Source: Mariniflexile gromovii (lineage in GTDB: Bacteria > Bacteroidota > Bacteroidia > Flavobacteriales > Flavobacteriaceae). Taken from it: a DNA stretch of 55,140 nt. The stretch is from positions 1-55,140 of the forward strand of contig NZ_JAGJCB010000023.1 of NCBI RefSeq assembly GCF_017814435.1, read 5' to 3'. Numbering within the stretch: position 1 is the stretch's first letter; each line of letters starts with the position of its first letter. Made by a program: the position numbers and the translations under genes. Below, piece by piece: positions 1 to 55,140 of this stretch. The notes under the pieces are model-generated. The model saw nothing but the letters and a program-made list of their open reading frames with translations. It was not told the DNA's origin and did no database searches.

Positions 1-79
1 CTACTGTTTGATGATTTTTCAACACTTCCTTTACGCAACGAAGTTTAAAATCGTAATTGTACTTGACTTTTCTTTCCAT
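1..79 (-). CDS. IS3-family transposase orfA, N-terminal fragment (runs off window)
   Basis: An ATG at 79 opens a minus-strand frame that runs off the window edge after 26 codons. The visible start, MERKVKYNYDFKLRCVKEVL, is basic and resembles the N-terminal helix-turn-helix region of IS3/IS150-type orfA transposase subunits, which bind the element's ends. It begins 19 bases inside the proposed terminal inverted repeat, the usual arrangement. Whether the full transposase is intact cannot be seen. The assignment rests on recognising this short N-terminus and on the neighbouring repeat. Confidence 0.65.
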   Translation of the reverse strand, partial: MERKVKYNYDFKLRCVKEVLKNHQTV

Positions 80-122
80 AAAAATACCCTCAAATAGTGT
101 CTAACTTTTTGGGGGCAGTTCA
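1..122 (-). mobile_element. End of an IS3-family insertion sequence (cut by window edge)
   Basis: The end of an insertion sequence enters the window from the left. Positions 98-122 read TGTCTAACTTTTTGGGGGCAG followed by TTCA, which resembles terminal inverted repeats of IS3-family elements in Bacteroidota. Just inside it starts a minus-strand orfA-like reading frame. The rest of the element lies outside the window, so its length, second end and target duplication cannot be judged. Confidence 0.7.
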
Positions 123-524
123 ATTCCTTCGAGGATTCTTCGGGAATCCTTCCTAAAATAGAGCTTATCACGAAAGTGCAACTAATAACATGTAAAGAAA
201 ATCTTTATGAATGATAGAGACGATTAGAAGTTTTTAAAACACCTACATAAAAAAGCCTGTTTCAAAATTTGAAACAGGCTTTTTGGAATTTCAATTCCAT
301 TTTAAATTGCTTTTCTATCAATTAAGTACTTTTTCAGGTTGAATACCATAACTGAGACTGATTAGCTTTTCAATATACGGTTTAAACACGGTCACAATAT
401 TAACATTCAATTTTATTAAATTATAATATATCTATTTTGAAGGGTAACCTAACAACATATCAACCTGAACCATAAAAAATTAGATTAAAAAAACTCTTCG
501 AAAACTCTAGTTTCTATAGGATTC
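123..524. other. Intergenic region without a gene
   Basis: About 400 bases lie between the insertion sequence edge and the stop of the lipoprotein gene. Apart from the hairpin terminator at 249-284 I see no reading frame, RNA gene or long repeat. The sequence is AT-rich. Confidence 0.6.
249..284. terminator. Bidirectional hairpin terminator
   Basis: A perfect 12-bp stem, GCCTGTTTCAAA paired with TTTGAAACAGGC, has a minimal loop. It is preceded by six A and followed by five T, so it can terminate from both directions. It lies downstream of the minus-strand lipoprotein gene. Confidence 0.8.
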
Positions 525-1793
525 TTAAATACTTCTTCTAACCTTGAAGAAGCCTTCTATTTTTCCTTTTCTTGGCCATGGGTTGCCACCTGCGGGTACT
601 TGACTATCCAATAAACCTGAAGCCTCAAGATAAAACGTACCAGTTACATATTCACCAACATCTCCATATCCTGTTATGATTAGGCTACCTGGTGAAACCT
701 CTTGATAATAATATTGTAAATACATATATCTTGACTGATAATTATAATTAAATAAAGGAAACTCTGATGTCCATTGAAAAGTCTGTTTAGAAATTTTTCC
801 CTGCCAATGAATAGCAATGCCTCTAGTTTCTCCATTCAGGATGGTCCCCCCTGTTAACATACTCAAATCTGCATCTTGAATATACCTTACCTCCCCTTCC
901 ATATGAAAAAAGTCATTGTTGTCTAACTTAAGATAAATTCCAGTCTGCCCTATGTAAAGATTTCGAACTAGAAAATATTTTCCTTTATGTTTTAAATCTA
1001 CTTCAGCTGTTACCGCAACCGGATTTACTGTTGGAACTTGATTAGGCGCTGTATATGTTGCCTTAGCACCAGTTGATTTTAAAACTCCTGAACCGGCTAG
1101 AGTCCATTTCTTTACATATTGTGAAGCTTCTCTTGGCTCAGTAATTGGCGCTTGCTCACCAGCTACTAGAGGAACGAGAAGGTCTTCACCGAAGTATCCA
1201 ACTACTTTTAGTTCTATGGTCTCTCCCAGACTAACAGTTGAGGTGGCAGGAATTATATGAAAAGACTCAAATAAACTCCAATCACTAAAGTGAGTTGTAT
1301 AAACAGAAACAGTTTTATTGATAAGGTCAAGTTCGGATATACCGATAGCCTGCCATACCTTATACTTGTCCTGATAAGCAATAGCCAACGCCTCAGCAAA
1401 GGTAGTGCTGGTTTCCTCATCCGTATAGCTGAAAGTTAATTTTATTGGTTTTGAGAAAGTAAGGCTATGCGGTGAGAGGCGGTAAGCAAGTCCTTTACCT
1501 GGGCCGTTGTTATTGGTGATAGGTTGAACCGTCAATGTTTGATCCGAAGTAAAAGCTCCTGCAGGGACATCAATTCTCAATCTGTTATCAGATGTGGAAA
1601 AGCTCCCACCTGAAGGACCTATAATTGTGGTTTCTACCTCCCCCAATGGAACACCAATTTCTGTTACTTTTCCAACGACTGGACCAGAAGGGTTTCCGTT
1701 ATCATCATTTTTAACACCCTCATCTTCACAAGAAATAAAGGCTACAGTTAAAAGAGTAAGTAAGACCAAAATGTTAATTTTATAAGTTTTCAT
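525..1793 (-). CDS. Putative lipoprotein with ZU5-like domain
   Basis: A 422-residue protein with a lipoprotein signal peptide. A hydrophobic segment ends in lipobox FISC with the lipidated Cys at residue 22, followed by acidic residues (CEDEG), a context linked to surface export of lipoproteins in Bacteroidota. Residues about 45-125 (PLGEVETTIIGPSGGS, then a run with VPAGAFTSDQTLTV) resemble the ZU5-type beta domain seen in many bacterial surface proteins. The C-terminal half is unfamiliar and rich in beta-type sequence. It lies downstream of a cupin gene on the same strand with a gap of about 50 bases, so the two may be co-transcribed. The function is unknown, and the ZU5 call is from pattern recognition only. 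Confidence 0.7.
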   Translation of the reverse strand: MKTYKINILVLLTLLTVAFISCEDEGVKNDDNGNPSGPVVGKVTEIGVPLGEVETTIIGPSGGSFSTSDNRLRIDVPAGAFTSDQTLTVQPITNNNGPGKGLAYRLSPHSLTFSKPIKLTFSYTDEETSTTFAEALAIAYQDKYKVWQAIGISELDLINKTVSVYTTHFSDWSLFESFHIIPATSTVSLGETIELKVVGYFGEDLLVPLVAGEQAPITEPREASQYVKKWTLAGSGVLKSTGAKATYTAPNQVPTVNPVAVTAEVDLKHKGKYFLVRNLYIGQTGIYLKLDNNDFFHMEGEVRYIQDADLSMLTGGTILNGETRGIAIHWQGKISKQTFQWTSEFPLFNYNYQSRYMYLQYYYQEVSPGSLIITGYGDVGEYVTGTFYLEASGLLDSQVPAGGNPWPRKGKIEGFFKVRRSI

Positions 1794-1846
1794 TGTTATT
1801 ATAGATTTTGTTATTTTATTTATTTAAAAAAAGCAGTATACGCCTA

Positions 1847-2545
1847 TTATTCACTTTTGTTTGTTTTAATATTGTTTTGATAACTGATGTCGTACTTTGG
1901 ATAATAACTCTTGTAACCAAAGAGTCTCGCAAGAGGCGTGAAAAAGAAACCGGTGACTTTTTGCACTAACACGGGAGGTCCATCAGCAAGATAAGAATCA
2001 AAGCCCGCTGTATTAAACAAAGCCATTTGTAAGATCATGCCAGATGAATACGCTAGATCTGGATTTTCTTCCAAAATACCATATACTTGAGGAAGATGAT
2101 ATGCGAACTTTTCAGGAAAGGCTATGGTGCCTTTTATCTGAATGCGTTCATTTGTTTCATTATATGGTTTATGAGGAATACCTTTGGGAATAACCAATTT
2201 ATCTCCTGCAACGATGTATTTGACCTCGCCATCTACCCATATTGTTAACTTACCATTAACCACTTCAAACACCTCATCAAATGAGGTATGAATATGTCTT
2301 GGTGGCCCTTCTGCAAAAGGTTCTATTTCAGCAGAACAGTGTACGAATCCATTTTCCTGCTTTTCAACCTGTTGTTTAACGCCTTCAATCTTACTATAAA
2401 AGCTGTCGTGAGGTTTAAAGTACTTGCTTACTTCTGGCTTATTCTCAGGAAAAATCAGCAAGTGGAAAAGGTAGCCTATGACCAAGTATAGTGTCATAGC
2501 AATTAATAAATAAATAGTAATTTTTTTGATGATGTAAGTTGTCAT
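1847..2545 (-). CDS. Membrane-anchored cupin-domain protein
   Basis: A 232-residue protein with one N-terminal membrane segment (about residues 9-31) followed by a cupin domain. Cupin motif 1 is visible as HIHTSFDEVFEVVNG, with His84, His86 and Glu91 as likely metal ligands. Motif 2 is PKGIPHKPYN with His125. Cupins form small beta-barrels that bind metals or small ligands, and the substrate here is unknown. The C-terminal part (about 150-232) has a second hydrophobic stretch. An AraC regulator gene lies about 230 bases upstream on the same strand and could control it, but this is inference. The start is an ATG. Confidence 0.75.
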   Translation of the reverse strand: MTTYIIKKITIYLLIAMTLYLVIGYLFHLLIFPENKPEVSKYFKPHDSFYSKIEGVKQQVEKQENGFVHCSAEIEPFAEGPPRHIHTSFDEVFEVVNGKLTIWVDGEVKYIVAGDKLVIPKGIPHKPYNETNERIQIKGTIAFPEKFAYHLPQVYGILEENPDLAYSSGMILQMALFNTAGFDSYLADGPPVLVQKVTGFFFTPLARLFGYKSYYPKYDISYQNNIKTNKSE

Positions 2546-2774
2546 TTTTTTTTGATTTGCTTGTTATTAATTAAATAAGAGTCCGATAAAAAATTTATTT
2601 CTACAGCAATAGGCAGTAGCAAAGCATACCCATATGGTAGTAGCTAAAGTGAATTTGTAGTTTTTGCACACATGATTATCTTAAATTAAATGCATGGCAA
2701 AATTGTGAAAGTTCTAGCTTAACAAATTGTATATATCGGACATGTTATCCAAAAAAAACTAAGAAAAATAAAGA

Positions 2775-3569
2775 CTAGGTATAGATATGGAAAGGGGACT
2801 CACTCTTACAAGAATTGTATTCACTTGCCGTAATACCAGAGAACATTTTAAAATTTCTACAAAAATGTGCCTGGTCAAAAAAACCAGCTTCATAAGCTAC
2901 TTCACTTAATGTGTAATTTCCGGCATGAATAAGATTGACCGATCGCAAATACTTTTTATAGGTAGTTAATTCTTCACCTGATATACCAAAAAGGCTATGG
3001 GCTTTTCGATTGACCTGTCGGGTTGAGTAATGTATGGATTTTGACAATGCTTCAACAGATTCAAAACCTTCTATACTATTGGTAAAAAACATATTGCACA
3101 TCTTTTGAGTACGAAGGCAATCTGGCTTTTCAATTAATGGAAATTCATTTTCAATTACCTGTACTCTCTTTTCAAAAGATTTAACTTCCATTAATTGATG
3201 CCAAAGTGACATGAATTGAGGTTTGATGAGTGTAAGGTCAACTAGGATATTCTTTAATTCTCCTGAATCAATTTTGTATAACTTTTTTACCGAGGAAGGC
3301 ATCAAACGAATGCCAAACAAGTGTTGCTGGCCTATATATTTTACACTAATGATATTTGTATTTAAGCCTTGAATAAAGCATGCAGGTGTATTTAAGCTTT
3401 TATCGCCAGGGAGAATCCCTGTTATTTCATCGCCCAAATTAAAAACTAATTCTATGGCACCTTGAGGGAGAATAACTTCTTTTACATTATGACCACCATA
3501 AACCTCCCATAACATCATAACATAATTACTAAGATGCGATGAAGGCCTTGGTATAAAATTGCTAATCAT
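2775..3569 (-). CDS. AraC-family transcriptional regulator
   Basis: A 264-residue protein with an AraC-type double helix-turn-helix DNA-binding domain at about residues 170-255. The second helix-turn-helix is recognisable in LSEVAYEAGFFDQAHFCRNF followed by KMFSGITASEY. The N-terminal 150 residues look like the ligand-sensing region common in Bacteroidota AraC proteins that open with 'PxxxLxxYV'. Length is normal for the family. It is divergent from the membrane-protein gene starting at 3899 and upstream of the cupin and lipoprotein genes on its own strand, so either side could be its target. No operator could be identified by eye. Confidence 0.85.
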   Translation of the reverse strand: MISNFIPRPSSHLSNYVMMLWEVYGGHNVKEVILPQGAIELVFNLGDEITGILPGDKSLNTPACFIQGLNTNIISVKYIGQQHLFGIRLMPSSVKKLYKIDSGELKNILVDLTLIKPQFMSLWHQLMEVKSFEKRVQVIENEFPLIEKPDCLRTQKMCNMFFTNSIEGFESVEALSKSIHYSTRQVNRKAHSLFGISGEELTTYKKYLRSVNLIHAGNYTLSEVAYEAGFFDQAHFCRNFKMFSGITASEYNSCKSESPFHIYT

Positions 3570-3898
3570 ACTTTTAACTAAAAGTCCTAACCTAATAAGG
3601 TCTTAATTCACAGTAAAAATAAGCAAATAAATGAATTTGTATTTCACTTGATACAGAAATTTTAAAGGCATCTGAAATAACTAAAATGACAAAGAAATCA
3701 GTGTAACATAATTAAAAACAGCTTTCTCTGGTAACTCAGGTCCTCTTTTCTCATATTTCAAGTTGATCTAGTTACAAGAAAATGCTGTTAAGATTTCATT
3801 GAATAATTATTAATTAGTTAAAGGATGTCCGATTAATACAATTACAAGATGTAATGAGCTATTACCTTTGCTCACTTAAAAATTAAAACGAAACTAAT
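3570..3898. promoter_or_regulatory. Divergent intergenic region between AraC regulator and membrane-protein gene
   Basis: 329 bases separate two divergent genes and must hold both promoters. I see no clear TAnnTTTG element, long repeat or reading frame in it. Confidence 0.35.
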
Positions 3899-4366
3899 AT
3901 GAATTTAAAAAACATATTTTATGCATTTGCATGTCTAGCTTTTGCCGTTGTAATTGGAGCTGCGATTTACGAACATCTTTGCGTGGTTCCTCAGTGGATC
4001 ACAGCTCCTCCTCATTCTCTGAGTATGTTTCAGGGAGTGTACGGACTTAACCCAGAGGCATTTTGGATTCCCGTCCATCCTGTTACTTTACTTTTACTAT
4101 TCTTTACTCTGGTATTATTTTGGAAAACTTCTCGGAAAAAGAACATTCTAATAGTGCTAATAGGTTATGTTTCGATTCTAACAATAACAGCTATTTACTT
4201 CGTTCCCGAACTTTTAGAAATTACAAAAACTCCTTATTCAGGACATGTTGATATGGGGTTAACAGTTCGGGCAAAATTGTGGGAATTACTAAGTTTAGTG
4301 AGATTAGTCACTTTGATAATGTTAGCAATAGTCTTTTTTCTGGGACTTACCAAAAGCGATCATTAA
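3899..4366 (+). CDS. Four-helix membrane protein, DUF1772-like
   Basis: A 155-residue protein with four predicted membrane segments at about residues 7-27, 58-75, 83-104 and 128-150. The first segment followed by IYEHLCVVPQW and the later GLTVRAKLWELLSLVRL resemble the DUF1772 (anthrone-oxygenase-like) membrane family. The family link is from recognition of the pattern, and no activity can be inferred. It is transcribed away from the AraC regulator. The apaG remnant begins about 40 bases downstream of its stop. Confidence 0.6.
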   Translation: MNLKNIFYAFACLAFAVVIGAAIYEHLCVVPQWITAPPHSLSMFQGVYGLNPEAFWIPVHPVTLLLLFFTLVLFWKTSRKKNILIVLIGYVSILTITAIYFVPELLEITKTPYSGHVDMGLTVRAKLWELLSLVRLVTLIMLAIVFFLGLTKSDH

Positions 4367-4407
4367 AATATCCAAGTAAAAATCAATAATTAGGGATTGA
4401 TAAGTAA

Positions 4408-4674
4408 AGTAAAGACTCCGTTCAACTTAACGCACGCCACTGGGAAATTCTAGACGCTTTAAATAATGTTGAAATAGTTTCTGGCGAAGGCGTTATAGGC
4501 AAAAAAACCGTTTTAAAACCGGGCGAATCGCACACCTACACATCGGGCTGTTTATTAACCTCGCCATTTGGCGCCATGCAAGGGTATTACAGCATGGTGA
4601 ATTTTACCACCACCAAAAACTTCAATGTTACCATACCTACGTTTAAATTAAGCGCACCGTTTGCCATCAATTAA
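4408..4674 (+). pseudogene. apaG: apaG remnant (5'-truncated)
   Basis: This 88-codon open frame has no start codon: an in-frame TAA ends at 4407 and no ATG, GTG or TTG precedes the conserved part. It encodes the C-terminal two thirds of ApaG, a fibronectin-III-like protein linked to Co2+/Mg2+ homeostasis in enterobacteria. Diagnostic pieces are VQLNARHWEI, GEGVIGKKTVLKPGESHTY, TSGCLLTSPFGAMQGYYSMV and NVTIPTFKL. The first strands of the fold, normally about 40 residues, are missing. The conserved part reads cleanly to a natural stop, so the truncation looks like a rearrangement breakpoint near 4408 rather than slow decay. Confidence 0.8.
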
Positions 4675-4928
4675 TATTTAGTTGTAAAGAGCAAACAACA
4701 AAACCATCCTTTAAATTATATTTTGGGCGTTACCACAAGGGTCGCGCTATCCTTTACTAGTTTTGGCTCGCTGCGCATACTCGCCAAAAGCTATCCACTA
4801 CTATCGCTAACGCAGTTGGAGAATCTGCTAAAAATTTTAAATCCAATTTTGTAAGTTATTATTTATTATGTTTGTAGATATATAATGTGTTATTGATAAT
4901 TATATCTAGGTAAGCTTAAATATTGAAA
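4675..4928. other. Intergenic region with a repeat element
   Basis: This stretch between the apaG remnant and the putative metallopeptidase contains the palindromic element described at 4723-4817. The remaining sequence is AT-rich, with no reading frame I would call. Confidence 0.5.
4723..4817. repeat. Palindromic dispersed repeat element, copy 1
   Basis: A GC-richer block in AT-rich surroundings. It opens with TTGGGCGTTACCACAAGGGT and CGCGCTATCC, has a central hairpin (TTTTGGC at 4761-4767 pairing with GCCAAAA at 4783-4789) and closes with CTACTATCGCTAACGC. The same order of CGCTATCC, central inverted repeat and CTRCTATCGCT recurs at 54832-54960. Elements of this kind are scattered through Bacteroidota genomes. 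Their function is not known to me. Confidence 0.6.
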
Positions 4929-5666
4929 ATGGACATTGCAAATACTAAACTTATAGACGAAAGAAATCAAAAGATATGGAATGATTTAAATAAAACTCAT
5001 TCGGTAACTGTTGAATACATTGATAGTCCTAATTATTCTTGCTTTTCTGCAAACAATAACTCAACTATATTTGTAAGCCAAAACAATATTGATATAAATT
5101 CTTTTACACACGAATTACTTCATATTCTAATCAGACAAAAAGAAATATATTTTGGAGCAAGCTTATCAAATGCGATAAGCGGAAATCCAAATCTTAATAG
5201 ATTTTTTTCTGACGGTCTAATTGAACATTTTGGAAACTGTATGGAACACATCAAAATGTTACCTATTTACTTGGAACTAGGATTTGACAAAAAGAAATTT
5301 ATTATTGACTATGAAGAAAATAAATGCACAAAAGCAGAAGTTCAAAACATTAAATCACAATTCAAAACTTTCGGAAAATATAATGGAAAAGCAATCGATT
5401 ATTATATTGCTAAATATATAGCTGTAAAAGCTGACCCAAAGAAACATTTAAATTACGAAAAATCTCTAAAAGAATTAAATAAAATTGATCCAAAATTATT
5501 TCAAATATTAGAGAAATGTGTTAATGATTGGAAAAATATGCCAATAGATAAAGTAAACATTTGGGATGAAGATTATATCTCTATTTCTTTCAATTTTTGC
5601 GAGAATTTAGAGGAATGGGGAATTGAAAAAAATATTACAGAGAGTTCTTATGCTAACAATATATAA
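4929..5666 (+). CDS. Hypothetical protein with HELLH motif, putative metallopeptidase
   Basis: A 245-residue protein from the ATG at 4929 (a TTG two codons upstream is less likely). It has the zinc-binding signature HELLH at residues 61-65. Downstream acidic and histidine residues in FSDGLIEHFGNCMEHIKM (about 94-111) could supply a third metal ligand. No signal peptide or membrane segment is visible, so it is probably cytoplasmic. The family is not recognised and activity is inferred only from the motif. It is AT-rich and Lys/Asn-rich even for this genome, and sits among an apaG fragment, a repeat element and a frameshifted gene, which suggests an acquired stretch. Confidence 0.55.
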   Translation: MDIANTKLIDERNQKIWNDLNKTHSVTVEYIDSPNYSCFSANNNSTIFVSQNNIDINSFTHELLHILIRQKEIYFGASLSNAISGNPNLNRFFSDGLIEHFGNCMEHIKMLPIYLELGFDKKKFIIDYEENKCTKAEVQNIKSQFKTFGKYNGKAIDYYIAKYIAVKADPKKHLNYEKSLKELNKIDPKLFQILEKCVNDWKNMPIDKVNIWDEDYISISFNFCENLEEWGIEKNITESSYANNI

Positions 5667-5740
5667 AACAATTGAACAGTTTTGGACTTAACAACCAACA
5701 CACTCTACACAACAACCTTAACAAAAACAATCCTCAAAAC

Positions 5741-6154
5741 ATGAAAATAAAATTTAAGAAAAAAAGGATTGCTTGCAAATTTAATAGTTGGGCTTTTTTG
5801 GATTGGATTCGGCGTTTTTAATGTTCTTCAAGAAGATAACTTACGTTGGCAAGATTACGGATATTTAGTTATTGGAATTTTATATGTTGGACATTACCTA
5901 TACGATTTAACAAATCAATATCTAACTATTGAAAACGGCAGCATCCAGAAAAATGGTCTTTATGGATTTAGAAAAAAAGTAAACCTTAACGAAATACTTT
6001 GGATTAAAAAGTTTGCGGGAGATTATACACTGAAACAGAACAAAGAGAATTGAAAATCAACACAGAATTGATTGACAACGATTCCCTTATGGAATTGAAT
6101 AAAATTTTAGCTGAATTGAATTTACCTTCTGAAAAAACACCATTCACCAACTAA
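5741..6154 (+). pseudogene. Small membrane protein gene broken by two frameshifts
   Basis: Three frames join into one plausible protein of about 137 residues. ATG 5741 reads MKIKFKKK to an A7 run at 5759-5765. The frame then continues one base later as GLLANLIVGLFWIGFGVFNV, with two membrane segments and a beta-rich part (YLTIENGSIQKNGLYGF). Near 6029 it moves again to TETEQRELKINTELIDNDS and ends at the TAA at 6152-6154. Neither single frame makes a sensible protein: the first ends after 26 codons and the last lacks a start. The layout resembles small bacterial PH-domain-like membrane proteins, but I cannot name the family. The changes could be true mutations, phase variation or assembly errors at homopolymers. 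Confidence 0.65.
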
Positions 6155-6388
6155 AAAATCAATCCTACCTATTAAACCTAAATCCCTTAATTTTAAATTA
6201 AATGAAAATTTGAAATTCAAGTAATATATAAATTAGAAAGTTTTGTTCCCAGAAGTGAAATTTTTCAAAAATATTTCATTAAAATCTTTTCCAATAAAAA
6301 GATTGAAACACTTCGTTTTAAATAGACCATAAACGTTAAACCTTGTTAAAAATTTGCTTTTCTCCTCATTTTCATTATATTACGAGTT

Positions 6389-6763
6389 ATGATATACGAA
6401 GACAAAGCAAAATACGCAGACATTTTAGAAAATTCCATAACCTATTTAGAAAATAGAGGTTTTGAAAACATTAAAGCTGATATGGAGGGATATGAAACCC
6501 CAAAATCTTACTCCAAAGCTGGAAGCGACATTACCATAACTCCAGATATTGTTGCAGAAAAAGAAGGCAGAAAGCACTATTTTGATATCAGTTTAAAATC
6601 TGAGAAACCCAATCTATTAAAATCTAAATGGCTGTTTCTAAATGCACTTAGCAAGCTAAAATCTTCCAGTTTTAGATTAATTACCGCACGCGGCCATTAT
6701 GCATTTACTCAAGAAATGCTAGAAGACACCAACCTTAGCAAAAAATCATTGATAAAAATTTAA
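6389..6763 (+). CDS. Conserved-looking hypothetical protein
   Basis: A 124-residue soluble protein with no signal peptide or membrane segment. Residues about 47-75 (SDITITPDIVAEKEGRKHYF, then DISLKSEKP) show a PD-x(n)-D-x-S-x-K arrangement that faintly recalls PD-(D/E)xK nuclease-fold proteins. This is a weak visual hint and I do not assign nuclease activity. The gene stands alone about 150 bases upstream of rpoD. Codon use matches its neighbours, which supports a real gene. Confidence 0.6.
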   Translation: MIYEDKAKYADILENSITYLENRGFENIKADMEGYETPKSYSKAGSDITITPDIVAEKEGRKHYFDISLKSEKPNLLKSKWLFLNALSKLKSSSFRLITARGHYAFTQEMLEDTNLSKKSLIKI

Positions 6764-6902
6764 AGCATACTACTTAATAAAAGTGACTTTTTTAAAATGT
6801 TTGAGTCATATTAAAGTAGATGTAAAAATAAATTAAAAAATTTTGTAACATTTTTTGATATAGTTACGTATAACTATTTAATAATAATATTCATAAACTT
6901 AC

Positions 6903-6907
6903 AGGAG
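6903..6907 (+). promoter_or_regulatory. Shine-Dalgarno-like AGGAG upstream of rpoD
   Basis: AGGAG lies 8 bases before the rpoD ATG. This is notable because most start sites in this window lack any Shine-Dalgarno sequence, as is usual in Bacteroidota. Confidence 0.5.
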
Positions 6908-6915
6908 CACTTTAG

Positions 6916-7779
6916 ATGAGACAACTTAAAATTACGAAGCAGGTTACCAACAGAGAAACCGCTTCGTTAGACAAATATCTTCAAGAAATTGGAAAAGTTG
7001 ACTTGATTACCGCAGACGAAGAAGTAGAATTAGCACAACGAATTAAAGCTGGCGACCAAGCTGCTTTAGAAAAGTTGACTAAAGCTAATTTACGTTTCGT
7101 TGTATCGGTAGCTAAGCAATACCAAAACCAAGGTTTAACATTACCCGATTTAATTAATGAAGGTAATTTAGGTTTAATTAAAGCCGCACAACGTTTTGAT
7201 GAAACTCGTGGTTTTAAATTTATATCCTATGCCGTTTGGTGGATTCGTCAATCGATTCTTCAAGCTTTGGCTGAACAATCGCGTATTGTACGTTTGCCTT
7301 TAAACAAAATTGGTTCTATTAACAAGATTAATAAAACATTTGCTTTTTTAGAGCAATCGCATGAGCGTCCGCCATCTGCTGAAGAAATTGCAAAAGAATT
7401 GGATATGACCATTAACGATGTTAAGGAGTCTATGAAAAATTCTGGCCGTCATGTAAGTATGGATGCGCCTTTAGTAGAAGGTGAAGATTCTAACTTATAT
7501 GATGTATTGAATAGTGGTGAATCTCCAAACCCTGATAGAGAGTTATTACACGAATCATTACGTACTGAAATTGAGCGTGCTTTGGAAACATTAACACCTC
7601 GTGAAGCCGATGTGATCCGTTTATACTTTGGTTTAGGAAACCAACACCCAATGACTTTAGAAGAAATTGGTGAAACGTTCGATTTAACTCGTGAACGTGT
7701 ACGCCAAATTAAAGAAAAAGCCATTAGAAGATTGAAGCATACTTCTAGAAGTAAAATATTAAAAACATATTTAGGTTAG
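6916..7779 (+). CDS. rpoD: RNA polymerase primary sigma factor RpoD (sigma-70)
   Basis: A 287-residue primary sigma factor. Regions 1.2 to 4 are present and region 1.1 is missing, as is normal in Bacteroidota. Region 2 contains [20 protein letters not shown] (about 79-98) and [10 protein letters not shown] (105-114), which melts the -10 element. Region 4.2 is a helix-turn-helix, [20 protein letters not shown] (247-266), contacting the -33 element. It directs most transcription, in this phylum from TTTG/TAnnTTTG promoters. It is a single gene with a strong terminator 80 bases downstream. The start is fixed by the typical [14 protein letters not shown] opening and an AGGAG before it. Confidence 0.97.
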
Positions 7780-7858
7780 TAATTTCCTTATTAGAATTAC
7801 GACTAAATTACAGTAACAAACAGTTACACATAACTGTTCGTTTTTTGATTGATGAAAG

Positions 7859-7892
7859 AACCCCCGGCTGATTACCGGGGGTTCATTTTTTA
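7859..7892 (+). terminator. Rho-independent terminator of rpoD
   Basis: A stem AACCCCCGG / CCGGGGGTT with loop CTGATTA (7859-7883) is followed by CATTTTTTA. It is GC-rich with a T-tract, and it lies between the rpoD stop and the BLUF gene. Confidence 0.9.
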
Positions 7893-7938
7893 TTTGTATA
7901 TTATTTTCAATATCAAAAAACACCTTTTATCAATTCTA

Positions 7939-8340
7939 ATGATTAAAACTATCTGCTACACAAGCTTATATGCTGAACATATTTCTGCTTTTAATTTAGA
8001 AATGTTGTTTCATAAAACAAGATTATTCAATAATAAACATAATATAAAAGGGGTATTGGTAGCAAAAAACAATCGATTTTTTCAAATACTTGAAGGCCCT
8101 GAAACTATTTTAGATAATTTATATCTTTCCATTAAAAAAGATAGCAGACACCATCAAATTAATGAAGTATTAAATACACATATAACATCTTATTCCTTTG
8201 AAAACTTTGGCACAGGATACAATACTATAAAACGTGTAGAATCCTTATTTGGATTACAATCCTATTTAAATTCGCCAACCATAAATAACATTGATAACGC
8301 TTCTTTGTTTTTAACAACAACCGAAAATTTTTTCAAATAA
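7939..8340 (+). CDS. BLUF-domain blue-light sensor protein
   Basis: A 133-residue protein made almost entirely of a BLUF domain, which binds FAD and senses blue light. The three key residues are in place: Tyr7 (CYTSLY), Asn31 (FNNKHN) and Gln49 (FFQILEG). Their spacings of 24 and 18 equal those between Tyr21, Asn45 and Gln63 in AppA. The downstream PETILDNLYLSIKKDSRH matches the family. No output domain is attached, so it must act on a partner. I chose ATG 7939 because the frame upstream runs through the rpoD terminator. Its neighbours rpoD and rpe do not suggest a pathway. Confidence 0.85.
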   Translation: MIKTICYTSLYAEHISAFNLEMLFHKTRLFNNKHNIKGVLVAKNNRFFQILEGPETILDNLYLSIKKDSRHHQINEVLNTHITSYSFENFGTGYNTIKRVESLFGLQSYLNSPTINNIDNASLFLTTTENFFK

Positions 8341-8375
8341 TCTTTAACATTAGTAGCATTCACTATTAATTCATT

Positions 8376-8383
8376 TATTTTTG
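8376..8383 (+). promoter_or_regulatory. Possible -7 promoter element (TATTTTTG) of rpe
   Basis: TATTTTTG matches the Bacteroidota TAnnTTTG -7 consensus 21 bases before the rpe ATG. I see no good TTTG at the -33 distance. Confidence 0.4.
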
Positions 8384-8404
8384 CATTAAATTAAATTATA
8401 ATAA

Positions 8405-9067
8405 ATGACTCCTAAATTAATAGCACCTTCTCTACTAGCTGCCGATTTTGCTAACCTTCAGCGTGATATTGAAATGGTAAACCAAAGTGAAGCAGATTGG
8501 TTTCACATAGATATTATGGATGGTGTTTTTGTGCCAAACATTTCTTTTGGCATGCCCGTATTGCAAGCCATTACTAAGTACACAAAAAAAACGGTAGATG
8601 TACATTTAATGATTGTTGACCCAGACAGATACATCAAAACATTTGCAGATTTAGGTAGCGATATTTTAACGGTGCATTATGAAGCTTGTCCACATTTACA
8701 TAGAACTTTGCAAGCTATAAAAGCTGAAGGCATGAAAGCAGGAGTTTCATTAAACCCTCACACGAATGTGAGTCTTTTAGAAGATACTATTTGCGACATC
8801 GACTTGGTACTTATTATGAGTGTTAACCCAGGTTTTGGTGGCCAAAGTTTTATTGAAAACACATATGACAAAGTAAAACAGCTAAAAGAGCTTATTGCAC
8901 GTAAAGGCGCTAAAACCATTATTGAAATTGATGGCGGTGTTACTACTGCAAACGCAAAAGCACTTGCTGATGCTGGAGCCGATGTTTTAGTTGCTGGCAG
9001 TTTTGTTTTCAAAAGCGACAACCAAATTGAAACTATAAAAGAGCTAAGAGCTGTTGCAAACTCTTAG
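8405..9067 (+). CDS. rpe: Ribulose-phosphate 3-epimerase
   Basis: A 220-residue TIM-barrel enzyme that interconverts ribulose 5-phosphate and xylulose 5-phosphate in the pentose phosphate pathway. Family signatures are visible: IAPSLLAADFANL at the start, HIDIMDGVFVPNISFG (about 37-52) with the catalytic Asp and metal His, VDVHLMI, the VNPGFGGQSFI loop (about 141-151) and EIDGGV (about 178-183). Length is standard. Its stop codon overlaps the stop of the convergent CBS gene by a few bases, and no terminator separates them. Confidence 0.96.
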   Translation: MTPKLIAPSLLAADFANLQRDIEMVNQSEADWFHIDIMDGVFVPNISFGMPVLQAITKYTKKTVDVHLMIVDPDRYIKTFADLGSDILTVHYEACPHLHRTLQAIKAEGMKAGVSLNPHTNVSLLEDTICDIDLVLIMSVNPGFGGQSFIENTYDKVKQLKELIARKGAKTIIEIDGGVTTANAKALADAGADVLVAGSFVFKSDNQIETIKELRAVANS

Positions 9068-9480
9068 TATTGTTTTATGTAATAATTTAATAGATCTCTG
9101 GTGGTTACAATTCCTATTAATACTCCATTATCTACAACCGGAAGTGCATGAAACTCTCTATTGGCTAAAATAGTTGCAGCCTCTTTAATTGAAGTATTGG
9201 TATTTATAGTCACTATATTTTTGTTCATTACTTGCTCTATGGTAAAGTTATTATATACTATGGCTTTTACGTTATGTGCATCTTCGGTAGTTTCTGGAAT
9301 ACTGATTTTCAGCAGATCAGAATAACTCAACATACCAATTACAACATCTGAACTCACTACCGGAATATGTTTAATTTTATGTGTTTTAAAAAGCATTTCC
9401 GCTCTTTCCAAATCATCTCCTCTTTTTAATGCTATTATGGTTTTAACCATTATTTCAGAAATTGGTTCATTCTGTATCAT
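9064..9480 (-). CDS. CBS-domain pair protein A
   Basis: A 138-residue protein made of two CBS motifs (about residues 8-60 and 80-136). These form a Bateman module that usually binds adenine nucleotides. Typical CBS strings are HIPVV, GMLSYSDLL, FHALPVVDN and LIGIVTTRDLL. No effector domain is present, so it probably acts as a stand-alone sensor or partner protein. It lies 20 bases downstream of a clearly paralogous gene on the same strand, so they form a tandem pair and probably one transcript. Its target is unknown. The stop overlaps the convergent rpe stop. Confidence 0.85.
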   Translation of the reverse strand: MIQNEPISEIMVKTIIALKRGDDLERAEMLFKTHKIKHIPVVSSDVVIGMLSYSDLLKISIPETTEDAHNVKAIVYNNFTIEQVMNKNIVTINTNTSIKEAATILANREFHALPVVDNGVLIGIVTTRDLLNYYIKQY

Positions 9481-9500
9481 TTCTTTTAATTTTTAAATTG

Positions 9501-9926
9501 TTAAAACTGTTTTAATAAATATTTTATAAGGTCGGTGGTCGTTACAATCCCAACTAGTTTGTTGTTATCCACAACTGGTAAAGCATGAAATTCTTTGCTA
9601 GCAAATATTTCAGCAACTTCTTTTATCGAATTTGAAGGTGAAACCGATATGATATGCTTTTTCATTACTTGTTTTATAGTAAACATATTATATACCATGG
9701 CATCGGCACCAGCATCTGAATCTGAGTTATCAGTAACATCAGCGAAACTTAGTCGAAGTAAATCCGTATAGCTTAACATACCCACCACAACATTGTCATT
9801 AACAACAGGTATATGGCGTATGCGGTGTTTTTTAAAAAGTCTTTCTGCTGTTTCTAAACTATCTTTCTTTTTTAATGTAATAACAGGAACTGTCATTAAC
9901 ATTGAAATGGGAGCTTTACGTATCAT
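9501..9926 (-). CDS. CBS-domain pair protein B
   Basis: A 141-residue two-CBS protein, paralogous along its whole length to the gene immediately downstream. Shared strings include GMLSYTDLL / GMLSYSDLL and EFHALPVVDN. The two copies differ most in the linker between the CBS motifs, where this one has an extra acidic stretch (DVTDNSDSDAGAD, about 71-83). No catalytic or membrane domain is attached. The pair probably arose by tandem duplication, and a heterodimer is possible but not shown by the sequence. Confidence 0.85.
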   Translation of the reverse strand: MIRKAPISMLMTVPVITLKKKDSLETAERLFKKHRIRHIPVVNDNVVVGMLSYTDLLRLSFADVTDNSDSDAGADAMVYNMFTIKQVMKKHIISVSPSNSIKEVAEIFASKEFHALPVVDNNKLVGIVTTTDLIKYLLKQF

Positions 9927-10007
9927 GACTTATAATTTTAGTTGTAACTTTCAATAAAATTAAAAAATCAAACAGTAAAAAAGCATGATAAAAATCATGT
10001 TATCAAT

Positions 10008-10859
10008 TTAATAGCCTGCTATATTGAAATTTAGCATTTGCTTTACTTTACTATAAACATTAGGGAATTCCGTTTTAAAAGTTTGGGGTGTTTCAATAAA
10101 ATTTTCAATAACTACCGCTAAAAATTCAAACTGATTGGTAAAAGCATACTTTCTGAAATAGTTAGAAGCCATTAATCTATTTCTTAGTGGTTCACTCTCA
10201 GCAAGCATATCAGATAATTCTTTAAATGAATCACTAAAAATAGTAGAACTCACATCATGCTCTTTCATACTATTAATATGTATGGCATGGGTAAATTCGT
10301 GTATGCCTAAATTTACATTATCGGTACTATTGCTAAATCCTTTTAAAAAATCTTCCCAAGAAAGCACCAAAGTCTCAAGTCTAGGATTAAATTCTCCTTT
10401 GTGGTACGCTTGATTAGTATTGGAATAAAATGCTTTGGGGTAAACAACTATTTTAGAAATTATACCTATATAAAAATCACGAAAACCGAAGGTTAACATA
10501 ACCGCCGTAGCCGAAATTAAAATTTTTATGTCATCATTTATAATCAACCCATCTCTACCAATAAAATGTTTATCTGAAATAAAAGATGCCACACGATGGT
10601 TAAAATGTTTTTTCTCTATCGCATTAAGTTTTTTATAAAACGAGAATTGATGTTGTAAAACATCTTTTTGGTTTTGATTTAATCGCTTTAATCGAAAATA
10701 AAAATGATTGTATAAAGGTCTTCTTTGTTTTAAAACATAGCCCATTTCTACCATTTTAAAGGTATAATACAGAATAATACCCATAAGTACGGCAAGAAAA
10801 ATTCCAACCATAATTTTACTTCCCAAAGTAAAATTTTCAATAACCAGTAGGTATAGCAT
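10008..10859 (-). CDS. M90-family zinc metallopeptidase (MtfA-like)
   Basis: A 283-residue protein with an N-terminal membrane segment (about 14-34) and a peptidase M90 domain. The zinc motif HEFTH is at residues 187-191, and a downstream EFLAVVIENFIETP (about 243-256) carries the expected third ligand Glu. In E. coli the relative MtfA binds the repressor Mlc and is a glucose-responsive peptidase. The substrate here is unknown, and E. coli MtfA lacks the membrane anchor seen here. It is preceded by two hairpins and the pair of very small genes at 11.0-11.3 kb on the same strand. Confidence 0.85.
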   Translation of the reverse strand: MLYLLVIENFTLGSKIMVGIFLAVLMGIILYYTFKMVEMGYVLKQRRPLYNHFYFRLKRLNQNQKDVLQHQFSFYKKLNAIEKKHFNHRVASFISDKHFIGRDGLIINDDIKILISATAVMLTFGFRDFYIGIISKIVVYPKAFYSNTNQAYHKGEFNPRLETLVLSWEDFLKGFSNSTDNVNLGIHEFTHAIHINSMKEHDVSSTIFSDSFKELSDMLAESEPLRNRLMASNYFRKYAFTNQFEFLAVVIENFIETPQTFKTEFPNVYSKVKQMLNFNIAGY

Positions 10860-10914
10860 GAGGCGAAACGATTATTTTAAAATATAATGAGATTTTGATA
10901 GCTTAAAAATACAA

Positions 10915-10957
10915 AACCTAAACATAAAATCAACTTTAATGATTTAATGTTTAGGTT
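10915..10957 (-). terminator. Hairpin terminator downstream of the small-peptide genes
   Basis: AACCTAAACAT and TGATTT...ATGTTTAGGTT form a long inverted repeat. In the minus direction it is followed by TTTTGTATTTTT. It would end the transcript of the two tiny genes before the M90 gene. Confidence 0.65.
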
Positions 10958-10968
10958 AGTTTTATTCC

Positions 10969-10991
10969 GCCTTAAAGATATGTCTTTAGGC
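10969..10991. repeat. Short hairpin GCCTTAAAGA / TCTTTAGGC
   Basis: A near-perfect stem with one bulged base and a short loop lies just after the stop of the 40-codon small gene. It may stabilise the 3' end of the message. It lacks a T-tract of its own. Confidence 0.4.
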
Positions 10992-11011
10992 TGTACGTTA
11001 AATATGTTTAA

Positions 11012-11134
11012 TTATCTATGGATTGAATAAGATGCAGCAATTGCTTGCTCCCTTAACGCTTCCATAAATAATTTAAACTTTTCTTTGAAATCTTTTAAAT
11101 TACTATTGTTTTTCTGTGTAGTTTTTTCACTCAT
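11012..11134 (-). CDS. Very small protein (40 aa), paralogue of the next small gene
   Basis: A 40-codon frame, MSEKTTQKNNSNLKDFKEKF then KLFMEALREQ and AIAASYSIHR. It aligns over its last 25 residues with the adjacent 28-codon gene, with about 16 identities. Most other differences are conservative (K/R, M/I), and shared residues are often encoded by different synonymous codons (GCA/GCC, GCA/GCT, ATC/ATT). This pattern supports translation under selection. The core looks like an amphipathic helix and no signal peptide or Cys is present. The family is not recognised. Gene order is 28-codon copy, 43-base gap, this copy, then two hairpins. Function unknown. Confidence 0.65.
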   Translation of the reverse strand: MSEKTTQKNNSNLKDFKEKFKLFMEALREQAIAASYSIHR

Positions 11135-11177
11135 AATTCTTAGGTTTTTACAGTTTAATTAATTCTCTTAAATTTTA

Positions 11178-11264
11178 TTATCTATGAATTGCATAAGAAG
11201 CAGCAATGGCATGTTCTTTTAATTCTTTGATAAATAGTCTAAATTTTTGATTAAATTCTTTCAT
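11178..11264 (-). CDS. Very small protein (28 aa), paralogue of the previous small gene
   Basis: A 28-codon frame, MKEFNQKFRLFIKELKEH then AIAASYAIHR. It corresponds to the last 25 residues of the neighbouring 40-residue protein and lacks that protein's polar N-terminal extension. Hydrophobic residues repeat at helix spacing (F, F, L, F, I, L), followed by an Ala-rich turn and a fixed IHR end. Translation is supported mainly by the protein-level conservation between the two copies. It is the first of the pair in the direction of transcription. No known family is recognised, and it could be a regulatory, membrane-associated or signalling peptide. Confidence 0.6.
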   Translation of the reverse strand: MKEFNQKFRLFIKELKEHAIAASYAIHR

Positions 11265-11578
11265 TTTTATAGCGTTTTAATTAATATTCCTTTTATCGAG
11301 GTTTTTTACAAGGATTGTCATTTTATCCATATTTTTTGCAGTACCTTACAGTTTATCGAAATTTACAATCATTTCAACATATTGATTATCAGGTACTTAA
11401 CAAACATAAAGGATTATATCTACTAATTCTAATAAAATAGATTAAGGGTTTATATTTTTGATGAATGAACCTTGCGGTAAAAAGAACGGCGCTCTCTAAA
11501 ATTTAACATTAATCTTATGAGGAGACTGTAAACTTTGATTGATTTAGGTTAACTTTTCAAAATTTCAAAAAAAAAAAA
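11265..11578. promoter_or_regulatory. Leader/upstream region of the small-peptide genes
   Basis: About 314 bases without a normal gene. In the minus direction TATGTTTG (11401-11408) fits the TAnnTTTG promoter consensus about 137 bases before the first small gene. The leader between contains two degenerate direct repeats around TTTATCGA (11292-11299 and 11352-11359), exactly 60 bases apart. Confidence 0.35.
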
Positions 11579-11708
11579 GAGGCTGTCTGAAAAGTATCAA
11601 CAAGTGTCATTCAGAATTCATTTCAGAATCTTAACTCGTTGATAATCAATATTTATTAAAACTGAAACAAGTTCAGTTTGACAATATATAGACTTTTCAG
11701 ACAGTCTC
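11579..11708. repeat. MITE-like element with 17-bp terminal inverted repeats
   Basis: A 130-bp segment is bounded by GAGGCTGTCTGAAAAGT (11579-11595) and its inverted copy ACTTTTCAGACAGTCTC (11692-11708), 16 of 17 matching. It has no coding capacity. Internal short palindromes (ACTGAAAC...GTTCAGT) are present. An A12 run precedes it. This is the layout of a non-autonomous miniature transposable element. Confidence 0.75.
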
Positions 11709-11761
11709 AAATATGATGGTTATTTAATGTGATTGCAGATCTAAGTGCGTTCTGCTTTTAA

Positions 11762-11812
11762 GAAAAAAAAGCAATTAAAATAATCTCTTGATTATTTTCT
11801 AATTGCTTTTTT
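11762..11812 (-). terminator. Hairpin terminator after tRNA-Arg
   Basis: AAAAAGCAATTA...AAATAATC and GATTATTTT...TAATTGCTTTTTT form a long stem with T-runs at both ends. It lies immediately downstream of the minus-strand tRNA. Confidence 0.75.
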
Positions 11813-11813
11813 G

Positions 11814-11887
11814 TGACCACGGAGGGATTCAAACCCCCGACCGCTGGAGCCGAAATCCAGTGCTCTATTCAGCTGAGCTACGTGGCC
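11814..11887 (-). tRNA. tRNA-Arg (anticodon TCG)
   Basis: A 74-nt cloverleaf. Acceptor GGCCACG pairs with CGTGGTC, the D-arm contains AGCTCAGCTGAATAGAGC, the anticodon stem CTGGA/TCCAG encloses TTTCGGC with anticodon TCG, and the T-arm is GGGGGTTTGAATCCCTC. The CCA end is not encoded. It reads CGN arginine codons. Confidence 0.95.
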
Positions 11888-11890
11888 ATA

Positions 11891-11910
11891 ATTCCTGCTA
11901 AAGCAGGAAT
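11891..11910. repeat. Perfect short palindrome ATTCCTGCT-AA-AGCAGGAAT
   Basis: A 9-bp perfect inverted repeat lies between the yqeY stop and tRNA-Arg. A partial relative (ATGCTTTCGCAGGAATT) lies upstream of yqeY near 12451. It has no T-tract, so it is more likely a small dispersed repeat than a terminator. Confidence 0.5.
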
Positions 11911-11918
11911 CTTATATT

Positions 11919-12368
11919 TTAAGCTAATTTAGCTTTTACAATACTTGATATGGTTTTACCATCGGCTTTTCCTGCAAGTTCTTGACTTACTACACCCATA
12001 ACTTTTCCCATATCTTTCATACCCTCTGCTCCTAATTTTTTAATAGTATCTACTACAACTTGCGCAATAGCTTCTTCGCTCATGGCTTCCGGTAAAAATT
12101 GATTGATTACCTCAGCTTCTGCCAATTCTGGCGCTGCTAAATCTTCGCGTCCTTGTTCAATAAAAATAGCGGCACTATCTTTACGTTGTTTTACTTGCTT
12201 TTGAAGTATTTTAAGCTCTTGTTCTTCCGTTAACTCCTCTTTGGCACCACTTTCAGTTTGTGCTAATAAAATAGCCGATTTTACTGCGCGTAAAGCCGTT
12301 AAAGCTGTTTGGTCCTTAGCTTTCATGGCTTCCTTTAAAGCCGTCATGATATCCTGTTGTAAACTCAT
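11919..12368 (-). CDS. yqeY: GatB/YqeY-domain protein
   Basis: A 149-residue protein of the YqeY family, which is homologous to the C-terminal tRNA-binding tail of GatB, a subunit of the tRNA-dependent amidotransferase. Family features are LQQDIMTALKEAMKAKD, ALRAVKSAILLAQTE, RKDSAAIFIEQGREDLA and the C-terminal KDMGKVMGVVSQELAGKADG. It may bind tRNA, but its role is not settled. It follows ftsZ on the same strand, a common flavobacterial order, with a terminator between them, so it probably has its own promoter. Confidence 0.93.
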   Translation of the reverse strand: MSLQQDIMTALKEAMKAKDQTALTALRAVKSAILLAQTESGAKEELTEEQELKILQKQVKQRKDSAAIFIEQGREDLAAPELAEAEVINQFLPEAMSEEAIAQVVVDTIKKLGAEGMKDMGKVMGVVSQELAGKADGKTISSIVKAKLA

Positions 12369-12471
12369 TGTTTTATTTTATTAGAATGCGAAGATAAAAA
12401 AAAGTATGCAGTCTTCAATCTTTAGTTTTAAGTTAAAATATATTAGATTCATGCTTTCGCAGGAATTAAAA

Positions 12472-12503
12472 AACCCGAAAAGCTGAGGGAAACTTTTCGG
12501 GTT
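12472..12503 (-). terminator. Terminator downstream of ftsZ (end of dcw cluster)
   Basis: AACCCGAAAAG (12472-12482) and CTTTTCGGGTT (12493-12503) form an 11-bp perfect stem. In the minus direction it is followed by TTTTTT. It lies 27 bases past the ftsZ stop. Confidence 0.88.
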
Positions 12504-12529
12504 CATAACTAAGTTAGGCCAGTATGTTT

Positions 12530-14527
12530 TTAATCTACATTATCATGTAAAAATGAATTGTTACTTCTTATTTGAATATCATCATTATCATCAGTTCCTA
12601 CACTTGATCTTGAAAAATCTGTTTCAGATGAATGCTTTGCTTGGTCCAAATCAACACCTTGACGCTTGTAAGCGGGCACTCTTTCTATATCGTCAATTTT
12701 CGCATTATTGAATTTATAGTTGAAATCTTTCATTTTGCGTCTGCGTTCCTCTGCTCGTTCTATCAATATTTCAGAAATAGGACTATTCATTGGATCTAAC
12801 TCTTCATCCAAATTTTCTTCTTTAACAGGAGCTTTAACCACTTTCTTTTCAAAAACTATTTCTTGATCAAATTCTTCTATAGTTTTTTTAGTTTCCACTT
12901 GCTTTTTATTCATTGAAGACTCAACTTCAATATAATCTTCTAAAGCATAGCGAACATCACCTTTTTCATTTGTTTCGTTAACCGGAATTAACTCTACATA
13001 ATCATTTACCGCTATTTTCTTAACGTCATCATCAACCTTCTTTGATGGGATGTCATCTTCTTCAATATCTAATTTCTTGTTTGTTGACAAAGGCAAATCG
13101 AACGTTAAAGTTATTTGTTTTTCTTCTTCAATATAATCTGAAACCACTTCTATATCCGCTATATTTTTGTCTGCTTTAGACATCCTTGTAACCGGTTTGA
13201 TAATGAAATCTTCATCTTCCTGAACATTGGCCCTTACCTCTTCATAAACAACTTTAATGTTTTTTATAAGTTCTGAAGTTGGTATCAAATCAATGTTGTT
13301 GTTAATTGAAGGCTTACTAACTTTTTCTTCAACTACGGCTTTTTTTTCAAATACAACAGGCTCATCCTCTTCAATATCAAAATCCAAAGTATGTTTTACA
13401 ACAGGTGGTTCTTTTTCTTCTTTTAACTCTATTGTAGGTGCAATAATTACTGGTTCTTTCTGTTTTGGACTTACTTCTACATCATCATTGCCAAGAGAAT
13501 GTACTACTTTTTTTGCTTCGGTATTGGAAATCTCATCTTGTTGCTCAATATTAAAACCCGTAGCAATTATAGTAACTGCAATAGATTCTTCTAAACTCTC
13601 ATCTTCACCAACCCCCATAATAATATTGGCGCCATGACCTGCTTCATTTTGAATGTGGTCGTTAATTTCGCCTATTTCATCAATAGTAATTTCGTGAGAT
13701 CCTGAAACTATTAGCAGCAATACATTTTTAGCTCCAGTAATTTTATTGTCATTTAATAAAGGTGAATCTAACGCTTTACGAATGGCGTCTTGTGCACGAC
13801 TTTTCCCTGATGCCAATGCAGACCCCATGATAGCTGTTCCACTATTGCTCAATACGGTTTTAGCATCACGTAAATCGATGTTTTGTGTATAATGGTGCGT
13901 AATAACTTCGGCTATCCCACGAGCAGCTGTAGATAGCACTTCATCTGCTTTAGAAAATCCTGCTTTAAAACCAAGATTTCCATATACCTCACGAAGTTTA
14001 TTGTTGTTTATTACGATTAATGAATCGACTACATTTCTTAAGTTTTCGATACCAATTTGCGCTTGTTCAATACGCATTTTACCTTCAAATTGAAATGGCA
14101 TGGTAACGATACCTACTGTTAAAATATCTAAATCTTTAGCCATTTTAGCAATAATGGGTGCTGCACCTGTACCTGTACCACCTCCCATACCAGCGGTAAT
14201 AAAAACCATTTTGGTATTGGTGTCTAGCATATTTGAAAGATCTTCGAAACTTTCAACTGCAGATTGTTCTCCTACTTGAGGGTTAGCACCGGCCCCTAAC
14301 CCTTCGGTTAAGTTAAGTCCTAATTGGATCTTGTTTGGTACGCCACTATTTTGAAGTGCTTGTGCATCTGTATTACAGACGTAAAAATCGACTCCTTTAA
14401 TGCCTTGTTGGAACATGTGGTTAATGGCATTACTACCGCCACCGCCAACACCAATAACTTTAATGACATTTGATTGATTTTTGGGTAAATCAAATGCTAT
14501 ACTTGCGAATTCGTTTTTGCTGCTCAT
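12530..14527 (-). CDS. ftsZ: Cell division protein FtsZ with extended C-terminal tail
   Basis: A 665-residue tubulin-like GTPase that forms the Z-ring. The GTP-binding signature GGGTGTG is at 115-121, and the T7-loop equivalent NIDLRDA (about 217-223) completes the GTPase site. The globular domain ends near residue 330. A tail of roughly 285 charged, low-complexity residues follows, with repeated DYIE/DYVELIP-like pieces. Then comes RVPAYKRQGVDL (616-627), which resembles the conserved FtsA-binding peptide, and finally a 38-residue Ser/Asp-rich end. Typical FtsZ is 350-400 residues, and long tails are known in Flavobacteriia. It is last in the dcw operon, 58 bases after ftsA, and is followed by a terminator. 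Confidence 0.97.
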   Translation of the reverse strand: MSSKNEFASIAFDLPKNQSNVIKVIGVGGGGSNAINHMFQQGIKGVDFYVCNTDAQALQNSGVPNKIQLGLNLTEGLGAGANPQVGEQSAVESFEDLSNMLDTNTKMVFITAGMGGGTGTGAAPIIAKMAKDLDILTVGIVTMPFQFEGKMRIEQAQIGIENLRNVVDSLIVINNNKLREVYGNLGFKAGFSKADEVLSTAARGIAEVITHHYTQNIDLRDAKTVLSNSGTAIMGSALASGKSRAQDAIRKALDSPLLNDNKITGAKNVLLLIVSGSHEITIDEIGEINDHIQNEAGHGANIIMGVGEDESLEESIAVTIIATGFNIEQQDEISNTEAKKVVHSLGNDDVEVSPKQKEPVIIAPTIELKEEKEPPVVKHTLDFDIEEDEPVVFEKKAVVEEKVSKPSINNNIDLIPTSELIKNIKVVYEEVRANVQEDEDFIIKPVTRMSKADKNIADIEVVSDYIEEEKQITLTFDLPLSTNKKLDIEEDDIPSKKVDDDVKKIAVNDYVELIPVNETNEKGDVRYALEDYIEVESSMNKKQVETKKTIEEFDQEIVFEKKVVKAPVKEENLDEELDPMNSPISEILIERAEERRRKMKDFNYKFNNAKIDDIERVPAYKRQGVDLDQAKHSSETDFSRSSVGTDDNDDIQIRSNNSFLHDNVD

Positions 14528-14585
14528 AAATTCTGTTTTACTGGTATTATACTTTTATAATTACTTTTATTCAATGGATTTTGTG

Positions 14586-15899
14586 CTACTCTGCGTTATC
14601 TAAAAAATCTTTGACACGCTCTGTTAATTTGTCTAGAAAAGAACGACGTTCTTTTACTGGTTTTTCTTTTATTTCTTCTACAGGTTTTTGTTCTTCCTTT
14701 TCTTCCTGCTTTTTCTCTTGCTGTTCTATTTTTTTACGTTCGTTGCGTTTTAAACCATCCAAAACCAAACCTACGGCTGTAGCATATAGAGGGCTTGTAA
14801 TATCATCATCACTATCGCCCGCTAAATGTTCGTTTGGGTAGCCTATCCTGGTATCCATACCTGTAATATATTCTACCAATTGTTTTAAATGTTTTAATTG
14901 AGAACCACCTCCCGTTAAAACAATACCTGCAATCAATTTTTTCTTTTGCTCTTCGTGTCCGTAGTTTTTAATTTCCACATACACTTGCTCAATAATTTCA
15001 ACAATTCGGGCATGAATTATTTTAGAGAGATTTTTAAGGGTTATCTCCTTTGGTTCTCTACCTCGCAACCCTGGAATGGATACAATTTCATTATCCTTAT
15101 TTTCCCCTGGCCAAGCTGAACCAAATTTTATCTTTAATAATTCGGCCTGTTTTTCTATTATGGAGCAACCTTCTTTAATATCTTCAGTAATAACGTTGCC
15201 ACCGAAAGGGATGACTGCTGTGTGACGAATAATACCATCTCTGAAAATAGCTAAATCGGTAGTACCACCTCCAATATCTATAAGTGCAACTCCTGCTTCT
15301 TTTTCTTCCTGACTTAAAACCGCATTTGCCGATGCCAAAGGTTCTAACGTAATACCTTCTAAATTTAAACCTGAGCTTTGTATACAACGACCCACGTTTC
15401 GTATAGATGACACTTGTCCTACAACTACATGAAAGTTCGCTTCTAAACGACCTCCGTACATCCCTATAGGTTCTTTAATTTCACCTTGCCCATCTACTTT
15501 ATACTCTTGTGGCAATACATGAATAATTTCTTCACCAGGAAGCATTACTAATTTATGTACTTGGTTTATTAATCTGTCAATATCCTCATCATCAATTACC
15601 GTTTCTGCATTTGCCCTGGTTATATAGTCACTATGTTGTAAGCTGCGAATATGTTGCCCAGCAATACCAACGGTAACACCTTCAATTTTCATATCGGAAG
15701 CAGCTTCTGCTTCTTGTACCGCTTGCTGTATGGATTGGATGGTTTGCGTAATATTATTTACCACACCACGATGCACACCCAAGCTTTTAGATTTACCAAT
15801 GCCTAAAATCTCAACTTTTCCATACTCGTTTTTACGACCAATCATAGCCACAATTTTTGTGGTCCCTATGTCTAATCCTACTGCTAAATTATGCTCCAT
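14586..15899 (-). CDS. ftsA: Cell division protein FtsA
   Basis: A 437-residue actin-like ATPase that anchors FtsZ to the membrane. Phosphate-binding and adenosine motifs are visible: VGLDIGTTKIVAMIG (about 7-21), LIDIGGGTTDLAIF (about 206-219) and GIVLTGGGSQLKHL (about 317-330). The SHS2/1C domain lies between. The C-terminus is Lys/Glu-rich, then ends in RRSFLDKLTERVKDFLDN (about 417-434), an amphipathic helix suited to membrane targeting. It sits between ftsQ (4-base gap) and ftsZ in the dcw cluster, as expected. Confidence 0.97.
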   Translation of the reverse strand: MEHNLAVGLDIGTTKIVAMIGRKNEYGKVEILGIGKSKSLGVHRGVVNNITQTIQSIQQAVQEAEAASDMKIEGVTVGIAGQHIRSLQHSDYITRANAETVIDDEDIDRLINQVHKLVMLPGEEIIHVLPQEYKVDGQGEIKEPIGMYGGRLEANFHVVVGQVSSIRNVGRCIQSSGLNLEGITLEPLASANAVLSQEEKEAGVALIDIGGGTTDLAIFRDGIIRHTAVIPFGGNVITEDIKEGCSIIEKQAELLKIKFGSAWPGENKDNEIVSIPGLRGREPKEITLKNLSKIIHARIVEIIEQVYVEIKNYGHEEQKKKLIAGIVLTGGGSQLKHLKQLVEYITGMDTRIGYPNEHLAGDSDDDITSPLYATAVGLVLDGLKRNERKKIEQQEKKQEEKEEQKPVEEIKEKPVKERRSFLDKLTERVKDFLDNAE

Positions 15900-15902
15900 G
15901 GC

Positions 15903-16622
15903 TTATATTTTGGTACATACTACTTGGTTATCAAACTGTAAATTGACTTTACTATAACTGTTAAGCGTGTTCTCTTTCATACTCTTTTGATAAAACGCCT
16001 TTAGATTATTAATTTTTTTATCTAAAAATGTTACATCTCCCAATTGCACTAAAAATTGACACTGTCTCAGCTTTAAATAAACCGCCATATCAATGCCTTG
16101 ATGAATTTCTATAACATGCTTTTTTAAGAATTCATCTTCTTTAATTTTATTTGCAACTATGTAGATGCTTTTTAAATTGTTTTTTTCAACATAACCAGTA
16201 ACCAGTGGCACTCTAGCAGAAAAATTACTAGACAAAGGCATGTATAAACCGTCACCGTCTATATAATAAGACACATTTGTACTTACTCTTGCTATAGGTG
16301 TTTTTTGTTCAATTTCGGCATTAAGTGTACCATTTACAGTAACATACACTTCTGCATTTTTAATCATGGGGTTAGATTTTAGGGCATTTTCTAACGCATT
16401 CAAATCTAAAGTTTCTTTAGGAACATTTTTAACACCTTTAAAATTTTGTATTAACAATTTACTAACATTCTCGTTTGTTATAAACAAGTTACTCTCGCCT
16501 TTAAATTCAATATTTGGACTGGATATATTCCTAACAGAATTTCTATTGGAAGCAAACGCAAACAGAAAAACAACCAAGGCTGCTAAAGCAAACATTTTTA
16601 TGTAATTCCAGTTAATTTTCAC
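15903..16622 (-). CDS. ftsQ: Cell division protein FtsQ
   Basis: A 239-residue bitopic membrane protein of the divisome. It has one N-terminal membrane segment (about 8-24) followed by a POTRA-like region and a beta domain (about 40-215). Recognisable pieces are LFITNENVSKLLIQNF and the IEQKTPIARV strand typical of FtsQ/DivIB. Sequence conservation is low in this family, and position between murC and ftsA supports the call. The start is a GTG at 16622, overlapping the end of murC by 11 bases, so translation is probably coupled. Confidence 0.9.
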   Translation of the reverse strand: MKINWNYIKMFALAALVVFLFAFASNRNSVRNISSPNIEFKGESNLFITNENVSKLLIQNFKGVKNVPKETLDLNALENALKSNPMIKNAEVYVTVNGTLNAEIEQKTPIARVSTNVSYYIDGDGLYMPLSSNFSARVPLVTGYVEKNNLKSIYIVANKIKEDEFLKKHVIEIHQGIDMAVYLKLRQCQFLVQLGDVTFLDKKINNLKAFYQKSMKENTLNSYSKVNLQFDNQVVCTKI

Positions 16623-17964
16623 GAGTAAATTCCTTTTTAATATGTTTTACTTCTTCACCAATATCTCCAGCACCAATAGTTAGCACAACGGTAGCGCTGC
16701 TTTCGTGTATTTTTTTCAGTAAATCGGCCTTATTTACTAATTGTTTATTTTCATTTTCTATTTTACTCAACAACCAAGACGATGTAACCCCTTCCATTGG
16801 CAATTCTCTAGCTGGGTAAATATCCAACAACAATACCTCATCAAATTTTGATAGGCTTTTAGCAAAATCATCAATAAAATCGCGGGTTCTACTAAATAAA
16901 TGCGGCTGAAAAATAGCCATCACTTTTTTGTTTGGATACATTTCCCGCACTGCCTGATGTACGGCGTTAATTTCTTCTGGGTGATGCGCATAATCATCAA
17001 TAAACACAAAATCCTCTGTTTTAATTTGATAACTGAATCGGCGCTTTACGCCTTTAAAAGACGCTAATGCTTTGGCGAGCTGCCGGTGAGGGCAACCATA
17101 TTCTACAGCCATCGCCAAGGCTATTAGTGCATTAGACAGGTTGTGTCTACCAGGTAGGTTAAATTGTAAATTTTCCAGCACTGTTTTTGGTGTTTTTACA
17201 TCAAAAACATAAGCGCCGTTTTCTATTTTTATATTTTGAACCGAATAATCGGAATCATCCTCTATACCATAGGTAATGCCTTGAATGGGCAATCCGCTTC
17301 TAACAAATAATTTTCCGTTGGGTTTTATTTTTTTTGAAAAATCTTTGAAGGATTTTATTAATTCTGAAGCATCGCCATAAATATCCAAATGGTCGGCATC
17401 CATAGAAGTAATGCAGGCTAAATTTGGCGATAGTGTTAAAAAAGAACGGTCGAATTCATCGGCTTCCACCACCGAAACCTCAGTACCGTTGATTATTAAA
17501 TTGGAGTTGTAATTTTCGCAAATACCACCTAAAAAGGCGGTCATTGGCACATCGCATTCCTTTAACAAATGTCCTAAAATACTGGACGTGGTTGTTTTTC
17601 CGTGTGTACCTGCAACCGCTAAACAAAAGGTACTTTCAGTTATTAATCCTAAAATTTGAGAACGTTTTAGAATTTTAAAATGGTTGGCTTTAAAATATTC
17701 AAACTCCAAATGCCCTTGCGGAATGGCGGGTGTATAAACAACCAAAGTCTTTTCAGCATCTAAAAATGGTGAAGGGATATGTTTAACGGCATCATCAAAA
17801 TGAACTTCAACACCTAAAGCCTTTAAACTATCGGTGATTTCAGAAGGTGTTTTATCATACCCAGCAACAAGCTTACCATTAGCCACAAAATAACGTGCCA
17901 AAGCACTCATACCAATGCCTCCAATACCTACAAAGTAAACGTTATTTATGCTGTTTAAATTCAT
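16612..17964 (-). CDS. murC: UDP-N-acetylmuramate--L-alanine ligase
   Basis: A 450-residue Mur ligase that adds L-alanine to UDP-MurNAc in the cytoplasm, the first peptide-stem step. Visible motifs are [15 protein letters not shown] (UDP-binding, about 9-23), the ATP loop [11 protein letters not shown] (about 118-128), [10 protein letters not shown] (about 166-175), HHPEEI (about 330-335) and the C-terminal IGAGDIG. Length is standard. It overlaps murG by 4 bases (ATGA-type) and ftsQ by 11, indicating a tightly coupled operon. Confidence 0.97.
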
Positions 17965-19070
17965 TTCCTTTTTAAAAGTTTTTCAACCTCATCGGCTATT
18001 TGACTTGTTGCATTAACCAATGCCAATTTTTTTATGTTTTCACCTAATTTGTTCTGCTTTTCTGGTGACGAGATAAGCTGCGAAAATTTGTTCTCGAAAT
18101 CGGCATCCAAATCCTCCTCTTTAATGATCATGGCCGCATCCTTATCTACTATAGCCATCGCATTTTTTGTTTGGTGGTCTTCAGCCACATTTGGAGATGG
18201 TATAAAAATAACGGGCTTACCCACTATACATAACTCGGACACCGAACTTGCTCCAGCACGGGATATAACAATATCTGCTGCAGCATAAGCAAGATCCATG
18301 TTGTTTAAAAATTCGTAAACCTGCACATTAACTGTATGGTTATAAATTTTATACTGACTGTAATAGAGCTTACCACATTGCCAAATAACCTGAACGTTTT
18401 GGGTATCTAAAAAATCCAATTCTTTCTCAATCAACTGATTGATGCGTCTAGAACCCAAACTACCACCTAAAACCAAAAGCGTATATTTTCCATGTTTTAA
18501 ATTGAAAAAGTTTTTAGCTTCAATTGTTTTCGTTTCAATATCCAACAATCCTTTTCTAACAGGATTACCAGTTTTAATTATTTTATCCTTAGGAAAGAAG
18601 CGCTCTAAACCATCATAAGCCACACATATTTTTTGAGCTTTTTTAGCTAGCATTTTATTGGTAATACCAGGAAACGAATTCTGTTCCTGTATTAAATAAG
18701 GAATGTTTTTTGCCGCAGCAACCTGCAATAATGGTCCGCTAGCAAAACCACCAGTACCAATGGCTACATCGGGCTTGAACGACTCCACAATTTTCCGAGC
18801 ACTCCAAAGACTACTAATTAATTTGAACGGAAACGCTAAGTTTTTCAAGGTTAGCTTTCGCTGAATTCCAGAAATCCAAAGCCCTTTAATGTCGTACCCC
18901 GCTTGTGGCACTTTTTCCATTTCCATTCTATCTTTTGCACCAACAAATAAAAACTCTGCATCTGGAAAACGAGATTTCAACTCGTTTGCAATAGCAATGG
19001 CAGGATAAATATGACCTCCCGTGCCGCCTCCAGACAATATGATTTTATATGTTTTAGATTTTTGATTCAC
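17961..19070 (-). CDS. murG: UDP-GlcNAc--undecaprenyl-pyrophosphoryl-MurNAc-pentapeptide transferase MurG
   Basis: A 369-residue glycosyltransferase (GT28) that converts lipid I to lipid II on the inner face of the membrane. The glycine-rich loop [20 protein letters not shown] (about 12-31), [11 protein letters not shown] (about 105-115), [12 protein letters not shown] (about 199-210) and [10 protein letters not shown] (about 270-279) are clear. The start is an unusual GTG at 19070. It directly abuts the ATCGTAAATCGTAAATT repeat that carries the stop of the inserted four-helix-bundle gene, so the native start region may have been replaced. Confidence 0.96.
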
Positions 19071-19073
19071 AAT

Positions 19074-19427
19074 TTACGATTTACGATTTCGCATCGTTTT
19101 TATAGATGCAACTACAATTGATAATAATTCATTTCCTTCTTTATGCAATCTCTTCATTTCCTCCTGTTCATTTACAGACACATCTAACAACAATTCTAAG
19201 AAATACATACTTTCATCCGTTTCTTCTTCTACTATTTTAAGTTTATTAATAAAATCCGCATCCGATTTCGCTCTACAAGCCGATCTATAATTTGCGCCAA
19301 CCGAACTAGAACACCTAATTAATTGATTACAATAAGCATTATATTTTCTTGAAACAGGAAACTTTGCACACAAATTCCAACAATCTGACGCAAATTTTTT
19401 AGTTCTGTTTTTTAATGCTTCTTTCAT
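19074..19427 (-). CDS. Four-helix-bundle protein (23S rRNA IVP / S23 family)
   Basis: A 117-residue all-helical protein. Typical strings are VSRKYNAYCNQLIRCSSSVG, ANYRSACRAKSDADFINKLK, VEEETDESMYFLELLLD and VASIKTMRNR. The family is named after proteins encoded within 23S rRNA intervening sequences, but in Bacteroidota it is common at scattered loci. Its role is unknown. Here it sits between ftsW and murG inside the dcw cluster, where no such gene is expected. It is flanked by inverted sequence: ACAATTTACGATTTACGATT at 19069-19088 and CACAAATCGTAATTC at 19432-19446. It looks like a mobile or inserted gene that rides on division-gene transcription. Confidence 0.88.
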   Translation of the reverse strand: MKEALKNRTKKFASDCWNLCAKFPVSRKYNAYCNQLIRCSSSVGANYRSACRAKSDADFINKLKIVEEETDESMYFLELLLDVSVNEQEEMKRLHKEGNELLSIVVASIKTMRNRKS

Positions 19428-19468
19428 TCTTCACAAATCGTAATTCAACAATCGTATATCATAATTTA

Positions 19469-20662
19469 TTAAATCGCTTCGCTTAATATTTCAAGTGGAT
19501 TTTCATCCATTGTTTCTTGTTCTTTTATTTCTTCTCGTTTAGCACTTACACTTAATATAATGCCTATAGCCAAACACGTCATCCAAATTGAGGTTCCTCC
19601 ACTACTTATTAATGGCAACGTCTGCCCTGTAACAGGGAACAACTCTACTGCAACCGCCATATTTATAAGTGCTTGAAACACAATGGGCAATCCAACGCCT
19701 AACACCAATAATTTACCAAAAACCGTATCGGCTTTTTGCGCCACTATTACAACCCTAAACAAAAACCACATATAAAGTATCATGATGAAAAAACCACCAA
19801 CAATACCATATTCCTCAATAATGATGGCGAAAATGAAATCGGATGACGATTGTGGTAAAAAATTCTTTTGGATACTTTTCCCAGGCCCAACACCAAAAAC
19901 ATCGCCCGATGCAATGGCTATTTTAGCTTTCTCGATTTGATAATCGGCTTCGGTATCTTCACCGTTAGAATAATTCTTTATACGGTTTTCCCAAGTTTCA
20001 ACCTTCACACTTAACGGACCTGTAGTTAGCTTAGCAACCATTACAAAAAGCACCAAACCTAATATCCCCAAACCTAAAATAATACCGATGTAGCGAACGG
20101 GATAACCACCCAAAAACACCAAAATCACCACCATTAAAAACATAATGGCCGTTGTTGAAAAATTTGAGGGGAGAATTAATGCCAAAATCATAAAAACAGG
20201 CACCCAAAGTGGCAAAATGGAACTTTTAAAAGTGATGTCTTTATCTTTAACTTTAGACATATACCTTGCCACATAAACCATAAGCACTACGGATGCAAAA
20301 GTGGATGTTTGAAAAGACACCCCCACGATAGGTATTTGAATCCATCTACTGGCGCTTGCGCCTTCCACAACGGTACCTTGCAACATGGTAATTCCTAACA
20401 ACACCAACACTATGGGGATCATCACCAAGGACAAGCCTTTAAAATACCTGTAAGGAATTTTATGAACTCCATACATAATGGCAAACCCTAATCCTAAATG
20501 CACCAAATGCTTCACAAAAAAGGTAAACGTATTTCCGCTAACGCTTCTATACGCCAAATTACTTGCAGCACTATAAACAGGCAAAAACGACACTATTGCC
20601 AACAACGCAACAATGGCCCAAATTAATCTATCGCCTTTTATGTTATTAAATAGTGTTTGCAC
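19469..20662 (-). CDS. ftsW: Septal peptidoglycan polymerase FtsW (SEDS family)
   Basis: A 397-residue polytopic membrane protein with about ten membrane segments. SEDS proteins polymerise glycan strands from lipid II, here together with FtsI. Recognisable regions are ASRWIQIPIVGVSFQTSTFA (about 123-142), VGPGKSIQKNFLPQSSSDFI (about 257-276) and the C-terminal GQTLPLISSGGTSIWM (about 345-360). The start is GTG. It follows murD after a 70-base gap holding a palindromic repeat and precedes the inserted four-helix-bundle gene. Confidence 0.95.
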   Translation of the reverse strand: MQTLFNNIKGDRLIWAIVALLAIVSFLPVYSAASNLAYRSVSGNTFTFFVKHLVHLGLGFAIMYGVHKIPYRYFKGLSLVMIPIVLVLLGITMLQGTVVEGASASRWIQIPIVGVSFQTSTFASVVLMVYVARYMSKVKDKDITFKSSILPLWVPVFMILALILPSNFSTTAIMFLMVVILVFLGGYPVRYIGIILGLGILGLVLFVMVAKLTTGPLSVKVETWENRIKNYSNGEDTEADYQIEKAKIAIASGDVFGVGPGKSIQKNFLPQSSSDFIFAIIIEEYGIVGGFFIMILYMWFLFRVVIVAQKADTVFGKLLVLGVGLPIVFQALINMAVAVELFPVTGQTLPLISSGGTSIWMTCLAIGIILSVSAKREEIKEQETMDENPLEILSEAI

Positions 20663-20692
20663 GTTTTTAATTTCTATTTTCTTTTAAAATGA

Positions 20693-20718
20693 GATGCTTC
20701 GACAAGCTCAGCATGACA
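20693..20718. repeat. REP-like palindromic repeat, copy 1 (ftsW-murD gap)
   Basis: GATGCTTCGACAAGCTCAGC followed by ATGACA. It matches the repeat at 22089-22115 except in the central loop bases. GATGCT and AGCAT can pair. Confidence 0.75.
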
Positions 20719-20732
20719 AAAAACATTATTTA

Positions 20733-22070
20733 TTATAAATTCCTTACCGCTTCTTTAAATTGACGCCCTCTGTCTTCATAATTTTCGAACAAATCGAAAC
20801 TTGCACATGCTGGCGATAACAATACATTATCACCCGCTTCGGCTAGTTTGTAAGCTATTTTTACAGCTTCACTCATAAATTGTGTTTCAACAATAACATC
20901 AACCATACCTTCAAAAGCCTTTAATAATTTCTCATTATCAACACCCAAACAAATAATGGCTTTAACTTTTTCGTTCACAAAAGAATAAAGTTCTTCGTAG
21001 TTATTACCCTTATCTACACCTCCAACAATCCAAACTGTTGGCGCATCCATGCTTTCTAAAGCATAATATGTTGCATTTACATTGGTTGCTTTTGAATCGT
21101 TTATGTACTGAACTTTATTGATTTTTAAAACCTGTTCCAAACGATGTTCTACACCTTGAAAATTCTCTAAACTTTCACGTATGGTTTGCTTTCTAATTTT
21201 CAGTAAATGAGCCACAGTAGAAGCAGCCATCGCATTTTTAACATTGTGATTTCCTTCTAACTTTAGACTTGTTGTTGGCATAATTATTTTATTGTTATTT
21301 ATTGTTATTATTATATCTTGTTTATCTAAATACGCGCCGTTTTCAATAGTTTTTGTTAATGAAAATGGCAATAATGTGGATTGAACCGGGTGTTTTTTTA
21401 ACCAATCTGTTAGAATATCATCATCAGCATCATAAATCAAAAAATCTTCTTTTGTTTGATTTTCTGCAATTCTGAATTTCGAAGCGATATAATTTTCCAA
21501 TTTGTAATCATATCTATCTAAATGATCGGGTGTAATGTTTGTTATTACTGCAATGTGTGGTTTAAAATCGACAATATCATCTAACTGAAAACTACTGATC
21601 TCCAACACATAATTCGGGTAATCTTTTTCCAAAATTTGTTTTGCAAAACTGTCGCCAATATTACCTGCTAACCCAACCTGCAATTCTCCCTTTAGAAGAT
21701 GATGTGTTAAGGTTGCCGTGGTTGTTTTGCCATTACTCCCTGTAATGCCTACAACGGTTGCGCTTGTATATTTAGCTGCAAATTCAATTTCTGAAACTAC
21801 CAAAATGCCTTGTTCGCGAATTTGCTTTACCAAAGGCACCTTATCAGGAATTCCAGGGCTTTTCATTACGATGTCAGCATTCAGAATTTTAGCTTCTGTA
21901 TGCGTTTCATCTTCCCATTCAATCTCATTATGTATAAGAACTTGTTTATATTTCTCTTTTATTTTCCCCTTATCGGAAACAAAAACATCGTAACCTTTTG
22001 CTTTTCCTAAAAGCGCTGTCCCTACACCGCTTTCGCCTCCACCTAATATGACTAATCTTTGTTTTGTCAT
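20733..22070 (-). CDS. murD: UDP-N-acetylmuramoyl-L-alanine--D-glutamate ligase
   Basis: A 445-residue Mur ligase that adds D-glutamate to UDP-MurNAc-L-Ala. It shows the N-terminal LVILGGGESGVGTALLGKAK (about 6-25), the ATP-binding loop VGITGSNGKTTTA (about 107-119), NITPDHLDRY (about 178-187), HRLEQV and INDSKATNVNAT (about 317-328) and the closing SPACASFDLFENYEDRGRQF. Length is standard. It sits in the dcw operon between mraY and ftsW, with repeat-bearing gaps on both sides. Confidence 0.97.
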   Translation of the reverse strand: MTKQRLVILGGGESGVGTALLGKAKGYDVFVSDKGKIKEKYKQVLIHNEIEWEDETHTEAKILNADIVMKSPGIPDKVPLVKQIREQGILVVSEIEFAAKYTSATVVGITGSNGKTTTATLTHHLLKGELQVGLAGNIGDSFAKQILEKDYPNYVLEISSFQLDDIVDFKPHIAVITNITPDHLDRYDYKLENYIASKFRIAENQTKEDFLIYDADDDILTDWLKKHPVQSTLLPFSLTKTIENGAYLDKQDIIITINNNKIIMPTTSLKLEGNHNVKNAMAASTVAHLLKIRKQTIRESLENFQGVEHRLEQVLKINKVQYINDSKATNVNATYYALESMDAPTVWIVGGVDKGNNYEELYSFVNEKVKAIICLGVDNEKLLKAFEGMVDVIVETQFMSEAVKIAYKLAEAGDNVLLSPACASFDLFENYEDRGRQFKEAVRNL

Positions 22071-22088
22071 TCCATTTTCATTTCATAT

Positions 22089-22115
22089 GATGCTTCGACT
22101 GCGCTCAGCATGACA
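22089..22115. repeat. REP-like palindromic repeat, copy 2 (murD-mraY gap)
   Basis: GATGCTTCGACTGCGCTCAG followed by CATGACA. It has the same unit and orientation as the copy at 20693 and fills most of the 49-base gap. Confidence 0.78.
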
Positions 22116-22119
22116 ATTA

Positions 22120-23361
22120 TTATCTGATTTTCAAAGTAACAATTGAAAGGATTGCTAATAAAATCCCCACAATCCAAAAACGTGTTACAATTTTACTTTC
22201 GTGATATCCCGATTTCTGATAGTGGTGATGTAATGGCGACATTTTGAAAATGCGACGTCCTTCTCCATATTTTTTCTTGGTATATTTAAACCAACTTACT
22301 TGCATAACTACCGATAAATTTTCAGCTAAAAAGATGCCGCACAATACCGGAATCAACCATTCTTTACGAACAGCTATAGCTATAACCGCTATAATACCTC
22401 CTATGGTTAAGCTTCCCGTATCGCCCATAAACACTTGTGCTGGATAGGTATTGTACCACAAAAACCCAATAAGCGCCCCCACAAAGGCTGCGATATAAAT
22501 AGTGATTTCTTCCACCCGTGGTATGTACATGATATTGAGGTAATCAGAAAAAATAATATTACCGGACACCCAAGCAAAAATCCCTAAGGTTAGAACGATG
22601 ATGGCGGAAGTTCCTGCCGCTAAACCATCGATACCATCGGTAAGATTAGCTCCATTTGAAACTGCCGAGATGATAAAAATTGAGATGATTATAAAAACAA
22701 CCCAGCCATAATCTTTTAATTTTGGGCTTACCCAAGTTATAATATCGGCATAATCAAACTCATTTCCTTTTACAAACGGTATAGTTGTTTTGGTTGACTT
22801 TGTTTCTTCTTTAAACAACTGTGCAGGTGCCACATTTGGATTTTCTGCTATCATTTGTTGACGCACTTCCAAAGGTAATTTCTCTTTGATAGTTGCATAG
22901 GGGCTGAAATATAAAGTAGAACCCACAATAATCCCCAACCCTACTTGACCAAGCACTTTAAAACGGCCTTTTAATCCTTCTTTATCCTTTTTGAATTTTT
23001 TAATATAATCATCAATAAACCCGATGACACCCATCCAAAGCGTTGTAACAATAAGCAACACAATGTAAACATTACTCAATTTAGCCAACAAAAGCACTGG
23101 AATTAATGTAGCAAGTATAATAATGATACCACCCATTGTGGGTGTTCCTGCTTTTTCACTTTGCCCTTCTAAACCTAAATCTCTAATGGTTTCACCTACT
23201 TGCTGTTTTTGTAAAAAACGAATGATACGCTTTCCGTAAATAGTAGAAATTAACAACGACAAAATCATAGCCAATGCTGCCCTAAAGGTTATAAAGCCAA
23301 ATAGGGATGCTCCAGGAATTTGGAATTGTTTTTCTAAATAATCAAATAGGTAATACAGCAT
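22120..23361 (-). CDS. mraY: Phospho-N-acetylmuramoyl-pentapeptide transferase MraY
   Basis: A 413-residue integral membrane enzyme that transfers phospho-MurNAc-pentapeptide to undecaprenyl phosphate, making lipid I. It has about ten membrane segments. Signature regions are [20 protein letters not shown] (about 72-91), GFIDDYIKK (about 114-122), [14 protein letters not shown] (about 238-251) and [18 protein letters not shown] (about 373-390). It is longer than the usual 320-360 residues because of an extra segment at about 150-215 ([11 protein letters not shown]...), a feature of Bacteroidota MraY. It lies between murE and murD. Confidence 0.97.
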
Positions 23362-23388
23362 TTGGTTATTGTTTATTATTTATTAAAT

Positions 23389-23413
23389 CCTCTCGACTGC
23401 GCTCGAGGTGACA
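23389..23413. repeat. REP-like palindromic repeat, copy 3 (mraY-murE gap)
   Basis: CCTCTCGACTGCGCTCGAGG followed by TGACA. It has the same core as the two other copies in the cluster (TCGACTGCGCTC...TGACA), with stem ends changed in a compensating way (CCTC/GAGG instead of GATGCT/AGCAT). Confidence 0.75.
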
Positions 23414-23418
23414 ATTTT

Positions 23419-24882
23419 TTATTTATTAAACTGGTTCAAAAAATCTTTCACTATTTTAAAATCATCAAAATCAAAGCGTTCTCCTTTTATTTCTTGATAG
23501 GTTTCATGGCCTTTGCCTGCAATCAAAATAATATCATTTGGTTGTGCCAATTGACAGGCTGTTTTTATGGCCTGAAGTCTATCGGTAATCGTTAGGGCTT
23601 TTTTATAATTTTGAGGTTCTACGCCTTTTTCAATATCTTTTAAAATGGCCTCAGGCTCTTCACTTCTCGGGTTATCACTTGTAAAAATCACTTTGGTACT
23701 TAAAGCCGTTGCGATGTGTCCCATTTTAGGACGTTTGGTTTTATCTCTATCGCCACCACAACCCACAACGGTAATTAATTCTTCATTTTTAGTACGGATA
23801 CTATTGATGGTTTCCAATACATTTTTAAGTGCATCGGGCGTGTGTGCATAATCAACTATAGCAGTAATTTTATTAGTTGAAATCACATACTGAAAACGGC
23901 CGCTTACACTTTCCAATTCGCTTATTAAACGTAGAATTTCTACTTTTTCAAGTCCTAACAATTCCGCTGTAGCGTAAATTGCCAAAATATTATAGGCATT
24001 GAAATTCCCGATAAGGCGCGTCCAAACTTCAGCATCATTAATTTTCAATAACAAACCTCCAAATTGGTTTTCTAATATTTGGGATTTATAATCGGCATAG
24101 CCTTTTAACGCATAGGTGAATTTTCGAGCTTTGGTGTTTTGCAACATCACCAATCCATTTTTATCATCCACATTTACCAATGTAAACGCTTTTTCTGGAA
24201 GCGCATCGAAAAACGATTTTTTTACATCGCGATATTCCGCAAATGTGTTGTGATAATCTAAATGGTCGTGCGTAAGATTGGTGAAAATACCGCCTTCAAA
24301 ACGCAAACCTTCAGTTCTATATTGATGAATACCATGCGAGCTTACTTCCATAAAACAAAACTCCACCCCTTCAGTATTCATATAATCCAAATACTTATTA
24401 ATGGTTAAAGAATCGGGTGTGGTATGGGTTGCTTTATATTCTGTATTATCTACCATAATTTTCACGGTGGACAACAACCCAACTTTATATCCTGCTTTTT
24501 TAAATAGCTGATACAACAAACTGGCAACTGTGGTTTTTCCGTTAGTACCGGTTACCCCTACCAATTTTAAATTTTCAGATGGATTTCCGTAGAAATTAGC
24601 CGCCATAAAAGCCAAGGCTTTACTGGAATTATCCACTTCTATATAAGTAACACCTTCACTTAACTTTTCAGGCATTTCTTCACAAATAACCGCAACTGCA
24701 CCTTGTTTTACAGCAACATCTATAAATTTATGTCCATCGGAAACCGTTCCTTTTATAGCCACAAACGCATAACCACTCTTGATGTTTCTAGAGTCGAAAT
24801 CTATAGCAGCAACACCAACGCTGGTAGAACCTGCTACCGCATTAATTGTTACTTTGTATAATATGTCTTTTAATGCTATCAT
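23419..24882 (-). CDS. murE: UDP-N-acetylmuramoyl-tripeptide synthetase (meso-DAP-adding) MurE
   Basis: A 487-residue Mur ligase that adds the third stem residue to UDP-MurNAc-L-Ala-D-Glu. The ATP loop GVTGTNGKTTVASL is at about 108-121, with EVSSHGIHQYR (about 179-189) and NLTHDHLDYH (about 202-211). The substrate motif DNPRSEEP (about 409-416) is the form specific for meso-diaminopimelate. The C-terminus has IAGKGHETYQ. It overlaps ftsI by 4 bases and precedes mraY with a 57-base repeat-bearing gap. Residue positions are approximate. Confidence 0.97.
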   Translation of the reverse strand: MIALKDILYKVTINAVAGSTSVGVAAIDFDSRNIKSGYAFVAIKGTVSDGHKFIDVAVKQGAVAVICEEMPEKLSEGVTYIEVDNSSKALAFMAANFYGNPSENLKLVGVTGTNGKTTVASLLYQLFKKAGYKVGLLSTVKIMVDNTEYKATHTTPDSLTINKYLDYMNTEGVEFCFMEVSSHGIHQYRTEGLRFEGGIFTNLTHDHLDYHNTFAEYRDVKKSFFDALPEKAFTLVNVDDKNGLVMLQNTKARKFTYALKGYADYKSQILENQFGGLLLKINDAEVWTRLIGNFNAYNILAIYATAELLGLEKVEILRLISELESVSGRFQYVISTNKITAIVDYAHTPDALKNVLETINSIRTKNEELITVVGCGGDRDKTKRPKMGHIATALSTKVIFTSDNPRSEEPEAILKDIEKGVEPQNYKKALTITDRLQAIKTACQLAQPNDIILIAGKGHETYQEIKGERFDFDDFKIVKDFLNQFNK

Positions 24883-26891
24883 GAAGCGGATAAAACGACT
24901 ACTTGGTTGTTTTTTAATTTTATATTTTGATTGATGGATTGCTTTTTAACAACACCACTACCTTCTAATTTCACTTTTATTTTTACTTGCATGTTTTCCA
25001 ACAACGCCAACGCATCCATTGCCGGCAACCCAACCACGTTTGGCATCACGGTTTTGTAGGTTTGAGCTGTTTTATAAAAACTCTCGTATTCATTTTCAAC
25101 CGAAGCAACTTTAACTTGTAATGACTTCACCTCATCTGTAATAGGTGTATCGGTAAATATTTTTTGAGCTATTTTTTTAAAAACAGGCCCCGACACATCG
25201 GCTCCATAATATCCAACACTTTTATCGGGCTCATGAATAACTACAATGCATGAATATTTCGGGTTTTCAGCAGGGAAATAACCCGCAAACGATGAGATAT
25301 AACTCAACTTATCTTTATTGGCATAATCTTTTTGGCAAGTACCTGTTTTTCCTGCCATTGAGAAATTTTCAGAATACAACCTATGACCTGTTCCATGTTT
25401 TTTCTCAACCACATTTTTAAGCAGTTGTTTTACTTTTGAAACCGTTTCTTTAGAACAAATTTGTTTGTTTATCACTTCCTTTTTAAAAGGCACTACCACG
25501 TGATCAAATTCTTTTACTTCACGTAAAAATTGGGGTTTTACCATTTCCCCATCATTGGCTATAGCATTATAAAAAGTTAAGGTTTGAAGTGGTGTAAAAG
25601 ACACACCGTAACCATAAGCCATCCATTGCAATGCAATACCACTCCAGCGTCCGTTTTTAATTCGAGGATCTGGAATTACCGGTTTTGGCTCTCCAATTAT
25701 TGGAAGATCTAAATCGTTATTAAGATTCATAGCATACAACCTATCTACAAATTTGCTAGGTGTTTTTCCGTAAGCTTTATCAATTGCTTTTACAATAGCT
25801 GTATTTGAAGATACCTCGAATGCCTTAGAAATGGTGATTTTACCGTAACCACCATGATGAGAATCCCTCACCGACTTTCCGTAGAATTTTATAACTCCAT
25901 TTTCGGTATCAACCACATCGCTTGTATCAATAACTTTATCCTCAATACCGGCCGTTAAAGCCATCAACTTAAAAGTTGAACCAGACTCGTGAGATTCACC
26001 AACCGCATAATTCAAACGCTCGTAATAATACCCGTCGCTATTTCTTCCTAAGTTTGAAATGGCACGAATTTCACCTGTTTTTGTTTCCATTACCACCACA
26101 CAGCCATGGTCTGCTTTGTATTTTTCCAATTGCTCTAAAAGCGCATGATGTGCTATATCTTGAATATTTACATCAATAGTTGTGTAAACATCATAGCCGT
26201 TTTTAGGATCAATTTCGTTGGCATCGTTCAATGGCTTCCATTGCCCTTTTCCAATTTGCTGTTTTTTTCGTTGACCATCGGTTCCACGTAAATACTTCAC
26301 CCCAAAAGCACCATCAATACCCGCTCTAGTAACATTTCCTTTTTCATCAAAACGCTCGTAACCAATAGAACGTTGCGCAATACCACCCATAGGATGCTCA
26401 CGCTTCGTGGTTTGCTCTACAATCAATCCGCCTTTAAAAGCACCTAATTGCAGTAAGGGAAAATTGCGCAAACGGATATAATCTGAATACCCCACATTTC
26501 TGGCAATGAGGTAATATCTGTTTTTATTGGCACGTGCTTTTCTAAGCTCATTTTGATAGTAGCTAGACGATTTTCCCGAATATTTTGAAAGCGAATCACT
26601 TAATGGTTTCACATACTTTTCGAAGGTTTTTGCGCTAGGAGTTATCGCATCAAACCTAATATCGTATTTAGGTATGGAAGTAGCCAACAAATTTCCTTTT
26701 ACAGAATACACATTACCTCTATTGGCAGGAATTACCACATTTTTCACAACGCGCTCACTTGCCAAGGCTTTGTATTTATCACCTTGAAAAAACTGAATAC
26801 TAACCAATTTAAACACCACGGCAAGTCCGAAGACGAACATACATCCTGCTACAAAATACAATCGGTTTAATATGTTTTTCTCGTTTACCAC
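24879..26891 (-). CDS. ftsI: Septal penicillin-binding protein (FtsI/PBP2-like) with PASTA domain
   Basis: A 670-residue class B transpeptidase of the divisome. It has an N-terminal membrane anchor (about 11-32), a pedestal domain, and a transpeptidase domain with Ser305-Thr-Phe-Lys308 (SxxK), Ser361-Ser-Asn363 (SxN) and Lys515-Thr-Gly517 (KTG). A single PASTA domain closes the protein (about 612-669, VMPNVVGLPAMDALALLENM). PASTA is typical of this protein in Bacteroidota and Firmicutes but absent from E. coli FtsI. The start is GTG at 26891, 12 bases after ftsL. It cross-links septal peptidoglycan with FtsW. Confidence 0.96.
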   Translation of the reverse strand: MVNEKNILNRLYFVAGCMFVFGLAVVFKLVSIQFFQGDKYKALASERVVKNVVIPANRGNVYSVKGNLLATSIPKYDIRFDAITPSAKTFEKYVKPLSDSLSKYSGKSSSYYQNELRKARANKNRYYLIARNVGYSDYIRLRNFPLLQLGAFKGGLIVEQTTKREHPMGGIAQRSIGYERFDEKGNVTRAGIDGAFGVKYLRGTDGQRKKQQIGKGQWKPLNDANEIDPKNGYDVYTTIDVNIQDIAHHALLEQLEKYKADHGCVVVMETKTGEIRAISNLGRNSDGYYYERLNYAVGESHESGSTFKLMALTAGIEDKVIDTSDVVDTENGVIKFYGKSVRDSHHGGYGKITISKAFEVSSNTAIVKAIDKAYGKTPSKFVDRLYAMNLNNDLDLPIIGEPKPVIPDPRIKNGRWSGIALQWMAYGYGVSFTPLQTLTFYNAIANDGEMVKPQFLREVKEFDHVVVPFKKEVINKQICSKETVSKVKQLLKNVVEKKHGTGHRLYSENFSMAGKTGTCQKDYANKDKLSYISSFAGYFPAENPKYSCIVVIHEPDKSVGYYGADVSGPVFKKIAQKIFTDTPITDEVKSLQVKVASVENEYESFYKTAQTYKTVMPNVVGLPAMDALALLENMQVKIKVKLEGSGVVKKQSINQNIKLKNNQVVVLSAS

Positions 26892-26903
26892 TAACTTTCT
26901 GAG

Positions 26904-27221
26904 TTATTTTTGAGATTTTACTTTTATTTTTTTTGGAGGAATCACCGACGGCTCAATACCCTTTTCAAGCATAACCTCTTTAATATTCGATTCCATTTTC
27001 AACTTCATAAGCCTTGAACGTCCATCTATAAAGGCCGAACGCATTTCGCTTACTTCATTTTTTAATCGTGCTATTTCATATACTTTTTTGTCTGCACTGT
27101 GCGAACTTGCAATCATGATTATAGCTAAAGCCGAAATAAATATGATAAACCTCCAATTTTTAAAAGAGTCGTCACTTACCAAAAAAGTGCCTTTTAATAT
27201 TTTATAGATGTTTGTTTTCAT
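26904..27221 (-). CDS. ftsL: FtsL-like divisome protein
   Basis: A 105-residue bitopic protein with one membrane segment (about 26-42) followed by a helical, coiled-coil-prone stretch (IARLKNEVSEMRSAFIDGRS, about 51-70) and a basic tail. Sequence is poorly conserved in FtsL, so the call rests on topology, size and its place between rsmH and ftsI. It would act in the FtsQLB subcomplex that licenses FtsWI. The start is ATG. Confidence 0.85.
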   Translation of the reverse strand: MKTNIYKILKGTFLVSDDSFKNWRFIIFISALAIIMIASSHSADKKVYEIARLKNEVSEMRSAFIDGRSRLMKLKMESNIKEVMLEKGIEPSVIPPKKIKVKSQK

Positions 27222-27261
27222 AGTTAAATTTCGGCTTCAACCCCGAATTAGTCACTTCCAA

Positions 27262-28158
27262 TTATATTTTTTCAGCTATCCGAAGCTTCGCACTTCTAGC
27301 TCTACTGTTTATTTTTATTTCTTCTTTTGAAGGCACTATCAGTCCATTCACTTTTCTAAAAGGCACTTCAAAATTTCCATACATATCGCGCTCTGGCTCT
27401 CCTTCAAACATACCGTTTCTTATAAAACGCTTCACCAATCTATCCTCTAAAGAGTGATAGGATATCAAACTCAAGCGCCCACCTTCATTTAAAATCTCAG
27501 GTGTTTGCTCTAAAAATTCTTTTAAAGCCTCAATTTCCTGATTCACCTCAATACGAATGGCTTGATAAATTTGAGCCAACACTTTGTTTTCATGTCTTGG
27601 CGGCAAAAACTTTTTCAACACTGCTTTCAATTCTTCACTGGTAACAATGGGTTGCACTTCGCGCTGTTCCACAATCAATCGCGCCATAGCTGGAGCTGCT
27701 CTCAATTCGCCATATTGCAAAAACACTTGCTTTAACTGCTCTTCATCGTATTTGTTCACAACCTGAAAAGCAGATAGTGCGTTTTGCTGGTTCATACGCA
27801 TATCCAAATCCGCCTCAAAACGTGTTGAAAAACCACGCTCAGCAACGTCAAACTGATGCGACGACACCCCGAAATCTGCCAAAATCCCATCTACTTTTTT
27901 AGCACCATAAAACCTTAAAAAGCGTTTTATATAGCGAAAGTTTTCATTTATCAACGTGAATCGAGAATCGTCAATCGTATTTTCAAGAGCGTCTTGATCT
28001 TGATCGAAAGCAAACAATTTCCCTTTATCACCAAGTCGTTTTAATATTTCCTTACTATGCCCTCCGCCTCCAAAAGTGACATCTACATAAATACCGTCCG
28101 GATTAATATTTAACCCGTCAACGGTTTCTTTCAACAATACGGGGTTATGATATTCCAT
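27262..28158 (-). CDS. rsmH: 16S rRNA (cytosine1402-N4)-methyltransferase RsmH
   Basis: An S-adenosylmethionine-dependent methyltransferase of about 298 residues acting on C1402 of 16S rRNA. Signatures are MEYHNPVLLKETVDGLNI at the start, VDVTFGGGGHSKEIL (SAM loop, about 24-38), FDQDQDALE, ADFGVSSHQFD (about 94-104), the DMRMNQ motif and SYHSLEDRLVKRF near 240. I chose ATG 28158 from the conserved MEYHNPVLL opening; ATGs up to 28170 are possible. It overlaps the 3' end of mraZ either way, so translation is coupled. Confidence 0.96.
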   Translation of the reverse strand: MEYHNPVLLKETVDGLNINPDGIYVDVTFGGGGHSKEILKRLGDKGKLFAFDQDQDALENTIDDSRFTLINENFRYIKRFLRFYGAKKVDGILADFGVSSHQFDVAERGFSTRFEADLDMRMNQQNALSAFQVVNKYDEEQLKQVFLQYGELRAAPAMARLIVEQREVQPIVTSEELKAVLKKFLPPRHENKVLAQIYQAIRIEVNQEIEALKEFLEQTPEILNEGGRLSLISYHSLEDRLVKRFIRNGMFEGEPERDMYGNFEVPFRKVNGLIVPSKEEIKINSRARSAKLRIAEKI

Positions 28159-28615
28159 GGTCATCATCATCTTGTCCCATCACCTCTTCTGCTAAATCCG
28201 CAAAATCTATAGCAGCATCATCAATGGCTTGTTCATATAAATCTTTATCCCAAATTTCAATAATATTAATAGCAGAAGCCACCACAATGTCTTTTGAAAT
28301 ATTTGCAAAAACCGTTAAGTCTTTGGGAATTAATAAGCGCCCATTCACATCCACCTCAACCATTTTTACACCTGCGGTGAAACGACGAATGAAATCGTTG
28401 TTCTTTTTATTGAACCTGTTCAACTTATTCATTTTTTGCATCAACATCTGCCACTCGCTCATTGGGTAGAGTTCCAAACACTTTTGAAACACCGAACGAC
28501 GCAACACAAAACCACCATCTAAAACTGAAGACAGTTGCTTTTTAAGCGGAGCAGGCATCATTAATCTGCCTTTAGCGTCCACTTTGCAATCGTATGTTCC
28601 TGTTAATAAGTCCAA
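28145..28615 (-). CDS. mraZ: Transcriptional regulator MraZ
   Basis: A 156-residue AbrB-fold DNA-binding protein with two MraZ repeats. The first contains GTYDCKVDAKGRLMMPAPLK (about 6-25), the second VDVNGRLLIPKDLTVFANI (about 93-111). In other bacteria MraZ binds repeats in its own promoter and controls the dcw operon. It heads the operon here. The frame starts with TTG at 28615, with no in-frame ATG immediately upstream. A promoter and a triple direct repeat lie just upstream, supporting autoregulation. Confidence 0.95.
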   Translation of the reverse strand: MDLLTGTYDCKVDAKGRLMMPAPLKKQLSSVLDGGFVLRRSVFQKCLELYPMSEWQMLMQKMNKLNRFNKKNNDFIRRFTAGVKMVEVDVNGRLLIPKDLTVFANISKDIVVASAINIIEIWDKDLYEQAIDDAAIDFADLAEEVMGQDDDDHGIS

Positions 28616-28647
28616 TGTGGTTTGTGAGCTTTTTTGGGTTTAAGTTT

Positions 28648-28655
28648 CAAATATA
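28648..28655 (-). promoter_or_regulatory. dcw operon promoter -7 element (TATATTTG)
   Basis: TATATTTG matches the Bacteroidota TAnnTTTG consensus. It ends 32 bases before the mraZ start, and transcription would begin around 28640. No clear TTTG lies at the -33 distance, where the GTGGTA repeats sit instead. Confidence 0.65.
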
Positions 28656-28665
28656 TTGAAAATTT

Positions 28666-28695
28666 TACCACTTTTTACCACTTCCTACCACTTTG
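28666..28695 (-). promoter_or_regulatory. Probable MraZ operator: three 10-bp direct repeats
   Basis: TACCACTTTT, TACCACTTCC and TACCACTTTG are head-to-tail copies with exact 10-bp spacing. On the coding strand each reads AAGTGGTA. MraZ operators elsewhere consist of short GTGG/TGGG-type repeats with 10-bp periodicity just upstream of mraZ. Here they overlap the -33 region of the TATATTTG promoter, suiting repression. Further CCACTACCACTTA sequence lies at 28751-28763. Confidence 0.75.
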
Positions 28696-28852
28696 TTAAT
28701 AATTTTTCGATTAAATGCTCCTAGTGGATGTTTTTAAGACCTCTTAACACCCACTACCACTTAGTATCAACAGATTAAACGAGACCATTTCATATCTGAA
28801 CAATTGTTAACATCTCTATTTTGAAATATTATTTTTGAAAACCAATAAAATG

Positions 28853-28882
28853 ATTGAAATATGAATGAAATAACTATATTTG
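28853..28882 (+). promoter_or_regulatory. Promoter of the alpha/beta hydrolase-engB genes
   Basis: ATTG (28853-28856), 18 bases, then TATATTTG (28875-28882) is close to the Bacteroidota consensus TTTG-N19-TAnnTTTG. The downstream ATG is at 28908. Confidence 0.65.
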
Positions 28883-28907
28883 TTTTTAAAGCAATGCCAA
28901 CCGATTA

Positions 28908-29675
28908 ATGACGCACCGTTTAAAAAAAGAGAAAAACTACAGCTACATAGAAGCTGGTGAAGGAACGCCAATTATAGTATTACACGGACTAATGGGCGGT
29001 TTAAGCAATTTTGATTCGGTAATTAAAAACTTTAGCCAAAAAGGGTTTAAAGTTATCATTCCTGAGTTGCCCATTTACACCATGTCTTTACTAAAAACCA
29101 ACGTAAAAAGTTTCGCTAAATACTTACACGACTTTATAGAATTTAAAGGTTATGATGAAATTATTTTACTTGGAAATTCTTTAGGTGGACACATTGGCCT
29201 TTACCATACAAAGTTATACCCCGAAAAAGTAAAAGCACTTATAATAACCGGTAGCTCAGGACTTTACGAAAGCGCTATGGGCGGAGGTTATACCAAACGT
29301 AGCGACTACGAGGTGATTAAAAAGAAAGCACAAGATGTTTTTTACGACCCAGCTGTAGCCACCAAGGAAATTGTAGATGAAGTTTACGAAACGGTAAACG
29401 ACCGCAACAAACTTATAAAAACACTGGCTATTGCCAAAAGTGCCATTCGCCATAACATGGCTAAAGATTTACCAAAAATGAACATCCCAACTTGTATTAT
29501 TTGGGGTAAAAACGATAATGTAACACCCCCAGAAGTCGCTCTAGAATTTGACAGTCTTTTACCAGACTCTGAGCTGTTTTGGATTGATAAATGTGGGCAT
29601 GCCGCTATGATGGAACACCCCGACGAGTTTAATCAAATTCTTGATGCTTGGTTGCAAAAACGAGGCATAAAATAA
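28908..29675 (+). CDS. Alpha/beta-fold hydrolase
   Basis: A 255-residue cytoplasmic alpha/beta hydrolase. The oxyanion region is VLHGLMGG (about 24-31) and the nucleophile elbow GNSLGG has Ser at about 90. The acid is Asp in WGKNDNVTPP (about 203), and the histidine lies in KCGHAAMMEHP (about 231). The catalytic triad is complete, but the substrate cannot be told. It is divergent from mraZ and upstream of engB on the same strand, a conserved neighbourhood in flavobacteria. Confidence 0.9.
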   Translation: MTHRLKKEKNYSYIEAGEGTPIIVLHGLMGGLSNFDSVIKNFSQKGFKVIIPELPIYTMSLLKTNVKSFAKYLHDFIEFKGYDEIILLGNSLGGHIGLYHTKLYPEKVKALIITGSSGLYESAMGGGYTKRSDYEVIKKKAQDVFYDPAVATKEIVDEVYETVNDRNKLIKTLAIAKSAIRHNMAKDLPKMNIPTCIIWGKNDNVTPPEVALEFDSLLPDSELFWIDKCGHAAMMEHPDEFNQILDAWLQKRGIK

Positions 29676-29771
29676 AATTTCTGAAATTTTAAAAGCCTAA
29701 TTTCCTGTATAGGAAATTTAAAGTTCAATAAATAAGATTCCCTCTTTCATGGGAATGTAAAAAGACTAATA

Positions 29772-30389
29772 ATGCATATAAAATCGGCCGAATTTATAAT
29801 GAGTAATTCTGATGTGGCAAAATGTCCAAAAGGATTGCTACCCGAATATGCATTTATTGGCAGAAGCAACGTAGGTAAATCGTCACTTATAAACATGCTT
29901 ACCAGCCGTAAAAGTTTAGCAAAAACATCGGGAAGACCTGGAAAAACACAACTTATCAATCATTTTTTAATTAATAAAAATTGGCATTTGGTAGATTTAC
30001 CGGGTTATGGTTATGCACGTGTTTCTAAAAACGCAAAAAAAACGTTTCAAAAATTCATTACCCAATATTTTGGTTTGCGCGAGCAACTTGTAACCGCTTT
30101 TGTTTTGGTTGATATTAGACATGACCCCCAACCCATCGATTTGGAATTTATGCAATGGCTGGGCGAACATGGCATACCGTTTTCCATTATTTTTACTAAA
30201 GCCGACAAACTAAAACCCAATGCTATTCTAAGACATGTTGAAGACTACAAAAAGGTGCTTTTAGAAACTTGGGAAGACATGCCCAAATACTTTATCACCT
30301 CTTCTAGCAATGAAGCTGGAAAAGATGACGTTTTAAATTATATTGATGAGTTGAATGAGAATATGGATTTAAAATCCAATGGAATTTGA
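29772..30389 (+). CDS. engB: Ribosome biogenesis GTPase EngB (YihA/YsxC)
   Basis: A 205-residue TRAFAC-class GTPase needed for late 50S subunit assembly. G1 is GRSNVGKSS (about 31-39), the G2 region follows in KTSGRPGKTQLIN, G3 is DLPGYG (about 75-80), G4 is TKAD (about 142-145) and the G5 region is SSSNEAGKDDV. Length and the YAFIGRSNVGKSSLIN string are diagnostic. It lies about 97 bases after the hydrolase gene and is probably co-transcribed. Confidence 0.96.
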   Translation: MHIKSAEFIMSNSDVAKCPKGLLPEYAFIGRSNVGKSSLINMLTSRKSLAKTSGRPGKTQLINHFLINKNWHLVDLPGYGYARVSKNAKKTFQKFITQYFGLREQLVTAFVLVDIRHDPQPIDLEFMQWLGEHGIPFSIIFTKADKLKPNAILRHVEDYKKVLLETWEDMPKYFITSSSNEAGKDDVLNYIDELNENMDLKSNGI

Positions 30390-30417
30390 ATCTTATAGTG
30401 TGTTTTACAGAATTCAC

Positions 30418-31531
30418 ATGAAAAAAGCCTTGGCCACATATAGAAATAACATCTTAAGTAGGTTCATGCTTAAACATCAAAAATATGCTCCAATTGTTTT
30501 TTTATAGGCGGCTTTATTTTTGATACATTGACTCTAGGACGAATTGATAGACTATACGATTTAACGGTTTTGTGCTTACACATGACCTCATTGACCATAA
30601 CATTATACCTCTACAATTTAGCTGATGATGGTAAATGGAAAGAAACCATTCTTGGACGATATGAAAAATATTTTCCATTAGCAATTCAGTTTTTTTTTGG
30701 TGGACTTTCAAGTGCATTTGTAATTTATTTTTCAAGAAGTGTATCTCTATCAAAAACATTTTCATTTTTTTTATTCTTGTTACGCTACTTTTTGCTAATG
30801 AGTTTCTAAAAAAGCGTATATCGAACAAATACCTGCAATTTAGTGTCTACTTTTTTATAAGTTTTACTTTTTTTACATTCATTATACCTGTATTCATCAG
30901 AATAATGAACACAAATATTTTTATTCTTTCAGGTTTAGTTAGTTTAGTTTCTACATTAACACTGATAGTAATAATTTATAATGCAAGTCCAAGTACACGA
31001 GCAGAAATGCACATTGGCAGAATTATTGGAATCGTACTGGCTATTTACACAATCATTAATGTATTTTATTATTTTAAACTCATCCCTCCTGTACCACTTG
31101 CATTAGAAACAGGAATTGCTGCACATGACATAAAAGTAGAAAACAACAACTACATTGTTACTTTTGAAAACAATGCTGAGCATATATTCTGGAGAGAACA
31201 CAAATTAAAATTCACTTACAATCCTGACCAAAATGTTTATGTTTTTGCATCCATATTTGCACCAACAGAAATTAAAAAACTGATATTTCATCGTTGGAAG
31301 TGGTATAATGATACTAGCGACGAATGGGAAATTATTGAAGATATAGGTTACGATATCAGTGGCGGTAGAAATGGTGGTTATCGTGGTTATACCTTTAAGA
31401 ATAATGTAAAAGAAGGACTGTGGAAAGTTGATGTTATTACTGAAGAAGAATTGGTTATTGGCGTCATTGATTTCGAAATTGTAATGAAAAACAACTCGCA
31501 GGCTATAAAACTTGTAGAGAAAAAATTCTGA
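30418..31531 (+). pseudogene. DUF2914 membrane protein gene with two frameshifts
   Basis: One gene read in three frames. ATG 30418 gives MKKALATYRNN...KYAPIVF to a T7 run (30497-30503). The next frame continues FFIGGFIFDTLTLGRIDRLY through GGLSSAFVIYFSRS to a T8 run near 30763-30770. The third frame resumes LVTLLFANEFLKKRISNKYL and continues to the stop at 31531. The joined protein has a multi-helix membrane part and a C-terminal beta domain with WKWYNDTSDEWE and GLWKVDVITEEELVIG, typical of DUF2914. Both shifts equal loss of one T. It may be a true pseudogene, phase-variable, or an assembly error. Alone, the third frame could start at ATG 30905. Confidence 0.8.
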
Positions 31532-31622
31532 GAAATATACTATTTGCTAAAAGAAACTTTGCTTTGTAACTTTTAATAATAATGAAAGAACAAAAAAAAA
31601 TGTAAGAGAAGCTACCAACCAA

Positions 31623-32717
31623 CTACCCCTTAACATCCAAAGCATCACGCAACGCATTGCCAATAAGCATGAACGCCATTACCAAACTCATAATACAAAG
31701 TCCGGGGATAATAGCCAAATAAGGCTTCCCAAGAATGATATAGTTATAGTGGTCTTTTATCATAGCACCCCAGCTAGCCATAGGTGGTTGTGCACCAATA
31801 CCCAAGAAACTAAGCCCGCTTTCAATTAAAATAGCAGCAGCAAAATTAGCTGCCGAAATTACAATAACCGGCGCCATAATATTGGGCAAAATATGTTTGG
31901 TAATAATTCTATAATCATTAAACCCCAAAGCTCTGGCTGCTGTAACGTATTGCATTTCTTTGGCGCTGATTATTTGACCACGCACTACCCGAGCCACTTC
32001 AACCCACATAGTTAAACCTACCGCAATAAATACTTGCCAAAAACCTTTTCCTAAGGCTAAAGTAATAGCTATAACCAATAACAATGTTGGTATAGACCAG
32101 GTTACGTTAATAACCCACATAATAAGAGCATCTACTTTACCTCCAAAATAGCCGGCGATGCTTCCCATAAAAACACCAACTACCAACGATATAAATACCG
32201 CTACAAAACCTATAAAAAAAGAGATTCTTGCTCCTACCAAAACACGACTTAACAAATCGCGCCCATATTTATCGGTGCCAAATAGAAAGGTTTTTTCTTT
32301 AATATATGCATCGACTGAATTGTTTGGAAACTCAGTTACCTTCATGGTTTTTTCAACACCTTCCAACCCATCCGACGCGTATTCTTTATAAGTTAACACG
32401 CCGTTCGGCACTTTATACTCCGAAATAGGAATTTCGTTATCGGCAGTTTTATCCCCAAAAAACAACTTATCAAAACCTCTTTGATTGGTTTTTAGTTGTG
32501 AAGGAATGGTAAGCATGGTAACTTTAAACCCTGGTTTTTTTGAATGAATTGCCAAATGCATTTGATTGGCATATTGCGAACTATCGGGCGCAAACACGTA
32601 GGCAAACACCGAAACCAATCCAATAAAAATTATAAAGTAGAAACTAAAAACGCCCCAAAAGTTTTTTTTGAACTTTTGGAGCGCTAATTGTTTTAATGAG
32701 TTTGATTTATGACTCAT
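31623..32717 (-). CDS. ABC transporter permease, OppC/DppC type
   Basis: A 364-residue inner-membrane permease of the peptide/nickel ABC family. It has an N-terminal membrane segment (about 20-40), an extended periplasmic region with the OppC-type FLFGTDKYGRDLLSRVLVGA (about 145-164), and five further segments. The ATPase-contacting loop is VTAARALGFNDYRIITKHIL (about 242-261). Partner permease, ATPases and binding protein are not adjacent. In flavobacteria such permeases often stand apart. The substrate, probably an oligopeptide, is inferred from the family. It follows the tail-specific protease gene by 7 bases. Confidence 0.9.
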   Translation of the reverse strand: MSHKSNSLKQLALQKFKKNFWGVFSFYFIIFIGLVSVFAYVFAPDSSQYANQMHLAIHSKKPGFKVTMLTIPSQLKTNQRGFDKLFFGDKTADNEIPISEYKVPNGVLTYKEYASDGLEGVEKTMKVTEFPNNSVDAYIKEKTFLFGTDKYGRDLLSRVLVGARISFFIGFVAVFISLVVGVFMGSIAGYFGGKVDALIMWVINVTWSIPTLLLVIAITLALGKGFWQVFIAVGLTMWVEVARVVRGQIISAKEMQYVTAARALGFNDYRIITKHILPNIMAPVIVISAANFAAAILIESGLSFLGIGAQPPMASWGAMIKDHYNYIILGKPYLAIIPGLCIMSLVMAFMLIGNALRDALDVKG

Positions 32718-32724
32718 ATACTAC

Positions 32725-34875
32725 TTAACCTTTTGTAGTTGCTACTACTTTTTTAATAGGAGACGCTGTTTTTAAATCTTCTAAAACATGGACAGCTTCT
32801 TCTATATAGATATCATGGCTTAAACTTTCGTGCCATCTCTCACGTTTTTCCTTTAAATCGGTTGTATCCTTAGTAAAAAGTTCTTTTTCGTATTTTGTAG
32901 AATAGAATGTTAAATTGGTTTTATAATTTGTTAAAGCATCAAATCGTTTCGCTTCCTCTTCATTCAACTTCAGCTCCGCTTTATATTTTTTATAATTTAA
33001 AGACACAACGGTTTCATCAATTTTACTTTTCACCCATTTGGCATTTTCTTCAACAAGTTTTAACTGCTGGTTATGGTTTATACGTTCTTTACTTTTTTTA
33101 ATGGTTGCTTCATAATCAAAATAGTTTTCCCATGGTGTATAGTCGGCTGCATCAATTTCATCCCAAGGTAATGGGTTTTCTTTATCTTTTTCGCCAACTT
33201 CAATAAAACTAAAACGCCCAGGCACATTTACATCACTTTTAACACCTTCTAACTGTACCGAACCACCATTAATTCTATAATATTTTTGGGTAGTTAAAGC
33301 CAGTGCTCCTAAATCGCCACTAGTATTATTTCGAAGCATAGTGTTAAGGTTGATCACATTTTGAACGGTTCCCTTTCCATAAGTTTGCTTGCCACCAATA
33401 ATAATGGCACGTTTATAGTCTTGCATAGCAGCAGCCATAATTTCGGAAGCTGATGCCGATATTTCATTCACTAGAATCACCAACGGTCCATCCCAAGAAA
33501 TGGATTTATCTTTATCACGCAATACCTCTTTAGCTTCACCTGTAGAACGCACTTGAACAATTGGACCTTCTTTAATAAACAAACCTGCCATATCTACCAC
33601 CGTTGGTAAAGAACCACCACCATTGTTACGCAAATCTAAAATCAGCCCTTGAATACCTTCTGCTTTCAATCGTTCAATTTCTGCTTTAACATCTTTGGCT
33701 GCGTTTATGTTTTTATAGTCTTTAAAATCTACGTAAAAAGAGGGTAAATCAATCACACCAAAAATCATATTATCTTTTTTAACCACCGAAGATTTGGCGT
33801 AGGTTTCTTCCAACTCTACCACATCTCTGGTAATGGTTATGTCTCTAATAGTACCATCTACTTTTTTAATGGTTAAGGTTACTTTAGTTCCTTTTGGCCC
33901 TTTAATATATTTGATGGCATCATTAATTCGCATGCCAACAATATTTACAGGAAACGCTTCATCTTCTTGCTTTACTTTTAAAATAATATCTTCAACTTCC
34001 AATTCTTTGCTTCTCCAAGCAGGACCTCCAGAAATTAATTCAACAATTTTAATATAGTCCATTCTTTTTTGCAATCTGGCACCAATACCTTCTAATTTAC
34101 CAGACATACGTTGATCAAAATCTTCCTTGTTTTTAGGCGCCAAATAGTAAGTATGTGGGTCAAATTCTTCAACAATGGTATTTACGTAAATGGCAAACCA
34201 ATCTTCACGTTCTAAATCATCAATATTATCATTGAAATACACATCGATGGATTTTAAAGTAGATTCGCGCGCTTCTTTTTCAATTTCAGCTTCAGATTTC
34301 ATCACATAGGAAGGGTCATTTTTCTTTGCCAGTTCCTCTTGTGCCAACAAATCGTCATAGTTTGAAAGTGTAGAAAACTTAAGTTGTTGTCTCCAACGTT
34401 CTTTTAATTCCTTTCTGTTTTTTGTAAAACTACTGTTTTCGTAATCGGTATTAAAGGTCTCGTCTACTGAATAATCAAAAGGCTCTGATAATACTTCTTT
34501 GTAAATTACTTTGGCTTCTTCAATACGTTTCAACATACGCTCGTGTACCACATTAAAAAATGTGATATCTGTTGCTTTAAGCTGATTGTCTATTGTTAAT
34601 TTATATTTTTCAAATTCTTTAAAATCAGACTCATAGAAATAGCGTTTTACGGGGTCAATTATTTCTAAATAATCTTTAAATAATTCAGCTGAAAATGCAT
34701 CATCTATTAGAATGGGGTCGAAATGCCCTTGTTCTAAAACAAAAGTAATGACCTGAATTAGTAATTTATCTTTGTCAGGATTGCTGAACTTTTTAGTTGT
34801 AAAGCTACACGAGGCGAAGGCTAACAACAACGACAACAACAACACTTTATAATTCCTTCTCATAATTTTTTTCAT
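32725..34875 (-). CDS. prc: Tail-specific periplasmic protease Prc (S41)
   Basis: A protease of about 716 residues from ATG 34875 (a TTG 15 bases earlier is possible). A lipoprotein-type signal ends at LLLAFASC with Cys23. The order is N-terminal helical domain, PDZ (about 245-350), S41 core and a C-terminal domain. The catalytic dyad is Ser477 in SASASEIMAAAMQDY and Lys501 in YGKGTVQ, matching E. coli Prc (Ser430/Lys455). It trims C-termini of envelope proteins and lytic enzymes. It lies 7 bases upstream of the OppC-type permease gene. Confidence 0.94.
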   Translation of the reverse strand: MKKIMRRNYKVLLLSLLLAFASCSFTTKKFSNPDKDKLLIQVITFVLEQGHFDPILIDDAFSAELFKDYLEIIDPVKRYFYESDFKEFEKYKLTIDNQLKATDITFFNVVHERMLKRIEEAKVIYKEVLSEPFDYSVDETFNTDYENSSFTKNRKELKERWRQQLKFSTLSNYDDLLAQEELAKKNDPSYVMKSEAEIEKEARESTLKSIDVYFNDNIDDLEREDWFAIYVNTIVEEFDPHTYYLAPKNKEDFDQRMSGKLEGIGARLQKRMDYIKIVELISGGPAWRSKELEVEDIILKVKQEDEAFPVNIVGMRINDAIKYIKGPKGTKVTLTIKKVDGTIRDITITRDVVELEETYAKSSVVKKDNMIFGVIDLPSFYVDFKDYKNINAAKDVKAEIERLKAEGIQGLILDLRNNGGGSLPTVVDMAGLFIKEGPIVQVRSTGEAKEVLRDKDKSISWDGPLVILVNEISASASEIMAAAMQDYKRAIIIGGKQTYGKGTVQNVINLNTMLRNNTSGDLGALALTTQKYYRINGGSVQLEGVKSDVNVPGRFSFIEVGEKDKENPLPWDEIDAADYTPWENYFDYEATIKKSKERINHNQQLKLVEENAKWVKSKIDETVVSLNYKKYKAELKLNEEEAKRFDALTNYKTNLTFYSTKYEKELFTKDTTDLKEKRERWHESLSHDIYIEEAVHVLEDLKTASPIKKVVATTKG

Positions 34876-35041
34876 TCGGTTAATATTCAATGGCTCATAG
34901 AACGCCCTTCATTTTTTTACTAAAATAAAGAAAAAACTATGCCATTAAAGGGAATGTGCTACTAATTTTTTGTTAAACTGAAGAAATAACCTATTTCATA
35001 AGGAATTTATGTATTTTAGCGATACTTTTTTTAAGTATAAA

Positions 35042-35818
35042 ATGACAAAAAAACCACTTATATTAGTTACTAACGACGATGGCATAAATGCACCTGGCAT
35101 AAGAACCTTAATTTCCATTATGAAAACCATTGGTGATGTGGTGGTTGTGGCTCCAGACAGTCCTCAAAGTGGTATGGGACACGCCATTACATTAGATTCG
35201 ACTTTATATGTTGAACAAGTTTTTATTGATGATGGTCCACAAACCGAATACAGCTGTTCGGGCACTCCTGCCGATTGTGTAAAACTTGCCATTAGAGAAA
35301 AATTGACCAGAAAGCCCGATATTTGTGTGTCGGGAATAAATCATGGGTCCAATTCTTCTATAAACGTGATCTACTCTGGCACCATGAGTGCCGCTATTGA
35401 AGCAGGTATTGAAGGGATTCCAGCGGTGGGATTTTCGTTATTGGATTATGCTTGGAGCGCCAATTTTGAAGCTACCCACGACTTTGTAAAAACCATTGTA
35501 GAAAATGTTTTAAACCAAGGTTTACCCAATGGCGTTGTTTTAAATGTGAACATCCCTAATCTTTCTAAAGAAAAAATAAAAGGCATAAAAATTTGCCGAC
35601 AAGCGAAAGCCAATTGGGTGGAAGAATTTGATAAACGCAAAACACCACAAGGTCGCGACTATTATTGGCTTACCGGAAAATTTGTTAATTTAGATGGTGG
35701 TGAAGACACCGATGAATGGGCTTTGGAAAACGGCTATATATCGGTTGTACCCATTCAATTTGATTTAACTGCACACCATTACATTCAAACTTTAAACACT
35801 TGGAATTTAAATGATTAA
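35042..35818 (+). CDS. surE: 5'/3'-nucleotidase SurE
   Basis: About 258 residues from ATG 35042, chosen because MTKKPLILVTNDDG matches the family N-terminus. The frame is open back to 35009 but that extension (MYFSDTFFKYK) looks unnatural. The metal site is NDDG near the start, with VVVAPDSPQSGMGHAIT (about 35-51), SCSGTPADCVKLA (about 78-90) and SGINHGSNSSINVIYSGTMS (about 103-122). It dephosphorylates nucleoside monophosphates. It overlaps the next membrane-protein gene by 8 bases. Confidence 0.95.
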   Translation: MTKKPLILVTNDDGINAPGIRTLISIMKTIGDVVVVAPDSPQSGMGHAITLDSTLYVEQVFIDDGPQTEYSCSGTPADCVKLAIREKLTRKPDICVSGINHGSNSSINVIYSGTMSAAIEAGIEGIPAVGFSLLDYAWSANFEATHDFVKTIVENVLNQGLPNGVVLNVNIPNLSKEKIKGIKICRQAKANWVEEFDKRKTPQGRDYYWLTGKFVNLDGGEDTDEWALENGYISVVPIQFDLTAHHYIQTLNTWNLND

Positions 35819-36095
35819 AAAAGATATTTTAATAGGGGCACTTGTTGGTTTAATAGCTAATTGTGTTGGCTTATTTTTGGTTGCCACTTTATTAGGACAA
35901 GGAGACGATTTTATAACCGTAATAAAAGCAGCCGCTAACGAAGGTTTTTTAGGCAAACTTATTAGCTTAGGTGCTATTTTAAATTTAATAGCCTTTTTTA
36001 TTTTTATAAGAAAACGAAAGGATTATAGAGCCCGAGGCGTTTTACTAATAACCCTTTTTATTGCTGTTTTTACTTTAATTTTTAAATTGTTTTAG
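35811..36095 (+). CDS. Small membrane protein between surE and lpxB
   Basis: A 94-residue protein with three membrane segments (about 6-28, 48-66 and 74-93), separated by a short polar loop (QGDDFITVIKAAANEG) and a basic stretch (RKRKDYRARG). It overlaps the surE 3' end by 8 bases, so translation is coupled. lpxB follows after 45 bases. The family is not recognised. The position is one I associate with flavobacterial surE-lpxB loci. Function unknown. Confidence 0.8.
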   Translation: MIKKDILIGALVGLIANCVGLFLVATLLGQGDDFITVIKAAANEGFLGKLISLGAILNLIAFFIFIRKRKDYRARGVLLITLFIAVFTLIFKLF

Positions 36096-36140
36096 ACAAG
36101 TTGACATAAGGCCTAAGATCTATAACCCAAGACCAGTTAA

Positions 36141-37253
36141 ATGAAATACTACATTATAGCAGGAGAAGCATCAGGCGATTTACATGGTTCCAACCTCATG
36201 AAAGCATTACTGAATGAAGATGTACATGCTGATTTTAGATTTTGGGGAGGAGACCTTATGCAAGCGGTTGGCGGCACCCTGGTAAAACACTATAAAGAAC
36301 GTGCATTTATGGGGTTTGCCGAAGTTGTTCTGAACTTATCTGCTATTTTTAAAGATATTTCATTGTGCAAAAACGATATTCAAACCTATAACCCCGATGT
36401 TATTATTTTTATAGATAATTCAGGATTTAATTTGCGCATAGCGAAGTGGGCAAAACAAGCGGGTTTTAGAACCAATTATTATATATCCCCACAAGTTTGG
36501 GCTTCCAGAGCAGGCAGGGTAAAAGACATAAAACGCGATATTGATGCGATGTATGTCATATTGCCTTTTGTAGAACCCTTTTACAAAAAACACGATTATA
36601 AGGTTACATTTGTTGGACACCCTTTAATTGATGCTATTGCCAATAGAACTCAGGTTGGTGAATATAAATTTAGAGAAGCATACAACCTAAACGACAAACC
36701 TATTATCGCATTATTACCGGGAAGCCGAAAACAAGAAATTAAAAACATGCTTTCCGTTATGCTTAGTTTGGTTGATGATTTTCCTGATTACCAATTTGTT
36801 ATTGCAGGAGCACCAAGTCAGGAATATAGTTTTTACGAGCCCTTTATAAAATCGGATAACGTAAAATTCATTTCAAATAAAACTTATGACTTGTTAAGTG
36901 TTTCTTATGCAGCTTTGGTAACATCTGGAACTGCCACTTTAGAAGCTGCTTTATTCAAAATACCACAAGTGGTTTGCTATAAAGGGAGTGCTATTTCATA
37001 TCAAATTGCCAAACGCATTATTACTTTAAAATTCATTTCTTTGGTAAATTTAATTATGGATAAAGAAGTAGTTACTGAACTTATTCAAAATGATTTCAAT
37101 AAAAAACGTCTTAAAAAAGAACTTGATAAAATTTTAGACGAAAAAGAACGTTCTAAAATATTTATTAATTATTACGAACTTGAAAAAGCCTTGGGTGGTA
37201 AAGGTGCCAGTGAAAAAACCGCCAAGTTAATTTACAAATCTATTAAAGCCTAA
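36141..37253 (+). CDS. lpxB: Lipid-A-disaccharide synthase
   Basis: A 370-residue GT19 glycosyltransferase that joins UDP-2,3-diacylglucosamine and lipid X to make the lipid A disaccharide. Signatures are YYIIAGEASGDLHGSNLM (about 3-20), FMGFAEVV (about 56-63), FIDNSGFNLRIAKWAKQ (about 93-109), YYISPQVWASRAGRVK (about 114-129), FVGHPLIDAI (about 156-165) and LLPGSRKQEI (about 191-200). It confirms a lipopolysaccharide-type outer membrane. It is followed by an NlpC/P60 gene 7 bases later. Confidence 0.96.
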   Translation: MKYYIIAGEASGDLHGSNLMKALLNEDVHADFRFWGGDLMQAVGGTLVKHYKERAFMGFAEVVLNLSAIFKDISLCKNDIQTYNPDVIIFIDNSGFNLRIAKWAKQAGFRTNYYISPQVWASRAGRVKDIKRDIDAMYVILPFVEPFYKKHDYKVTFVGHPLIDAIANRTQVGEYKFREAYNLNDKPIIALLPGSRKQEIKNMLSVMLSLVDDFPDYQFVIAGAPSQEYSFYEPFIKSDNVKFISNKTYDLLSVSYAALVTSGTATLEAALFKIPQVVCYKGSAISYQIAKRIITLKFISLVNLIMDKEVVTELIQNDFNKKRLKKELDKILDEKERSKIFINYYELEKALGGKGASEKTAKLIYKSIKA

Positions 37254-37260
37254 TTTATTT

Positions 37261-37845
37261 ATGAAGAACTTAATTATCTTAATGCTAATTGCGGTTAGTT
37301 TAAGCAGTTGTAAATCTTCAAAAAGTATTGTTGTAAAAAAATCATCTACAAAAAAAGTTATCTCTCAACCTAACACAGAAGTAACTTCAAACAGAACCAC
37401 AAGTACGTTCGATGTCAAAAAAAAGGAAGACGATGACGATGATAACACAAACAACGAAGTATCAAAAGCCTTTGGCATTGTAGATTATGCAAAACAGTTT
37501 AGTGGCGTAAAATACAAATTTGGCGGTGCTACAAGAGATGGTATGGATTGTTCTGGGTTGGTTTTTGAATCGTTTAGAGCTTTTGATGTTATTTTACCAA
37601 GAATTTCCAGAGATATGGCTAAACAAGGTGAAAAAATCAATTTAAAAAATACCCAAGAAGGCGATTTACTTTTTTTTAAGACGATGAATAGAAGAAACGA
37701 CATAAGCCATGTAGGACTTGTAGTTACCTCTGAAAATGGCGATATTGAGTTTATTCATTCCACAACAAGTGCTGGCGTTATTATTTCTAAACTTTCAGAA
37801 AATTACTGGAATAACGCTTTTGTAGAAGCACGTAGAATATTATAG
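37261..37845 (+). CDS. NlpC/P60 (C40) lipoprotein, putative peptidoglycan endopeptidase
   Basis: A 194-residue lipoprotein with lipobox LSSC (Cys17), a Ser/Lys-rich linker containing an acidic patch (KKEDDDDDN), and an NlpC/P60 domain (about 75-192). Catalytic Cys97 lies in GMDCSGLV, His150 in DISHVGLV, and His166 in EFIHSTTS is the third residue. Such enzymes cleave gamma-D-Glu-DAP bonds in stem peptides, consistent with the meso-DAP MurE of this window. It lies 7 bases after lpxB and 24 before comEC, probably in one operon. Confidence 0.92.
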   Translation: MKNLIILMLIAVSLSSCKSSKSIVVKKSSTKKVISQPNTEVTSNRTTSTFDVKKKEDDDDDNTNNEVSKAFGIVDYAKQFSGVKYKFGGATRDGMDCSGLVFESFRAFDVILPRISRDMAKQGEKINLKNTQEGDLLFFKTMNRRNDISHVGLVVTSENGDIEFIHSTTSAGVIISKLSENYWNNAFVEARRIL

Positions 37846-37869
37846 GAAATTTTATATATTAGAGTAGTC

Positions 37870-39909
37870 ATGAAGCTACTCAATTTCACCATAATAAAAC
37901 TAACTTTTTGCTTTATTTTGGGCATTGTTATTGGCTATGGTTTCAACATACCACTATACATAAATCTACTTTTTGCAGGCATTGGTTTTCTTTTAACTAC
38001 TACTTTTTTTCTTATTGCTAGAAACAAATTTGTTAAAACCATTTGGTTTGGCATTTTTAGTTTTATCACTATGGTTTTAATAGGTATTTTAGTTACCAAT
38101 CTTCATAATGACAAAAACAATCCGAAACATTATTCCTATTTAATTTCTAAAGAACCTGATTCCTTAAAAACCATCACGTTTAGGGTTCGCGAAGTTTTAA
38201 AACCAGGAAACTATTACGATAAATATATAATTGATTTATTGAATATTGATAACGAGGAGGTTATAGGCAAATCGCTTTTAAACATCCAAAAAGATTCATT
38301 AACCAAACCGCTGAAAGTTGATGCTGTTTTTATCAGCAAAACAGCCTTTAAAGATTTAATCAATCCGTTAAACCCAAACCAATTCAACTACAAATCTTAC
38401 TTAGAAAAAAAATATATTTACCATCAAATATTTACTACTGAGTCTTCTCTTTTCAAAGTAAAATCATCTACCCATACCCTTTTTGGAATTGCAAATAATA
38501 TTAGAAACCATATAAACGAAAAACTAAAACCCTATCATTTCAAACCCGATGAATTAGCTATTATCAATGCCCTTTTATTGGGGCAACGGCAAGACATTAG
38601 TGAAGAAGTTTACACCAGTTACACAAATGCAGGAGCTATTCATATTTTAGCTATTTCAGGGTTGCACATCGGGCTTATTTTATTGATTTTACAATTTATT
38701 TTCAAACCCGTAACACAAATTAAACATGGCAAATTAATGAATGCCATTTTATTAGTGAGTATTTTATGGAGTTTTGCCATTATAGCAGGACTTTCTGCCT
38801 CTGTAACACGGGCAGTTACCATGTTTAGCGTGGTAGCTATTGCGAAAAATTTAAATAGACCCACCAATATTTATAATACGCTTGCCATATCAATGCTTAT
38901 AATTTTACTATTCAAGCCTATGTTTTTGTTTGATGTTGGGTTTCAATTAAGTTATTTGGCTGTTTTTGCCATTGTAGCCATCGACCCATTATTATATAAA
39001 CTATGGAAAACTAAATATTGGCTTCCTGATACCCTTTGGCATACACTAACCGTTACGGTTTCTGCTCAATTTGGAATTATTCCGTTAAGTTTATATTATT
39101 TTCATCAATTTCCGAGTTTGTTCTTTCTTTCAAACTTGGTAATCATACCACTTTTAGGCATTATTTTAGGCTTTGGAATATTACTTATTTTTTTAGCAAT
39201 TTTAAATATACTACCTCAATTTATAGCCACTAGTTATGGCTATGTCATTAATTTAATGAATTCGTTTGTAGGATGGATTTCAAAGCAAGAAGATTTTCTA
39301 TTTAAGGATATTCCGTTTAGTTTACTCCACGTTTTCGTTTCATACATTTTCATCATTGCTCTTGTTCTTCTTTACGCAAAACGAAATTTTTCAGCTTTAA
39401 AATGGTTTTTAATAAGTATTCTATTGGTGCAATCTGCCATCATTTACACGAATTCCAACACACCTAAAAATCAATTTATTGTATTTCATAAAAGCAGATA
39501 TACTTTGTTGGGAAACACAATGAACAAGGGTATAACATTGGCTTCTGATTTGGACACCATCACAAAACTGAAAACTAAAATAGTTAAAGATTATACGGTT
39601 GGAAATCACATTAAAACCATTAGAGAAGATAAGCTACAGCCAGTTTACATGCTGAATACCAAAAAATTATTAGTGATTGACAGTTTAGGAATTTACAATA
39701 TAAAATCATTTCAACCCGATTATGTATTGCTTCGTCAATCGCCTAAAATAAACTTAAACCGATTGATTGATTCCTTAAAGCCAAAATACATAATTGCAGA
39801 TGGCAGCAACTATAAATCGTATGTAGAAGGTTGGGAAAGCGTTTGCAAAAAAAGAAAGCTCTCATTTCACCAAACTAGCAAAAAAGGAGCTTTTATTATA
39901 AAATACTGA
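37870..39909 (+). CDS. comEC: ComEC/Rec2-family DNA uptake channel protein
   Basis: A 679-residue polytopic membrane protein. It has N-terminal membrane segments and a DUF4131-type soluble domain (about 60-200), then the competence core (about 215-500) with GQRQDISEEVYTSYTNAGAI followed by HILAISGLHIGLILL, the ComEC hallmark. The C-terminal domain (about 520-679) is related in position to the metallo-beta-lactamase nuclease domain of ComEC, but I see no HxHxDH metal motif, so it is probably not a nuclease. It is last in the surE-lpxB operon. Confidence 0.9.
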   Translation: MKLLNFTIIKLTFCFILGIVIGYGFNIPLYINLLFAGIGFLLTTTFFLIARNKFVKTIWFGIFSFITMVLIGILVTNLHNDKNNPKHYSYLISKEPDSLKTITFRVREVLKPGNYYDKYIIDLLNIDNEEVIGKSLLNIQKDSLTKPLKVDAVFISKTAFKDLINPLNPNQFNYKSYLEKKYIYHQIFTTESSLFKVKSSTHTLFGIANNIRNHINEKLKPYHFKPDELAIINALLLGQRQDISEEVYTSYTNAGAIHILAISGLHIGLILLILQFIFKPVTQIKHGKLMNAILLVSILWSFAIIAGLSASVTRAVTMFSVVAIAKNLNRPTNIYNTLAISMLIILLFKPMFLFDVGFQLSYLAVFAIVAIDPLLYKLWKTKYWLPDTLWHTLTVTVSAQFGIIPLSLYYFHQFPSLFFLSNLVIIPLLGIILGFGILLIFLAILNILPQFIATSYGYVINLMNSFVGWISKQEDFLFKDIPFSLLHVFVSYIFIIALVLLYAKRNFSALKWFLISILLVQSAIIYTNSNTPKNQFIVFHKSRYTLLGNTMNKGITLASDLDTITKLKTKIVKDYTVGNHIKTIREDKLQPVYMLNTKKLLVIDSLGIYNIKSFQPDYVLLRQSPKINLNRLIDSLKPKYIIADGSNYKSYVEGWESVCKKRKLSFHQTSKKGAFIIKY

Positions 39910-39977
39910 AATAATCTACTTCTATTAAATATTAAAATTTCAAAAAAATAAATTCCAAATTCCAAAAAAAACACTGA

Positions 39978-40526
39978 TTACCCCTTAAATTGAGGCTTAA
40001 AAGCAGTGTAATAGGTGTTAAATTTTTCTTGGGTATCTAAGGTTTTATGCTCATCAGCTTTAAACATTTTTAAATACAACTCTAATTGAGGTGGTGTTTG
40101 ATATCCTCGAATAGGCGCAATAACATCGGCTTTTTCATCCATAAAAACAATGGTTGGGTATGCTTGAATTTGAAAATAGCTTGCTAATTGGTGTGCTGAA
40201 TTACGTCTGCTTGCCAATTCAGGTTTATAACCTGGGTTCGTAAAAGTTTTCCCTTTATAGTTTACCGTTTCATTACCTTCCGCATTAAACTTAACTGCAT
40301 AATAATTTTCGTTAACATACTTGGCTACATCTGGGTTTTGAAAAGTGTTTCTGTCTAACATTTTACAAGGACCACACCAGCTTGTATAAACATCTATCAT
40401 TATCTTCTTTGGGTTTTTCTTTTGAAGTTCTACGGCCTTTTCAAGTGTAATCCAATTAATCTCTTGTGCCATACCGGTAACCGATGTTAAAACAGCAAAA
40501 ACTAAAATATATAATAATCTCTTCAT
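39978..40526 (-). CDS. Secreted thioredoxin-fold protein
   Basis: A 182-residue protein with a signal peptide (about 1-20, ending VTGMAQE) and a thioredoxin domain. The redox motif is CGPC (Cys51, Cys54) in DVYTSWCGPCKMLDRNTFQN. The later cis-proline region is QAYPTIVFMDE (about 126-136). It probably acts in the periplasm as a disulfide reductase or DsbD-like partner; the substrate is unknown. A terminator at 40565-40588 separates it from the transporters upstream, so it has its own transcript. Confidence 0.9.
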   Translation of the reverse strand: MKRLLYILVFAVLTSVTGMAQEINWITLEKAVELQKKNPKKIMIDVYTSWCGPCKMLDRNTFQNPDVAKYVNENYYAVKFNAEGNETVNYKGKTFTNPGYKPELASRRNSAHQLASYFQIQAYPTIVFMDEKADVIAPIRGYQTPPQLELYLKMFKADEHKTLDTQEKFNTYYTAFKPQFKG

Positions 40527-40561
40527 AATTCACTTTGTTGTGATACTAGCGTCGAACTTAC

Positions 40562-40588
40562 AAAAAATGCGCCAAAAGTGGCGCATTT
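40562..40588 (-). terminator. Terminator after the peptide-transporter genes
   Basis: AAATGCGCC and GGCGCATTT form a perfect 9-bp stem with a 6-base loop, followed in the minus direction by TTTTTTG. It ends the transcript of the tandem POT genes. Confidence 0.85.
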
Positions 40589-40615
40589 CATAATATTTTT
40601 AACTATTTTTTTCGA

Positions 40616-42358
40616 TTAACGAACACCGTGCATTAATTTTTTAATGATAGGCTGGAATAAAATAGCCACTACTCCAGCGATAACAGATATAATTGTTAAT
40701 ATCCAGAAAAAATAACTGATACCATTTTCATTGGCAATTTTATCAACATTTTCACCAAACACTCCAGCACCTTTCATTCCTATCGCAATCGCTAAATACC
40801 AAACGCCAAACATAAAGGCAATCATTCTTGCTGGCACCAACTTACTAACATAAGACAATCCTACTGGTGAAATACACAGTTCTCCCATAGTATGGAATAA
40901 ATACACCAAAACCAACCATATCATACTTACGGAAGCTGTTTTGGCACCAGGCTCTATACCCATTGCTCCAAAAGCAACACATGCCATTCCTAAGGCTAGC
41001 AAAAACATACCAATACCATATTTACCGTTTGCTGAAGGGTTATATTTACTTTCCCACCATTTTGAGAACAAAGGAGCTAATGTTATAATAAACAGTGAAT
41101 TTAAAACACTAAACCAAGAAGCTGGAATTTCAAGCTCTTTATCATTTAATTGATCTAACAACATCCAAATAGCAATACCCCAAACGATTATAAAACTTAG
41201 ACTTAAAACCACATTTGCCCATTTATACTTGGCAAATGTTTGTTTAAAAAGCAAGAACAAAACCCAAGTAATAATGCCAAGAGGAATAATGGTCATACAT
41301 GCATTAACAATTCTAAATATCGTGGCAGAAGAACCATCTAAAGTTCTATCGGTATAATCTCTAGCAAAAATGGTTAGAGTTCCTGGAGATTGCTCAAAAA
41401 TAGCCCAAAAGAAAACCGATAGGATTGCAAAAAAAGTAACAGCTATTAATTTCTCTCTGGTAATTTTTGAATATTGCGTAAATCTATAAATTAACAGTAT
41501 TAGAAATAGCACAAGAGCCGTTATAATGGCTATATTATTTCCATTTTCACCTAAAAACGAAAATATATTAACCTCACCATTAGAGATTGTTGTTGCAGGT
41601 GCATTTAAAACCCATAACAGCCCCAAAACGACCATTAGAACAATCAATCCTAATTGCCAAGAAGTAAATGGGACTCTCTTATCATTATCTTTAGATTCTA
41701 TTGAGTTTTTATCATCTTTTTTAGGCTTCAAACCTATATCTCCAAAAATATTTTGAGCTAACCAAAACTGAACCAACCCAAAGAACATAAAAATTCCCGC
41801 TAGTCCAAATCCTATACTCCAACCTACGCGCTCACCTAAATAACCACATAGCAGAATTCCTAAAAACGCTCCAGCATTCACCCCCATATAAAAAATAGTA
41901 TAAGCACCATCCTTTTTCTCTGGTCTGTCTTTATACATTTCTGAGACAATAGACGTCATATTGGGCTTAAAAAACCCATTACCTATAACCAATAACCCTA
42001 ATCCCAAATATATTGACCATTGGGTTTCAACAGCCATAGAGGCGTGCCCCAAAGTCATTAGCAATGCTCCAACCACGACAGCCCAACGAAATCCAATTAT
42101 TTTATCTGCAAAATAACCACCCATCATGGTTGACAGATATACCAACCCCACATAAGATCCAAATAATGCCATGGCATGTTCACGTGGCCATCCCCAACCT
42201 TCATCTAACAATGAAGCTGTTAAGAACAGTACTAATAATGCTCGCATTCCATAATAAGAAAAACGCTCCCACATTTCGGTAAAAAATAATATAAATAGAC
42301 CTGATGGATGCCCTAAAACGGTACTTTTAAAAAACTGGTCGGTAGAATTCTCACTCAT
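40616..42358 (-). CDS. Peptide MFS transporter (POT/PTR family), copy 1
   Basis: A proton-coupled oligopeptide transporter of about 580 residues from ATG 42358, with some 14 membrane segments. The POT proton-binding signature is present as EMWERFSYYGMRALLVLFL (about 29-47), plus FYMGVNAGAFLGILLCGYLG (about 157-176) and the late GELCISPVGLSYVSKLVPAR. It imports di- or tripeptides. It is 39 bases downstream of a paralogue of the same family and closes that transcript. Confidence 0.93.
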   Translation of the reverse strand: MSENSTDQFFKSTVLGHPSGLFILFFTEMWERFSYYGMRALLVLFLTASLLDEGWGWPREHAMALFGSYVGLVYLSTMMGGYFADKIIGFRWAVVVGALLMTLGHASMAVETQWSIYLGLGLLVIGNGFFKPNMTSIVSEMYKDRPEKKDGAYTIFYMGVNAGAFLGILLCGYLGERVGWSIGFGLAGIFMFFGLVQFWLAQNIFGDIGLKPKKDDKNSIESKDNDKRVPFTSWQLGLIVLMVVLGLLWVLNAPATTISNGEVNIFSFLGENGNNIAIITALVLFLILLIYRFTQYSKITREKLIAVTFFAILSVFFWAIFEQSPGTLTIFARDYTDRTLDGSSATIFRIVNACMTIIPLGIITWVLFLLFKQTFAKYKWANVVLSLSFIIVWGIAIWMLLDQLNDKELEIPASWFSVLNSLFIITLAPLFSKWWESKYNPSANGKYGIGMFLLALGMACVAFGAMGIEPGAKTASVSMIWLVLVYLFHTMGELCISPVGLSYVSKLVPARMIAFMFGVWYLAIAIGMKGAGVFGENVDKIANENGISYFFWILTIISVIAGVVAILFQPIIKKLMHGVR

Positions 42359-42396
42359 AATCAATAATTATAATTCGTTTATTTGCTTTATTATAT

Positions 42397-43938
42397 TTAA
42401 CTATTCAATTCTTTATCTACGCCATGCATCAATTTTTTGATAATTGGCGAAAGCACTAATAACAGCACCCCAAAACCTAAACCTGTATAAAATAAATATT
42501 CAAAAAGTTTAAGATAGCTCTGTTTTGCTAGATTCAAATCGGGTGCGGTTCCGTTGGTTGTATCAACCGAAGCTATGTTTGCCAAAATAGATGCAATAAA
42601 TTCAGAACTTGCCGTTGCTAAAAACCAAACGCCCATCATAAATCCAACAATTTTAACCGGTGATAGTTTAGTGACTGCCGACAAACCTACTGGAGACAAG
42701 CATAATTCGCCACAAGTATGTAAAAAATAAGTTATTACTAACCAATATATTGCAACTTTCCCTAATTCAGAAGCATTTATTCCCATTACCAACGATCCAA
42801 AACCTAAACCTACCAAAATTAATGCCAACGAAAATTTCACAGCTGTATTTGGATTGTACTTACCAAGTTTTACCCATAACCAAGCAAAAATAGGAGCAAG
42901 AATAATAATAAATAAAGCGTTAAGACTTAAAAATGTTCCTGCTGCTATTTCACCTCTATCTAAAATACGGTCTGCAAATAAATTTAAAGATGTATATGCT
43001 TGTTCAAATAATGCCCAAAAAATAACCGTAAAAACAATCAATATTGTTAAGGCTATTAAACGTTCTCTTGCAACCTTTTCCAATTGGGTAAAGGCATAGT
43101 ATACTATATATATAAATGAAGCTGCTCCTGCAATAATAAGTAGGTTTTGAACCACACTATGGCTTTGTACCATTTGCCAAACTACTAAGGTAGCCAGCAC
43201 ACTTAAAGCATAAATAAGCCACTCATTTTTAATACCTAATGTTTTTTTGTTTAATAGTTCTGGCACATCAGACTCTCCTTTGCCTAACAAATACTTTTTA
43301 CCAGAAATAAAGGTTAACAAACCAAAAAACATACCAACACCTGCAGCACCAAACCCATAACTCCAACCATAGGTTTCTCCTAACCAAACGCATATAATAG
43401 TTGCTAAAAACGAGCCTAGATTTATTCCCATATAAAATATAGTAAATCCAGAATCCCTACGTTTGTCTCCTTCATGATATAATTCTCCAACCAAAGAAGA
43501 AATATTGGCTTTCAAAAAACCAACTCCTAAAATGATAAAAGCCAAGGACAAGTAAAATACCTGAAGTGCAAAATTATCTCTCACTATTTCACCTGTAACC
43601 GATTGTGTTGCCGCATTGCCTTCGTAAGCCATACCTGCATGCCCTAATACCAACATAATGCCTCCAAAAACAATGGCCTTTCTAAAACCCAAATACCTAT
43701 CTGCTAGGAAACCACCAACTACAGGAATTGCATAAACCAAAGCTGCATAACTTCCTATTAATAAGTTACCGTCTACATCGGTGAATAAGTGGTATTTTGT
43801 TAAGTAAAAAATCAAAAGGGCTTTCATTCCATAAAATGAAAATCGTTCCCACATTTCAGTAAAAAATAAGATAAAAAGTCCTTTAGGATGTCCAAATAAT
43901 TGATCTTTATTTGGTTTACTTATGGTAGAATCTGACAT
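42397..43938 (-). CDS. Peptide MFS transporter (POT/PTR family), copy 2
   Basis: A 513-residue POT transporter. EMWERFSFYGMKALLIFYLT (about 28-47) carries the ExxERFxYYG signature, followed by FYMGINLGSFLATIICVWLG (about 156-175) and GELCLSPVGLSAVTKLSPVK (about 400-419). It is shorter than its downstream paralogue, which has longer internal loops. The two form a tandem pair, and different peptide ranges are possible but not visible from sequence. The divergent neighbour is mvaA. Confidence 0.93.
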   Translation of the reverse strand: MSDSTISKPNKDQLFGHPKGLFILFFTEMWERFSFYGMKALLIFYLTKYHLFTDVDGNLLIGSYAALVYAIPVVGGFLADRYLGFRKAIVFGGIMLVLGHAGMAYEGNAATQSVTGEIVRDNFALQVFYLSLAFIILGVGFLKANISSLVGELYHEGDKRRDSGFTIFYMGINLGSFLATIICVWLGETYGWSYGFGAAGVGMFFGLLTFISGKKYLLGKGESDVPELLNKKTLGIKNEWLIYALSVLATLVVWQMVQSHSVVQNLLIIAGAASFIYIVYYAFTQLEKVARERLIALTILIVFTVIFWALFEQAYTSLNLFADRILDRGEIAAGTFLSLNALFIIILAPIFAWLWVKLGKYNPNTAVKFSLALILVGLGFGSLVMGINASELGKVAIYWLVITYFLHTCGELCLSPVGLSAVTKLSPVKIVGFMMGVWFLATASSEFIASILANIASVDTTNGTAPDLNLAKQSYLKLFEYLFYTGLGFGVLLLVLSPIIKKLMHGVDKELNS

Positions 43939-44122
43939 ATAGATAATATTATCGCAACTTTAACCCTTGAATAACAAAGTGATTGTTCTTTAGAATAATC
44001 TTGCTAATTTCAACCAATCGTTGCTGTTTTATTAAAAGTTTTCAAGTTTACTAAAAATTCTTCAAAAAATAGCAAACATTAACAATTAAATCTGCCTGCA
44101 TTCAAATAAATAAAGGATATAG

Positions 44123-44130
44123 TATCTTTG
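44123..44130 (+). promoter_or_regulatory. mvaA promoter -7 element (TATCTTTG)
   Basis: TATCTTTG fits TAnnTTTG and lies 19 bases before the mvaA ATG. A matching -33 element is not obvious. Confidence 0.5.
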
Positions 44131-44149
44131 TGTTTTTAAATCTAAATTA

Positions 44150-45478
44150 ATGTGTGCATCCATTTCTGGTTTCTCTAAACTCTCAAAATCTAAAAAAATT
44201 GATTGGATAGTTGAAACATATTTTTCTAATACTGAAGACGCTAAACGCATTTTAAAACAATATTGGAATACCAACGATAAATTACAACAGCTTCACGACG
44301 AGTTTATTGAAAACACCATCACCAATTATTATTTACCTTTAGGTGTTGCTCCTAATTTCTTAATAAATGGAAAGATTTACACTATTCCAATGGCTATTGA
44401 AGAAAGTTCGGTAGTGGCGGCAGCTAGTAAGGCTGCTAAATTTTGGATGGACAGGGGTGGTTTTAAAACCAAAGTTATTTCTACTACAAAAATTGGGCAG
44501 GTACATTTTATGTACTATGGAAATATTGAAAACCTAAAAAATTATTTCAATCATATTAAATCGCGACTCATTGATGATGCAAAACCTATCACCAAAAACA
44601 TGGAAAAACGTGGTGGTGGCATTGTAGATATTGAATTACGTAACAAAACACAAGACATAAAAGGCTATTACCAATTGCATGCGTCGTTTGAAACCTTAGA
44701 TGCTATGGGTGCCAACTTTATAAATTCCTGTTTAGAACAATTTGCCAAAACATTTAAGAATGAAGCTTTAAATTTTGAAGGATTTTCTGAACAAGAAAAG
44801 AACATTCAAGTTGTTATGAGCATACTCTCTAACTATGTTCCCGATTGTTTGGTGCACGCAGAAGTAAGTTGCAAAGTTGAAGATTTGAATGAAGACAAAA
44901 ACATTTCAGCTGAAGAATTTGCTACTAAATTTGTTCAGGCTGTAAATATTGCCGAGGTAGAACCATACCGCGCTGTTACCCATAACAAAGGCATTATGAA
45001 CGGTATTGATGCCGTGGTTTTAGCTACTGGTAACGACTTTAGAGCGGTTGAAGCTGGCGTACATGCCTATGCTTCAAGAAACGGAAAATACAGCAGTTTA
45101 TCGCATACCAAAATTGAAGATGGCATTTTTACTTTTTGGATGGAAATACCATTGGCACTTGGAACCATTGGAGGCTTAACGGGACTGCACCCATTAGTGA
45201 AATTATCTTTAGAGTTACTGCATCATCCAACCGCAAAAGAATTGATGCAAATTGTTGCCGTTGCTGGTTTAGCACAGAATTTTGCGGCTTTGCGTTCGTT
45301 AACCACAACAGGGATTCAAGAAGGGCATATGAAAATGCATTTGATGAATATTCTTAACCAATTTGGAGCTACTGAAACTGAAAAAGCAACTTTAACCGAC
45401 CATTTTAAAACAAATTTGGTAACGCATACAGCAGTTGTGGAGGCTATTAAGGATTTACGATTTAAGAAAAACGATTAG
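44150..45478 (+). CDS. mvaA: Hydroxymethylglutaryl-CoA reductase, class II
   Basis: A 442-residue class II HMG-CoA reductase. Catalytic residues can be placed: Glu84 or Glu85 in MAIEESSVVAAAS, Lys280 in VTHNKGIMNGIDAV, Asp296 in ATGNDFRAV and His393 in EGHMKMH. They correspond to Glu83, Lys267, Asp283 and His381 of the Pseudomonas mevalonii enzyme. Although such proteins are often labelled 'degradative', in flavobacteria they make mevalonate for isoprenoids. The linked GYDIA kinase, which starts one base after its stop, supports a biosynthetic role. Confidence 0.95.
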   Translation: MCASISGFSKLSKSKKIDWIVETYFSNTEDAKRILKQYWNTNDKLQQLHDEFIENTITNYYLPLGVAPNFLINGKIYTIPMAIEESSVVAAASKAAKFWMDRGGFKTKVISTTKIGQVHFMYYGNIENLKNYFNHIKSRLIDDAKPITKNMEKRGGGIVDIELRNKTQDIKGYYQLHASFETLDAMGANFINSCLEQFAKTFKNEALNFEGFSEQEKNIQVVMSILSNYVPDCLVHAEVSCKVEDLNEDKNISAEEFATKFVQAVNIAEVEPYRAVTHNKGIMNGIDAVVLATGNDFRAVEAGVHAYASRNGKYSSLSHTKIEDGIFTFWMEIPLALGTIGGLTGLHPLVKLSLELLHHPTAKELMQIVAVAGLAQNFAALRSLTTTGIQEGHMKMHLMNILNQFGATETEKATLTDHFKTNLVTHTAVVEAIKDLRFKKND

Positions 45479-45479
45479 C

Positions 45480-46406
45480 GTGCAGAAACTTTATAGCAAC
45501 GGGAAGCTTCTAATTACTGGGGAATATGTAGTGCTTGATGGCGCTTTATCTCTTGCTATTCCTACTAAATTCGGACAATCTTTAACTGTTGAACCTGTCG
45601 ATATACCTAAAATTAGTTGGAAAAGTTTTAATAGTGATGGTTCTATTTGGTTTGAAGATACATTTCCTCTTCATGAGATGGCTTCGTCGTTAACGCCTCG
45701 CAATGAGGTTTCACAACGAATCATTCAAATTTTAAATACTGCCAAAATACTGAATCCTGATTTTTTAAACACAAAAAGTGGCTTTAAAATATCTACAGAT
45801 TTAACATTTCCAAAAAATTGGGGACTGGGCACTTCTTCTACTTTAATTAACAATATTTCACAATGGGCCAATGTAAATGCCTTTGAATTGTTGGAAAAGA
45901 CTTTCGGCGGTAGTGGTTATGATATTGCTTGTGCGCAAAATAACCTTCCTATAACCTATCAACTAAAATTATCGGACTGTACACAAAGGGATAGAAGTAT
46001 TATAAAGGTGGATTTCAATCCTAATTTTAAAGACCATTTATACTTTATATATCTCAATAAAAAACAAAACAGTCGTGATGGTATTGCCTCTTATAATGAC
46101 AATAAACATAATATAGAATCGGTAGTTTCAGAAATCAACCACATCACTACCCAAATAATCGACTGTAAAACTTTAGAAGCTTTTGAAATTTTAATAACAC
46201 AGCATGAAAGCATCATTTCAAAAACCATAAAACAAAAAACGGTTAAAGACATTTTGTTTTCTGACTTTAACGGGAGCATTAAAAGTTTAGGTGCTTGGGG
46301 AGGCGATTTTGTTTTAGCAACTTCACAGCAAAACCCAACTTCTTATTTTAAAAATAAAGGGTTTGATGTTATAGTGCCTTACAAGGATATGGTCCTTGAT
46401 TTCTAA
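45480..46406 (+). CDS. GYDIA-family GHMP kinase (mevalonate pathway)
   Basis: A GHMP-superfamily kinase of about 308 residues from GTG 45480, chosen because VQKLYSNGKLLITGEYVVLD matches the start of the fold and lies just past the mvaA stop. The open frame back to 45435 overlaps mvaA. The phosphate loop is WGLGTSSTLINN, and the family name motif is seen in FGGSGYDIACAQNN. Other GHMP motifs are near the C-terminus (LGAWGGDFVLAT). It probably phosphorylates mevalonate or phosphomevalonate. The exact substrate is inferred from the neighbour mvaA. Confidence 0.9.
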   Translation: MQKLYSNGKLLITGEYVVLDGALSLAIPTKFGQSLTVEPVDIPKISWKSFNSDGSIWFEDTFPLHEMASSLTPRNEVSQRIIQILNTAKILNPDFLNTKSGFKISTDLTFPKNWGLGTSSTLINNISQWANVNAFELLEKTFGGSGYDIACAQNNLPITYQLKLSDCTQRDRSIIKVDFNPNFKDHLYFIYLNKKQNSRDGIASYNDNKHNIESVVSEINHITTQIIDCKTLEAFEILITQHESIISKTIKQKTVKDILFSDFNGSIKSLGAWGGDFVLATSQQNPTSYFKNKGFDVIVPYKDMVLDF

Positions 46407-46430
46407 ATATGCCCAAATTTTTTATAAAAC

Positions 46431-46463
46431 AAAAAGGAGCAAATAAAATTTGCTCCTTTTTTA
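46431..46463. terminator. Bidirectional terminator between GYDIA kinase and PpiD-like gene
   Basis: AAAAAGGAGCAAAT and ATTTGCTCCTTTTTT form a 14-bp near-perfect stem with a short loop. It lies between convergent genes, with A-runs and T-runs on either side. Confidence 0.9.
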
Positions 46464-46494
46464 TATTTCTAAAATTTTATTTTTGAAGAAATTA

Positions 46495-48624
46495 TTATTG
46501 AATTTGGTTTTTCGCTCTATTGTCTTCAATATCAGCAGCCTCTTTTAAGGCATTGTATAGTCTTGAAGAAACTACATTTAATTTTTGTTGCTCTACTCTA
46601 TTAGCAGCAGCTTGATAACTATCTAACTTAGTTGCTGGCGTTACCTTAGTTACTTTAATCATATAAACACCGTTAGCACCATCAATTAATTTAGAAGTCT
46701 TACCCTCTTTTAAGCCAAAAGCTGAACCAACCACTAAAGGTTCTCTACCAGCACCTGTAAGCATTGGATTTTTCATATTAATGCCAACAGCTGTTCTTAC
46801 AGTGGTATTTTCGGCTTTTGCCAAAGCCTCTAAACTAGTTGCAGACACTCTTTTTCTAATTAATTCTGCTTTCTTTTCATTACGAACAATAGGCATAACA
46901 GTTGCTTTAGCATCTTCAACAGACATAAGTCCTTCTTCATGCTTAGCTACTAATTGTGCTATTACATACCCATTGGTAACATTAAAACGTTTAATATCGC
47001 CTACTTCTGTATTATCTTCAAAAGCCCAACGTACTATGGGTCTTTGGCTTCCAACACCAGGTATATTCTCATCTAAAACCTTCAGATTATTTACTGGCAT
47101 AACCGCAAGATTTTTCTCTTTGGCTACAGCTTCAAAATCTTTTTTCCCTACAGCTATTTCAAAATTAGATGCATCTCTAAATATTTTATCAATTGAAGTT
47201 TCAGATGGTTCAATCTTTCTTGCAACTGTAGCAATTTGCATTGCTGTCTTTTTATCTTTTTGACCTTCAATTTCTATAATATGAAAACCAAAAATAGTTT
47301 TTACTACACCTAAGTCCCCTACCTTACCTTCAAACTCAAAATCATTAAATTCCGGTACCATAGAATTATAAGGGTGCCAATCGTAACGACCTTCGTTATT
47401 CACGCTTCCTTGGTCTGAAGAATATTCAGTTACAAATTCAGAGAATTTACTTTTATCGGCTTTTAACACAGTTAATAAACTGTCTGAAAAACTTTTTGCC
47501 TGCGCTTCAGATCTTGTTACTTCTGCAGAAGCACTTTGAGAACCTATGAAAGGAATTAATATGTGTCTTACTTTTGCAGAATCTGGTATTTGTTTAACCG
47601 CAACAACTTTAGAAAGTTTGTAGTATCCATTATCTGTATATGGGCCGTAAACTTGACCTACATTTAATTTAAAAATACTATCAGCAACCCCAGGAGTTAA
47701 ATCAGATTTAAAAACAAAACGCTTATCAAATTTAATATCAGAATTATTATTTACAAAACTTTCGCTATTAGTAGTATTTAAAAAACCGATAACTGTTTCT
47801 TCTGATTTTGAAACATCGTTATACTCCACTTTATCTTTTAAAAGACCTTTTAAACTTTCCTTTATAGCCTTTTCGTCTTCGGCTGAAGCCACTTCATTAA
47901 ATTGAACAAATTTAATATCTCTGGATTCTTTTACTTCAAATTGTTTTTTATGCTTTTTAATGTAATCCGAAATATCAGAAGTTGAAATTTTCACTTTATC
48001 ATCTTCAATTGAAGAGTAAGGAATTTGAACAAACTGGATATCAACTTTATTTCCTTCTAATTTATGCTCTAATTCACCTTCTTTCAGCGTTGCTGTTAAA
48101 CCAGCTCTAACCATGTTAAAGTAGTTTTGTTGCAAAGCGTTTGAAGCTATAGAATTCTCGTAGTTAACCCAACCTTGGTAACCTTCGGCAGAAGTTTCTT
48201 TTAAATTGGCTATGTATTCATTTAGTTTATTCTCATCGAATAGACCTGCTTCGTTTAAAAACTCTGGACTGGTAGACAAGGTTGTTTTTAACAAGTCTCT
48301 CATTTGGTCTTTTTCTATAGAAATACCTAGTTTTTCGTACTGGTTTTCCATGATGGCCTGTCTAACTTCCTGTTCAAAAACCTGGTTAATAACTTGCGAA
48401 CCTGTAGCATTTGGTCCTGCTTGACGTTGTGCAGCCTCTACTTTTTGCATAAAGTCTTCGCGGGTAATGTCTTTACCATTTACGGTAGCTACAATATCTT
48501 GAGAACTTGCTGAAAACGAGCTACCGCTTTTAAACAAATCTGCTAATACAAAAGAAAATAACGCTAACGCTATTACAATGATTAAAAATAGTGAACGTTG
48601 TCTTATCTTATTTAAAACTGCCAT
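46495..48624 (-). CDS. PpiD/SurA-like membrane-anchored peptidyl-prolyl isomerase
   Basis: A 709-residue periplasmic foldase anchored by one N-terminal membrane helix (about 11-29, SLFLIIVIALALFSFVLADL). A SurA_N-like chaperone region follows, with NGKDITREDFMQKVEAAQRQ (about 49-68). A PpiC-type parvulin domain lies near 340-450, seen in KVRHILIPFIG and GDLGVVKTIFGFHIIEIEGQ. A long C-terminal part with a second degenerate parvulin-like region closes it. It helps fold exported proteins. It is convergent with the GYDIA kinase and separated from it by a terminator. Confidence 0.92.
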   Translation of the reverse strand: MAVLNKIRQRSLFLIIVIALALFSFVLADLFKSGSSFSASSQDIVATVNGKDITREDFMQKVEAAQRQAGPNATGSQVINQVFEQEVRQAIMENQYEKLGISIEKDQMRDLLKTTLSTSPEFLNEAGLFDENKLNEYIANLKETSAEGYQGWVNYENSIASNALQQNYFNMVRAGLTATLKEGELEHKLEGNKVDIQFVQIPYSSIEDDKVKISTSDISDYIKKHKKQFEVKESRDIKFVQFNEVASAEDEKAIKESLKGLLKDKVEYNDVSKSEETVIGFLNTTNSESFVNNNSDIKFDKRFVFKSDLTPGVADSIFKLNVGQVYGPYTDNGYYKLSKVVAVKQIPDSAKVRHILIPFIGSQSASAEVTRSEAQAKSFSDSLLTVLKADKSKFSEFVTEYSSDQGSVNNEGRYDWHPYNSMVPEFNDFEFEGKVGDLGVVKTIFGFHIIEIEGQKDKKTAMQIATVARKIEPSETSIDKIFRDASNFEIAVGKKDFEAVAKEKNLAVMPVNNLKVLDENIPGVGSQRPIVRWAFEDNTEVGDIKRFNVTNGYVIAQLVAKHEEGLMSVEDAKATVMPIVRNEKKAELIRKRVSATSLEALAKAENTTVRTAVGINMKNPMLTGAGREPLVVGSAFGLKEGKTSKLIDGANGVYMIKVTKVTPATKLDSYQAAANRVEQQKLNVVSSRLYNALKEAADIEDNRAKNQIQ

Positions 48625-48660
48625 TTGAAATTATTTTTTAAAAAACTATTGTTAAGTTGG

Positions 48661-48680
48661 TTGCCAATTGTACTTGGCAA
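48661..48680. repeat. Inverted repeat TTGCCAA-ttgtac-TTGGCAA upstream of the PpiD-like gene
   Basis: A perfect 7-bp inverted repeat with a 6-base spacer lies 37 bases before the minus-strand start. It could be an operator; no regulator is known. Confidence 0.4.
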
Positions 48681-48848
48681 AATATCGTGGGCGAAAATAC
48701 TATTTTCTATTTAATAATAAAAGGGTTATTCTCTATTTATGAATTAGGATTTTCGAATAACGTTTTTTGAATTATCATAGATACTTTTTGACATCATATT
48801 TTTGGCATAATCATTCCCTTAAGTCTTTTCAATTCGTAGATAAAAAAA

Positions 48849-50138
48849 CTAATCTTCATCCAAAAGTTTCAATTCTACAAGGTCTATTTTAGTGTTTGAT
48901 ACTTCTAAAATTGTAAAACCAAAGGTGTCAATTTTTACAACTTCATTTTGTGCCGGAATTTCTTCAGTATGGTTTACAATTAAACCTCCTAAAGTTTCGT
49001 AGTTTTCACTTTCAGGAAGATTAAGCTTGTAGGTTTCATTAAGATAATCTACTTCCAATCGTGCTGAAAATGTATAGGAACCATTTTCCTTTTTTTCTTC
49101 AATTAAATCGACGGTATCATGTTCATCCTCAATTTCACCAAATAATTCTTCAACAATATCTTCCACAGTCATAACTCCTGCAGTACCGCCATATTCGTCT
49201 AAAACAATCGCCATACTTTTACGCTTTTTTATAAGCACACTAAGCACGTCTTTTACCAATACCGTTTCTGGAACGTATTCCACAGGAAGCATCATGGCTT
49301 TAATATTTTTAGGTTTTTTAAATAACTCGAAAGAGTGCACATAGCCTAAAATATCGTCAATCGTATCTTTATAAACCAAAATTTTGGTAAAACCTGTTTC
49401 TGTAAAGAGCGCGCTAAGCGATTTGATGGAATCGTTAATTTCAACAGCAGTGATTTCTGTACGAGGCACCATAACCTCGCGTGCTTTAACTTCTGAAAAC
49501 TCTAAAGCATTTTGAAAAATTTGAATTTCGGAATCCACGTCATCATGTGCTTCAACCGATTCCATTTGTTCACTAATATAATTACCTAATTCCACCTTAG
49601 TGAATGCTAATTGTATTTGGTCGCCTTCGGTTTTAAAAATATGTTTTAAAACAAAATCTGAAATCCAAATAACAAAATCGGATATAAACGTAAACAGTAC
49701 ATAAAACCCGTAAGCTGGAATTGCTAAAGCTTTAATTAATGTATTGGCATATATTTGGAAAAATACTTTCGGGAAAAATTCCGCAGTAATTAAAATAACG
49801 AGTGTAGAAATTACCGTTTGGGATAGCAGACTAAAATCGGTAAGCATCAAATCTAAAAAAGCGTATGATGTTGGCACCATGGTTTTAAACCAATCTACCA
49901 ACAAATCGCCCATAAAAAACCCATAAATAACCAAGGCTATATTGTTGCCAATAAGCATGGTTGCAATAAATTTTGAAGGTTTAGCCGTAAGTTTCGTTAA
50001 AACTTTTGATAAAATACCTTCCTGTTTTTTTTCAATTTCTATATGGATTTTGTTTGAAGATATATAAGCAATCTCCATACCCGAAAAAAAAGCTGATAGT
50101 ATTAATGATACAATAATGATGATGACATCAATACTCAT
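48849..50138 (-). CDS. CNNM/CBS-domain 'hemolysin family' membrane protein (CorC/HlyC-like)
   Basis: A 429-residue protein with an N-terminal DUF21/CNNM membrane domain (about 1-190), a pair of CBS motifs (about 205-330; VMVPRTEITAVEI, VLDEYGGTAGVMTVEDIVEE) and a C-terminal CorC/HlyC transporter-associated domain (about 345-425). Family members are linked to Mg2+/Co2+ efflux. The gliding-motility protein GldE has this layout too, but no gld genes are adjacent. It abuts the small membrane-protein gene upstream. Confidence 0.9.
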   Translation of the reverse strand: MSIDVIIIIVSLILSAFFSGMEIAYISSNKIHIEIEKKQEGILSKVLTKLTAKPSKFIATMLIGNNIALVIYGFFMGDLLVDWFKTMVPTSYAFLDLMLTDFSLLSQTVISTLVILITAEFFPKVFFQIYANTLIKALAIPAYGFYVLFTFISDFVIWISDFVLKHIFKTEGDQIQLAFTKVELGNYISEQMESVEAHDDVDSEIQIFQNALEFSEVKAREVMVPRTEITAVEINDSIKSLSALFTETGFTKILVYKDTIDDILGYVHSFELFKKPKNIKAMMLPVEYVPETVLVKDVLSVLIKKRKSMAIVLDEYGGTAGVMTVEDIVEELFGEIEDEHDTVDLIEEKKENGSYTFSARLEVDYLNETYKLNLPESENYETLGGLIVNHTEEIPAQNEVVKIDTFGFTILEVSNTKIDLVELKLLDED

Positions 50139-50336
50139 TTATTTTGAATTATTAGTATTATCGTATTTTTTAGCAAACTTTCTTCTAAAGAAATACATGA
50201 AAATAGCTAGTGCAGCAAGTCCAAAGGAAACATAGGCACTATTAGAGGCCCCTGAACTCCATTTAGTTATACCATCATAAATAAACAGTACAGCGAAAAC
50301 CAAATAGGCGTATTGAAAAATTTTAGAATATTTCAT
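50139..50336 (-). CDS. Small two-helix membrane protein
   Basis: A 65-residue protein with two membrane segments (about 8-24 and 34-50) and a basic C-terminus (RRKFAKKYDNTNNSK). It ends immediately before the CNNM gene starts and follows lptC by about 70 bases, so it belongs to the envelope operon. Its family is not recognised. Codon use and the tight operon fit support a real gene. Confidence 0.75.
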   Translation of the reverse strand: MKYSKIFQYAYLVFAVLFIYDGITKWSSGASNSAYVSFGLAALAIFMYFFRRKFAKKYDNTNNSK

Positions 50337-50405
50337 TTTTATATAATATTTGTAAAGATAATTAAAATTGAAGCATGATAGTTTTTAAATTAATTTTGAA
50401 CAAAA

Positions 50406-50960
50406 TTAATCTTCCACAGAAATAATACCTGTAACTTCTAGCACTTCGGCTGTCTTGAATTTTGAATCTGAATCGAAACCATTACCATTTATAATATCCG
50501 TTTCTGTTCTAAATGTTACAGGCTTATTGGTAAACAACCATTCTTTTTTTTGGTCGTAATATAATTGTTCCGTTTTTAAAACCCTGTTATCAGCGGTAGT
50601 AATCACTACATTTCCTTGTAGGTCCAAAAGATCTGTTTTATCATAAACAATAGCATAATCGGCTACCACAATACTTTTTTTATTCTGCTCGTCAAACAAA
50701 TTCAATACAATACCCTTTGGGAATTCGTTATAAGGGAAGTCTCTATTGGTAAAATCCAGCATTTTTGGACTTAACAAATTTGCGGTAACTCTGCCAGAAT
50801 CGGTATGTTTTAGGTTAATGTTTTCAGCAATGCCAATGGGTTCATTTTCTGAAACACCTATTTTCTGAACTTGATTAAAACTGTCGTTACATGAAAAAAA
50901 CATAGTCACCACAATAATGGTGACTATGTTCAGCAATATATTTTTAAATTTTAGTGTCAT
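50406..50960 (-). CDS. lptC: LPS export protein LptC
   Basis: A 184-residue lipoprotein with signal FFSC (Cys at about 24) and a beta-jellyroll OstA-like repeat. Recognisable pieces are NEFPKGIVLNLFDEQNKKSI, VADYAIVYDKTDLLDLQGNV, TTADNRVLKTEQLYYDQKKE and NGNGFDSDSKF. LptC links the inner-membrane LptBFG exporter to the periplasmic bridge. E. coli LptC has a membrane helix; a lipoprotein form is usual in Bacteroidota. It follows a TPR gene by 4 bases. Confidence 0.92.
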   Translation of the reverse strand: MTLKFKNILLNIVTIIVVTMFFSCNDSFNQVQKIGVSENEPIGIAENINLKHTDSGRVTANLLSPKMLDFTNRDFPYNEFPKGIVLNLFDEQNKKSIVVADYAIVYDKTDLLDLQGNVVITTADNRVLKTEQLYYDQKKEWLFTNKPVTFRTETDIINGNGFDSDSKFKTAEVLEVTGIISVED

Positions 50961-50964
50961 CTAT

Positions 50965-52341
50965 TTAAGGAACTTTAACCGAAGCTCCAATCCAACAACC
51001 AATTTTAATAGTTTCACCAGATCTACCGGAACTAAAAACCTCGGCTTTTGAAGGTGCTTTAGACAAATAGTTTGCTGCAGAGTTTGCAGATGCACTTGAT
51101 AGTTTGGAATCAACTCGTGCAGCTTTTTGAGCTTCATCTGCTGCTAACCAATACACCGCTCTTTTATTAAAGTTAGTATCTCCACAATCATTAGCACTTG
51201 CTGCATACATAGCTGCAATTGATAAGTAAGGACGTCCGTTTGAAGGATTCAATCTTAAAGCTTCTCTAAAGAAGGTTCTTGCTTGCCCATAGCTACCTTT
51301 AGCTTTAAGCTTTAATGCAATTTTGTTGTTAAGATTTGACTTTTTGAAATTATCAGTTTCCAAATCAATGGCTTGCTTATAGAAAGCAATCGCTTCGTTT
51401 GATTTACCTTGTTTATCTTTAAGCACACCCACATAAAATGCAGTATTTGCATCTGGAGCTATAGAGTTTTTTTGTTCAACAATTTTCACAAACAATGGAT
51501 CATCAGTACATTCTTTTTGATACATCATATTCATCGCGCTTTGTAACCAATCGGCATTCATTTTATTATCCTCAAAATTCTTTTGATAAAGAGGAATTAA
51601 AATATCACAATTAGCTCTTGTACCCATTTTTTCATCAATACCCGAAGCAATCAAGTCATAATTAGACAAATAGCTCTCGTAATAAACTTTGTATTGCCCT
51701 TCTGTATTTGTTAATTCAGTACCTGCTGCCTCTTTTTCGATAAGTACGTTTAAGCTTTCAGAGTAGTTTTTTACTTCATCTTCAACTTTCTCTACAATAT
51801 CATCGTATTTATTAAATAAATCCTCTGCTGTTTTTTTTCCTGCATCAAATAAATCTACCATCAAAGAAAAGTAAGTGTATAAACTTTGAGGGTTTGTAAA
51901 TGTTGCTTTATCTTCTTTGTAAACAGCATCAAAACAAGCATATAATTCCTCATTTGTTTTATTTAAAAGAGCTCTGTTATCATACATTAATTGACAAGAC
52001 TGTGCTCCATATTCACCTTTAGGTGTTTTATCAGGAAAATGCTCGCCTCTTTCAGCCCAAAGCTTAATTAAATCGTTTATAGCTGCAGCTTTATCTGCAC
52101 CAGTTGATTTCTCAATTTTATCGGTTAAAATTTTCTCACCATCAATATATATAGCGTTATTAAATTGAGGGCATTTTTTTCTTACATCCATCCAAGGTTG
52201 GTAGGCTGCATCAAAATTTTGGGCTTTAACATATTCATGGAATATGGAAAGTTTTGTCATACACTCTTCATCTTGCTGTGCAAACCCAATATTTAACCCA
52301 ATAAATAAAGCTGCTAATAATAATGTAATTTTTGTTTTCAT
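50965..52341 (-). CDS. Secreted tetratricopeptide-repeat protein
   Basis: A 458-residue exported protein with a signal peptide (about 1-21, ending IGFAQ). A helical body contains TPR units toward the C-terminus: NTAFYVGVLKDKQGKSNEAI (about 298-317), KAKGSYGQARTFFREALRLN (about 348-367) and NGRPYLSIAAMYAASANDCG. Two conserved-looking Cys residues lie in the DEEC and KKCP parts near the start. It probably scaffolds envelope proteins, but no partner is proven. It lies between the beta-barrel protein and lptC in one operon. Confidence 0.88.
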   Translation of the reverse strand: MKTKITLLLAALFIGLNIGFAQQDEECMTKLSIFHEYVKAQNFDAAYQPWMDVRKKCPQFNNAIYIDGEKILTDKIEKSTGADKAAAINDLIKLWAERGEHFPDKTPKGEYGAQSCQLMYDNRALLNKTNEELYACFDAVYKEDKATFTNPQSLYTYFSLMVDLFDAGKKTAEDLFNKYDDIVEKVEDEVKNYSESLNVLIEKEAAGTELTNTEGQYKVYYESYLSNYDLIASGIDEKMGTRANCDILIPLYQKNFEDNKMNADWLQSAMNMMYQKECTDDPLFVKIVEQKNSIAPDANTAFYVGVLKDKQGKSNEAIAFYKQAIDLETDNFKKSNLNNKIALKLKAKGSYGQARTFFREALRLNPSNGRPYLSIAAMYAASANDCGDTNFNKRAVYWLAADEAQKAARVDSKLSSASANSAANYLSKAPSKAEVFSSGRSGETIKIGCWIGASVKVP

Positions 52342-52362
52342 GATAATAATAATGTTACGCTG

Positions 52363-53667
52363 TTAGTCATATTTTCTTTTCTGGAACCATCTATCATTCA
52401 AAGATAAACTTATTTGGAAATTAACAAAATTCTCTTGTATTAAATTACTGTTTGTTGTTCCTCTTCTTCCAAGTTCCATTCCTAAGTTGGCGTTAGAGAA
52501 AAAACTACCAACTGGTAATCCTACTCCAAAAGATATGCCAAACTCGTTTATTGATTCATTTTCTATATTTAAGCCTGTGTTTTCATAATGCAAACCAGCT
52601 CTATAAACGGCACGTTTTAAATAACTTGTGAATGAATTATACTGTGGAATGTAAAAACCTCCAAGTGAAACACTTGACGCATTTTTGTAGACTATCGCAG
52701 AACTTGTATATAAGTCGTTTGAAAACTCACTTGTTTGTTGGTATTCAGATTCAATACCTACAAACCATTTTCTTGGTTTCCCAATACCTGCTCCTACCGA
52801 GAATTTTGACGGTAAAACCAAATCTGTTTCCAATAACCCTAGTGCCTCTAAATCTACTTCTGTTGTTCTATTCAATCTTGGTTCTAAAGTATTTACAACC
52901 GTAAAAGATCTTGTATTTTGTGAACCTAAGTTAGCTTTTGGTGTATAAGTTAAACCTGAAACTAATTCTAAATTAGTACTTATCATCGTTTTATAGGACA
53001 ACCCTAAATTCACATTCAAACCACTTAAATCAGATCTATTGTTTTCTCTGGTTTGGCTTGTTATGATATCGCCATCATCGTCATAATTAAGAGCGGTAAA
53101 ACTATTTTGAATGTTCCCAAAATTGTATTGAACATCAATACCAACACTTAGTTTTTCATTAACTTGATATCCAAAACCTAAAAATGCTTTATTCAACCCG
53201 CCTTCACCATTAAATCTATTCGATTTTCTACCATCATCATAGTTATCATCTAAAGTTTCCAGTTTATATCCCACAGATGTATAAGGTATTAAACCAAAGC
53301 CAAAGCCAAATTTACCCATTGGCACAGATAATGCTAAATAATCGAACGTAGCAGAACTAGCTTTGTCACTTCCTGAGTTGCTCTTTAAAGTCACATTGGA
53401 AAAAGATCCTCCAACTGTAAACTTTACGGGTCTGCTTTCCCCATTTAATATATCTAAGTTTTTACCAGCATATCCGGCAGGATTTCTTAAGTTAACATGG
53501 ATACTATCGCTATAAATACTTAAGCCTCCCATACTTCTATTTTCGACTGTTCCTTTAAATTTTAAGCTACCTATACCATAAAAAGAATAAGGTGAGGTTG
53601 TTCCTTCTTGCCCGTAACTATTAATTGCAAAAACTGCAATAAAAACCAATACAAGTTTTTTAATCAT
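52363..53667 (-). CDS. Outer-membrane beta-barrel protein (OmpP1/FadL-like)
   Basis: A 434-residue protein with a signal peptide (about 1-19) and alternating beta-strand sequence ending in a terminal aromatic strand region (NFQISLSLNDRWFQKRKYD). The N-terminus TTSPYSFYGIGSLKFKGTVE and NRSMGGLSIYSDSIHVNLRN (about 22-61) resemble the outer-membrane proteins near FadL/PorV in Bacteroidota. The ligand or client is unknown. Its start overlaps the coaX stop by 4 bases, so translation is coupled, and the TPR gene follows. Confidence 0.82.
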   Translation of the reverse strand: MIKKLVLVFIAVFAINSYGQEGTTSPYSFYGIGSLKFKGTVENRSMGGLSIYSDSIHVNLRNPAGYAGKNLDILNGESRPVKFTVGGSFSNVTLKSNSGSDKASSATFDYLALSVPMGKFGFGFGLIPYTSVGYKLETLDDNYDDGRKSNRFNGEGGLNKAFLGFGYQVNEKLSVGIDVQYNFGNIQNSFTALNYDDDGDIITSQTRENNRSDLSGLNVNLGLSYKTMISTNLELVSGLTYTPKANLGSQNTRSFTVVNTLEPRLNRTTEVDLEALGLLETDLVLPSKFSVGAGIGKPRKWFVGIESEYQQTSEFSNDLYTSSAIVYKNASSVSLGGFYIPQYNSFTSYLKRAVYRAGLHYENTGLNIENESINEFGISFGVGLPVGSFFSNANLGMELGRRGTTNSNLIQENFVNFQISLSLNDRWFQKRKYD

Positions 53668-54395
53668 TCGTTTGAATTAAATTGTAAAATAAAGTTCAGT
53701 CCTTCTAACAGAAAATTAGAAGTCGCAAATATGCTACTTTTTAATTGTTTAGACAAGAAATTACTATCGCCTCCTGTTAAAATAACTGTTAAATCTGAAT
53801 ATTTTAATTTATAATCTTCTATAACCCCATCAATTTCTTTTAAAACACCATATACCACACCCGAGTGAATAGATGTTTCCGTAGAATTCCCAACAATATT
53901 ATTGGGCAAAGTTGTATCTAATAACGGTAAATTTGCGGTAAAATTATGCAAAGCTTTATAACGCATACGTAAACCGGGAGCAATAGCCCCCCCTAAGTAA
54001 TGGTTTTCTGCAGTTATAAAATCATAAGTAATGCATGTTCCAGCATCTATAATAAGCACATTGTTATTTGGAAATTGATTGACTGATGCACTTACTAGCG
54101 CTATCCTATCAACCCCTAAAGTTTTTGGGGTTTTGTACAAACTTTTATAAGGAAGCTTTAAGTTTGAATTTAAAATCAATAAATCGAAATAAGCACCAAT
54201 AATTTCAACATCCGCTTCATTTAATCTGCCTACCGAAGATACAATGGCTCTTTTAATAGCGCTAAACTCATGCCTAATTGCTCTTATACGCTCTAAAATC
54301 AAATCCAGTTTAACAACTTCTTTATGTTCCATGGTATTCCCGTTAAACACGGCCAGCTTCACAAAAGAATTACCTACGTCAATTATTAAATTCAT
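53664..54395 (-). CDS. coaX: Type III pantothenate kinase
   Basis: A 243-residue enzyme that phosphorylates pantothenate in the first step of coenzyme A synthesis. The phosphate loop is IDVGNSFVKLAVF (about 5-17), with PKTLGVDRIALVSA (about 89-102), LIIDAGTCITYDFI (about 114-127), GGAIAPGLRMRYKALHNFTA (about 135-154) and VILTGGDSNFL (about 209-219). Type III kinases need a monovalent cation and are not feedback-inhibited by CoA. It is first in the minus-strand envelope operon. Confidence 0.95.
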   Translation of the reverse strand: MNLIIDVGNSFVKLAVFNGNTMEHKEVVKLDLILERIRAIRHEFSAIKRAIVSSVGRLNEADVEIIGAYFDLLILNSNLKLPYKSLYKTPKTLGVDRIALVSASVNQFPNNNVLIIDAGTCITYDFITAENHYLGGAIAPGLRMRYKALHNFTANLPLLDTTLPNNIVGNSTETSIHSGVVYGVLKEIDGVIEDYKLKYSDLTVILTGGDSNFLSKQLKSSIFATSNFLLEGLNFILQFNSNE

Positions 54396-54530
54396 AGAAA
54401 TTATAAAAATTCAAATTTACGAAACGAAACATAATTAAAATTTTATTTTACTTATTATATTGATTATAAAATACATGCATTTTTAAAAATAAAAAAACAC
54501 AAAATAAGATGCATTTTTTACAAATTTCTC

Positions 54531-54561
54531 TTGCTGAATAACAAAAATCAACATATATTTG
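54531..54561 (+). promoter_or_regulatory. tRNA-Phe promoter (TTG-N20-TATATTTG)
   Basis: CTTG ending at 54533, 20 bases, then TATATTTG (54554-54561) is a near-consensus Bacteroidota promoter 15 bases before the tRNA. Confidence 0.7.
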
Positions 54562-54576
54562 CAACCGCTTTGGCGA

Positions 54577-54649
54577 GGTACCTTAGCTCAGTTGGTAGAG
54601 CAAAGGACTGAAAATCCTTGTGTCCCTGGTTCGATTCCTGGAGGTACCA
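54577..54649 (+). tRNA. tRNA-Phe (anticodon GAA)
   Basis: A 73-nt cloverleaf. Acceptor GGTACCT pairs with AGGTACC, the D-arm is AGCTCAGTTGGTAGAGC, the anticodon stem AAGGA/TCCTT encloses CTGAAAA with anticodon GAA, and the T-arm is CCTGGTTCGATTCCTGG. CCA is not encoded. Confidence 0.96.
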
Positions 54650-54651
54650 CA

Positions 54652-54690
54652 AAAAAATCCCGAAACTTTTGTTTACGGGATTTTTTGTTT
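54652..54690 (+). terminator. Terminator of tRNA-Phe
   Basis: AATCCCG (54656-54662) and CGGGATT (54676-54682) form the stem, extended by A/T pairs and followed by TTTTTTGTTTTT. Confidence 0.85.
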
Positions 54691-54825
54691 TTAATCAATT
54701 CCTATTAATTCCTATTAAATTCTTCTAACTTTCAAGCTCTAAAATTCAATAATCCCCATTTCGTATTAAATAGCCAACAAATTTAGTCACCCTTTAGTGC
54801 AAGTTTTTGAAAAAAAGCAAAAACC

Positions 54826-54990
54826 ACGCTATCCGTTGTATCTTTTTATGGCCTAGGGGCTGCAGCACAGTTACTGGCAGTGCCACAGTTGCACTTTTTC
54901 CCCACAATGAGTGGTCCCAAAAGCCCATAAAAAGGATGACACTGCTATCGCTCTTGCCCACAGCTGCCGGTCCAGTGCCAAGTCCCAAAA
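54826..54990. repeat. Large palindromic dispersed repeat element, copy 2
   Basis: A GC-rich block of about 165 bases between tRNA-Phe and the rrn operon end. CTTTTTATGG (54842-54851) pairs with CCATAAAAAG (54925-54934) to form the main stem. The 73-base loop holds smaller repeats (CAGTTACTGGCAGTGCCAC). CGCTATCCGTTG precedes the stem and GATGACACTGCTATCGCT follows it, the same framework as the element at 4723-4817. Reading frames seen here are not protein-like. Confidence 0.6.
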
Positions 54991-55036
54991 ACTAGGTTTA
55001 CCAAAAGGGGCCGTACCAAACCATATAAAAACAAAA

Positions 55037-55065
55037 AACCCTTCATTTTTCAATGAAGGGTTTCC
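55037..55065 (-). terminator. rrn operon terminator
   Basis: AAACCCTTCATT and AATGAAGGGTTT pair with a short loop. In the minus direction TTTTTTGTTTTT follows. It lies just past the 3' end of the 5S rRNA gene. Confidence 0.88.
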
Positions 55066-55071
55066 AAAAAA

Positions 55072-55140
<69 letters not shown>

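Follow-up and report, generated by a model that had tools for sequence, protein, structure and literature searches.

A family of small proteins with a conserved C-terminal octapeptide in Flavobacteriaceae, represented by a tandem gene pair in Mariniflexile gromovii

The gene pair and its surroundings

The window, i.e. the whole stretch of DNA that was analysed, spans 55,140 nucleotides of Mariniflexile gromovii (contig NZ_JAGJCB010000023.1). On its minus strand lie two very short genes, located between a tRNA gene (11814-11887, Rfam match at the gathering threshold) and a gene for an M90-type peptidase, which is found downstream on the same strand (10008-10859; Pfam Peptidase_M90, E 3.4e-37). 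Apart from the tRNA, no Rfam family matched at the gathering threshold at the pair. In order of transcription, the first gene (11178..11264) encodes a peptide of 28 aa (MKEFNQKFRLFIKELKEHAIAASYAIHR) and the second (11012..11134) a peptide of 40 aa, with a 12-residue N-terminal extension and the C-terminal end AIAASYSIHR. The intercistronic gap (11135..11177) is 43 nt. The initial annotation had described minus-strand ORFs of 40 and 28 codons, 43 bases apart, with 16 identities within the last 25 residues; these counts and the coordinates are correct, and the tails AIAASY(S/A)IHR are present on both ORFs. Over the last 28 residues there are 17 identities. The pair has a dS of 1.21 and a dN of 0.17; therefore, the synonymous codons of shared residues do differ, as had been claimed. 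Searching the own genome with the 40-aa peptide returned two places only, namely the pair itself (E=1.1e-7 for the second), and the family profile described below gave no further copy there. Together with the family-wide results below, this shows that the likeness exceeds chance.

Between the pair and the peptidase gene, a terminator-like hairpin is found on the minus strand (10915..10957), with 18-nt arms (10915-10932/10940-10957) that are 94% complementary, a 7-nt loop and then TTGTATTTTT. Its fold z-score of -5.4 agrees with the hairpin terminator noticed earlier past the second ORF. A simple terminator scan listed nothing at 10915..10957; its stem rules may be too strict for the mismatch in this AT-rich stem. 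The two genes probably share one transcript, as far as their layout indicates. A putative -7 promoter box, TATGTTTG, was read from the sequence at 11401..11408 (minus strand), separated from the first ATG by 136 nt. PMC6847099 and PMC9723704 give TAnnTTTG as the Bacteroidota consensus, and the former describes a preference for boxes with no internal G (TAHHTTTG). Of the upstream promoter that had been suggested, this candidate box stands, and it is also present in a relative from another genus (G075). As a family-wide feature, the consensus is not convincing: TAnnTTTG precedes 14/70 members, while the reverse strand gives 11 and shuffles give 10.6.

The putative 5' leader (11265..11400, minus strand) has, by eye, a repeated unit like TTGTAAAnnnTCGATAAA. 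Box included, 144 nt align at 77% identity with the G075 leader, the sole strong match among 24 genomes, and the genes flanking the window pair and the G075 member belong to different clusters. Either the gene and its leader moved jointly or the leader is constrained; two sequences cannot decide between these. With a fold z of -2.2, the window leader was considered as a riboswitch; by eye, G075 does not clearly preserve the pairing, and the idea was therefore dropped. About 170 nt upstream of the -7 box, a 130-bp element (11579-11708) is flanked by 17-nt terminal inverted repeats (GAGGCTGTCTGAAAAGT / ACTTTTCAGACAGTCTC, 94% complementary) and looks like a miniature inverted-repeat transposable element.

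Family distribution, conservation and predicted structure

A two-row profile, made from both window peptides only, was searched against 397 Flavobacteriaceae genomes. This gave one strong new match, in G075 (E 4.9e-10), followed by a long tail of weak matches. Most of these are probably chance, and several are short ORFs ending precisely at the end of the profile, with peptides that on inspection end in ASSYAIHR and variants thereof. Profiles were rebuilt iteratively with 22, 41 and 58 rows. The 58-row profile has 53 matches at E<=1.7e-5, in 32/397 genomes and 24/237 genera. All of them extend to position 31 or 32 of the 32-position profile, and their stop-to-stop frames are 30-68 codons long. 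Another 14 matches (E 1.2e-4 to 0.05) were excluded. Homologues with a conserved frame in relatives, a check set beforehand, are thus present, and 14 of the 32 carrier genomes have 2-5 copies. The window peptides score E 8.4e-10 (28 aa) and 1.0e-10 (40 aa), each being itself a row of the profile. Since profile rows match their own profile by construction, the independent steps are the two-row profile, the members first found by the search at the 41-row stage and the pattern scan described below.

When six genomes of the genus, the own one included, were searched with the 40-residue peptide, only weak matches in two (E 0.19 and 0.65) were obtained outside the own genome. The 58-row profile was run on two of the five other genus genomes (G003 and G005) and matched in neither. 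As read from these genomes, the distribution of the family is patchy. Outside Flavobacteriaceae, the best match in 80 genomes of another family (f7) has an E-value of 0.013. Samples of the order (246 genomes) and the phylum (296), which overlap the family sample, gave strong matches in Flavobacteriaceae only, next to one weak match in f7 (E 0.006).

Next to the profiles, a collection of prokaryote contigs was scanned for a DNA pattern encoding A-S-S-Y-A-I-H-R-stop with AGY serines. It occurs at 48 places in 42 stretches, several of which are from the same genomes as in the Flavobacteriaceae sample, while base composition predicts 0.3-0.7 places by chance. Every stretch is labelled as a Bacteroidota taxon, i.e. 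Flavobacteriaceae or its genera, Bacteroidia, Bacteroidetes or Cytophagaceae, and the genera named include Aquimarina, Gilvibacter, Aureitalea, Aureisphaera, Altibacter, Flavivirga, Pukyongia, Ulvibacter, Flavobacterium, Dokdonia and others. In all 42, the short ORF matches the 22-row profile at E<=3e-7, with the motif itself being fixed by the pattern. The exact pattern was not found in viral contigs. As far as searched, the family appears to be restricted to Flavobacteriaceae. One genome (G589; L149:5000-5987) has four members in tandem, of which three are spaced exactly 320 nt apart, each with TAGGGATTATTT shortly 5' of its start codon.

No known family had been recognised initially, and the library searches agree with this. 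Neither window peptide matched NCBIfam or Pfam up to E 10. For 22 members, NCBIfam gave no match, Pfam four single-member rows only (E>=0.05) and PHROGs two single-member rows (E>=0.02). The best rows for PDB by sequence are partial matches (E>=0.24), and one member used as a query gave no convincing match in phages and plasmids. Likewise, no report of the family was found in the main text of open-licence PMC papers. Within these libraries and open papers, the family is likely undescribed. ORFs this short are seldom called in genome annotation.

For analysis of selection, 157 detections were reduced to 90 distinct coding sequences, and these to 70 members after thinning at 85% nucleotide identity; 42 of the 70 are 32 aa long. 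Based on 24 independent pairs picked on nucleotide identity, dN/dS is 0.141 (0.102-0.190), with pS exceeding pN in 23/24. When the last nine codons, which are fixed by the search pattern, are removed, it is 0.169 (bootstrap 0.116-0.235). An earlier value of 0.098 (20 pairs) leans low because those pairs were picked on amino-acid identity, and was replaced. The family is under purifying selection on its protein sequence, in line with the second check set beforehand. Together with the profile matches, the pattern scan and the library searches, this strongly supports the earlier proposal of a previously unannotated small-protein family, and the window genes are almost certainly two paralogous members of a real, protein-coding microprotein family.

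The last eight residues, A-[SAC]-S-Y-A-I-H-R, are highly conserved and form the most conserved part of the protein, while their codons vary at third positions. Counted from the C-terminus, L -14 is found in 60 of the 70 members, A -8 in 62, S -6 in 67, Y -5 in 63, A -4 in 65, I -3 in 56, H -2 in 49 and R -1 in 53, counts that are raised by the members found through the pattern. The tail varies more among the 44 distinct members from outside the pattern loci, with S -6 (41 members), Y -5 (37), A -4 (39), I -3 (29), H -2 (20) and R -1 (25); this set leans toward a less fixed tail because sequences in both sets were often kept under the pattern loci. The codons of Ser -7 and -6 lean to AGY since the scan pattern demanded this.

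An amphipathic helix, as suggested initially, agrees with both the composition and the predicted structure of the family. The hydrophobic moment peaks once, and sharply, at 100 degrees, where its mean is 0.415 compared to 0.15-0.26 at other angles from 60 to 180. Over the 70 members, the mean net charge is +5.1 (range +1 to +11) and the mean Eisenberg hydrophobicity -0.08. The best 18-residue lipid-binding score reaches the cut-off of 1.34 in 56/70, and that of window peptide 2 is 1.21, under the cut-off. AlphaFold2, given 36 aligned members, predicts for the 40-aa window peptide a single helix over residues 10-39 that continues through the conserved tail (block-mean pLDDT 82-95 over residues 11-40; pTM 0.43). 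Because of this continuation, the conserved tail is more probably a helix face lined with small residues (A -8, S/A -7 and A -4) than a floppy tag.

Transcription units, upstream motifs and neighbourhood

Terminator-like hairpins occur within 120 nt downstream of 33 members, compared to 17 when reading the other strand, out of the 68 (of 70) with enough flank. The same count gives 48/334 for control ORFs and 0.4 on average in shuffles. Judging from these hairpins and the surrounding genes, the family members stand alone with their own transcription units. Genes downstream differ between loci, and several loci have a convergent next gene, as is the case for both copies in L034 and for the first one in L035. 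Across 60 sequences, several of them overlapping in content, no conserved gene neighbourhood beyond local synteny was found. After clustering of the neighbours, part of which were annotated, no protein cluster is common to more than 11/60, and those that are shared seem to reflect synteny between related genomes. Oxidase and peptidase neighbours, named by eye, recur, and a role linked to them was abandoned because the genomes concerned look related.

A sigma54-type motif, TGGYAYR-N4-TTG, is found upstream of 20 members, compared to 0 on the reverse strand, out of the 88 (of 90) with enough flank, and upstream of 4/432 control genes (p 3e-13); three of the four control sites are the site belonging to an adjoining family member. 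In the thinned set, 12/70 members carry it. Carriers include members in Aquimarina (L051), Aureisphaera (L076 and L090) and Aureitalea (L067), and in the genomes G210, G181, G202 and G340; the remaining 68/88 members are without the motif. The window pair carries neither this motif, with the best scores in the 300 nt upstream being at shuffle level, nor the second element described below. As given in PMC12316311, the sigma54 consensus is TGGCAC-N5-7-TTGCT, and the -12 element of the family motif is mostly TTGAA or TTGGA compared to TTGC in the consensus. A stricter form of the motif occurs at 56 places in seven whole genomes, compared to 18 for the reversed pattern, and 18 of 36 inspected places are inside long open frames; therefore, many motif places are chance. 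The rpoN gene is present in 68/68 genomes and its co-occurrence is thus uninformative.

The motif is also found upstream of lon (G000 and G369) and of an ompH/skp gene (G181, a site flagged as inside an open frame), and tandem exported proteins are among the genes downstream of it. According to PMC9723704, the sigma54 motif of F. psychrophilum precedes groESL, lon, dnaK, grpE-dnaJ, htpG, clpB, skp, gliding and exported-protein genes, and Table 2A of that paper lists sigma54 promoters for lon and ompH/skp. In several genera, including the own genome (G000:C1:358099-361954; loci L193-L197), 2-3 sigma54-type sites about 0.2-3 kb apart precede exported proteins of similar make (MKK..FIFVE.GVEFSVFPDGQFDF), near a gene that by eye is uvrA-like.

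A second element, like GAAATTTCKTACATTT, lies roughly 90-190 nt upstream of about 16 members. The pattern GAAWTTTCKTACATTT occurs at 8 places in 42 genomes, of which 5 are 91-189 nt upstream of a member and 3 are not. The genomes G202 and G369 each have a paralogue with the sigma54-type motif next to one with GAAATTTCTTACATTT. In G160, the sigma54-type motif precedes one copy, and GAAATTTCGTACATTT together with a weaker sigma54-type match precedes the other. Paralogues within one genome can thus carry different upstream elements, which could put one activity under different signals.

Three family copies are found near conjugative-transfer genes (L063:4287-6236, L070:7075-7998 and L040:8720-10786). 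The peptide genes of Flavivirga aquatica (L063) and Aquimarina spongiae (L070) precede, by about 60 nt, genes that belong to one cluster. In the former, the downstream gene encodes a TraG/VirD4-like coupling protein with a YWFCY domain and is followed by a TraM gene; in the latter, only the YWFCY domain is seen, as the stretch ends 308 codons into the gene. In G147 (L040), a DnaJ-domain protein comes next and a coupling protein of the same cluster follows about 3 kb on. Some copies are probably carried on conjugative transposons or integrative elements, to judge from these neighbours, which would help explain the patchy distribution.

Possible roles of the family

The reading that we tentatively favour is that of a trans-acting amphipathic-helix microprotein, which would dock through its C-terminal helix on one conserved partner and be stress-induced in some lineages. 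The peptide would act in trans inside the cell, held on the membrane surface or on a partner helix by its amphipathic helix, while the AxxxA/SY face of the C-terminal helix, with its small residues, would dock on that conserved partner. In lineages with the -24/-12 motif, its expression would rise together with that of the flavobacterial sigma54 regulon, which covers chaperones, Lon, Skp, envelope stress and gliding. Because of this induction, it would most likely serve protein quality control or the envelope stress response as an adaptor or modulator. However, the window pair lacks a sigma54-type site, like 68/88 members, the -12 element departs from TTGC with many motif places being chance, and there is no conserved neighbour. 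A patchy presence is expected of an accessory function more than of a core stress function, and the three copies near conjugative-transfer genes fit a mobile or defence-type role equally well.

A wider version of this reading is rather doubtful. Here, paralogous helices of about 32 residues with a shared docking octapeptide, expressed from different promoters (a sigma54/chaperone-stress type and a GAAATTTCKTACATTT type), would let several stress signals converge on one partner, and some copies, acquired by conjugative transposons, may interfere with the version of the host.

Two known systems can be compared to the docking reading. Like the F. psychrophilum sigma54 regulon (motif SM4, PMC9723704), the family has a -24/-12 type motif before 20/88 members, in genomes where lon and ompH/skp also have it. 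Unlike that regulon, the window pair and most members are without the motif, and no family member is in the selection of promoters presented in PMC9723704. The second comparison concerns proteins from another group of bacteria. In enterobacteria, stress-induced small proteins tune proteases or membrane complexes. These resemble the family in being tiny, stand-alone, lineage-restricted and stress-regulated (here by prediction), with no enzymatic domain. The family differs in that its C-terminal octapeptide is more fixed than any other part and in that paralogue sets occur. If the partner is a protease or chaperone, the family would be a lineage-specific regulator of protein quality control. It is a protein family found in 24 genera and absent from every library searched, which combines selection on protein, predicted transcription units of its own and a stress promoter motif in a subset. 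As such, it may offer a compact starting point, open to direct tests, for work on the sigma54 stress regulon of Flavobacteriaceae.

Instead of docking on a partner, the peptide may be a cationic amphipathic helix that acts alone on the inner membrane face (shape, stress sensing or scaffold), the C-terminal motif being a self-association surface. The positive charge, the strong 100-degree periodicity and the lipid-binding score of most members agree with this, but it is the last eight residues and not the amphipathic stretch that are most conserved, so membrane binding alone is no explanation. Window peptide 2 also scores under the cut-off. We regard this reading as unlikely.

A secreted peptide, i.e. 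a pheromone or a phenol-soluble-modulin-like or leaderless-bacteriocin-like product with tandem copies cooperating outside the cell, has a smaller chance still. Small cationic amphipathic helices absent from the family libraries searched, in tandem both in the window (two) and in G589 (four), are what it would predict. Staphylococcal phenol-soluble modulins are short cationic amphipathic helices as well, often in tandem and overlooked in annotation. The family shares the short amphipathic helix and, in part of the genomes, the tandem genes, but it has a conserved C-terminal motif, belongs to another phylum and has no constant exporter gene nearby. No N-terminal signal sequence was seen (inspection by eye). 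Neither a constant neighbour, as for an RRNPP/Phr-type pheromone, nor adjacent immunity or transport genes of the leaderless-bacteriocin type were found in the 60 sequences with clustered and partly annotated neighbours. The C-termini of pheromones and bacteriocins usually diversify, whereas this one is much alike across 24 genera. A signalling peptide, as had been suggested, is not specifically supported; an intracellular regulator or adaptor would fit better.

More improbable again is a toxin of a type I toxin-antitoxin system, or of another mobile addiction or defence module, partly spread by conjugative transposons. Type I toxins (Ldr/Ibs/AapA type) are encoded by tandem intergenic tiny ORFs and are patchy by lineage, as is the family, whose genes moreover have terminators of their own and in three cases lie close to TraG/TraM-type transfer genes. 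Against this, the low mean hydrophobicity and the net charge of +1 to +11 are unlike those of membrane-spanning toxins, with no membrane-spanning character by composition, and the family is under purifying selection. Sigma54-type control would also be unusual for type I toxins.

A leader peptide of a transcription attenuator is nearly refuted: a hairpin with a U-rich tail does lie no more than about 100 nt past the short ORF, and in the window the M90 peptidase gene follows on the same strand, but the peptides have no single-amino-acid run, the next gene is convergent in several loci and no fixed downstream operon was found across species. A conserved RNA or DNA element that is open in one frame by accident, which the nucleotide-level conservation of the window leader with G075 might suggest, is effectively refuted by the codon pattern (dN/dS 0.14-0.17, third-position variation in the motif), besides the Rfam result.

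Elsewhere in the window, two adjoining minus-strand genes (9064-9926) encode what by eye we take to be paralogous two-CBS-domain-like proteins of 138 and 141 aa. A 117-aa ORF (19074-19427) within a murG-ftsW cell-division cluster presumably encodes a four-helix-bundle protein of the 23S rRNA insertion type, which it resembles by eye.
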